From an uncultured Clostridia bacterium (GTDB lineage: Bacteria; Bacillota; Clostridia; Peptostreptococcales; Anaerovoracaceae), in assembly GCA_934247125.1 (NCBI GenBank), contig CAKQIZ010000008.1:1-35981 (forward strand): 35,981 nucleotides of DNA, read 5' to 3'. The position numbers were made by a program, and so were the translations under genes. Below are positions 1-35,981 of this stretch, in pieces. The notes beneath the pieces are model-generated. The model searched no databases. It saw only the letters and a list, made by a program, of their open reading frames with translations, and was not told where the DNA came from. Position 1 is the first letter of the stretch. Every line of letters begins with the position of its first letter.

Positions 1-342
1 CATAAAAAAACCCGTTGCACGTTGAAATGCAATGGTTCTGAAAATCCTACTCTTTACTCAACTGTTGAAAACCCGGGGATATTTTATATGAAGAAAAACG
101 GATTTTTACGTCGGAATCCTCATAGTACTTCTACGGAAGACGAGTCGTGAATACCAGACCCGAGAAGAAAAAGGTCAGTGATTATTTCCCTATCGTGTAT
201 CTCGGAGATGTCGATGAAAACAATAAATTTATAGAGGTAATTCCCAATTGTCAGATTTTTTAAAATAATGCTTGTTTATATGATTATTCTATTATATAAT
301 AATCAAAACATACTACAACGGCATGAAAGGCGGTAACTACAC
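1..342. other. Left-edge region without an intact gene; possible coding remnants
   Basis: No intact gene is visible before spoVG. The plus-strand frame starting at base 1 is open to a TGA at 148-150. An overlapping frame is open from 126 to a TAA near 261 and reads like protein (it includes DYFPIVYLGDVDENNKFIEV). Together they could be the frameshifted 3' end of a gene that begins outside the window, or chance. I do not recognise a family. The last 75 bases hold the spoVG promoter and ribosome binding site. Confidence 0.25.
272..300 (+). promoter_or_regulatory. Probable sigma-A promoter of spoVG
   Basis: TTGTTT (272-277), a 17-bp spacer and TATAAT (295-300), followed by a GAAAGGCGG ribosome binding site at 325-333 and the spoVG ATG at 343. 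In Bacillus spoVG is driven by sigma-H. The boxes here look like sigma-A, although an overlapping sigma-H site cannot be excluded. Confidence 0.55.
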
Positions 343-636
343 ATGAACATTACTGACGTAAGAATCCGAAAAATCAACGATGAAAGCAAAATGAAGGCAG
401 TAGTCTCGATCACATTTGACGATGAATTTGTTGTACACGATATCAAGATCATCGAGGGCCAGAACGGTCTGTTCATTGCTATGCCCAGCAGAAAAATGGG
501 AGAAGGAGACTTCAGAGATATCGCCCATCCTCTTGTTTCAGAAACAAGGAACAAGATCAGAGATGCCATATTTGCAGAATACGACAAAGTTTTAGCTCAG
601 AAAGCTGCTGAAGACACAGCTGCCGCTGACCTCTAG
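343..636 (+). CDS. spoVG: SpoVG regulatory RNA/DNA-binding protein
   Basis: A 97-aa protein of the usual SpoVG length. It begins [11 protein letters not shown] and carries the family core, including [20 protein letters not shown] at about residues 45-64, followed by the conserved C-terminal helix ([15 protein letters not shown]). SpoVG is a small nucleic-acid-binding protein. In Bacillus it affects asymmetric septation and sporulation, and in other Firmicutes it acts as a global regulator of virulence, capsule and cell-wall genes. The ATG at 343 has a GAAAGGCGG ribosome binding site nine bases upstream. The gene stands alone with its own promoter and converges on pyk. The family assignment is firm. 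The regulatory targets in this organism cannot be read from sequence. Confidence 0.95.
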
Positions 637-678
637 GTGTCCTGTGTTTCCGGGTATAAAATTATAACTGATGACAAA

Positions 679-712
679 AAAAGACCTGATGCCGAACGCA
701 CCGGGTCTTTCT
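679..712. terminator. Intrinsic terminator between spoVG and pyk
   Basis: Stem AAAAGACC (679-686) pairs with GGTCTTT (704-710). On the minus strand the hairpin is followed by a seven-T run, so it is a strong terminator for pyk. On the plus strand the following CTTTCTTT makes it a plausible end for spoVG too. Confidence 0.75.
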
Positions 713-723
713 TTAGCTTATAT

Positions 724-2148
724 TTATCCTATCACCTTTACCATGATAAGATTTGTCGTACCTGACACCTGCAGCGGCATTCCGGCACTGAAAACCACAG
801 TATCACCTTTTTCCACGAATCCGTACTTCTCAGCTTCCCGTGCAGCCTCCACCATCAGCGCATCCCAGTCATTGCTGAAATCCGTAAGCACCGGGAAAAC
901 ACCTCGTGTCAGCGACTGCTGATGATAAGTCTTCTCTACTGGCGTCGCCGCGATTATCTTCTCAGTAGGCTTGTACTTAGACATCATTTCAGCTGTATAT
1001 CCTGATGTCGTCACTGCGATTATAGCCCTTGCCTTTATGTCTTTTGCCGTGGTGCACGCTGCGTGCCCTATCGCATTCGCGATATCCTTTTCATCCGATT
1101 CGACTTCCAGAAACTTGTACTGATTCACTTCCTCAGCATCTATCTCCGCCTGATGAACGATCTTTGCCATGGTCTGAACAGTCTCTACCGGAAACATTCC
1201 CGCAGCGCTTTCCCCCGAAAGCATCACAGCTGATGTCCCGTCGAATACAGCATTTGCCACATCGGTTATCTCCGCTCTCGTAGGTGACGTGCTCAACGTC
1301 ATCGACTCGAGCATCTGCGTTGCCGTTATTACAGGCTTTCCTGCCCTGCAGCATTCCTTGATGAACTTCTTCTGTATGCCCGGCAGTTTTTCAAAATCGA
1401 CTTCCACGCCCATATCGCCGCGAGCCACCATTATGCCGTCGGACAGTTCCAGGATCTCTGCAAAGTTATCTATGCCTTCAGTATTTTCTATCTTCGAAAT
1501 GATCTTTATCTTCTCCCCGCCGTTATCATTGAGCAGCTTCCTGAGCGCGCGGACATCATCGCCGCTTCGAACGAACGAAGCCGCCACGTAATCCACGTCC
1601 ATTTCGATACCAAACAGTATATCACTTCGATCCGCTTCGCTGATGTATTCGAGATCTAAGGATTTATTCGGTATATTGACGCCTTTTCTGTTGCTGATCT
1701 TCCCGCCGGCGATCACTCTGCAGATGACATCTGTATCTGTAGTGTCCGTCACTTCCATTTTGATGCGGCCGTCATCGATCAGGATGACCGTTCCTGCTTC
1801 CACCTGTGTCGGCAGTGCCTTGTAGGTGGTGTCTGCGCGCTGTGCGGTCCCAATGCATTTTTCAGACGTGAGAATGAATGTGTCACCCGTCTCCAGCATC
1901 TCGCTGCCGTTTTCAAAATCGCCGACTCTTATTTCCGGTCCCTTTGTATCGAGAAGTACTGCAGCCGGCACTCCGAGCTCATCTCGTACTTTCCTGAAGG
2001 TTTCGATCGTCTTTCTGTGGCCTTCATGCGTTCCATGAGAAAAATTCAGCCGCGCCACATTCATACCTGCTTCCAGCATTGCCTTCATCGTTTCTTCATC
2101 CTTGCTCGCAGGTCCCAAAGTACATACGATCTTAGTTTTTTTAAGCAT
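724..2148 (-). CDS. pyk: Pyruvate kinase
   Basis: Catalyses phosphoenolpyruvate + ADP to pyruvate + ATP, the last step of glycolysis. The protein opens LKKTKIVCTLGPAS and shows LLDTKGPEIRVGDF, KIENTEGIDNF, the divalent-metal segment VARGDMGVEV and the signature PVITATQMLESM, so all the family landmarks are present. At about 474 aa it is the short form and lacks the extra PEP-utilizer-like C-terminal domain of many Bacillus enzymes. I place the start at the ATG at 2148 rather than the in-frame GTG at 2157, because GGAAGG lies eight bases upstream of the ATG. The gene follows gatD-like 1 in the same direction after about 110 bp that contain a strong hairpin, so it may be transcribed separately. 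Confidence 0.96.
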   Translation of the reverse strand: MLKKTKIVCTLGPASKDEETMKAMLEAGMNVARLNFSHGTHEGHRKTIETFRKVRDELGVPAAVLLDTKGPEIRVGDFENGSEMLETGDTFILTSEKCIGTAQRADTTYKALPTQVEAGTVILIDDGRIKMEVTDTTDTDVICRVIAGGKISNRKGVNIPNKSLDLEYISEADRSDILFGIEMDVDYVAASFVRSGDDVRALRKLLNDNGGEKIKIISKIENTEGIDNFAEILELSDGIMVARGDMGVEVDFEKLPGIQKKFIKECCRAGKPVITATQMLESMTLSTSPTRAEITDVANAVFDGTSAVMLSGESAAGMFPVETVQTMAKIVHQAEIDAEEVNQYKFLEVESDEKDIANAIGHAACTTAKDIKARAIIAVTTSGYTAEMMSKYKPTEKIIAATPVEKTYHQQSLTRGVFPVLTDFSNDWDALMVEAAREAEKYGFVEKGDTVVFSAGMPLQVSGTTNLIMVKVIG

Positions 2149-2184
2149 AAAATCCACCTTCCTTTTCTACCTGTATATATCTGA

Positions 2185-2219
2185 GGCCGCACTGTCATTC
2201 GATATGATGACATGCGGCC
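2185..2219. terminator. Hairpin between gatD-like 1 and pyk
   Basis: GGCCGCA-C-TGTCAT (2185-2198) pairs with ATGACATGCGGCC (2207-2219), giving a 13-bp stem with one bulged C. It lies just after the gatD-like stop and before pyk. There is no good T-run, so it could be a weak terminator, an mRNA-stabilising hairpin or a processing site. Confidence 0.5.
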
Positions 2220-2258
2220 GCTGTTTCCATTATCCTCAACAGTTCCGGAGTATCAGGA

Positions 2259-3005
2259 TCAGTAATAAAACCCTGTTCCCGGATCTGAATACTCGGCTAC
2301 TCTCGCCTCATAGGCATCCATCGCAGCCTCTTCAAAAGCCAGCTTTGGATCTGCTGCACCGCACTGCCTGAGCACATATTTTGCGAAAGGCGGGTTGAGC
2401 ACCATCAGAGGTCCTATGATGTACGTAGCCATGAAATTATTGACATGTATACCTTCACCGATCATATCCGGATTCAGTCCCGGCCCTCTGTCCGTAATGA
2501 AAAGCGGATCAGCCTTGACGCCGCCTTCCTCCCAGTACGAATGAGTGAACTGGCTCTTATAGCCGACTATTTTCATCATCGCGGCCACATCGCCTGTCTC
2601 CCCCTTGAACTCGCCGAGGTACAGCGAATTGTACCTGTCCATCATATCTCTCTTAGTCACAAAGTCGAAGAAACCCATACATTCAACGACTGTGCCGTCT
2701 ACATCCTCGATCCTCTTTCCAAAGACCTCAAGCGCATTTCCGGTGATCAGGAAATTCACGCCGCGCCCTATGAGCTCTTCGATACGTTCTATATACGCAG
2801 ACAGCTTGTCTATCACGAGAAGCTGTGCACTTTCCGTCATCGTACCCATATATATGAGGTCCGGCTCTTCGGTCACAAACAGCGGTTCGTCCGTGACAGC
2901 CGTCTCCACGACTTCGATATCCGGCATCGATTTTTTAAGATATCCTATATTCTCAAGTTCACCGTACAGATTGCATATTTCCGGGAAAAGGACTTCTATT
3001 TTCAT
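2259..3005 (-). CDS. gatD: GatD-like class I glutaminase-fold protein, copy 1, catalytic residues missing
   Basis: 248 aa. Genuine GatD is the glutaminase subunit that feeds ammonia to MurT for amidation of lipid II D-glutamate. The overall GatD pattern is recognisable: N-terminal LFPEICNLYGE, a central FLITGNALEVFG segment and C-terminal NNFMATYIIGP. From memory of the Staphylococcus aureus protein, the catalytic Cys sits in an ICGGYQ segment and the His in TYLHGP. Here those positions appear to be Thr88 and Ile197. The protein is therefore unlikely to hydrolyse glutamine and may be a structural partner of the MurT-like ligase. Its ATG overlaps the MurT-like stop in an ATGA, which implies translational coupling. 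A second copy with the same losses lies at 5788-6486. Fold assignment is good. Function is inferred. Confidence 0.75.
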   Translation of the reverse strand: MKIEVLFPEICNLYGELENIGYLKKSMPDIEVVETAVTDEPLFVTEEPDLIYMGTMTESAQLLVIDKLSAYIERIEELIGRGVNFLITGNALEVFGKRIEDVDGTVVECMGFFDFVTKRDMMDRYNSLYLGEFKGETGDVAAMMKIVGYKSQFTHSYWEEGGVKADPLFITDRGPGLNPDMIGEGIHVNNFMATYIIGPLMVLNPPFAKYVLRQCGAADPKLAFEEAAMDAYEARVAEYSDPGTGFYY

Positions 3006-4384
3006 TTGCTTTTTCCTCCTTTTTCCTCTATGGTCTTCTTCACTTTAGCTGCCACCTTCGATCCCAGTGCGATCGAATCCGTTCCGTAAAGAACATATAT
3101 ATAGCTCTCGCCGTTCAGCTTCAGCTTGTCCGGAGTGTCCAGCTCGTCATCAGTATACGAGATCTTTTCCTCCGGAACGCCTGCGAGGAGCAGTCTCAGT
3201 CTGTAGTCCTTCACTCTCGGTCCGCAGATGATGATGTTTTTGATATTCTCATCGTTCAGGAACTCAAAATCGCAGTCGTACATCCAGCAGGTGTTTTCCG
3301 ACCAGTGTATCGCGTCTCCCTGACAGCAGTTCATCAGTATGATCTCTTTCTTTCCTTTCGTATGCGAAATGTAGTCGAACACTCTCGAACTTGCAAACGC
3401 GTTTTTCTCTTTTGCGAGCATCCTGCATATCGTGTATTCGCCGACCTTTACTTCATCGTAACGGCTTCCCACTATGCTCATATTTTCGAGAAAAGACTGC
3501 ACCTTTTCACGCGAGTAGCCCATTTCAAGGAAAAGTGCTACCATCGATACGACGTTGTATATGTTATATGCGCTGTCGTTGAGCAGTCTGTACGTTGCTC
3601 TGCCGTTCCTGTCTCTGATATCGAGCGTCATTTTTTCCAGATCTGCATTGCAGCCTGCATAGTCGTATTCAGGAGCTGCAAAGCCGCACTCAGGGCAGTA
3701 TGCCTTGCCGATATGGCTGTATCTGAGGTATTCGTACTTGAGCTTATGATGACATTCAGGGCAGATCTGTATATCGTTTATCAGATTTATGCACTCCGTT
3801 ATATCGCCCGGCATTTTTTCTATACCGAAATACGCTCTGTAATTGTCAGGGGCAACGCCTGAACAGAGCAGATCATCTGCATTCAGTATCAGTTTCGTCT
3901 TCTTCGGCATGTATTCCGTCAGTATATCCGAAATGTATTCCGGATGTCCGTTTCTCATTATCGAATCTCTCGACAGGTTCGTGACGATCATGTATTCAGG
4001 CTCCATGTACGGGAATATCCTTCTCGCTGAACGTTCGTCGATCTCAAAGAGGCCTAGATCCTTTTTGCATTTTCCCGACAGTCCGCAGTTCTGTATGAGG
4101 CTTGTAGCTATACCGCTGTTGATATTCGAACCCATCCTGTTGTTTACTGCCGATTTTCCCTCCTGAGTGAAAGCATCGACGATCATATTGCTGACAGTCG
4201 TCTTGCCGTTCGTTCCTGTAACTGCTATCACCTTTTCAGGCTTTCCTATATATTTCATGAAATCCGGGCATATCCTGAGCGCCAGCACACCGGGGAAATT
4301 AGTACCGTTATGCCGCGTGATCTTCAATGCCACGATCGAAAGCTTGGCCGCCCATAACGCAGCCAGAAATCTTAGTTTTCCCAT
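3002..4384 (-). CDS. murT: MurT-like Mur ligase, copy 1
   Basis: About 460 aa. MurT is a Mur-ligase-fold enzyme that uses ATP to activate the D-isoglutamate carboxylate of lipid II for amidation, together with GatD at the membrane. Visible here are the P-loop VTGTNGKTTVSN near residue 60, the four-Cys zinc ribbon (CPECHHKLKY then YCPECG) inside the central domain, and the C-terminal MurT domain (CWMYDCDFEFLND). The LND-ADGRD-SW segment, thought to donate the third triad residue (Asp), reads MNCCQGDAIHW, so that Asp is lost. The ATG at 4384 is preferred over 4399 because AAAGGA precedes it by six bases. The leader contains the 52-bp repeat array. The gene is coupled to gatD-like 1 by a four-base overlap. 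Confidence 0.82.
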   Translation of the reverse strand: MGKLRFLAALWAAKLSIVALKITRHNGTNFPGVLALRICPDFMKYIGKPEKVIAVTGTNGKTTVSNMIVDAFTQEGKSAVNNRMGSNINSGIATSLIQNCGLSGKCKKDLGLFEIDERSARRIFPYMEPEYMIVTNLSRDSIMRNGHPEYISDILTEYMPKKTKLILNADDLLCSGVAPDNYRAYFGIEKMPGDITECINLINDIQICPECHHKLKYEYLRYSHIGKAYCPECGFAAPEYDYAGCNADLEKMTLDIRDRNGRATYRLLNDSAYNIYNVVSMVALFLEMGYSREKVQSFLENMSIVGSRYDEVKVGEYTICRMLAKEKNAFASSRVFDYISHTKGKKEIILMNCCQGDAIHWSENTCWMYDCDFEFLNDENIKNIIICGPRVKDYRLRLLLAGVPEEKISYTDDELDTPDKLKLNGESYIYVLYGTDSIALGSKVAAKVKKTIEEKGGKSK

Positions 4385-4393
4385 AAAGAATCC

Positions 4394-4535
4394 TTTCATA
4401 TATTTGTCAGCTGAAAGCTGACATTAAGGTTATCCCCGCAGGGGGTTTCATATATTTGTCGACTTTATGTCGACATTAAGGTTACACCCTTGTGGTGTTT
4501 CATTTATTTGTCAGCTGAAAGCTGACATCAACGTC
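4394..4535. repeat. 52-bp tandem repeat with two covarying hairpins, 2.7 units
   Basis: Units start at 4394, 4446 and 4498, an exact 52-bp period; the third is partial. Each begins TTTCATwTATTTG followed by hairpin 1: TGTCAGC/GCTGACA in units 1 and 3, TGTCGAC/GTCGACA in unit 2. Hairpin 2 follows ATTAAGGTTA: CCCC-GCA-GGGG in unit 1, ACACC-CTTGT-GGTGT in unit 2. Both arms change together while the spacers are kept, so base pairing is under selection. The array lies between murT-like 1 (-) and the ATP-grasp gene (+), within the predicted murT leader RNA. A related element occurs at 19371-19420. Confidence 0.85.
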
Positions 4536-4555
4536 ACTACATCTGCAACCCGGAT

Positions 4556-4563
4556 ATTATACC
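4556..4563 (-). promoter_or_regulatory. Possible extended -10 promoter for murT-like 1
   Basis: On the minus strand TGGTATAAT forms an extended -10 element (TATAAT at 4561-4556). No good -35 box is visible. Transcription from here would give a leader of about 165 nt carrying the whole 52-bp repeat array. Confidence 0.4.
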
Positions 4564-4656
4564 ATGTTTCACCTTTTTATGCCATATCAAACCGGTCCGC
4601 TGCATTTAGTATTTACCGGAACGCTTCCCTGAATTTGTTCAAAACACTCAAATGCT

Positions 4657-4684
4657 TTGTTTTTTCTGTAGATTATGGTAATAT
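4657..4684 (+). promoter_or_regulatory. Possible promoter of the ATP-grasp gene
   Basis: TTGTTT (4657-4662), a 16-bp spacer and TAATAT (4679-4684), about 40 bases before the proposed ATG at 4725. Confidence 0.4.
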
Positions 4685-4724
4685 TATAGGTAATTCAAAA
4701 AAGGAAGGCAGTGTTAAATACAAT

Positions 4725-5714
4725 ATGAAAAAGCTCAGATTTCTTATCGGCCGTATATTCGGCATGAATTATAAGCAGCTGTTCGATACAGTAAAAAAAG
4801 TCCATAAGGTATCAGGGAAAAACAGTGTGGCACTTTTCTTCGATATCATATACTGCGGTCTGAAATATCAGGCAGGCTATGTCGATTACCTCAACGCGAG
4901 GATGGATACGCTGAATGCGGAAGAACGCCGCGATGTCGTGACAAGAGGCGTGAACAACCAGTACGTCGTAAAGTACAATGACTTCGACTACGTCCACTAT
5001 TTCATAAACAAGGTGGATTTCAATGAAAAATTCAGCAAATACCTCGGCCGTGACTGGCTGTTCGTGAAAAGCGCAGATCAGCGCGACGAATTTGCAGAAT
5101 TCATAAAGGACAAAGAAGATTTTATCCTAAAGCCTGTCGACGGCACTCACGGCGACGGAGTTGCGAAACTCCCCGCATCGATGGGATCATTCGATGCGAG
5201 CCTTGACAAAATGCCGTACCTCGCAGAAGAACGGATCATACAGGTGAAAGAAATGTCCGCACTCAATCCGAGCAGTGTCAACACCATCAGAGCTGTCACG
5301 TTCCTCAAAGACGGCAAGGCGACTCTGCTTGCGGCATATCTGCGAATAGGAAGAGACGGCATCGTCGACAACTTCTGCAACGGCGGCATGCTGACGCCGG
5401 TCGACCTTGAAACAGGCTCGCTCATGTACCCTGCAGTCGACGGCGAGAATATCGCATACGACATACACCCGATCACACACACATCGATAATCGGATTCAA
5501 GGTGCCTCAGTGGGAAAAGATAAAAGAAATGGCTCTTGAAGCTGCACACGTCGTTCCTCAGGTGCGCTATGTCGGGTGGGATATAGCAGTTTCAGAAAAC
5601 GGACCGTGCCTGATCGAGGGCAATGAATATCCGGGTCACGTATTCTATGTGTTCGCAGAGCATCATCCTGACCACAAGGGCTGCAGACATATATTCGAGT
5701 CTGTCATGGATTAA
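4725..5714 (+). CDS. Sugar-transfer-associated ATP-grasp family protein
   Basis: 329 aa. It carries ATP-grasp hallmarks: FILKPVDGTHGDGV (nucleotide-binding Lys and a Gly-rich loop, about residues 133-146), NPSSVNTIRAVTFL, and the metal-binding end CLIEGNEYPGH. The pattern matches the 'sugar-transfer associated ATP-grasp' group, whose members sit in polysaccharide and envelope clusters and presumably ligate a carboxylate to an amine or alcohol. The substrate is unknown. The ATG at 4725 is favoured because homology begins just after it. A GGAAGG lies 15 bases upstream, which is rather far, so the start is not certain. It stands alone on the plus strand between two MurT/GatD-like pairs and ends in a bidirectional terminator. 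The placement hints at an envelope role shared with its neighbours. Confidence 0.75.
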   Translation: MKKLRFLIGRIFGMNYKQLFDTVKKVHKVSGKNSVALFFDIIYCGLKYQAGYVDYLNARMDTLNAEERRDVVTRGVNNQYVVKYNDFDYVHYFINKVDFNEKFSKYLGRDWLFVKSADQRDEFAEFIKDKEDFILKPVDGTHGDGVAKLPASMGSFDASLDKMPYLAEERIIQVKEMSALNPSSVNTIRAVTFLKDGKATLLAAYLRIGRDGIVDNFCNGGMLTPVDLETGSLMYPAVDGENIAYDIHPITHTSIIGFKVPQWEKIKEMALEAAHVVPQVRYVGWDIAVSENGPCLIEGNEYPGHVFYVFAEHHPDHKGCRHIFESVMD

Positions 5715-5741
5715 ATGCACATCGAACGAAAAAGATATTAT

Positions 5742-5779
5742 AAAAGCTGCCGAGCATCAAGCATAACGGCAGCTTTTTC
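5742..5779. terminator. Bidirectional terminator between ATP-grasp gene and gatD-like 2
   Basis: AAAAGCTGCCG (5742-5752) pairs with CGGCAGCTTTT (5767-5777). The stem is flanked by A-rich sequence on one side and a T-run on the other, and serves the two convergent genes. Confidence 0.85.
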
Positions 5780-5787
5780 ATTTTACA

Positions 5788-6486
5788 TCATTCCATAGTC
5801 CTGTTCAGCTCTGCGAGTCTGTACTCATAAGCTTCGACTATCTCCTTTTCGAAGCACAGCGTATCATCGATGCCCATGATCCTCATGAGCTTCTTCGCAA
5901 ACAGCGGGTTGAGTATCAGGAAAGGTCCCAGTGAATAGGTCCCGAAGAAATTGTTTCTGCGAACACCTTCTTTTTTCGTATCAGGATTCATCCCGATGCC
6001 TTTCTGTATATCTATGAAGTTCTCATCAAAATCTCCATAAGCGAACGAGAACTGACTCCTGTGGCCCAGCACTGTGATATCATCAAATGTACCTATGAAC
6101 TGGGAATTGTGCCGATCTCTGCTCATATACCTCACCGAGTGGAAATCGAATATGCCGAGAGCGTCTATCTTCCTGCCGGCGTCTTCGATATAATTGCCGA
6201 ACATCTCGACTGCATTGCCCGTCGCCAGGAATATCACACCTTTGTCGATCAGTTCAATGATCCTGTCGCGATACCGGCTCAGTATCCCTATGATCTGCTC
6301 CTGCTTCCTCTCCGTCGTGCATCCAAGATATATCATATCGACATCTTCGTTTACGAAAGCCGGAGTATCCATGTGGTTTGTGTTTATGACTTCTATCTCG
6401 TCACTGCACCGCTTCAGATATTCCACATTGTAGCTTTCCCCGTAAATATTACAGAGTTCCGGAAAGAGTAATTCTACCTTTTTCAT
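5788..6486 (-). CDS. gatD: GatD-like class I glutaminase-fold protein, copy 2, catalytic residues missing
   Basis: 232 aa, clearly paralogous to the copy at 2259-3005. Shared blocks are LFPELCNIYGES, FLATGNAVEMFG, LGIFDFHS, GHRSQFS, NNFFGTYSLGP and LILNPLFAKK. As in copy 1, the position of the GatD nucleophile Cys is Thr89 and that of the catalytic His is Leu186. The TGNA motif is the same in both copies, so the change is a conserved feature of this subfamily and not random decay. It probably forms a complex with the MurT-like protein whose gene overlaps it by four bases (ATGA). Glutamine hydrolysis is unlikely. Free ammonia or another amine donor, or a purely structural role, are the alternatives. 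Confidence 0.75.
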   Translation of the reverse strand: MKKVELLFPELCNIYGESYNVEYLKRCSDEIEVINTNHMDTPAFVNEDVDMIYLGCTTERKQEQIIGILSRYRDRIIELIDKGVIFLATGNAVEMFGNYIEDAGRKIDALGIFDFHSVRYMSRDRHNSQFIGTFDDITVLGHRSQFSFAYGDFDENFIDIQKGIGMNPDTKKEGVRRNNFFGTYSLGPFLILNPLFAKKLMRIMGIDDTLCFEKEIVEAYEYRLAELNRTME

Positions 6487-7865
6487 TTTGCCGCCTCCTC
6501 CTTTGCTCTCTCAACGATCCTGTCTCTCATGTTTCTCGCCTTAGTCACATAGTCTATCTCGAACAGCACGTACACTTTTTCTATGCCGCTTCTGTCAACG
6601 TGATCCACTATATCAGCCTCATCCTCGACGCACACGATCCTGCTCTCATCTATGCCGGCAAGCAGCAGTCTCAGCTTGTGATTGAGATACATATGACCGC
6701 CGACTATGATCTTTCTGATATTAGGGCTGTTCAGGAATTCATAGTCCGTTTCGTACAGCCACGTAACCGTCTCCGACGGGTGGTTCCTGTCCTGCACCTC
6801 GTCGAGCAGCAGCACTACTTCTTTTACCGACGGCTCTTTCGCCATATATTCGAACACCGTCGACGCCGCACTGACATTCTGGCTCTTTGCCGCATATGTC
6901 AGATATTCTATACCGTTGAATTCCACACTCGTTTCTCTTATCTTTGTCACGCGCTGAGTCTTCAGGAAATCAGCAAGATCCTGCTTTGCAAATCCCAGCT
7001 CTCTCATAAGCGCGATATATGACAGCACGTTGAACGCATTGAACACGGTATCGGATATGAGCGGATATGCGGTAGTCTCACCTTCCTCCCGCACTGTCAT
7101 TTCCTTAGTGTCATAATCGACAGCCTCAGCAAAGTATTTTGCATCAGGTGTCCTGAAATCACATGAGTCACAGTAAAAATCACCGATATGTCTGTAAAGT
7201 CTGTAATGATAATGTATATCATGTCCACATTCAGGACAAACCGATATATCTTTTACAGTATTCTCAAACGGATCCGCTCCGATATCTGCCATGCCGTAAA
7301 ACACTCGTCTGGCGCCTGAATGTGCAGCCAGCTGTGAGCTTATCGGGTCGTTCGCGTTCAGGATCGCTACAGTCTTGTCTCCGAGAACATTGAATGTCCT
7401 CTCCACGTGATCGAAGATGAATTCGGGATGTCCGTTTCTCCTAAGCGAATCCTTGCATATATTCGTCACCAGGATATAATGCGGCTCTATCAGAGTCATA
7501 GTGTCGTCGAGAGTTTTTTCGTCGGCCTCGAGCACTGCCGCATCCATCTTGACAGGTCTGTTGAGAAAATCCACACATCTCATCAGATTGAGACCGTACC
7601 CTGCCTGCAGGTTCGCGCCCCAGTCATTGAAGCTGACTCTGTACCCGTCTGCAACGAGCTTGTTGTTGATCAGTGCTGACGTCGTCGTCTTGCCGTTCGT
7701 TCCTGTTATCGCGATCACAAGCTTAGGCTTGTTTATATATTTCAGGAACTGCGGACAGATCTTGTATGCCAGAAGACCCGGCCAGTCGTCACGTTCGTTT
7801 CCTCTCTTTTTGAAAATAAACGCTACTATTTTTGAGATCCATAAGGCGATATAAAATCTAAACAT
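6483..7865 (-). CDS. murT: MurT-like Mur ligase, copy 2
   Basis: About 460 aa. It has the Mur ligase P-loop ITGTNGKTTTSALIN near residue 60, a four-Cys zinc ribbon (CPECGHDIHY then YCDSCDF) and the C-terminal MurT domain (TWLYETDYEFLN, then GHMYLNHKLRLLLAG). The LND-type motif of MurT reads LLDEVQDRNHPSETVTW, so the expected Asp is Glu or shifted. Start is the ATG at 7865, preceded by GGAGG with a seven-base spacer; the upstream in-frame ATG at 7892 lacks a site. It is diverged from copy 1 throughout, so the duplication is old. It may act on a different peptidoglycan precursor or another Glu/Asp-containing substrate. The ATP-binding half looks functional. Confidence 0.82.
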   Translation of the reverse strand: MFRFYIALWISKIVAFIFKKRGNERDDWPGLLAYKICPQFLKYINKPKLVIAITGTNGKTTTSALINNKLVADGYRVSFNDWGANLQAGYGLNLMRCVDFLNRPVKMDAAVLEADEKTLDDTMTLIEPHYILVTNICKDSLRRNGHPEFIFDHVERTFNVLGDKTVAILNANDPISSQLAAHSGARRVFYGMADIGADPFENTVKDISVCPECGHDIHYHYRLYRHIGDFYCDSCDFRTPDAKYFAEAVDYDTKEMTVREEGETTAYPLISDTVFNAFNVLSYIALMRELGFAKQDLADFLKTQRVTKIRETSVEFNGIEYLTYAAKSQNVSAASTVFEYMAKEPSVKEVVLLLDEVQDRNHPSETVTWLYETDYEFLNSPNIRKIIVGGHMYLNHKLRLLLAGIDESRIVCVEDEADIVDHVDRSGIEKVYVLFEIDYVTKARNMRDRIVERAKEEAAK

Positions 7866-7944
7866 ATATTGTCCTCCGTATGTCGTATTCATCGCAAATA
7901 AGCTTTTTTATTGTACCACGTTTGATCAGATAATTCCACACCCT

Positions 7945-8009
7945 AAAAAAACCAATCGCACCTGTACAAAAAGACCGATCGCACCGAACGATGTTTTATC
8001 GGTGCGATC
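7945..8009 (-). terminator. Terminator of the cysK transcript, with a duplicated 3' arm
   Basis: On the minus strand GATCGCACCGA (8009-7999) pairs with TCGGTGCGATC (7987-7977), followed by GGTCTTTTTG. A second near-copy of the 3' arm, AGGTGCGATTGG (7963-7952), is followed by a seven-T run. Either arm could pair with the single 5' arm. Confidence 0.85.
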
Positions 8010-8073
8010 AGCCCATTGTTACTATATATTGTATTTATTGAGGTCAACTGTATTACTTTTTTCTACTTACACT

Positions 8074-9006
8074 TTATTCACCGAACAACGGCGTCGTGTA
8101 ATATCTGTCCCCGCTGTCAGGAAGCAGTGCAACGATCGTCTTTCCTTTGTTCTCAGGACGCTTTGCCAGCTGCAGTGCTGCATTCAGAGCTGCTCCGGAT
8201 GAGATGCCGACGAGTATGCCTTCTGTTCTTGCGATTTCTTTTCCCGTATCGAACGCATCATCGTTGTCTATTCTGATGATCTCATCATATATACCTGTAT
8301 TCAGCACATCAGGCACGAATCCTGCTCCGATACCCTGTATCTTGTGCACTCCGGCTTTTCCCTCTGAAAGTACCGGCGATGTCGACGGTTCTACAGCCAC
8401 GATCTTTACATCAGGATTCTGTGACTTCAGATACTCGCCGACCCCCGTAAGCGTGCCGCCTGTACCTACTCCGGCAACGAAGATATCCACCTTGCCGTCT
8501 GTATCGTTCCAGATCTCAGGACCTGTAGTCTCCCTGTGCACCTTAGGGTTTGCAGGATTTACGAACTGTCCCGGAATGAAACTGTTTTCTATCTCTTTTG
8601 CAAGCTCTTCAGCCTTTGCAATAGCCCCTTTCATGCCTTTTGCACCTTCTGTCAGCACGATCTCTGCACCGTAAGCCTTTAGTATGTTTCTTCTTTCCAC
8701 ACTCATCGTCTCAGGCATCGTGAGTATCGCACGATATCCCTTGGCTGTAGCGATCGCAGCCAGACCGATACCTGTATTTCCCGATGTCGGTTCGATTATC
8801 ACAGAACCCTCCTTGAGGATGCCCTTTGCTTCAGCGTCTTCGATCATCGCCTTTGCGATCCTGTCCTTTACACTGCCGGCCGGATTCAGATATTCCAGCT
8901 TCACGAGGACGGTCGCGTCCAGATCATGATTTTTCTCGATATTTGTTACCTCTACGAGTGGAGTGTTTCCTATAAGATTCAGTATACCTTTATTTATATT
9001 TGCCAT
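8074..9006 (-). CDS. cysK: Cysteine synthase (O-acetylserine sulfhydrylase)
   Basis: 310 aa, the usual length for CysK. A PLP enzyme that makes L-cysteine from O-acetylserine and sulfide. The PLP lysine lies in [12 protein letters not shown] (about residue 46), the substrate loop is [11 protein letters not shown], the phosphate-binding loop is [12 protein letters not shown], and [11 protein letters not shown] closes the site. The ATG at 9006 has a GAAGGGTG ribosome binding site. It follows the O-acetylhomoserine sulfhydrylase gene by 37 bp in the same direction and ends at a strong terminator, so the two form a sulfur-assimilation operon. The pair is probably controlled by the promoter and leader at 10605-10334. 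CysM-type specificity cannot be excluded, but the motifs fit CysK well. Confidence 0.95.
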
Positions 9007-9043
9007 TTTGGTTCACCCTTCTTTCCATTATTCGCATTCCCGC

Positions 9044-10333
9044 TTACTTTACAGCTTCGAATGCATCTTCAAGTGCTGCGATAAGATCATCTATATGTTC
9101 TATACCTATCGAAAGTCTGATAGTGTTCTCTTTGATCCCCTGCTCTTCGAGTTCCTCGCCCGTCAGCTGTGAGTGCGTAGTGCTCGCAGGGTGGATCGCC
9201 AGCGACTTCACGTCTGCGACATTTGCAAGCAGTGAGAATATAGCGAGATTGTCTATGAATTTCTGAGCTGTCTTCGCATCGCCCTTTATCTCGAATGTGA
9301 ATATCGAACCGCCTCCGTTAGGGAAATACTTCTCATACAAAGCGTGGCTTGGATCGTTTTCGAGCGATGGATGATGCACTGCTTCGACCTGTGGATGCCT
9401 GTCGAGGAACTGTACTATCTTCAGCGCGTTCTCTACATGTCTCTCTACTCTGAGCGAAAGTGTTTCAATTCCCTGCAGGAAGATGAACGCATGGAACGGT
9501 GAAAGTGTTGCTCCCGTGTCTCTGAGCAGGATAGCTCTGATGTATGTCACGAACGCTGCAGGACCTGCCGCATCTGCGAACGATACCCCGTGGTAGCTCG
9601 GATTCGGTTCTGATATCCATGGATATGCTCCGGATGCCTTCCAGTCAAAACTGCCTCCATCTACGATCACACCGCCGATCGCAGTACCGTGTCCACCAAT
9701 GAACTTTGTTGCCGAGTGGACTACGATGTCTGCGCCGTGTTCGAGCGGTCTGAGCAGGTAAGGTGTAGCGAATGTCGAATCCACAACTAACGGAATGTTG
9801 TGCTTGTGTGCAGTCTCAGCCAGCGCTTCGATGTCGATGATGTTCGAGTTCGGATTGCCTAAGCTCTCGATGAATATCGCTTTTGTGTTAGGCTGTATTG
9901 CCGCTTCGAACGCACCGTCTTCTGCCGGATCAACGAATGTAGTCGTGATCCCCTGAAGTTCGAGTGTATGCGCCAGCAGGTTGTAAGTACCGCCGTATAT
10001 CGTCTTCGCTGCTACGATGTGCTCTCCCTGTCTTGCCAGTGCCTGTATCGTGTAAGTGATCGCTGCTGCTCCGGAGGCTGTTGCAAGTGCTGCAACACCA
10101 CCTTCGAGTGATGCGATCCTCTGTTCGAAAATATCCTGTGTAGGATTTGTCAGCCTGCCGTATATGTTGCCTGCGTCTCTGAGACCGAATCGATCTGCCG
10201 CATGCTGTGAATCATGGAAAACGTAAGATGTTGTCGCATAGATCGGAACTGCTCTCGCATCTGTTGCCGGATCTGCCTGTTCCTGTCCAACGTGTAACTG
10301 TCTTGTCTCAAACTTTAAATTTCTATCTGCCAT
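9044..10333 (-). CDS. metY: O-acetylhomoserine sulfhydrylase (aminocarboxypropyltransferase)
   Basis: 429 aa, within the normal range for the Cys/Met-metabolism PLP family member that makes homocysteine from O-acetylhomoserine and sulfide. Landmarks are QLHVGQEQADPATDARAVPIY, YGRLTNPTQDIFE, the PLP lysine in VVHSATKFIGGHGTAIGG (about residue 210), YHGVSFADAAG, and the C-terminal HPASTTHSQLTGEE and RLSIGIEHIDDL. The insertions between the lysine and YHG are typical of the MetY type and absent from cystathionine gamma-synthases. The ATG has an AGAGGAAAA ribosome binding site. It is the first gene of the unit with cysK, behind a leader of about 235 nt that contains a Cys-ending micro-ORF. Confidence 0.94.
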   Translation of the reverse strand: MADRNLKFETRQLHVGQEQADPATDARAVPIYATTSYVFHDSQHAADRFGLRDAGNIYGRLTNPTQDIFEQRIASLEGGVAALATASGAAAITYTIQALARQGEHIVAAKTIYGGTYNLLAHTLELQGITTTFVDPAEDGAFEAAIQPNTKAIFIESLGNPNSNIIDIEALAETAHKHNIPLVVDSTFATPYLLRPLEHGADIVVHSATKFIGGHGTAIGGVIVDGGSFDWKASGAYPWISEPNPSYHGVSFADAAGPAAFVTYIRAILLRDTGATLSPFHAFIFLQGIETLSLRVERHVENALKIVQFLDRHPQVEAVHHPSLENDPSHALYEKYFPNGGGSIFTFEIKGDAKTAQKFIDNLAIFSLLANVADVKSLAIHPASTTHSQLTGEELEEQGIKENTIRLSIGIEHIDDLIAALEDAFEAVK

Positions 10334-10434
10334 TTTATTTTCCTCTTTCTTTCTATTTTATGATGTTAGATTTCGTTTTCTGTTCCGGGTCATTCCCGGC
10401 TGGTCTGTGTTTTGATTTAAAGACTTACTCGTGT

Positions 10435-10491
10435 TCAGCAGCGACACATTCGGTCATCTCTCCTTACATGCACTATGAAACTGATACTCAT
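10435..10491 (-). CDS. Putative cysteine-ending leader peptide upstream of metY-cysK
   Basis: An 18-codon ORF in the metY leader encoding MSISFIVHVRRDDRMCRC, then TGA. It has a GGGAGG ribosome binding site 11 bases before the ATG. An internal ATG also has its own AGGAGA site nine bases upstream and would make only MCRC. Cys-rich tails of short upstream ORFs are a known device for cysteine-responsive control in other bacteria, notably actinobacteria. Here I infer that ribosome stalling at the Cys codons could alter folding of the leader (GTGT at the Cys codons can pair with ACAC just after the stop). A CCGGG-AATGA-CCCGG hairpin follows, without a T-run, so the mechanism need not be termination. 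Confidence 0.5.
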   Translation of the reverse strand: MSISFIVHVRRDDRMCRC

Positions 10492-10568
10492 TGAATATGT
10501 CGCCTCCCTTCTGCGAAACATCTGAATTTTAATGTTTTGAGTTTTTCGTGTATTCCTATCTGTTTAGT
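10492..10568 (-). other. 5' leader of metY-cysK upstream of the micro-ORF
   Basis: Untranslated stretch between the predicted transcription start and the leader peptide. I looked for a SAM riboswitch (S-box) and for a T-box consensus and saw neither. Confidence 0.4.
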
Positions 10569-10576
10569 ATGGATTT

Positions 10577-10605
10577 AAGATAGCACTTCTTTCCCTTTCT
10601 GTCAA
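10577..10605 (-). promoter_or_regulatory. Sigma-A promoter of metY-cysK
   Basis: On the minus strand TTGACA (10605-10600), exactly 17 bp, then TATCTT (10582-10577). Immediately upstream (about 10606-10664) the heptamer AAATAAC or close variants recurs about five times in A-rich sequence, either an UP element or a regulator site. Confidence 0.75.
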
Positions 10606-10754
10606 TAGTTATTTCGAAACTTTTTAAAGTTATTTTGTTATTTTTGTTATTTGTTATTTTGTAAAGGGTGCAGGTATACATCTGCGTACACTCATGGAAA
10701 AGAATAAGTACAGTATCCTCCGCATATGCGGCAGCGTCCTGTCAATACAGAAAC

Positions 10755-10793
10755 GGCAGGCTCGCGCGCATAAACCATGCCGCAAAGCCTGCC
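10755..10793 (-). terminator. Terminator-like hairpin after the SpoIIE-type phosphatase gene
   Basis: GGCAGGCT (10755-10762) pairs with AGCCTGCC (10786-10793), and GCGCAT/ATGCCGC extends the inner stem. It lies nine bases beyond the phosphatase stop. The tail GTTTCTG is weak in T. Confidence 0.6.
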
Positions 10794-10801
10794 TGCCAAA
10801 C

Positions 10802-11989
10802 TCAGAAATAAGTGCTCCTGACCTGCTTGCCCATATCTTCAAGCCGGTCTTTCAGATCATTGATTATTTTCATTTTCGTCGCGAACGATATCGATTTTTC
10901 AGTTCCCTGGTGAGCCGGATTGACAGCGCTCCCCACGAAAATATTGATATCCGTCGCCTCTTCAAACAGCATGCGCGCCATCAGCGAAGCGCTGTCTCTG
11001 CTGTAGCACCACTGCACATACGTCCTGTTGTCCTCCAGGTAATCCTCCGCGTATTCCAGCACTCTGCTCAGAGTCAGCACACCTTCAGTCGTCAGATCCA
11101 CGCCTTCGATCTTGCCCATTGCCGGAATATCAGGATCATTCTGTATGTAAGGATCATCGACTATCTTTTTTCCCAAATAGTCCGCCGCTATCTTTGCCGT
11201 AGTTCCCCCGCAGACCACATGCCTGCCCTTTTTGGAAAAGAACAGCGACATCATCTTGTGCGTGTCTGCGATATTTGCAGGCGGTCCTACCAGTACATTC
11301 ACCTGCTCCCGTTCTTTTATGCAAAGCGTCAGCGCTGTCGTATCGTCTCCCGGTTCTGCCACATAACGTTTGAAGCACTCGTCGAGAAGGATCGTGTTGA
11401 TCGTCTTCGCAGAAAATCCCACCACGCTGACCGGCTCCATATAGTCGACGATCGCAGCGCGGCCCCATTTGTTCTCGTAACTGGCTCCGCCGAAAGCCAC
11501 ACCTGCGTTTTCCACACCATCGCTGATCGCGATCACGACATCATCTTTCTGAAGCTGTATCTTCGCCGACTCTATCGTCTTATCGTCTATCACAGTCGAA
11601 GAAAACGGTATCTCGACCTCGGTACCGTCTCTGAGCAGTATCGTCGACGGATTATCATACTGGAATATACTAAGCATGCCTGATGTAGATATGTGCAGCA
11701 CCGTAAATGTCGAGTATGCCAGATGTCTGACGGAACACACAGGAAGTGCCTCAGCCACAGCATTCACGCAGTTTGCGATCGGCAGATTTTCCGCTATCAT
11801 CCTCGAGATTATCGTTGCTGTCAGCGTCGACAGTATGCAGGCCTTCACTCCGCTGCCGAGCCCGTCGGCAAGTACTGCCACGATCGACCCGTCCTCGCAC
11901 TGCACCTTTTCCACATGGTCGCCGCATATCATCTGGCCGTCTTTAGTCAGGCTCGCGTATCCTATATCTGCATAAATCGTCTCAATCAT
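10802..11989 (-). CDS. SpoIIE-type (PP2C-fold) serine phosphatase
   Basis: About 395 aa. PP2C/SpoIIE metal-binding signatures are visible: VLADGLGSGVKA (about residues 40-51), VVIAISDGVENAG (near 150), and EPGDDTTALTLCI (near 215), each with the Asp residues that bind Mn/Mg. The C-terminal half, beginning near VNVLVGPPANI, resembles no domain I can name. Such phosphatases dephosphorylate anti-sigma antagonists or other Ser/Thr-phosphorylated regulators. The ATG at 11989 overlaps the stop of the upstream hydrogenase-like sensor gene by eight bases and has AAGGAG within that gene's end, so the two are translationally coupled. This pairing is known around sensory (group C, HydS-like) [FeFe] hydrogenases, and the phosphatase is the likely output of the redox or H2 sensor. 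Confidence 0.85.
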   Translation of the reverse strand: MIETIYADIGYASLTKDGQMICGDHVEKVQCEDGSIVAVLADGLGSGVKACILSTLTATIISRMIAENLPIANCVNAVAEALPVCSVRHLAYSTFTVLHISTSGMLSIFQYDNPSTILLRDGTEVEIPFSSTVIDDKTIESAKIQLQKDDVVIAISDGVENAGVAFGGASYENKWGRAAIVDYMEPVSVVGFSAKTINTILLDECFKRYVAEPGDDTTALTLCIKEREQVNVLVGPPANIADTHKMMSLFFSKKGRHVVCGGTTAKIAADYLGKKIVDDPYIQNDPDIPAMGKIEGVDLTTEGVLTLSRVLEYAEDYLEDNRTYVQWCYSRDSASLMARMLFEEATDINIFVGSAVNPAHQGTEKSISFATKMKIINDLKDRLEDMGKQVRSTYF

Positions 11990-13649
11990 CGGCAATCGTC
12001 TCCTTCAGGTGCTCCAGTGCGATAAGCGTGTCGGCAGTAGTCTCTCCCAGCAGCGATGCGATGCTCTGGACGATCTTTAGCTGCTTTTTCGCCATATCGT
12101 TTGCGATCTCGAACGCCTGGTTCTGATTCGCAAGCTTTTTCTCTTTAAGTGCCATGTCCGCAGTTATATCGCACAAAATGCAGATGAACTGATGGCCCTC
12201 ACGATTGTATATTATCGTCTGCTCCACATAACATTCGTACTCAGCGAGATACATCTGCTCATACATTAGATTTTTCTTTTTGAGCATCACCATTTCAAAA
12301 GGCTCCGGATCGAGCAGTCTGCCGATATGTTCACCCATAACATCATTTTCATCACGGATGCGCAGGATCTTCTTCGCCTTCGGATTTATCTTCTGGATCT
12401 CCAGTTCGTCATTGAGCACCAGTACAGCATCAGGGAAATTAGCTACTACAGAGTCGGACAGATTTTCCATCTGGTTCAGCATGTAAGGCAGACACATCGA
12501 TATCTCGGCTTTTCCCTGGATTATCGCAATGGCCTTTTCTCTGCACGTGCAGTATCCGCATGAACCGCAGTTGAGCTCGTCTTCCTTTGACAGCTTGTTC
12601 ATCTTTAAAAGCATTGCTTTTATTTCCGCCTCTGACGGCTGCTCAGCTTCAAGCTCGGAAGGCTCATAAACAGCCGCGATCTCTTCCTTTGCATACTTTT
12701 CTACTGCAAAATCCTCTTTTTCAGCATAATGCACGACCTGCAGGTAATTCTGTGCAGGCGTGTTCTTCATCTTGTCCAGGATCGGCCCGTCAGCACAGCT
12801 TCCCTCGCATGCGGACATTTCTATAAAGCAGTTGTGCAGTCTCCCCTCCTTTATTTCGTCGAGAACATCCATGCACTTTTTCACGCCGTCAACAGCGACA
12901 TACGTGTATTCCGGGTTTTTATCCATCGTCTCGATGATACCTCCTGCAGTCGGGAACACTCTCGCCCGGCCGCCTTTTCTGATATCCTCGCGTCTGCTGA
13001 GTTCTATGCCTTCTTCCCTGAGCCATCTGTTGAACTCGTCGAACATCAGGACCGCATCCACCGCATCTTCTTCTGCCGCCTCTGATTTCTTGGAAATGCA
13101 CGGCCCTATGAAAACGGTCTTCGCTTCAGGATGTCTGCGTTTTATATCTCTGCAGTGCGCCTGCATCGGCGTGATCACCGGCGCAAGTGTGAACAGTGTC
13201 TCCGGATAATATTTTCTCAGCATCAGATTTATGCTGGAGCAGCACGAAGACACCAGGATATTAGGCTTTTCCTCATCCAGTATCCTCTCATATTCTTTTT
13301 TCACTATGGTCGCGCCTACCGCAGTCTCTTCCGCTCCCGCAAATCCCAGCTTTTTCAGCGCCTCTTCCAGTGCATCTATGCCGACTCCGGGATAGCTGGC
13401 TGCAAAAGACGGAGCGATGCTCGCATAAACGGTGCCCGTCTGCAGCATGATCCTGACTTTTTCCATATCGCTTGCGATGACTTTCGCATCCTGCGGACAG
13501 ACGGCAAAGCAGCGCCCGCACAGTATACATTCATCTTCCACTATATGCGCCTGCCCCGCTGTGAATCTTATGGACTTCACAGCACAGTTTCTGATACATT
13601 TATGGCAGCTCTTGCAGTTTGTCTTTTTCAATCCGAGTATTTCTCTCAT
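11982..13649 (-). CDS. [FeFe]-hydrogenase-like sensor with ferredoxin, FeS and PAS domains (HydS type)
   Basis: 555 aa. Domain order: two [4Fe-4S] motifs (CKSCHKCIRNC at 12-22, CILCGRCFAVCP at 41-52); an H-cluster-type catalytic domain with SSCCSS (134-139), IGPCISKK (181-188) and ACEGSC (280-285); a further FeS motif CGSCGYCTC (361-369) with Cys386; a PAS-like domain at about 395-500; and a helical C-terminus. All Cys positions for an H-cluster appear kept. The loops differ from catalytic enzymes: SCCSS instead of SCCPxW, and EGSC-ADGP instead of GGC-xxGGGQP. That is typical of the sensory group. It probably senses H2 or redox state and signals through the coupled SpoIIE-type phosphatase. 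The ATG at 13649 has GAGGAG five bases upstream. Confidence 0.85.
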   Translation of the reverse strand: MREILGLKKTNCKSCHKCIRNCAVKSIRFTAGQAHIVEDECILCGRCFAVCPQDAKVIASDMEKVRIMLQTGTVYASIAPSFAASYPGVGIDALEEALKKLGFAGAEETAVGATIVKKEYERILDEEKPNILVSSCCSSINLMLRKYYPETLFTLAPVITPMQAHCRDIKRRHPEAKTVFIGPCISKKSEAAEEDAVDAVLMFDEFNRWLREEGIELSRREDIRKGGRARVFPTAGGIIETMDKNPEYTYVAVDGVKKCMDVLDEIKEGRLHNCFIEMSACEGSCADGPILDKMKNTPAQNYLQVVHYAEKEDFAVEKYAKEEIAAVYEPSELEAEQPSEAEIKAMLLKMNKLSKEDELNCGSCGYCTCREKAIAIIQGKAEISMCLPYMLNQMENLSDSVVANFPDAVLVLNDELEIQKINPKAKKILRIRDENDVMGEHIGRLLDPEPFEMVMLKKKNLMYEQMYLAEYECYVEQTIIYNREGHQFICILCDITADMALKEKKLANQNQAFEIANDMAKKQLKIVQSIASLLGETTADTLIALEHLKETIADD

Positions 13650-13765
13650 ATGAACTCCTCTTCTTCTCGCCTTCGGACATATCTGATATCAAGTCTTAAA
13701 ATCATGTTATCAGACGTTCATTTGAATTACAACTGCAAAAGCTCGCCATTTTCTTTACTGTACAA

Positions 13766-13800
13766 AAAAAGAACACTGCCTGCGCAATGCCCTTTCTATC
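13766..13800 (-). terminator. Terminator of the Rrf2-type regulator gene
   Basis: On the minus strand GCATTGC-GCAG-GCAGTGT forms a short stem with G-T pairs, followed by TCTTTTTTTG. Confidence 0.6.
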
Positions 13801-14238
13801 CTATATCGAATAATCACTTCCCAGCATGGAATTATGGTGATCCAGCAGATCCTGAAGCGTGACACTGTCGACATAGTCGGTTATCACTTTCTCAAGTCCC
13901 TGCCAGAAGCTGAGCGTAGTACACACATCGCTCATTTCACACAGATTCTCCTCGTCCTCAAGGCATGATATGGGAGCCAGGCTTCCCTCCATCGTGCGGA
14001 GTATATCTCCCACAACGTACTCCCTGGGTTCCTTCGCCAGCCTATAGCCGCCGCTGTTTCCGCGCGTGCTCCTGAGAAATCCGGCTTTTTTGAGCTGCGG
14101 TATTATCTGCTCCAGATATTTTAGCGTGATACCCTGCCTCTTCGAAACTTCTTTAAGCGGGATATATTCGCCGGTATTGTTTATCGCCAGGTCAAGCATG
14201 ACTCTGAGCGCGTAACGACCTTTTGTTGATACTTTCAT
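13801..14238 (-). CDS. Rrf2/IscR-family FeS-type transcriptional regulator
   Basis: 145 aa from the ATG at 14238 (GGGAGG seven bases before it; the earlier in-frame start at 14253 lacks a site). The N-terminal winged helix MKVSTKGRYALRVMLDLA and recognition helix LKYLEQIIPQLKKAGFL are typical of Rrf2. Three cysteines in CLEDEENLCEMSDVC, at about residue 90, match the cluster ligands of IscR/NsrR-type members, so it probably senses FeS or redox status. It is divergent from the cysteine desulfurase-xdhC operon, across promoters in the same 150-bp region, and precedes the HydS-like operon in its own direction. I infer autoregulation and control of the desulfurase gene. CymR-type cysteine regulators lack this Cys triad. 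Confidence 0.88.
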   Translation of the reverse strand: MKVSTKGRYALRVMLDLAINNTGEYIPLKEVSKRQGITLKYLEQIIPQLKKAGFLRSTRGNSGGYRLAKEPREYVVGDILRTMEGSLAPISCLEDEENLCEMSDVCTTLSFWQGLEKVITDYVDSVTLQDLLDHHNSMLGSDYSI

Positions 14239-14258
14239 GACAGCACCTCCCATTCCCT

Positions 14259-14287
14259 ATTATATTATATGTAAAGTAGTTTATCAA
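14259..14287 (-). promoter_or_regulatory. Promoter of the Rrf2-type regulator gene
   Basis: Minus-strand TTGATA (14287-14282), 17 bp, TATAAT (14264-14259). Confidence 0.75.
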
Positions 14288-14380
14288 GCTGATGAGTTTA
14301 TAGCTGCCTGTAATATGTTTATGATGCCTGCGATATATCCGTGATAAAAACCTGTCAGCTCGCAATTTTCATATGATTCC

Positions 14381-14409
14381 TTGACACTTGTGCAGCTCTT
14401 TGTTATTCT
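14381..14409 (+). promoter_or_regulatory. Promoter of the cysteine desulfurase-xdhC operon
   Basis: TTGACA (14381-14386), 17 bp, TATTCT (14404-14409), about 50 bases ahead of an AAAGGAG ribosome binding site. Confidence 0.75.
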
Positions 14410-14462
14410 TATCTTATCAAACACATATGTTTTATATACATTTAACCACAAAGGAGACAATT

Positions 14463-15695
14463 ATGCAAGGTCTAAAGGCTGAAAACATCATATATGCCGA
14501 CAACGCCTCTGCCACGATGATATGTCAGGCGGCAAAAGACGCCATGACAGAGTGCATGGATGAATATTTCGGCAATCCATCCAGTCTGCATATCGAAGGG
14601 CAGAGAGCAGCCCGCAGACTTTTAGAGTCGCGCCAGACGATGGCCCGCCTGCTGAACTGCAGTCCATCCGAGATCTGCTTCACTTCAGGAGGCAGTGAAG
14701 CAGATACTCAGGCGCTCATTTCCGCAGCGGCAGCGGGAGCTGCAGAGAACAAAAGGCATATCATCTCGACATCCATAGAGCATCATGCAGTCCTCAATAC
14801 ACTGTCCGGTCTGCAGTCACAAGGCTTCGAAATAACGCTTCTTCCTGTGGACAGCCGCGGCATGATTGACCCTGTGCAGCTGGAAAAGGAGCTACGCCGC
14901 GACACTGCACTGGTCTCCGTTATGTATGCCAACAATGAGATAGGCACGATCCAGCCTGTGGATCAGATCGGCGAGATATGCAAAGCGCACTCGGTCCCTT
15001 TCCATACAGACGCCGTGCAGGCTGCCGGTATACTGCCAATAGATGTACAGGCGCAGAACATAGATATGCTGTCCCTGTCAGCACATAAATTCCACGGCCC
15101 CAGGGGAGCCGGCCTGCTTTACGCGAAAAAAGGCATTCGACTGACAAGCATCATCGAAGGCGGGGCACAGGAACGAGGGAGGCGCGCAGGCACTGAAAAT
15201 CTGCCTGCGATAGCGGGCATGGCCGCAGCATTCGAAGAAGCATGCCGTGATCGTGAAACAAACGCTGCAAAGGTCACAGCACTGCGCGACCGCATCATCA
15301 GCGCCCTGCTCACGATACCGCACAGCATGCTCAATGGCCCTGCACCGGGTGATGATACGAACGGCACGACACCGCGGCTGCCGGGAAATATAAACATGTG
15401 CTTTGAAGGAGTCGAAAGCGAGCCGCTTCTTTTACTGCTGAGCGAACACGGCATATGCGCATCCGCCGCATCGGCATGCTCTGCCGGATCGCTCGAACCG
15501 AGTCACGTCCTTCTGGCGACCGGCGTGCCTTACCAGCTTTCACACAATTCGCTGCGTATCTCTCTGTCTGCCGAAAACACGGAGGAAGAAGCAGACGTGA
15601 TAATAGATACGATCCCTGAGATCATAAACGAACTGCGCGCACTTTCTCCGACATGGAAAGCGCTGCAGGACGGAAGACAGGAATTCCTCATATAA
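14463..15695 (+). CDS. nifS: Cysteine desulfurase (NifS/IscS class V aminotransferase)
   Basis: 410 aa. It removes sulfur from cysteine as an enzyme-bound persulfide, giving alanine. Class V PLP motifs are visible: YADNASATM at the N-terminus, FTSGGSEADTQAL, SIEHHAVL, the PLP lysine in SLSAHKFHGPRGAGLL (about residue 208), RAGTENLPAIAG, and the persulfide-forming Cys in ASACSAGS (about residue 340). The ATG at 14463 has AAAGGAG upstream. No IscU or NifU scaffold follows. Instead the next gene, 22 bp downstream, is xdhC. In Rhodobacter an NifS-type desulfurase supplies sulfur to XdhC-bound molybdenum cofactor, so I infer a role in cofactor sulfuration and not general FeS assembly. Confidence 0.92.
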   Translation: MQGLKAENIIYADNASATMICQAAKDAMTECMDEYFGNPSSLHIEGQRAARRLLESRQTMARLLNCSPSEICFTSGGSEADTQALISAAAAGAAENKRHIISTSIEHHAVLNTLSGLQSQGFEITLLPVDSRGMIDPVQLEKELRRDTALVSVMYANNEIGTIQPVDQIGEICKAHSVPFHTDAVQAAGILPIDVQAQNIDMLSLSAHKFHGPRGAGLLYAKKGIRLTSIIEGGAQERGRRAGTENLPAIAGMAAAFEEACRDRETNAAKVTALRDRIISALLTIPHSMLNGPAPGDDTNGTTPRLPGNINMCFEGVESEPLLLLLSEHGICASAASACSAGSLEPSHVLLATGVPYQLSHNSLRISLSAENTEEEADVIIDTIPEIINELRALSPTWKALQDGRQEFLI

Positions 15696-15717
15696 ACAGC
15701 CACAGAAAGGAGCACCC

Positions 15718-16626
15718 ATGAAAAAAGAAACCATCATAAAACTCCGGCAGGATCTTGCCGAAGGCAATCCATCAGAACTCATCTTCGGCAGCGGAGGTAA
15801 AACGTATACAAGGAGATTCTACCCTCCGCAAAGGCTCATACTGCTGGGAGGAGGCCATATATCACAGGCGCTCTGTGATTTTGCAGCCGAGCTGGACTTT
15901 GACGTCACAGTAGCCGACGACAGGCCTGACTTCGCAAACTACACGCTTTTCCCAAAAGCCGCGGAAGTCATCTGCGATACCTTTGACTCGGCGATAAGAA
16001 GGCTGCATATATCGCCTTTTGACTATGTAGCCGTGCTGACGAGGGGCCACCGCTGGGATCAGCTGTGTCTGGAATCGATATTTTCCGGCAGATATCCGTC
16101 ATATCTCGGACTTGTCGGCTCGGGACGGCGAGTCTCCGGTCTCTTTGACATACTTGAAAAAGAGGGTTTTTCCCGAGACCTCATGGAAAAGGTGCACACT
16201 CCGATAGGCCTTCCGATCAAGGCTGCAACGCCGAAGGAAATAGCTATATCGATACTCGCCGAGCTGATCTTGTTCAAGCAGGACCTTTCCGGCAGCAATG
16301 GAGCTCTTTCCCTGTGTGACGCTGATGCCGAGGTCATCGGTCAGCTGATCTCACAGGAACGCTCCGTCCTGGCAACTGTCGTCGAAACAAAAGGCTCTGT
16401 TCCGGCAGCGAGCGGTGCCATGATGGTGATAAACAGCCTGGGACGCTGCGCCGGCACTGTCGGAGGCGGCTGCGGCGAACACGAGGTGCTGACAAAAGCG
16501 CGGGAAGCCCTGATGACGGGCGAGCCTCAGATGATCGAACTCGATATGACAAACGAAGTAGCAGAAAACAACGGTATGGTATGCGGCGGCACGATGAAGC
16601 TCTGGCTAGAACCATGCCTTCCTTGA
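15718..16626 (+). CDS. xdhC: XdhC/CoxI-family molybdenum cofactor maturation protein, domains in reversed order
   Basis: 302 aa. XdhC proteins bind molybdenum cofactor, help its sulfuration and insert it into xanthine dehydrogenase-type enzymes. A Rossmann domain comes first (LILLGGGHISQALCDFAAEL at about 41-60, then TRGHRWDQLCLE and YLGLVGSGRR). The CoxI-type domain follows (SVLATVVETKGSVPAASGAMM near 215, AGTVGGGCGEHEV, MVCGGTMKLWLEP at the end). In textbook XdhC the CoxI domain is N-terminal and the Rossmann domain C-terminal, so the order here is swapped. It has a GAAAGGAG ribosome binding site and is the second gene of an operon with the desulfurase. No molybdoenzyme gene is in the window. 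Confidence 0.88.
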   Translation: MKKETIIKLRQDLAEGNPSELIFGSGGKTYTRRFYPPQRLILLGGGHISQALCDFAAELDFDVTVADDRPDFANYTLFPKAAEVICDTFDSAIRRLHISPFDYVAVLTRGHRWDQLCLESIFSGRYPSYLGLVGSGRRVSGLFDILEKEGFSRDLMEKVHTPIGLPIKAATPKEIAISILAELILFKQDLSGSNGALSLCDADAEVIGQLISQERSVLATVVETKGSVPAASGAMMVINSLGRCAGTVGGGCGEHEVLTKAREALMTGEPQMIELDMTNEVAENNGMVCGGTMKLWLEPCLP

Positions 16627-16656
16627 GCCGTTCTGACCTGCCGCATCTTTGCTCAT

Positions 16657-17646
16657 TCACTTATTCTGCCATCGGACTTCCCCGTCCGTTATTATCGGGT
16701 ATCGGATAAGCCGATCTGAATCCAGATCCTCCGCATGCATATCCACTGCCGTTACCTGCTGATTATCGTATGTCGTATAGTAATAGATCCCTTTATCAGC
16801 GTTACAGCACGACGTATATATGGTTATCTCATATTTGCCGTCGCCCACCTCGCAGCATCCGCGCTGCTGGTCGACTGAACCCAGGATATGAAAAAACTGA
16901 CTCACACTTTCTTTTTCGCTGTATCCTGATACCGAACTCAGCTTAGTGAATGCCGCCTTTACGAATCTCGACTGACTCGAAAGATCTCCCGGTATCCCCA
17001 TCGCACCCATTCCTCTGCTGTATGCATCGAGCTTCAGTGTTCCTGCAAAGGTATTTTCCGGCTGTTTTCGAGAAATGCCTGCATAGTTGTTCAGTGCAAA
17101 AAGCTGCACAGGAAATGGCGGGTTGTTCGTGAGCACTCCGACGGGGTCATCATACACATTCAGTCCATCCTCCGTGGATTCCACCACGATGCATTCATCC
17201 TTATCGGCTATCATCCAGTGCAGCTGCGCCGGAGGAAACTGATCGCTGAACGGTGTGCCTGTAAGTCTCATTCCGGCAATCCTTACTCTTGCCTCCATGA
17301 CCGATCCGCACTGGCCAAGTATCCACGGAATAAACTTAAACTGCGCCACCTGGACATCATCGGTCTCGCCGACAGGAACAGCATCTTCATATGCCGCATT
17401 GCCGACAAAATTGAGCCCTGCCATTCCCAGGCCCTTTTCATTCACTCCATCGTAATAAAGAGGATATCCGCTCGCAACGAATGCCATCCCGATGATCGCA
17501 TAGTGCGACTCCAGCTTTCCTGCATGCCTGAAGTCGAATTCGTAGTTTCTCGGCGTCACGGTCACCTCTTCACCGTAAGAGAACTCGTAGTCCAGAGTCC
17601 TCCCTATATAAAAATCTTTTGTTTTGTAAGTTGATGCTGTGCACAT
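16657..17646 (-). CDS. bsh: Bile salt hydrolase (choloylglycine hydrolase family)
   Basis: 329 aa. An N-terminal-nucleophile amidase that removes glycine or taurine from conjugated bile acids. The initiator Met is directly followed by the nucleophile (MCT). The active-site residues of the family are visible: GRTLDYE (Arg and Asp), GLNFVGNAAY (Asn near 82), VLTNNPPFPVQLFALNNY (Asn near 172) and PGDLSSQSRFVKAAF (Arg near 225). TNNP with SSxSRFV is closer to bile salt hydrolases than to penicillin V acylases. There is no signal peptide, as expected for an intracellular enzyme. It converges on xdhC with only 30 bp between stops. An AGAGAGA ribosome binding site precedes the ATG. Substrate class is well supported, but the preference between glyco- and tauro-conjugates is not. 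Confidence 0.9.
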   Translation of the reverse strand: MCTASTYKTKDFYIGRTLDYEFSYGEEVTVTPRNYEFDFRHAGKLESHYAIIGMAFVASGYPLYYDGVNEKGLGMAGLNFVGNAAYEDAVPVGETDDVQVAQFKFIPWILGQCGSVMEARVRIAGMRLTGTPFSDQFPPAQLHWMIADKDECIVVESTEDGLNVYDDPVGVLTNNPPFPVQLFALNNYAGISRKQPENTFAGTLKLDAYSRGMGAMGIPGDLSSQSRFVKAAFTKLSSVSGYSEKESVSQFFHILGSVDQQRGCCEVGDGKYEITIYTSCCNADKGIYYYTTYDNQQVTAVDMHAEDLDSDRLIRYPIITDGEVRWQNK

Positions 17647-17774
17647 ATCGTTATCTCTCTCTTTTCATTAAAATCCTTTTGAAATATACACTCGATATGA
17701 TAAGTTACGGCTGTTGCCTGTCCTTTACTTATCCTTGATCGTTGTATCCCCTATCCGTTCAGCAGTAATTCCCG

Positions 17775-18276
17775 TCATGCCCTTACATATCTCTGATTTC
17801 TGCTATTCGGCTTATCCGGTATCGTCATCCTGATCAGATCCATCTCAATCGCCGGGCGAAGATAGTTTCTTCGGAATCCCTCTTTCGCTTTTAATCCCAG
17901 CATCTCTACCAAAGCATTGCTCGTGTAAGGAACGTCATACCCCATAACTTCAAGCAGCTTTCTCACAGTCTCCGGAAGATATTCATTTTTCTCACTGATC
18001 TGAGCAAGGATATCTTCCAGAATTCTATCGATCTGAGACAGCATAAATTCGATAAAAGCAGTGGATTCTCCATCAGCATGGCACCGAGAGACAGATTCAT
18101 AATATTCATCCTGAAATTTCTCGATCTGACTTTCAACAGAGATATATTCAACGACCGGCTTCCATTTAAACAGAATAGCCGTATGCCACAATCTCGCCAT
18201 CCTGCCATTACCCTCAGAAAAAGGATGGATGAATACAAATTCATAGTGAAATGCACTGCTCAGAATCATCGGTACA
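17775..18276 (-). pseudogene. Truncated Fic-family AMP-transferase (N-terminus lost)
   Basis: About 164 aa from the first ATG. The remnant starts just before the catalytic motif HPFSEGNGR (the family HPFx(D/E)GNGR loop with its His is intact) and runs through the conserved helix RLWHTAILFKW to a C-terminal winged-helix-like part. Intact Fic proteins of this kind have roughly 150 or more residues before this motif, including the flap and often the inhibitory helix. Here reading backwards hits a stop within 12 codons of the ATG, and the DNA turns into a MATE transporter fragment on the other strand. The gene has therefore been cut by recombination. The remaining product is probably unstable or inactive. 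Confidence 0.8.
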
Positions 18277-18477
18277 CTGTTCGTTCAGTTAACTCTTGGT
18301 ATGAACTCCTTTATTGCTGCACATGGATTCACGACGGTTTCAATGGTTTCTGCTCTTATCGGTGCTGTTTGTAATATCACTTTAGATCCTTTATTCATAT
18401 TTGCCTTTCACATGAATGTAAAAGGTGCAGCTCTGGCAACCGTCATATCACAGGCGCTTTCCGAAATCCAGAATTAA
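18265..18477 (+). pseudogene. Internal fragment of a MATE-family efflux transporter
   Basis: The plus frame reads GTLFVQLTLGMNSFIAAHGF, then SALIGAVCNITLDPLFIF and VKGAALATVISQALS. This matches a conserved central stretch of MATE (NorM/DinF) multidrug transporters, including the LDPxFIF and VKGAAxATxISQ signatures. Both ends are missing: the left end joins the Fic fragment near 18265-18278, and homology stops at about 18462 before a TAA at 18475. About 65 codons remain of an expected 450. Confidence 0.75.
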
Positions 18478-18797
18478 AAATACTCAGCTTTACATTCTCG
18501 ATATGGCGGAGCGCACCACCAACAGCATCAAAAAGCGCAGTGCAATCATGCAATCAAATAATTATCCTCAACATTAAACACTTTCTTGTCTGCAATAATC
18601 ATTTTCTCAATTTTATTTGAAAGAAGCACCCCAAACCAACACCTTAAGCTATTGTACAAATTCAAATTTCTTTTTCGGCTACCTCTCTGCTCATGTCTAT
18701 TTAGTTGTTCAAGTCCATTTTACAATCTACTTAAAATAAAAAGTACAGTCGTTGAAATTAATTTTTCTCAACAACTATACTTCCTAAGTTCACTTTT
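18478..18797. other. Gene-free scar between the MATE fragment and the kor operon
   Basis: No gene is supported. The first 110 bases keep short open frames on both strands that look faintly protein-like, possibly more debris from the same rearrangement, but I recognise no family. The last 60 bases contain the terminator of the kor operon. Confidence 0.4.
18742..18781 (-). terminator. Terminator of the kor operon
   Basis: On the minus strand AGTATAGTTGTTGA pairs with TCAACGACTGTACT (two G-T pairs), followed by TTTTTATTTT. Confidence 0.88.
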
Positions 18798-19346
18798 TTA
18801 CACCATCTTGTGTTCCGCTTCAAGTGCTTCTACTATCCTGTCATATCCCTTTCTGTATGCCTCGATATTACTCTCGGCAATGTTAGGCGCAAATGCTCTT
18901 TTTATCTCTTCCTCCACAGTATCGAAGTGTATCTTCGGCATCAGCTTAGTGAGAGCGCCGAGCATCACCATATTTACCGCGGACGGCTTTCCCATCTCCT
19001 CTGCGATATCCATAGCGGGCACTGCGTAGTAATCAGGATTATCCGCATCCACAAGAGTGCTGTTCACCAGCACGATAGCACCCCGCTTCACCGTCTTTAT
19101 ATATTTGTCAAAACCGACCTGGTTCATAGCGATGAACACATCGGCCGTATCGACCTTCATATAGTCTATCTCCTCATCGGAGATCACCACTTCCGCCTTG
19201 CAGGCACCTCCCCTAGCTTCAGGCCCATAGCTCTGTGTCTGTGAGATATTATAGTTTTCACCCAATCCATAGCCTTTAGCCAACAGCACCGATGCCAGTA
19301 TCACGCCTTGTCCTCCGGCTCCCGCAAATCTCACATTGATCCTCAT
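18798..19346 (-). CDS. korC: 2-oxoacid:ferredoxin oxidoreductase gamma subunit
   Basis: 182 aa from the ATG at 19346 (GGAGAG nine bases upstream); the longer in-frame start at 19400 would translate the repeat element and is rejected. It begins MRINVRFAGAGGQGVILAS, the hallmark of the gamma domain of KGOR/VOR/POR enzymes, and continues GPEARGGACKAEVVISDEEI. With KorA, KorB and KorD it makes the complex that oxidatively decarboxylates a 2-oxoacid with CoA and ferredoxin to an acyl-CoA. It is the last gene of the operon before a strong terminator. Between it and korD lies a 50-bp hairpin repeat related to the murT leader array. Specificity for 2-oxoglutarate against branched 2-oxoacids is not decidable here. 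Confidence 0.9.
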   Translation of the reverse strand: MRINVRFAGAGGQGVILASVLLAKGYGLGENYNISQTQSYGPEARGGACKAEVVISDEEIDYMKVDTADVFIAMNQVGFDKYIKTVKRGAIVLVNSTLVDADNPDYYAVPAMDIAEEMGKPSAVNMVMLGALTKLMPKIHFDTVEEEIKRAFAPNIAESNIEAYRKGYDRIVEALEAEHKMV

Positions 19347-19370
19347 TTCCCGTAACTCTCCTTTCACATC

Positions 19371-19420
19371 ATATACTTGTCCGATGAAAGCGGACATCAA
19401 GTTACTCAGCTCTGTCGAGC
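19371..19420. repeat. Dispersed copy of the covarying double-hairpin element
   Basis: CATATACTTGTCCG, loop ATGAAAG, CGGACATCAAG, then GCTC-TGTC-GAGC. This has the layout of the 52-bp units at 4394-4535 (TTTGTC-stem-TGAAA-stem-GACATYAAGGTTA-second stem) with different stem sequences that still pair. It starts right after the korD stop and ends shortly before the korC ribosome binding site. Confidence 0.75.
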
Positions 19421-19421
19421 C

Positions 19422-19625
19422 TTATGTTTCCACATCTATCGCTCCATCTGGGCAGAGTCTCTCGCACATACCACAACCAACGCACTTTCCCTGCTCATTT
19501 ACGTCCGGCATCATTGTCCCGTAATCATTTCGCTTCCTCGATTTTACAAAGATCTTCTTCGGGCAAATCATAAGGCATATATTGCAACCTTTGCAGCAAG
19601 CCCTGTCAATTGTTATATTTGCCAT
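19422..19625 (-). CDS. korD: 2-oxoacid:ferredoxin oxidoreductase delta (ferredoxin) subunit
   Basis: 67 aa. A small dicluster ferredoxin with CKGCNICLMICP (about residues 11-22) and CVGCGMCERLCP (about 48-59), both with the Cys spacing for [4Fe-4S] clusters. It is the electron outlet of the Kor/Vor complex. The order korA-korB-korD-korC is compact. Only four bases separate it from the korB stop, while a repeat-bearing gap of about 75 bp precedes korC. Confidence 0.9.
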   Translation of the reverse strand: MANITIDRACCKGCNICLMICPKKIFVKSRKRNDYGTMMPDVNEQGKCVGCGMCERLCPDGAIDVET

Positions 19626-19629
19626 TGTT

Positions 19630-20442
19630 CTACCCTCTTTCTATCCCTTTCTCTTCCAGCTTTGCCAATATACAGTCTATGTATTCCTCAGCATCAGGAT
19701 CGTTCCGGAAAACGCCTATAGGTATCTTTCCATCTTCTGCAGACTTTCCTTCTCTGTACAGATATGTGTTTTCCTTGTACAGTTTCATTATCTTAGCCGG
19801 ATTCTTTTCTTTGTATATGCTCTTGCCTGCCTGCACCGGACACTGAGAAATCACCTCTATGAAAGAGAATCCCTTATGCTTCAGACCCTCCTCGATAGCC
19901 TTTGCCAGCTGCACCGGGTGTGCCGTCGTCCAGCGCGCCACATAGCTTGCACCCAGCGCCATAACTAGCTTTACTCCGTCCAGCGGGTAATCGATGCTCC
20001 CGAAAGGCGAGGTCTTGGTCACTGCATCCTTCGGCGTCGTAGGTGATTTCTGTCCTCCCGTCATGCCATATATGCAGTTGTTCACCATGACCACCGTCAG
20101 ATCTATGTTGCGTGCCGCCGCATGGAGCAGATGATTGCCTCCGATGGCCAGGCAGTCCCCATCGCCAGTGAAGACCATGATCTTCTTGTCCGGTCTGGCC
20201 AGCTTCAATCCCTCAGCAAAAGCCAGAGCCCTGCCATGCATCGTATGCATCACGTCCAGCTTGTAATAGCACGGTATCCAGGACGAGCAACCTATACCGC
20301 TCACGCAAGCGATATCATCCTTTATGCCCAGTTCCTCCATAGCGTTTATAGCTGCAAACTGTATTATGCCATTGCCGCATCCCGGACAAAATAGCGTTGG
20401 CAGTGATTCCGTCTTTATGTATTTCCTGTACAGCTTATTCAT
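19630..20442 (-). CDS. korB: 2-oxoacid:ferredoxin oxidoreductase beta subunit (TPP-binding)
   Basis: 270 aa. The thiamine diphosphate subunit. FCPGCGNGIIQ near residue 18, ACVSGIGCSSWIP, and the TPP/Mg motif GDGDCLAIGGNHLLHAARR-type segment with NN (VMVNNCIYGMTGGQ) are all present. It lacks an own ferredoxin domain, in keeping with the separate KorD. The ATG overlaps the korA stop by eight bases (GATGAATAA), so translation is coupled. A KPxx-type C-terminus of about 60 charged residues ends the protein. Confidence 0.93.
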   Translation of the reverse strand: MNKLYRKYIKTESLPTLFCPGCGNGIIQFAAINAMEELGIKDDIACVSGIGCSSWIPCYYKLDVMHTMHGRALAFAEGLKLARPDKKIMVFTGDGDCLAIGGNHLLHAAARNIDLTVVMVNNCIYGMTGGQKSPTTPKDAVTKTSPFGSIDYPLDGVKLVMALGASYVARWTTAHPVQLAKAIEEGLKHKGFSFIEVISQCPVQAGKSIYKEKNPAKIMKLYKENTYLYREGKSAEDGKIPIGVFRNDPDAEEYIDCILAKLEEKGIERG

Positions 20443-21637
20443 CTATGCCCGCCTCCTCCAATATTTTGTCTCGTATCTCCGTAGGTGTATGTATATCACC
20501 GCCGCATTTCGACATTGGCACGACCTTCTTACCTCCGAGCACACGCGCTACCTCACAGCAGTACTTCCCGACGTTCATCTCCGGCACTATTATCAGCTTC
20601 ACATCTTTTGTCGCCTCTTTGAGCAGCTCCTCCGGGAAAGGCCAGACGGTATTTATCTTCACAAGCCCTACCTTCAAATGACTGTAATCGGTATATAGCG
20701 TCTTGTTGACTCCCTTTCTGAACAAATCTCTCACCACCTTCATCTTAGAGGAAAGCCTGCCATCTCTCACTCCTCTTGCCATCTTGACAGCGTTGAGTGC
20801 AGATCTAGCCACCGATCCGTACGCCACTATCGCCACCTCAGCATCATCCATGAAATACGAATCTATGCTAGCTATGACATCGACGTTGTCGGATATCTTC
20901 CTGTTTATATTGTTTATAAACTGTCCGCTCCTGCCCGCCAGATGACCTATCCTGCGTCCCTGTTCGTCATGGAGCTGACCTTCTACCGTAGTATTCTCTC
21001 CCTGGAAGAAATCCTCCTGCGGCGATACTACGTACTTCTGCCTGGCGCTTTTTATAGTCTTGGAACTGTCTTCGACCTTTATCTTCTCACGCATATGTCC
21101 TATGATTTCATCAGCCAACAGTATGACCGGCGTCCTGAACTGCTCTGCGAGTTCGAAAGCTCTCACCGTGAAGTCAAACATCTCCTGCACTGATGACGGA
21201 ACCAGCACAATAATGCCGTAATCACCGTGACTGCCGTATCGCACCTGATATATATCCTGTTGTGACGAAAGCGTCGGCTGACCTGTAGACGGTCCTCCAC
21301 GCTGAACATTCACTATCACGATAGGCGTTTCCGTTACCGCTGCAAATCCTATGGCTTCCTGCATTAGCGTATACCCCGGTCCAGATGTAGCCGTCATGGA
21401 CTTCTTGCCGCCCCATCTCGCTCCTATTATCGCACAGGCAGAACTGATTTCGTCTTCCATCTGAATAAATGCACCGCCCGCTTTCTGCGTCTCGGACGAC
21501 ATCATTTCGATGATCTCTGTCGACGGGGTTATCGGATATCCGGCGAAAAACCGACACCCCGCATACAGCGCACCTTTGGCACAGGCCTCATTACCCTGCA
21601 ACACCATCTCTTTTACTCTCAATGATCGCTTTTCCAT
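20435..21637 (-). CDS. korA: 2-oxoacid:ferredoxin oxidoreductase alpha subunit
   Basis: 400 aa. The alpha/PP-domain subunit: GNEACAKGALYAGCRFFAGYPITPSTEI near the N-terminus, QMEDEISSACAIIGARWGGKKSMTATSGPG, and VNVQRGGPSTGQPT for the substrate and CoA side. There is no fused gamma domain, since korC is separate. The start at 21637 has AGAGG six bases upstream; the ATG at 21664 lacks one. It is the first gene behind a good promoter at 21831-21803 that is followed by two 14-bp direct repeats and an inverted repeat, so expression is probably regulated independently of the catabolic genes upstream. Confidence 0.93.
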   Translation of the reverse strand: MEKRSLRVKEMVLQGNEACAKGALYAGCRFFAGYPITPSTEIIEMMSSETQKAGGAFIQMEDEISSACAIIGARWGGKKSMTATSGPGYTLMQEAIGFAAVTETPIVIVNVQRGGPSTGQPTLSSQQDIYQVRYGSHGDYGIIVLVPSSVQEMFDFTVRAFELAEQFRTPVILLADEIIGHMREKIKVEDSSKTIKSARQKYVVSPQEDFFQGENTTVEGQLHDEQGRRIGHLAGRSGQFINNINRKISDNVDVIASIDSYFMDDAEVAIVAYGSVARSALNAVKMARGVRDGRLSSKMKVVRDLFRKGVNKTLYTDYSHLKVGLVKINTVWPFPEELLKEATKDVKLIIVPEMNVGKYCCEVARVLGGKKVVPMSKCGGDIHTPTEIRDKILEEAGIDE

Positions 21638-22030
21638 TACTTTCCTCTCTCCTGCAAAAAGCATCTGCCATCTACTCTAACTAATTTGCTGTTATTTCCT
21701 CTGTCGTGAAACGTCGATCTCGAGCTTTTTGCATCATTTTAAAGCTCGTATATTTCCATGCTGCTCTTCTGTTTTCGCTACAGCTCTTCTGTTTTCAACT
21801 ATATATTAGCATCGCCGTTTTAGTGTTTCAAGTGATTCGCCTTGAAATTTCAACGTATTTCTGTTCAAAAAAGGTACATTGTATTTCTGTATACACTTCA
21901 TCCGAGTATGTCGCCCACGATCTGCCGAAAGCTTCGCAGATACCGTCGCAATCTTTTCCACTAAAAAAGAACACCGCAAATTTGTACATAACAGTACTCT
22001 TAAGCGGATGCCTCTTTATGTATCGTTTAT
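21638..22030 (-). promoter_or_regulatory. Regulatory region upstream of korA
   Basis: Gap between the omega-amidase-like gene and korA. It holds a sigma-A promoter on the minus strand: TTGAAA (21831-21826), 17 bp, TAATAT (21808-21803). Around and after the start point are two direct repeats of GAAAACAGAAGAGC (21796-21783 and 21776-21763), with a 20-bp period. An inverted repeat CGAGCTTT/AAAGCTCG (21721-21748) follows in the leader. The part from 21850 to 22030 shows nothing recognisable. Confidence 0.65.
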
Positions 22031-22855
22031 TTACTTTATGTCATATACCGAAGGTACTCTGTTATGAAACGTTCCCAAAGCGTCTCTTATCTGCTTTGGA
22101 TGATCGGAATCTACATAAGCCTGTATGAAAGAAGGCTTGTCCGGAGCCGATGCCAGCTTTATCCCCCATGGATCCACGATGAGGCTACGACCGCAAAGGT
22201 TAAGCGTATCACATACCTTGCCGAAGATATTCACACCCATCACGTACATGCCGTTCTGGAGAGCTGCTGCTTTTATGAGACCCTGCCAGTGGTCGAATCT
22301 AGGGGAGAAAAACGCAGCCGGCACCATCAGGTATTCCACACCTTGAAGAGCATATGTCCTCGCCAGCTCCGGAAATCTGATGTCATAGCATATCATGACG
22401 CCGACCTTTCCGAAATCGGCATCGAACGTCAAAAGGTTCTCGCCTCTCGTTATCTGATTAGACTCCTGTTCCTCCCCCGTTGCGTCGAGGACGTCGAAGA
22501 GATGTATCTTGTCATACGAGCCGATCACCTCGCCGTTCCTGTCAAATACGAGTGCTGTGTTGTAGATATTGCCGTCCTCTCTCTTGTTTGCAACCGTACC
22601 ACCTATGATGTACGTATTGTACTTCTTAGCTCTTGAGGAAAGTGCTTTCTTCAATTCTTCACTGTACTCGCCTATCATCGGTGTATCCTTGTATTCCGGC
22701 ACAAAGGAAAAATATTCCGGAAAGACTGCGATATCTACGTGTTCATAGAAATCGAGAGCCTCATCGAGAAGCATCATCGCATCCTTCAAATTCTTATCCA
22801 TATCGTACTTCGTAGGCGAATTCTGTATGCCTACCATACTAACTTTTCTTCCCAT
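22031..22855 (-). CDS. Carbon-nitrogen hydrolase, omega-amidase/NIT2-like
   Basis: 274 aa. Nitrilase-superfamily catalytic triad: Glu in VFPEYF (about residue 46), Lys in YDKIHLFD (about 115) and Cys in VGVMICYDIRFPEL (about 155). YDKIHLFD followed by CYDIRFPELA and the later PAAF resembles omega-amidases, which split 2-oxoglutaramate or 2-oxosuccinamate to the 2-oxoacid and ammonia. N-carbamoyl-amino acid amidases are an alternative. It has a GAGGAGAAGGAG ribosome binding site and follows the RraA-like gene closely. Sitting before the kor operon, its likely product (a 2-oxoacid) would be a direct Kor substrate. The superfamily is certain and the substrate is inferred. Confidence 0.85.
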   Translation of the reverse strand: MGRKVSMVGIQNSPTKYDMDKNLKDAMMLLDEALDFYEHVDIAVFPEYFSFVPEYKDTPMIGEYSEELKKALSSRAKKYNTYIIGGTVANKREDGNIYNTALVFDRNGEVIGSYDKIHLFDVLDATGEEQESNQITRGENLLTFDADFGKVGVMICYDIRFPELARTYALQGVEYLMVPAAFFSPRFDHWQGLIKAAALQNGMYVMGVNIFGKVCDTLNLCGRSLIVDPWGIKLASAPDKPSFIQAYVDSDHPKQIRDALGTFHNRVPSVYDIK

Positions 22856-22869
22856 TCTCCTTCTCCTCT

Positions 22870-23523
22870 CTACAGCGGATACTCAGGCACATACAATTGC
22901 TGCAGCGTTGCTCCGTTGAGTACCTGATTTTTTTCTCCGAACTCCTGTTTTTGGTCGGCGATCGCCGTATCAAGCAGCTCTTCCGCCTCAAAATCACGCA
23001 ACACCAGTATCCCGTTCCTGTCTGCCATTATCATATCTCCCGGATGCACAGGTACGCCGCCGCATGAGATATCATAGTTTATCTCACCGCAATCGTGTAC
23101 GAACTTAGTCGTCAAAGCACTTATCCCTCGCGCGAACACCGGAATGCCAATCTCCCGTATTTCTTCAAAGTCTGTCATCGACCCGTCTATGATTATCGCG
23201 GCCGCCTTTCTTGTATTCGCACAGAGAGCTACCATTTCTCCGACTGCTGCATGGTTCCTGTCTCCGCATCTGTCAATGACTACGACATCGCCTTCCTGTA
23301 CCATGCTCACCGCCAAATGAAGAGATTTCGACTCCTCAGCCGGTATCCTCACCGTAAGGGCGTTGCCGACCACCTTCGCATCGCGGCCGCACATGAACTT
23401 TATCTCCGGATCCATGAATCCGAATTCCGTGTAATGTCCCATAGTCGCTATATCTGCCTGAGCTGCTTTGGCGGCCAGTGAGGCCGCCACTCCTTCCTTC
23501 CTATCAGCTATATTAATGTTCAT
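22870..23523 (-). CDS. RraA/HMG-aldolase-like protein with altered catalytic motif
   Basis: About 217 aa. The fold family includes 4-hydroxy-4-methyl-2-oxoglutarate aldolase, oxaloacetate decarboxylase and the RNase E inhibitor RraA. Family blocks are visible: GNALTVRIP, GDVVVIDRCGDRNHAAVGEM, IIIDGSMTDFEEI, IPVFARGIS, GGVPVHPGDMIMADRNGILV. In the aldolases the loop after DG reads V-R-D-x-x-D/E with an essential Arg. Here it reads MTDFEE, so Arg is replaced by Thr and the aldolase reaction is doubtful. The ATG at 23523 directly abuts AAAGAGG, so the exact start is uncertain. A more distant GGAAAGGG exists in the end of the preceding gene. Confidence 0.8.
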   Translation of the reverse strand: MNINIADRKEGVAASLAAKAAQADIATMGHYTEFGFMDPEIKFMCGRDAKVVGNALTVRIPAEESKSLHLAVSMVQEGDVVVIDRCGDRNHAAVGEMVALCANTRKAAAIIIDGSMTDFEEIREIGIPVFARGISALTTKFVHDCGEINYDISCGGVPVHPGDMIMADRNGILVLRDFEAEELLDTAIADQKQEFGEKNQVLNGATLQQLYVPEYPL

Positions 23524-23530
23524 CCTCTTT

Positions 23531-23836
23531 CTACTTTTTTTCCCTTTCCTGCATTTCAGCTTCAAACTGTTTTTCTTTTTCTTCGATCTCTTCCAGTTCC
23601 TTGATGCCAGCTGTCATCAGCTTGTCTGCTTCTATTACGGCCTTTACTCCATATACTAAAACTATGGTAGCAGGTATGATGAGCATTGCGGCACACTCGT
23701 ATGCGAGCCAGTCCCATCTGTATACATATCCTAATATTATGATTATCGACTGAACAACTATCACAATCAGCGATATCGCTGTCACTACGGGATCCTTAGC
23801 GACCTTTTCTTCCATTACTTTCTTGTTATCTTCCAT
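23531..23836 (-). CDS. Small two-TM protein, putative partner of the sodium:solute symporter
   Basis: 101 aa. Two hydrophobic segments at about residues 17-37 (AISLIVIVVQSIIIILGYVY) and 46-65 (YECAAMLIIPATIVLVYGVK), then a highly charged predicted coiled coil to the end (KELEEIEEKEKQFEAEMQ). The AGGGGGTG ribosome binding site lies inside the last codons of the symporter gene and only two bases separate the genes, so production is coupled. Small membrane partners of SSS transporters are known (the YhdT-PanF arrangement), although I see no sequence signature of that family here. A role as an accessory subunit is inferred from position alone. Confidence 0.65.
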   Translation of the reverse strand: MEDNKKVMEEKVAKDPVVTAISLIVIVVQSIIIILGYVYRWDWLAYECAAMLIIPATIVLVYGVKAVIEADKLMTAGIKELEEIEEKEKQFEAEMQEREKK

Positions 23837-23838
23837 GT

Positions 23839-25287
23839 CTACACCCCCTGTTTAACTTCAACGGCTCTGCCGCCATCACCCTTGTAGGTAATCTTGCAGA
23901 TTATCATGTAGAGTACAAATGCTACGACCCAGGTGATGTTGTTAGCCGGAACTCCCGTCCTGTCTGCCATCAGATAATTCCAGAACAGCCAGAAAGCGAA
24001 TCCGAAGGTCATGGTGATCCAACCTGCCTGTGGCGTCTTCTTCTTGTAAAAGAGTCCGACAACGAGAGGCACCATCAGTCCCGCTACTTGGAAACCCGTA
24101 ACAAAGTACATGGCATTTACTATTCCTGACATCCACTGCGATGTAGCAAGCATCGAGAATATGATGATGAATACGGTCGCAATGTTGTTCCATTTTATCA
24201 TCTTTTCATCGCTTATCGTCTTGCCAGTAATACCCGTATAGAGGTCTTTTGTGCAGGCAGCAGCTTGTACGAGTATATAGCTGGAGAGAGTCGACATTAC
24301 AGCCGCTATGAGTCCTGCTACGAACAAACCTCTGAGCCCGCCCGGCAGAGCATCAAATACCGTAGTCCAGAACGCCATATAGAATTCTTCTTTCGGATGA
24401 AGTGTTCTTGCACAGAATCCGATCATAATGACAGCTGTCGAGAATACGAGCCACATAGGTATGCAAAACATGAACGAACGCTTGGCCGTCTTAGCCGAAT
24501 CCGAAGCAGAGAACCTCTGGTACATCATCGGTTCGGTATATATAGCCAAACCTATCAAAGCCCACGAAAGAGCCTTCAGACCGCTCATTCCGCCCATAGG
24601 CTCAAACAGCGTAGGAGCCTCTGTACCCAGCGCACCGAATATGGCATCCCAGCCACCAGTCATATTCATTACTGCGATAACAGCTATTCCTACTGAAAAG
24701 CTGATGAACCCCATCTGGAACGTATCCGTCATCGTTACCGACCACATGCCTGAGGCCAGTACATATATACCTACTACTGCACCTGAAACGATTACCGAGA
24801 TTACCGTCGGCATATCGAACATCAGTGCCAGCAGCTGCGATATCACGGTAATATTGGCTCCGTTGTAGAGCACTCCAGCCAGTACGGCGATTGTTGAGAA
24901 AACCTTTGCCTTCCTGTTGTACAGATACTCCATCAGATCAGGTATCGTCATTACGTCCTCAGGGATCTTACCTCTTACGAGAGGTGCTATCCAGAGGGCA
25001 AACGGTATCCTGGAGATCGTACATGGTATTACATATACTATCATGCCAGCGATACCGATGGTCGCACCGTACTCGGCAACACCGACAACGGAGTATCCGT
25101 CATACCACGATGTCATCATCGTTCCTATTACCAGCGGCAACGCCAACGATCTTCCCGACAGAAAATAGCTGCTCATGCTCATTCTTGCCTTGCTCCTGAA
25201 ACGAAGCCCAATGCCGATCATCAGTACAAAATACCCTATGAGGATGATCGTATCGAAGAGATTCCAGGGCACGTTGATATGTAACAT
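23839..25287 (-). CDS. Sodium:solute symporter (SSS family)
   Basis: About 482 aa with roughly 13 membrane segments. The SSS pattern is visible: N-terminal MIGIGLRFRSKARMSMSSYFLSGRSL, the Na-site region MTSWYDGYSVVGVAEYG, and the mid-protein GLRGLFVAGLIAAVMSTLSSYILV signature (Na2-site Ser residues). It imports an organic solute with sodium, but sequence does not give the substrate. The start at 25287 is chosen because GGAGGAAGAA precedes that ATG; the GTG at 25311 would overlap the creatininase gene. Its neighbours (creatininase-like and omega-amidase-like hydrolases) suggest an amide, lactam or ureide as cargo. Confidence 0.88.
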   Translation of the reverse strand: MLHINVPWNLFDTIILIGYFVLMIGIGLRFRSKARMSMSSYFLSGRSLALPLVIGTMMTSWYDGYSVVGVAEYGATIGIAGMIVYVIPCTISRIPFALWIAPLVRGKIPEDVMTIPDLMEYLYNRKAKVFSTIAVLAGVLYNGANITVISQLLALMFDMPTVISVIVSGAVVGIYVLASGMWSVTMTDTFQMGFISFSVGIAVIAVMNMTGGWDAIFGALGTEAPTLFEPMGGMSGLKALSWALIGLAIYTEPMMYQRFSASDSAKTAKRSFMFCIPMWLVFSTAVIMIGFCARTLHPKEEFYMAFWTTVFDALPGGLRGLFVAGLIAAVMSTLSSYILVQAAACTKDLYTGITGKTISDEKMIKWNNIATVFIIIFSMLATSQWMSGIVNAMYFVTGFQVAGLMVPLVVGLFYKKKTPQAGWITMTFGFAFWLFWNYLMADRTGVPANNITWVVAFVLYMIICKITYKGDGGRAVEVKQGV

Positions 25288-25298
25288 TTCTTCCTCCT

Positions 25299-26036
25299 TT
25301 ACTTTTTCCACTTTTCGAGGAATGTAACGATAATTTCTACGGCATGAGTGATCATCTTCTCACCCTTTTCCGCGCTGCCTATGAACGGATCTCCGAGGAC
25401 AGAAGTTTCAGTGTCGGCCGTAAAATATTCATATACGTATAAATTCGGCGTTTCTTCTCTGTCTTTCCTGTCGTGCAAACTCTTCTTCACCATCTTCTCC
25501 TCTACAACTAACTCAGGGAAAAGATACTTGAGTATCGAAGTTCCAACTTCCGCTGCGTGACCCTGCGGAAATTCGCTCTCCATCAGTTCATTATTGATGT
25601 TGAATACGAATCTCCACCAGTCTATATGAGCACATTCCATGTCGTAGTCTCTCATGAATTCACAGGCTACCTGATTTATGGCTCCTATGTTGCCTACATG
25701 GCCACACAGGAACAGGACTTTTTTTATACCCTGCCTTCTCAAGCTCTCAATAACATCTCTGTACATTGAAATCAGCGTCTCTGTAGACACGGTCAGCGTC
25801 CCCGTATAGCACATAAGATCTTCAGAGAACCCATAAGTTATCGGCGGTGCTACGAAACAGTTTGCTTCCTTTGCTACCCTCCTTGCCACTTCATATGTCA
25901 CCATCCAGTCCGACCCCATAGGCAGATGGAGCCCGTAAGCTTCCGTAGCTCCTACCGGAAATATAGCGACATCCGACTCCTTGATGAATCTCCCGAATTC
26001 ATCAAGCGTCATCTCTGCGATAAGATTCTTTTCCAT
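25299..26036 (-). CDS. Creatininase-family amidohydrolase
   Basis: 245 aa. Creatininase-fold enzymes are two-metal hydrolases opening cyclic amides (creatinine, inosose lactones, formamidopyrimidines). Family blocks are ESDVAIFPVGATEAYGLHLPMGSD (about 20-42), FLCGHVGNIGAI and QGHAAEVGTSILKYLFPELV. Most metal ligands (Glu, Asp, His of CGHVGN, Glu of HAAEVG) are in place. The second His of the common EQHG or EAHG ligand pair is Tyr (EAYG), so metal binding or substrate may differ from creatininase proper. The ATG at 26036 has AAAGGGGG seven bases upstream. It is co-oriented with the symporter (11 bp) and follows the unknown 193-aa gene by 34 bp. Confidence 0.82.
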   Translation of the reverse strand: MEKNLIAEMTLDEFGRFIKESDVAIFPVGATEAYGLHLPMGSDWMVTYEVARRVAKEANCFVAPPITYGFSEDLMCYTGTLTVSTETLISMYRDVIESLRRQGIKKVLFLCGHVGNIGAINQVACEFMRDYDMECAHIDWWRFVFNINNELMESEFPQGHAAEVGTSILKYLFPELVVEEKMVKKSLHDRKDREETPNLYVYEYFTADTETSVLGDPFIGSAEKGEKMITHAVEIIVTFLEKWKK

Positions 26037-26070
26037 CGCACATCCCCCTTTCCTTGCAACACCAATGCTT

Positions 26071-26652
26071 TTATTGATATACGAAGTATGTACCGTAATT
26101 GTCTGCCGGTATCCATACCGTCTTTTCCTTTCCACCGAAAGCGTACGTCACCTCATAATACGGTCTGTAAAACTTCTCCGATGACACGAGCTTCAGTTCA
26201 GGAGGCTTCTTATACTTTGCAAGCAACACTTTCCATCTGGCATCGACTACTGCCTTCTTCACCGCCTGCTCATCGGAAAAGAACGCCTCCTCTATAATGT
26301 TTTCATCTATGGCTTTTCTGACAGTTTGAAGCTTCATATTATCCTCAATGACTCCCGTTCCCTTCTTATCATCAACGATGAACGTCATCTGGCCGTCATC
26401 GCATCTTTTATTGCTGAAATACGATACCGAATACGACAGAACTACCCTGTGACACGATATATAGCAGAACCTCGCCCGCTTCACCTTCAACTTTAGTAAA
26501 AAAAGACATTTGGGAGCCAGATCCGCCAGCTCACTCTCATCTACCGTCTTCAGCGTTACCGGTACTCTTATCTCATCTATATCAGCTCCTTTGAACGAAT
26601 CGTTCGGCCGTTTCAGCCTCTTTATGGTTTTTTTGACGCACTTCTTACTCAT
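26071..26652 (-). CDS. Unknown 193-aa protein, first gene of the catabolic operon
   Basis: I do not recognise a family. The N-terminus is basic (KKCVKKTIKRLKR), the middle has short beta-like strands with several Cys residues, and the end (FYRPYYEVTYAFGGKEKTVWIPADNYGTYFVY) looks like a beta-rich domain. There are no membrane segments or signal peptide. The ATG at 26652 has GAGGT five bases upstream. It is the promoter-proximal gene, 34 bp ahead of the creatininase-like gene and divergent from the 498-aa HTH protein, so it probably belongs to the same pathway, perhaps as a regulatory or accessory protein. Confidence 0.7.
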   Translation of the reverse strand: MSKKCVKKTIKRLKRPNDSFKGADIDEIRVPVTLKTVDESELADLAPKCLFLLKLKVKRARFCYISCHRVVLSYSVSYFSNKRCDDGQMTFIVDDKKGTGVIEDNMKLQTVRKAIDENIIEEAFFSDEQAVKKAVVDARWKVLLAKYKKPPELKLVSSEKFYRPYYEVTYAFGGKEKTVWIPADNYGTYFVYQ

Positions 26653-26689
26653 CGCTTACCTCATTAAGATTTACATTGAATTTTCTTTT

Positions 26690-26783
26690 TTCTAATTTTA
26701 TTACCTGGCCGCTCATTGAGCAATAGATCGCTGTCATTTGTCCATCATTTAATGTTGACAAAAAAATGACAGCATCTTATACT
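26690..26783. promoter_or_regulatory. Divergent promoter and operator region of the catabolic island
   Basis: Plus strand: TTGACA (26755-26760), 17 bp, TATACT (26778-26783), driving the HTH gene. Minus strand: TTGCTC, 17 bp, TAAAAT, driving the catabolic operon, with the palindrome GCTCATTGAGC (26711-26721) on its -35. A long inverted repeat, GCTGTCATTTGTC (26730-26742) with GACAA and AAATGACAGC (26757-26773), spans the plus-strand -35 box and is a strong operator candidate. Confidence 0.7.
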
Positions 26784-26843
26784 ATTCACATGCTATAAAA
26801 ACGAAAACATATAATCAACCATATCACTCGAGGAGGAGCTGCC

Positions 26844-28340
26844 ATGAAAGAAAACACATACACACAGCTTTCCCTGATACTCGATCATCTGTTCATAAAG
26901 TCCAAAGTTCTGGCTTCCGCGATACACGTCGACGCTTCTATGGTCAGCCGTTGGCGCGCGGACAAAAGACGTCTCAATAACAGATCTGAGCACTATACGA
27001 ATATCATAAACTTCATACTGGAATGGGATGAGCACATGAACTATCAGAACATAGCCGCTTTCCTGATCGACTACTATCCTGATCATCCATATGATACGCG
27101 CGACGATATATACAGAGCAGTCGACATGTGGCTTTCAGATAAAAATATGGCTCAGGCAGTTCAGCTCGATCATACCCTCATTCCTTCTCCCGTTTCAGCC
27201 CTGCAGCTCAACGTCCTCAATACGACAACTCAGAAGAAAAAGGCCATGCTCTATCTGCTTGATGTAGCTATCTCGCTTTCAGACAATAGGAACCTCTACA
27301 TACTGCTTGACATGTTTACCGACAAGCTTTTAAACGAAGAAGACTTTTACAACAAATGGATCGAGCGATTGACAAAGGCCACATCCAAGGGTGTCAGCGT
27401 GTACTTCATATACAGCAGCTACTTCCTCAGTTCCTCCATCATAAACATGGAGAACTTCTTTAAGCTCTGTTTTTCTCAGAACTATCATGCCTACTACATG
27501 ACGAGAGCAAGCGGATATCCGTTCATGCTGTGCGTACTCGAGGAGAGTTTTGCTATCACGAATTTCATCCATATACCAAACGAACGGACATCTAGCTTCT
27601 TCACGTTTTCCGACAAGAATCTCCTATTCAGGTTCCAGCATTACTACTTGGAACAACTGAAGAACTGCCAGTCGTTCTTAAACTTCTACAACTATCCGAC
27701 TAGCTTTTTCGACCGCATGAATTTCGACTCTGACCCTGAGAGGAAGATATGCTGCTATGACTCTTCGCTGTTTCTCTTTCCCGTACCGCCTGAGCTGTTC
27801 AGCGAGATACTTGACTGCAATGGATTCGATAATGAAACCAAGACCACCATCATGAAGCGCTACAGATCGATAATATACGATTCCTTCATGAATGCCGACA
27901 ACGTCTTCACTCACAATCTCATGCTCGATATAAGCGAAATGGAATGCACCCTGCCTGATGCAGATCATATCACCATGTGCACAATACTGACCGATAAGGA
28001 GATCATTGTGCCGCGCAGGTTCTTCGCCAGATATATACGATATATCTACGATTTTATCAGGAGCCATATGGACAGCGACACTAGGCCGCCTTTCGACATA
28101 TTCCTGATAACAAGCAGCACCTCCACGCTGCCGCGTGACTGTTCCGTGTTGACCGTTGATAGCCTCTTTGCCTATATCCACTCATATTCCATGAACAAAT
28201 ACCTCATGATAACAAATCCGTCCATTGCATCCGACATGTACAGGTACATAAAAAAGATATGGGATGAACTGCCAGAGGAAAACCACTATACAAAAAGTAG
28301 CCTTCTCCTGTTGAAAAGGCTGCTGAATACACTGGAATAA
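26844..28340 (+). CDS. Putative HTH transcriptional regulator, 498 aa, uncharacterised type
   Basis: The first 70 residues read like a Cro/C1-type or similar helix-turn-helix (SLILDHLFIKSKVLASAIHVDASMVSRWRADKR, recognition helix about 28-40). The remaining 430 residues are helical and aromatic-rich with no family I can name, and contain no kinase, PAS or periplasmic-binding motif. It has a GAGGAGG ribosome binding site and an own promoter set in a large inverted repeat, and is divergent from the catabolic operon. I infer that it is the local regulator and binds that repeat. Its C-terminal half may sense a metabolite. It ends in hairpins shared with the convergent GntR gene. Confidence 0.7.
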   Translation: MKENTYTQLSLILDHLFIKSKVLASAIHVDASMVSRWRADKRRLNNRSEHYTNIINFILEWDEHMNYQNIAAFLIDYYPDHPYDTRDDIYRAVDMWLSDKNMAQAVQLDHTLIPSPVSALQLNVLNTTTQKKKAMLYLLDVAISLSDNRNLYILLDMFTDKLLNEEDFYNKWIERLTKATSKGVSVYFIYSSYFLSSSIINMENFFKLCFSQNYHAYYMTRASGYPFMLCVLEESFAITNFIHIPNERTSSFFTFSDKNLLFRFQHYYLEQLKNCQSFLNFYNYPTSFFDRMNFDSDPERKICCYDSSLFLFPVPPELFSEILDCNGFDNETKTTIMKRYRSIIYDSFMNADNVFTHNLMLDISEMECTLPDADHITMCTILTDKEIIVPRRFFARYIRYIYDFIRSHMDSDTRPPFDIFLITSSTSTLPRDCSVLTVDSLFAYIHSYSMNKYLMITNPSIASDMYRYIKKIWDELPEENHYTKSSLLLLKRLLNTLE

Positions 28341-28367
28341 AAAACAAAGGCAAAGAAAAAAAATACC

Positions 28368-28429
28368 CGAACATATCCGCCGGATATTTCCTCTATGCCT
28401 TCATAGCTGCGCACCAATGCGCAGCTATG
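28368..28429. terminator. Two hairpins between the convergent HTH and GntR genes
   Basis: ATATCC-GCC-GGATAT (about 28372-28386) and a perfect 12-bp stem, CATAGCTGCGCA (28402-28413) with TGCGCAGCTATG (28418-28429) around a CCAA loop. There is no long T-run on the plus strand after the second, so they may terminate both genes weakly or insulate their mRNA ends. Confidence 0.7.
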
Positions 28430-29128
28430 TTATCTGTACGCGTCCTTTCCGCTCATCTGCCTCTGCTGCAATACTTTCCATCGCTCTTCCGCTCTGCGGC
28501 ACGAGCTTATCAAATGCTTTCTCACCGCTTCCTCAGCCTTTTCCGCATCGCGATGCCTAACCGCCTCGTATATCTCAGCGTGCTCCGCAAATATACCCGG
28601 CAGATCCTCCTGCTTTTTGAGCGTATTCTTTCGTGCTATATGGACGTAATCCTGATATGTCTTAAGTATCCTCACTATAAACCTGCTGCCAGTCATCACA
28701 TATATCATGTTATGGAATTCTTCATTCGCTTTCAGCAACTTTTCATATATGTTGTTCTCCGTATAGAAACGCATCAATTCCAAGTGCTCTCCCAGCCCTA
28801 CTATCTCCCTGTCGCCTGCATTTTCTACAGCTCTCCTTATCGCCAGCTGTTCGACGGAGGCTCTTACATCATACACGTCCGCCATATCCTTCATCGTGAA
28901 TCCCATGGCGAAAAAACCCTTATTGGGTATATATTCCACCAGTTCTTCTTTCAGAAGTTCTCCAAAAGCCTCCCTTACCGGAGTTCTGCTGACCTTGAGC
29001 TCATTTGCCACCTTGCTCTCCGTGAGCTTTTCACCGATGGCGTACTCGCCGTTGATTATGCGTGTCCTCAACACTTCCGCAACTTCCTCCGCAAGAGACG
29101 CATCTCCCGCCATCTTCTTATACTCCAC
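28430..29128 (-). CDS. GntR-family regulator with FCD ligand domain
   Basis: About 232 aa. The N-terminal winged helix (EEVAEVLRTRIINGEYAIGEKLTESKVANEL, then VSRTPVREAFGELLKEELV) is typical of the FadR/FCD subgroup. The C-terminal FCD domain shows the metal-site pattern DVYDVRASVEQLA, EFHNMIY and EHAEIYEAVRHRD with three His, so it likely binds a carboxylate through a metal. The GTG at 29128 has GGAGG eight bases upstream and is preferred to the GTG at 29146. It lies next to the dead aldehyde dehydrogenase gene and near the catabolic island, and may control either. An organic acid is the likely effector. Confidence 0.88.
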   Translation of the reverse strand: MEYKKMAGDASLAEEVAEVLRTRIINGEYAIGEKLTESKVANELKVSRTPVREAFGELLKEELVEYIPNKGFFAMGFTMKDMADVYDVRASVEQLAIRRAVENAGDREIVGLGEHLELMRFYTENNIYEKLLKANEEFHNMIYVMTGSRFIVRILKTYQDYVHIARKNTLKKQEDLPGIFAEHAEIYEAVRHRDAEKAEEAVRKHLISSCRRAEERWKVLQQRQMSGKDAYR

Positions 29129-29171
29129 GATCCTGTCCTCCTTCACTTCATGGTCTTCTTCAATCTATGAG

Positions 29172-29979
29172 TTATTCATCTGAAGAAACATGATTATCCG
29201 ATATGCACCTGGCTATTCTCAATATGTTCATGAGATACATATACGTCAGATTCTCCGAAATGTATGCGTTATTAAAGCTGAACTCTGCCATAATGTCATC
29301 GTAATCGTTCTCATGGAATATGATGGACTGCTCGCCTGAACAGATCATCCCGTAATCGAATACCCTGCCAGCTATCGCCTTCGGTACAGCAGTTTTCATA
29401 ACGTATCCACGACTACATCGGCCGATGCCAGAAGATTCTTGGTGTGTTCTCTCGAATGCTAATCCAATATCTGTATCAGATGCTTCAGAAACCCCAGCTT
29501 TTAAACTCTCTGTTCATCATAACGACAGTCTATGTACTGCATTTTACGGAGCTGTAATGAGGAGTTATGATGATAGCATTCCCGCACTTCAGCGCGAACA
29601 CGGCATTGCTCACAGGTGTCACTATATGATTCATACACGGCGTTACATCCACCACTACGTCCACGAGCTTCTCCACTCTCGTTATACCCTTTTCCGGATC
29701 CATATCCAGTACGCCTCGGTTTCTCTTTCCTTTCAGTGAACGCTAGACGATTTTGGCTTTTTGACTGTTCTGGCCTATCTTATCCGACACGTTTCCCATG
29801 TTCGTCTCAACCACGGCTATCTCCGTCAGATACTCGACATTATCGTATACGACCTTTCTTATCGTCTTTACCGCCAAGTCGACCTGTTCCCAGTTCATCT
29901 GTTCAAACTGTTCCTGCGCTTTTTTCGCACGTTCGATATACTCGGCTATAGAAGCCCTGCTCATTTCGCTATCGTTCAT
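29172..29979 (-). pseudogene. Decayed CoA-acylating aldehyde dehydrogenase gene (EutE/SucD type)
   Basis: Pieces of one protein appear in different minus-strand frames. The N-terminus (ASIAEYIERAKKAQEQFEQM and VVYDNVEYLTEIAVVETNMG, 29979-29743) closely recalls SucD and EutE. The middle (VTPVSNAVFALKCGNAII, about 29700-29560) is out of frame. SADVVVDTL, followed by a stop, lies near 29400. The catalytic region FDYGMICSGEQSII (29399-29172) keeps the active Cys but has lost the rest of the C-terminus. Internal deletions and several frameshifts make it non-functional. A good promoter (30049-30021) and GAGGAG site survive. The ancestor would have handled an acyl-CoA and aldehyde, possibly succinyl-CoA from the nearby Kor complex. 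Confidence 0.85.
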
Positions 29980-30020
29980 GATAAATCTCCTCGCAGACAT
30001 ACTATCCCCGTTTGTAGACA

Positions 30021-30049
30021 AAATTATCACAGCCTTGCATCGCTGTCAA
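30021..30049 (-). promoter_or_regulatory. Surviving promoter of the aldehyde dehydrogenase pseudogene
   Basis: Minus-strand TTGACA (30049-30044), 17 bp, TAATTT (30026-30021). The stretch from 30050 to 30205 shows nothing recognisable. Confidence 0.6.
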
Positions 30050-30206
30050 TATCGGCTCCAAAATCAAAAAAACCGTAATTTCTGCCTGCCTGTTATATTG
30101 AATCATTCTTCATACATATCACGCGGCTATGTATCATTCATATTTTTATGTCCGGCTGCATTGTACATGTCCGGAAGCATTGCCATCATGGAAATCCCTC
30201 GAAACA

Positions 30207-30256
30207 TAAAACTCCTGCCGCGGCAGCATCTGTGCTTCCCTGCAGGAGCTTTTGTC
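30207..30256 (-). terminator. Terminator after the DUF5692 gene
   Basis: CTCCTGC (30212-30218) pairs with GCAGGAG (30242-30248), with T-rich flanks on both strands. It lies about 40 bases beyond the DUF5692 stop. Confidence 0.8.
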
Positions 30257-30290
30257 TTGATTTATAATTTTTAAGTTATCCGATCAGTCA

Positions 30291-31325
30291 TTATGCACGT
30301 TCCATTGCCTCGACGTAATCTCTGGTATCTGTAAAGATTTCATTCTTCCAAGGATTCTTGTTCTGAGACTTCGCTCTCCTGAGAATATATGCAAACGCGA
30401 ACACATTTACAGCTATCGACAGAACTGCGATAAGGCCCTGTGCCAGCGGATCTGCTGCAGCAGGCATACTTTCACCCATTGCTGCAGCGATGCCGCCCTC
30501 ACCGTATACAGATGTAACAGTCGTGAATCTGCTTGCATCCTGGAAGAGCGGAAATACCTGAGCAAACATGCACCACAGTGCCAGAGTATTAGCACGATTC
30601 TGGATCCATCCACCCTTGTTCCACAGTGCCGCGGCAAAAGTCGGAGCGAGCAGAAGTGCAAGACCACAGTACCATGAATGTGTCGGCAGATTGAGATATG
30701 TGTACTCAAAATTCCATATATCATATGCCAGTATAAAAACCCAGATCATATCAGGCCAGAGCATATCCTGCCTGTTCTTTGATGAGTATATCCCCCACCA
30801 GCCTGTCATACAGAATATGTTGAACAGCCCGGCGATCCCGTTAAGGACATTCCACCATCCGCCATAAAGCCATACACCCTCTGATGACAGCCACCATCCG
30901 CCTGCAAGTGAACCGGCACGGATCGCTGACTCAAAGTCAGAGGCAACAGCGATCAGAATATTGATAGCTACGATCACAAAAGGGAATGCTTTGAAAGCAT
31001 GTGATTTACCGAGCTTTCCCCAGTGATACTTGAGGATCATGAAGCCTATGCAGCCTGCAGTTGCAGCGTACAGCTTCGCATAATGGAACCAGCTGTTCAT
31101 ATGTACATAGGTATCGTTATCAAGTGCCCATTCAGCACCTTTGGCAGCGCCGATATAAATAGCGATGAAGTACACTGTCAGAGCAGCAGGCAGTGCCACA
31201 AAACACGCAATTCCGCCTGCCTTTGAGCGTCTTGCGATCTCATTCATTACAACAAGACCGACAAATACCATCAGCCAGCCCAGAAGCTGCCATCCGGCTG
31301 TCTCTCCATAAATATCAAAAAACAT
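30291..31325 (-). CDS. DUF5692-like integral membrane protein
   Basis: 344 aa with about nine to ten hydrophobic segments. Aromatic-rich conserved stretches such as WWNVLNGIAGLFNIFCMTGW, DMLWPDMIWVFILAYDIWNF and HSWYCGLALLLAPTFAA match what I recall of the uncharacterised DUF5692 family, found mostly in gut anaerobes. No catalytic motif is evident, and function is unknown. It follows hypA by about 11 bp in the same direction and ends the operon at a strong terminator. Its link to nickel-insertion genes hints at a transporter for nickel or a related solute, but that rests on position only. Confidence 0.75.
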   Translation of the reverse strand: MFFDIYGETAGWQLLGWLMVFVGLVVMNEIARRSKAGGIACFVALPAALTVYFIAIYIGAAKGAEWALDNDTYVHMNSWFHYAKLYAATAGCIGFMILKYHWGKLGKSHAFKAFPFVIVAINILIAVASDFESAIRAGSLAGGWWLSSEGVWLYGGWWNVLNGIAGLFNIFCMTGWWGIYSSKNRQDMLWPDMIWVFILAYDIWNFEYTYLNLPTHSWYCGLALLLAPTFAAALWNKGGWIQNRANTLALWCMFAQVFPLFQDASRFTTVTSVYGEGGIAAAMGESMPAAADPLAQGLIAVLSIAVNVFAFAYILRRAKSQNKNPWKNEIFTDTRDYVEAMERA

Positions 31326-31336
31326 AACTTTTCCTC

Positions 31337-31681
31337 CTATTCTACCTCTATTTCTTTTATATTGAATTCATTGCCCTGCAGCAGAAATGTCTTCTCACTC
31401 CCGCAGTACGGACAAATCTTTCCATACTCCACCGTTCCATAGGTCTTCCCACAGTTCTCACAGAATGTTATGGCCGGGAGCTTCTCCACCTCAAGTTCAC
31501 AGTCTTCGAAAAGTGGTCTTTTGGACGCAGCCCACTTCCAGCAGCTGTGAAGATATGACCCGATCACGGTCGAGACCTCACCAAGCTCAAGCACGACTTT
31601 ACTGACTCTGGTCACATTGTTTGCAGCAGCGACGCCCTCAACGTGATCCAGGATATGAAATGTTACTCCAAGCTCATGCAT
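31337..31681 (-). CDS. hypA: HypA nickel-insertion metallochaperone
   Basis: 114 aa, the normal HypA length. The nickel-binding N-terminus MHELGV (His2, Glu3) is intact, and the zinc site is CENCGKTY...CPYCGSEKTFLLQGNEF with two CxxC pairs. HypA hands nickel to hydrogenase or other Ni enzymes together with HypB. It is separated from its usual partner hypB by a 930-aa oxidoreductase gene in the same operon. No [NiFe]-hydrogenase gene is in the window. Confidence 0.93.
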   Translation of the reverse strand: MHELGVTFHILDHVEGVAAANNVTRVSKVVLELGEVSTVIGSYLHSCWKWAASKRPLFEDCELEVEKLPAITFCENCGKTYGTVEYGKICPYCGSEKTFLLQGNEFNIKEIEVE

Positions 31682-31705
31682 TATGACTCTCCTTTTCTAC
31701 GAAAC

Positions 31706-34498
31706 CTAATCCCTTGGCTTTTTCCTGAACTTGACCTTGATGTTCTGCTTAAGCATATTAGGAAGGATATATTTAAGCTTCTCCTCTGATGAGTGCATTA
31801 CCGATGCGCCCGGAAGCTCTCTGTTAAGGTGGATCGCGTCAAATACGCATTTCGTTGTGCAGACTCCACAGCCTATGCATTTGTTAGGATCGACTACCGA
31901 TGCACCGCATGACAGGCATCTCGAAGTCTCTGCCTTGACCTGCTCCTCTGTGAGACTGTGAGACAGATCTCTGAAAGTCTCTGCCTGCATTGCCGCATCC
32001 GCTCCCGGCGGGATCTGACGCTTCGAGTCATCATACGTCTCGATTCTGATATTGTCCTTGTTTAGCTCGATAAAGTCGCGACGGTTTCTCCCTATCGTAA
32101 GAGTACAATGATCGTGTACATATCTGTGAAGTGATACCGCACCCTCTCTTCCGGCTGCGATCGCATCGATCGCAAATTTCGGACCTGTATATATATCTCC
32201 TCCGACGAAAACATCAGCCTCAGATGTCTGATATGTCAGCCTGTTTGCCATCGCATTCCCATTAGGCCGGAGCTCGATGTTCATGTTCTCAAGGATCCCT
32301 CCCCAGTCGGCCATCTGTCCTACAGAGAAAACAACGTGACGACATGGCACTGTTACTGTGTCATTCTCGTCATATTCCGGCGAGAATCCGCCTTCGTCGT
32401 TAAATACTCTTATGCATCTTTTGAATACAACACCTGAAACGTGTCCGTTCTCCTCGAGGATCTCTTTCATTCCCCAGCCAGGGTTCAACTCGATTCCTTC
32501 CTCTAGAGCCTCTGAAATCTCGTCCCTGCTTGCAGGCATCTCGTCTCTCTGCTCGAGACAGAACATTGAAACTTTGTTGTCTGTACATCTGCTGCCTACC
32601 CTTGCAGCATCGATAGCTACATTTCCTCCACCGACAACGACAACATCACCCTCAAAATCAAAGTCCTCGCGCTCACTCGCCGCTCTAAGGAAATCAACAG
32701 CTGTGTAAGCGCCAACTGCATCCTGTCCGGGAACGCCCGGCATCCTTCCCTTCTGGCATCCGATCGCAATGTAGAAGCCCTTGTAGCCCTGCTCCCTAAG
32801 CTCTTCGATCGTGAGTTCCTTACCGATCTCAACACCACATTTTATCTCGACACCCATCTCGCGAATCACATCGATCTCTGCATCCAGAAGCTTTTTCTCG
32901 AGCTTATATGATGGTATCCCGTATCGAAGCATCCCGCCCGGTTCGTCATTTTTCTCAAAGATCGTCGGCTTATATCCTGTCATGGCAAGGAAATACGCAC
33001 AGCTCAGACCCGCCGGTCCCGCACCTATGATAGCGATCTTTTCATCGAAACCTCCGCGAAGCGATGGAACGATCGGTTCAGGGATATATCTTGTATCTGA
33101 ACTCAGATCTCTTTCCGCAATGAATCTTTTTACCTCATCGATCGCAACAGCTTCATCGATAGTTCCTCTTGTGCATGCATCCTCGCATCTTCTGTTACAG
33201 ACATGTCCACATACCGCAGGAAGCGGATTGTCCTTCTTGATGAGAGCAAGAGCTTCATCGTAACGCCCCTCCCCGGCCAGCTGCAGGTATCCCTGTACTG
33301 CGATATGGGCAGGACATGCAGTCTTGCATGGAGCCGTGCCCGTGTCGTAGCAATTGATCCTGTTCACATCTCTATAATTGTGTGTCCACATGTGCTCGCC
33401 CCAAGGCATATCGCCCGGAAGCGGATGCTTCGGATATCTGATCTCGCAGCCTTCCTTGTCGCAAAGCTTCTGTCCGAGCTTTACAGCACCGGCCGGGCAG
33501 CTCTCAACGCACTTTCCGCAGGCAACACAGCTGCTCTTGTCGACCTTCGCTATATATGCCGAACGAGACATATTAGGAGTATTAAAAAGCTGCGAAGTAC
33601 GAAGCGCATAGCACACATTCACGTTGCAGTTACAGATCGCAAAGATTTTGTTCTTTCCGTCGATATTTGTGATCTGATGCACGAATCCGTTATCTTCTGC
33701 CTGTTTCAGGATCTCCAGTGTTTCCTCCCTTGTGATATAGCGTCCGCCCTTCTGTGTCTCAACTACGTAGTCAGCCATGTCGCCGACAGCGATGCACCAG
33801 CCTTCTGGATCGTCTGCGCATCCCTCATCGAACTTCATTCTTGAACGTCTGCAAGAACATGGACTCGCAGCGTATTTTCCCTCGTACTTGTCGAGCCAGT
33901 ATGATATATGTTCAAGATCAACAGACTCATTCTCCATCTCTATCGCCTTCTCGACAGGGATCACATGCATCCCTATACCTGCACCGCCTTCTGGTACAAA
34001 AGGCGTGATCTTGCCAAGAGGCAGACGCGACATGTGCTCAAAGAAGATACCTATCTCAGGATTCGAGTCGAGAAGCTCTGCATTCATGTTAAAGAATTCC
34101 GCACAGCCCGGTACGTACATCGGCAGAACGTACTGTTTCTCATGCCTGTCGTTCTCCCAGTTATATTCGAGAAGTCCCTTGCGTGCCATCTCCTCAAGCA
34201 TTGCTTCGCACTTTGTTTCCCCAAGACCGCTGAGCGCAACGATTTCAGGAAGCGTCTTAGGCTTTCTGACTCCAAGCTTCAGCGCGAGCTCCGCTTCCTC
34301 GTCCGAAAGCACACTTGCAAGACCCCAGTATTCAGGGTCATCTCTTGTGATCTTCCTGAGCCCGAGCTTCTGTGGAACTCTGTCAGTGATCAGCTTACCA
34401 AGCTTCGCGATCGGCTCACGGAACGGTTCGTTATGATCCGGCGTATACTCAGGATACTCATAGTCCGGGAATAACTCCCTGTCCAGTTCTCTGCTCAT
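31706..34498 (-). CDS. Large FeS/flavin oxidoreductase (GltD-type core with three ferredoxin-like parts)
   Basis: 930 aa. Order: a helical N-terminus with a possible winged helix (1-120); a Cys-rich region (CSCRRSR near 212, then CNCNVNVCYA); a ferredoxin motif CVACGKCVESCP near 325; the GltD-type N-terminal cluster domain (CKTACPAHIAVQGY, CGHVCNRRCEDACTRG); an FAD-binding GAGPAGLS near 490; an NAD(P)-binding VVVGGGNVAID near 622; and a C-terminal ferredoxin CIGCGVCTTKC near 885. It resembles glutamate synthase beta-subunit relatives that move electrons between NAD(P)H and ferredoxin. It lies between hypB and hypA, spaced by 14 and 24 bp, so it is presumably part of the same nickel-enzyme system. 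The actual acceptor is unknown. Confidence 0.85.
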   Translation of the reverse strand: MSRELDRELFPDYEYPEYTPDHNEPFREPIAKLGKLITDRVPQKLGLRKITRDDPEYWGLASVLSDEEAELALKLGVRKPKTLPEIVALSGLGETKCEAMLEEMARKGLLEYNWENDRHEKQYVLPMYVPGCAEFFNMNAELLDSNPEIGIFFEHMSRLPLGKITPFVPEGGAGIGMHVIPVEKAIEMENESVDLEHISYWLDKYEGKYAASPCSCRRSRMKFDEGCADDPEGWCIAVGDMADYVVETQKGGRYITREETLEILKQAEDNGFVHQITNIDGKNKIFAICNCNVNVCYALRTSQLFNTPNMSRSAYIAKVDKSSCVACGKCVESCPAGAVKLGQKLCDKEGCEIRYPKHPLPGDMPWGEHMWTHNYRDVNRINCYDTGTAPCKTACPAHIAVQGYLQLAGEGRYDEALALIKKDNPLPAVCGHVCNRRCEDACTRGTIDEAVAIDEVKRFIAERDLSSDTRYIPEPIVPSLRGGFDEKIAIIGAGPAGLSCAYFLAMTGYKPTIFEKNDEPGGMLRYGIPSYKLEKKLLDAEIDVIREMGVEIKCGVEIGKELTIEELREQGYKGFYIAIGCQKGRMPGVPGQDAVGAYTAVDFLRAASEREDFDFEGDVVVVGGGNVAIDAARVGSRCTDNKVSMFCLEQRDEMPASRDEISEALEEGIELNPGWGMKEILEENGHVSGVVFKRCIRVFNDEGGFSPEYDENDTVTVPCRHVVFSVGQMADWGGILENMNIELRPNGNAMANRLTYQTSEADVFVGGDIYTGPKFAIDAIAAGREGAVSLHRYVHDHCTLTIGRNRRDFIELNKDNIRIETYDDSKRQIPPGADAAMQAETFRDLSHSLTEEQVKAETSRCLSCGASVVDPNKCIGCGVCTTKCVFDAIHLNRELPGASVMHSSEEKLKYILPNMLKQNIKVKFRKKPRD

Positions 34499-34512
34499 GA
34501 TTCTCTCCTCCT

Positions 34513-35184
34513 CTATTTATCATTCCAATCATTGACTCTGTTCTCAAGCCAGTCAGTCCATGCATCCATTCCCTCGCCAGTCCTGGCACTAACAGGAAAA
34601 ATCACCGCATCAGGATTTCTCATATGGATATATTCCTCTACAAGCTCCATATCAAAATCAAAATATGGCAGCACATCGACCTTGTTTATGAGCACTGCAT
34701 CGCATATTTCAAACATCAGCGGATATTTAAGCGGTTTGTCATGCCCCTCAGGAACAGAGAGTATCATGACATTAGCAGAAGCTCCTGTATCAAACTCTGC
34801 AGGACATACAAGATTGCCAACATTCTCCAGAATCGCAAGATCAAGATCATCTGTACCAAGTGCAGTAAGCCCCTGCCTTGTCATCTCAGCATCAAGGTGG
34901 CACATCCCGCCGGTATGGAGCTGGATCGCCTTGACTCCTGTTTCTGCAATGACTTTCGCATCAACATCGGAGTCGATATCAGCTTCCATCACACCGATCC
35001 TCAGTCTGTCCTTGAGCAAACCTATCGTTCCTTTCAAAAGTGTCGTCTTTCCAGATCCCGGCGAAGACATGAGATTCATAAGAAAAACCTTATCCGATCT
35101 GAGTCTGCTTCTCAACTCATCAGCGTACCTGTCGTTATCTGCGAAAACACTTTCTTTGATTTCAATGATCCGAACCTCACTCAT
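34513..35184 (-). CDS. hypB: HypB GTPase for nickel insertion
   Basis: 223 aa. GTP-binding motifs are visible: P-loop MSSPGSGKTTLLK (about 38-50), MEADIDSDVDA, the metal-binding QLHTGGMCHLDAEM, ENVGNLVCPAEFD and the NKVD guanine motif in LINKVDVLPYFDFD. It lacks the His-rich N-terminal nickel-storage stretch of some HypB proteins. Its ATG overlaps the TetR stop by eight bases, giving translational coupling. HypB with HypA delivers nickel to a client enzyme, which is not visible here. Confidence 0.94.
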   Translation of the reverse strand: MSEVRIIEIKESVFADNDRYADELRSRLRSDKVFLMNLMSSPGSGKTTLLKGTIGLLKDRLRIGVMEADIDSDVDAKVIAETGVKAIQLHTGGMCHLDAEMTRQGLTALGTDDLDLAILENVGNLVCPAEFDTGASANVMILSVPEGHDKPLKYPLMFEICDAVLINKVDVLPYFDFDMELVEEYIHMRNPDAVIFPVSARTGEGMDAWTDWLENRVNDWNDK

Positions 35185-35758
35185 CTGACTTTATTCCTTT
35201 CATCAGTATTCTCACCATTTCAAGTTTTCCCTGTTCATATGTCATGTCATTATCATATAGCACACTTGTCCGCATAAAACAGCTTACTGTGCCCTTGACC
35301 ATTGACATGAACACCGGGATCGAAACATCATCGAACGCTCCGTTCCTGATCCCTTCCCTGAGATAATTCTCTGCGATCTGCCATCCCATATTGACCGATG
35401 CCATAAGATAGTCGTACTGCTTAGGATACTTGACCGAAAGCTCATATATACGATTGAGACCGATATTGTAATACTTCTCAGGAAGTGCCAGAAGGATCCT
35501 TTCGAATTTCTGTTCAGCATCCAGATCCGGATTAAGTTCGATCTCTTCCTGCATGCTCCTGAAATCATCAGAATATCTGTCAGCTATCCCGACAAGCACA
35601 TCCCGTTTACCGTCAAAGATCGTGTATATCGTTTTCTTGCTTATTCCCAGTTTACGGGCAATATCGTTCATAGTAAATTTAAGTCCCATCAGTGTGAATT
35701 CCTCGATGGCAACATCTATGATCCGTTCTTTCAATTCTGTCGTCATATCATTTTCCAT
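35177..35758 (-). CDS. TetR-family transcriptional regulator
   Basis: About 193 aa from the ATG at 35758 (the earlier in-frame start at 35803 lacks a site; the ATG at 35746 is an alternative). The N-terminal HTH is clear: ERIIDVAIEEFTLMGLKFTMNDIARKLGISKKTIYTIFDGKRDVL, with the recognition helix SKKTIYTIF. The C-terminal ligand domain is helical and not informative. It is the first gene of the operon with hypB, the oxidoreductase, hypA and the DUF5692 gene, and very likely represses its own promoter. A short inverted repeat CAGGTTTCCTG near 35807-35817 lies between the promoter and the gene and is an operator candidate. Confidence 0.88.
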   Translation of the reverse strand: MENDMTTELKERIIDVAIEEFTLMGLKFTMNDIARKLGISKKTIYTIFDGKRDVLVGIADRYSDDFRSMQEEIELNPDLDAEQKFERILLALPEKYYNIGLNRIYELSVKYPKQYDYLMASVNMGWQIAENYLREGIRNGAFDDVSIPVFMSMVKGTVSCFMRTSVLYDNDMTYEQGKLEMVRILMKGIKSDE

Positions 35759-35824
35759 ATAAATATTCTTCTTTACAAAACCCGTCGGAAACCCGAAAAC
35801 CAATTCAGGTTTCCTGTTTTCTTG

Positions 35825-35853
35825 ATATTATCACCAAAACGTCACACCGTCAA
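35825..35853 (-). promoter_or_regulatory. Promoter of the tetR-hypB operon
   Basis: Minus-strand TTGACG (35853-35848), 17 bp, TAATAT (35830-35825). Upstream, two direct repeats of ATAAAATATAAA (about 35863-35900) form an A/T-rich element. The rest to the window end holds only a perfect palindrome, AGCTGTCGACAGCT. Confidence 0.7.
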
Positions 35854-35981
35854 CAAAATTCTTTTAGATTTTATATTTTATTTTTTTAAACTTTATATTT
35901 TATCAGGTTTTATCAGATTTTTTATGTTTCGCCCTGCAACACCTGACTTTTCTGCCATCTTAGCTGTCGACAGCTTACTGT

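What the first reader, a model, noticed from the sequence alone, without database searches (positions are those of the whole stretch)
2259..7865. Two MurT/GatD-like pairs that have lost the whole glutaminase triad
Both GatD-like proteins have Thr where the nucleophile Cys should be (same TGNA motif) and Ile or Leu where the His should be. Both MurT-like partners lack the expected Asp. ATP sites, zinc ribbons and the four-base gene overlaps are kept. Two diverged pairs with the same change imply a conserved complex that does not take ammonia from glutamine. This may be a new Mur-ligase-type modification of cell wall or another carboxylate substrate.
Basis: partly seen in the sequence, partly recalled or inferred. 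Interest (0 to 1): 0.75.

Follow-up and report, generated by a model that had tools for sequence, protein, structure and literature searches.

The report
Cell-wall ligase pairs with dead glutaminase
A Clostridia-like bacterium carries two copies of a cell-wall-modifying enzyme pair that can no longer split glutamine and whose ligase half has been rebuilt, part of a large family that probably attaches something other than glutamine-derived ammonia.

Summary
In detail: both pairs are MurT/GatD homologues with four-base overlaps; both GatDs lack the nucleophile Cys and the His, both MurTs the partner Asp; ATP site and zinc ribbon are intact. One detail is off: Gly, not Thr, of TGNA takes the Cys place. 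The change is old and widespread. All 360 listed homologues read TGN, none has Cys. At least 31 of 80 MurT-bearing class-level genomes examined carry such pairs, and in 20 carrier genomes all 25 MurT hits are of this type. The MurT half is also rebuilt: Arg beside the magnesium acids, ammonia-loop RDQLDRYGE to RDSxMRNGH, Asp mostly to Asn. Two other lineages (six sequences) that lost the Cys separately keep the canonical MurT residues, so rebuilding is not a by-product of losing glutaminase. Best reading: a MurT-type ligase with a pseudo-glutaminase subunit that takes its amine directly, more likely an amino acid than ammonia, onto a peptidoglycan precursor. Free-ammonia amidation stays a serious rival: S. 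aureus GatD-C94G does that in vitro at pH 8.5. No substrate is known. New variant of a known kind.

The parts
2259..3005 (-). GatD-1, pseudo-glutaminase subunit (248 aa)
   Evidence: AF2 model pLDDT 91.3, best PDB match S. aureus GatD 5n9m, E 9.8e-20
2733..2744 (-). TGNA in place of ICGG; Gly89 at the nucleophile position
2409..2426 (-). TYIIGP; Ile197 in place of catalytic His
3002..4399 (-). MurT-1, Mur-type ligase subunit (465 aa)
   Evidence: AF2 model pLDDT 88.7, best PDB match S. aureus MurT 6h5e, E 5.6e-28
3284..3307 (-). HWSENTCW; Asn369 in place of MurT Asp349
3944..3970 (-). RDSIMRNGH, rebuilt form of the ammonia-channel loop RDQLDRYGE (S. pneumoniae MurT 135-143)
   Evidence: loop role from PMC6085368
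4031..4045 (-). EIDER; Arg123 next to the Mg-binding Asp-Glu pair, Ala in canonical MurT
4196..4216 (-). P-loop GTNGKTT of MurT-1 (kept)
3686..3763 (-). zinc ribbon of MurT-1, C213, C216, C235, C238 (kept)
4725..5714 (+). PF14397 ATP-grasp protein (329 aa; longest ORF starts at 4467), between the two pairs; a homologue lies directly upstream of MurT in 22 of 80 related loci and downstream of GatD in 2 more
5788..6486 (-). GatD-2, pseudo-glutaminase subunit (232 aa)
6211..6222 (-). TGNA of GatD-2
5923..5940 (-). TYSLGP; Leu186 in place of catalytic His
6483..7865 (-). MurT-2, Mur-type ligase subunit (ORF to 7892; ATG at 7865 has GGAGG upstream)
6759..6782 (-). HPSETVTW; Thr375 in place of MurT Asp349
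7428..7454 (-). KDSLRRNGH, rebuilt loop of MurT-2
7515..7529 (-). EADEK; Lys126 at the Arg123 place
7161..7238 (-). zinc ribbon of MurT-2, C219, C222, C241, C244 (kept)

Best explanation
Two paralogous members of a large, widespread clade of remodelled MurT/GatD complexes in Clostridia. Shown by sequence and model: the GatD-like subunit keeps the GatD fold but has no glutaminase residues; the MurT-like subunit keeps the Mur-ligase ATP, magnesium and acyl-phosphate residues; its ammonia-loop and the site next to the magnesium acids are rebuilt with new conserved residues (Arg123, Asn150, His152). Inferred: MurT activates a carboxylate on a peptidoglycan precursor with ATP, and the acyl phosphate is attacked by an amine taken directly from solution or from the old GatD pocket, more likely an amino acid (or a similar amine with an acidic group, which Arg123 and His152 could hold) than ammonia. 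GatD serves as an obligatory structural and perhaps ligand-holding subunit. The neighbouring ATP-grasp protein may carry out a further step on the same precursor.
For: No Cys in 360 and no His in 358 readable listed homologues. MurT tree: 110 remodelled-side against 46 others, split support 0.999. Residues at MurT-1 positions in the main clade of 101 against 34 live: 123 Arg in 96 against Ala in 33; 148 Asp in 0 against 34; 152 His in 100 against Glu in 32; 369 Asn in 77 (Asp still in 8) against Asp in 33. Control: six sequences from two other lineages that lost the Cys, plus four MurTs with no GatD paired by the script, keep Ala or Gly at 123 (10 of 10), Gln146 (10 of 10), Asp148 (10 of 10) and Asp369 (9 of 10, one gap), so losing glutaminase alone does not bring the rebuilding. 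Mur-ligase core kept: Lys66, Asp121, Glu122, Asn141, Asn282, Lys330 and the zinc Cys in 100-101 of 101. Loop residues whose loss lowered S. pneumoniae activity (Asp136, Arg140; PMC6085368) are kept (Asp145, Arg149, 101 of 101). GatD Arg124, at the place of S. aureus R128 that sequesters glutamine (PMC5871853), is kept in 104 of 105 TGN-type and 34 of 34 live GatDs. Interface: MurT Trp360 and GatD Gly34 of S. pneumoniae, in direct contact (PMC6085368), become Tyr in 89 of 101 MurTs and a variable GatD residue. Peptidoglycan link: murC (497 bits for one representative) on the same strand within 10 kb in 10 of 80 loci, 0.5-0.6 kb downstream in 8; the ATP-grasp gene next to the pair in 24 of 80. 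All 25 MurT_C hits in 20 carrier genomes are of the dead type.
Against: No substrate or product is known. S. aureus GatD-C94G with MurT still amidates lipid II from free ammonia at pH 8.5 (PMC3266927), so loss of Cys is compatible with the old product. In S. pneumoniae, alanine at the loop residues Asp139 and Glu143 had only minor effects (PMC6085368), so the loop changes need not alter chemistry. Asp is still present at 369 in 8 of 101. Tyr at 374 also occurs in 5 of the 10 control sequences, so that change is not special to the clade. Outlying members differ: the TGT/IGA group lacks the loop His, and the two INN sequences lack Arg123, one of them keeping Asp148. MurE in 11 of 18 carrier genomes read has the DAP-type SDNPR motif, so nothing points to one unusual wall type. 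70 of 80 loci have no murC in the fetched stretch. No cultured carrier with a known wall structure was found.
Confidence: 0.45

Rival explanations
1. Free-ammonia amidation. The pair makes the same product as canonical MurT/GatD (isoglutamine at position 2), but from ammonium in the cytoplasm; GatD is kept only as a structural partner.
For: S. aureus MurT with GatD-C94G keeps ammonia-dependent amidation at pH 8.5 and still needs GatD (PMC3266927). Glycine is what nature put there. Mur-ligase core and pairing are kept. The two lineages with a separate Cys loss and an unchanged MurT look like exactly this.
Against: In the main clade acidic residues around the ammonia path are lost or replaced (148 Asp in 0 of 101; 152 Glu to His in 100; 369 Asp in only 8) and a conserved Arg appears by the magnesium site, whereas the separate-loss lineages keep them. 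C94G, like the wild type, does not use ammonia at pH 7.5 (PMC3266927).
Confidence: 0.3
2. Different acceptor outside peptidoglycan: the pair modifies another carboxylate, for example of a teichoic-acid-like polymer, a cofactor or a small peptide.
For: The DNAAD motif thought to touch the stem peptide (PMC6113224) is replaced (Asp366 to Trp in 56 of 101). The linked ATP-grasp is of the sugar-transfer-associated family PF14397. The window neighbours read as central metabolism genes.
Against: murC near the pair in 10 of 80 loci. The 20 carrier genomes examined hold no other MurT, so the clade appears to stand in for the wall enzyme.
Confidence: 0.15
3. Regulatory or vestigial complex without ligase activity.
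For: Glutaminase residues are gone.
Against: ATP, magnesium and acyl-phosphate residues of MurT are kept in 99-101 of 101 members, which a dead ligase would not keep.
Confidence: 0.06
4. Misalignment: the nucleophile and base sit elsewhere in the pocket and the pair is an ordinary glutaminase.
For: Conserved polar residues (Asn90, Glu93, Arg119, Ser151) have appeared.
Against: No Cys is among the invariant or nearly invariant columns of the 30-member alignment A1. The model places Gly89 at the elbow.
Confidence: 0.03

Closest known systems
MurT/GatD lipid II isoglutaminyl synthase (S. aureus 6gs2/6h5e, S. pneumoniae 6fqb, S. pyogenes 9sq9)
   Same: Fold of both subunits, gene pair with overlap, zinc ribbon, P-loop and Mg acids
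   Different: No catalytic Cys, His or (in most members) MurT Asp; MurT loop and Mg-site neighbour rebuilt; far below the NCBIfam equivalog cut-offs
S. aureus MurT with GatD-C94G (laboratory mutant, PMC3266927)
   Same: Gly at the nucleophile position; the GatD partner is still needed for activity in the mutant and its gene is still paired here
   Different: The mutant keeps His, MurT Asp349 and the canonical MurT loop; the natural clade does not
Pseudomurein peptide ligase pMurC (6vr7) and archaeal MurT-like without GatD (PMC11915815)
   Same: MurT-related Mur ligases that work or occur without a glutaminase (pMurC model 69.8 and 82.8 bits; 6vr7 structural match)
   Different: No GatD partner; archaeal wall
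Amino-acid-adding Mur ligases MurC-MurF
   Same: ATP and acyl-phosphate core; a His in the active-site loop, which canonical MurT lacks (PMC6085368), is present in 100 of 101 of the clade although at another loop position
   Different: No UDP-binding N-terminal domain found, zinc ribbon present, GatD-like partner gene

Membership tests
MurT/GatD lipid II isoglutaminyl synthase | GatD nucleophile Cys (C94) | tested here: not met
   Gly in both
MurT/GatD lipid II isoglutaminyl synthase | GatD catalytic His (H189) | tested here: not met
   Ile and Leu
MurT/GatD lipid II isoglutaminyl synthase | MurT Asp349 completing the triad | tested here: not met
   Asn and Thr in the window pairs
MurT/GatD lipid II isoglutaminyl synthase | NCBIfam equivalog score (400-450 for GatD, 800 for MurT) | tested here: not met
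   39-60 bits for GatD and 120-173 bits for MurT
MurT/GatD lipid II isoglutaminyl synthase | Mur ligase P-loop, Mg Asp-Glu pair, zinc ribbon, MurT_C domain | tested here: met
MurT/GatD lipid II isoglutaminyl synthase | adjacent co-directional gene pair | tested here: met
   four-base overlaps
MurT/GatD lipid II isoglutaminyl synthase | glutamine-dependent amidation of lipid II | not testable with these tools
   needs purified proteins
GATase_3 / class I glutaminase fold | overall fold | tested here: met
   GatD-1 model: Foldseek E 9.8e-20, TM 0.81 to 5n9m. GatD-2 was not modelled
Amino-acid-adding Mur ligase | amino-acid substrate | not testable with these tools
   inference only from rebuilt residues
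Amino-acid-adding Mur ligase | UDP-binding N-terminal domain | tested here: not met
   Pfam shows no such domain, only Mur_ligase_M and MurT_C over cut-off

The most novel reading that the evidence does not exclude
The clade is an amino-acid ligase that attaches an amino acid to the alpha-carboxyl of D-Glu at position 2 of the wall precursor, with the dead glutaminase turned into the subunit that presents that amino acid. It would then be a candidate for the ligase behind position-2 (type B) cross-links, and the two pairs plus the ATP-grasp protein would add successive residues. The link to type B walls, and that their ligase is unknown, is recalled knowledge and was not tested here.
Probability: 0.2. 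Interest if true: 0.85.

Novelty: new variant of a known kind. Interest (0 to 1): 0.62.

Why it matters
A glutaminase subunit kept across many species without its chemistry, beside a ligase whose active site was rebuilt, points to an undescribed wall modification in Clostridia, many of them gut organisms by the titles of their records. Abstracts seen in the listings tie position-2 amidation to methicillin susceptibility, cross-linking and masking from NOD-1 in other bacteria (PMC6113224, PMC10484409, PMC11132681), so what these organisms put there is a worthwhile and testable question. The two lineages with a separate Cys loss and an unchanged MurT offer a natural comparison group for free-ammonia amidation.

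Tried and rejected
Paper searches for wall types (listings only) gave nothing usable.

MurE motif as a marker of wall type: 10 of 10 genomes with live MurT read SDNPR; of 20 carrier genomes 18 were read, 11 SDNPR, 1 DENPR, 6 other. Several carriers have extra MurE-like paralogues, many with [DEQ]DPG. Suggestive only: genomes are related and the sample is small.

Thr as a replacement nucleophile: rejected, since Thr88 aligns with Ile93 and is the last residue of the strand before the elbow.

Neighbourhoods of 19 divergent clade members showed no shared wall gene that I could recognise. ORF clusters 2-5 I take for antisense shadows of MurT and GatD.

Not found in print: searches listed no paper that I could see to be about MurT/GatD homologues without the catalytic Cys; these were listings with starts of abstracts. 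I saw passages of PMC6113224, PMC6085368, PMC5871853, PMC3266927, PMC12786226 and PMC11915815, and in full only sections 11 and 13 of PMC6085368 and section 11 of PMC6113224. PMC10484409 and PMC11132681: starts of abstracts only.
Full report
WHAT IS THERE. The window holds two minus-strand gene pairs, GatD-1 (2259-3005) with MurT-1 (3002-4399), and GatD-2 (5788-6486) with MurT-2 (6483-7892, probably from 7865), each overlapping by four bases, and between them a plus-strand ATP-grasp gene (likely 4725-5714). Pfam and solved-structure searches place the proteins with MurT and GatD: S. aureus MurT E 4e-43 and 8.9e-40, S. aureus GatD E 5.1e-11 and 4.8e-12. NCBIfam equivalog models are hit far below cut-off. 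The two pairs are paralogues, 45% identical in GatD and 34% in MurT.

THE LOST RESIDUES. Aligned without gaps around the elbow, S. aureus I-C94-G-G faces T-G-N-A, so the nucleophile is replaced by Gly and the preceding Ile by Thr. The AlphaFold2 model of GatD-1 (pLDDT 91.3, pTM 0.90) ends a strand at residue 88 and starts a helix at 89, the usual place of the nucleophile; its nine best structural matches are GatD chains. The His is Ile or Leu, and MurT Asp349 is Asn or Thr. Published work makes this decisive for glutamine use: C94G and C94S abolish, and MurT D349N abolishes or severely reduces, glutamine-dependent amidation in S. aureus (PMC3266927 and PMC6113224, passages). The acid of the triad as shown for S. 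pneumoniae (GatD Asp32, PMC6085368) matches a residue that stays acidic here (Asp or Glu in 101 of 105).

HOW WIDE. Three homology searches gave 305, 891 and 1663 hits; the best 120 of each were listed. All 360 listed proteins read TGN at the elbow and none has Cys; the His place is readable in 358 and none has His. The lower hits were not seen. A scan of species genomes confirmed 206 places, of which the best 80 were returned; most titles say Clostridia, Clostridiales, Lachnospiraceae, Oscillospiraceae, Firmicutes or Bacillota, and a few say Erysipelotrichaceae, Tenericutes or Bacteroides. In an even draw of 291 genomes of the class of Sporobacter termitidis, 158 have a MurT_C domain. I examined the locus in 80 of these 158: the 30 best-scoring, 36 of the weakest, 12 more, and G001 and G005. 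At least 31 belong to the remodelled side (22 TGN, 9 TGT, INN or IGA). The 78 not examined score 107-132 bits for MurT_C, above the remodelled ones scored (at most 93.4). In 20 genomes picked from the carriers, all 25 MurT_C hits are of the dead type, so the glutamine-dependent enzyme was not found there. The window's own genome is not held. Four of those 20 genomes hold both pair types, as the window does; in two of them (loci L016, L038) the pairs sit side by side with the ATP-grasp gene.

REBUILT LIGASE. I aligned 146 distinct MurTs: 107 with a dead GatD, 34 live, 1 mixed, 4 with no GatD paired by the script. The Mur-ligase core is kept in all groups. In the main clade of 101 the residue after the magnesium-binding Asp-Glu is Arg in 96 (live: Ala in 33 of 34); the loop that borders the ammonia path in S. 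pneumoniae (135-143, PMC6085368) changes from RDQLDRYGE to RD[SQ]xxRN[GA]H, with Asp148 kept in 0 of 101 and His152 present in 100; Asp369 (S. aureus D349) is Asn in 77 and still Asp in 8; Trp374 is Tyr in 89. The last change goes with loss of the conserved Gly on GatD that this Trp touches in S. pneumoniae, which suggests that the two subunits still meet and have changed together, but Tyr at 374 also occurs in 5 of the 10 comparison sequences below, so it is not special to the clade.

THE COMPARISON GROUP. In the MurT tree (156 sequences) 110 MurTs on the remodelled side are separated with support 0.999 from 46 others: 35 live, 2 mixed, 3 without GatD and 6 with a dead GatD. Those six come from two separate lineages (L140 alone, and a group of five). 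The six, together with four MurTs left unpaired (L139, L156 and L171 with no GatD beside them; L167 whose MurT reads in two frames and whose GatD also lacks Cys), keep the canonical residues at 123, 146 and 148 (10 of 10 each) and Asp369 (9 of 10, the tenth a gap). Losing glutaminase therefore does not by itself bring the rebuilding. This is my main reason to favour a changed amine donor over free ammonia in the main clade. The groups are small and related, so this is an argument, not a proof. On the remodelled side the outlying TGT and IGA sequences have Arg123 but no loop His, and the two INN sequences lack Arg123, one keeping Asp148.

CONTEXT. A PF14397 ATP-grasp gene is directly upstream of MurT in 22 of 80 loci and downstream of GatD in 2 (two representatives checked). 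Of 75 loci with a full MurT, 67 have at least 1.4 kb upstream. murC follows on the same strand in 10 of 80 loci, in eight of them 0.5-0.6 kb from GatD, with prs and pth behind it in most (one representative each checked). These loci are related, so they are not independent events, and 70 of 80 loci show no murC in the fetched stretch.

MECHANISM. Shown: sequence loss, conserved core, rebuilt site, conserved gene pairing. Inferred: MurT activates a carboxylate on a wall precursor and the amine comes directly. Arg123 beside the magnesium site and His152 in the loop could hold an acidic group of an incoming amino acid; GatD Arg124, the counterpart of S. aureus R128 that holds glutamine at the surface (PMC5871853), is kept in 104 of 105. 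The strongest counter-evidence is that S. aureus MurT/GatD-C94G still amidates lipid II from ammonia at pH 8.5 (PMC3266927) and that alanine at Asp139 or Glu143 of S. pneumoniae MurT had minor effects (PMC6085368).

RELATION TO THE KNOWN. By fold and gene order this is a sister group of MurT/GatD; by tested features it is not a lipid II isoglutaminyl synthase, since Cys, His and Asp are not met. The archaeal MurT-like proteins without GatD (PMC11915815, passages) and pMurC are relatives that occur without a glutaminase. My paper searches listed no description of such a clade.

Noticed in passing
   Followed up: partly
L139, L156, L171: MurT genes with canonical residues but no GatD found beside them.
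   Followed up: partly
L136, L137, L138, L141, L142 (one group) and L140: Two separate losses of the GatD Cys with an unchanged MurT: candidates for free-ammonia amidation.
   Followed up: yes
L202-L214: Extra MurE-like paralogues, many with a [DEQ]DPG motif, in several genomes that carry the remodelled MurT/GatD.
   Followed up: partly
window 16657-17646 (-): Choloylglycine hydrolase family protein (PF02275, 331.6 bits).
   Followed up: no
window 17775-18269 (-): Only the C-terminal part of a Fic-family protein is encoded (Fic profile 64-93 of 93 plus Fic-like_C); looks truncated.
   Followed up: no
window 10802-13649 (-): Iron-hydrogenase-like protein with a PAS domain beside a SpoIIE-type phosphatase, perhaps a signalling pair.
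   Followed up: no
window 30291-31325 (-): Protein of unknown family DUF5692 (456.5 bits).
   Followed up: no
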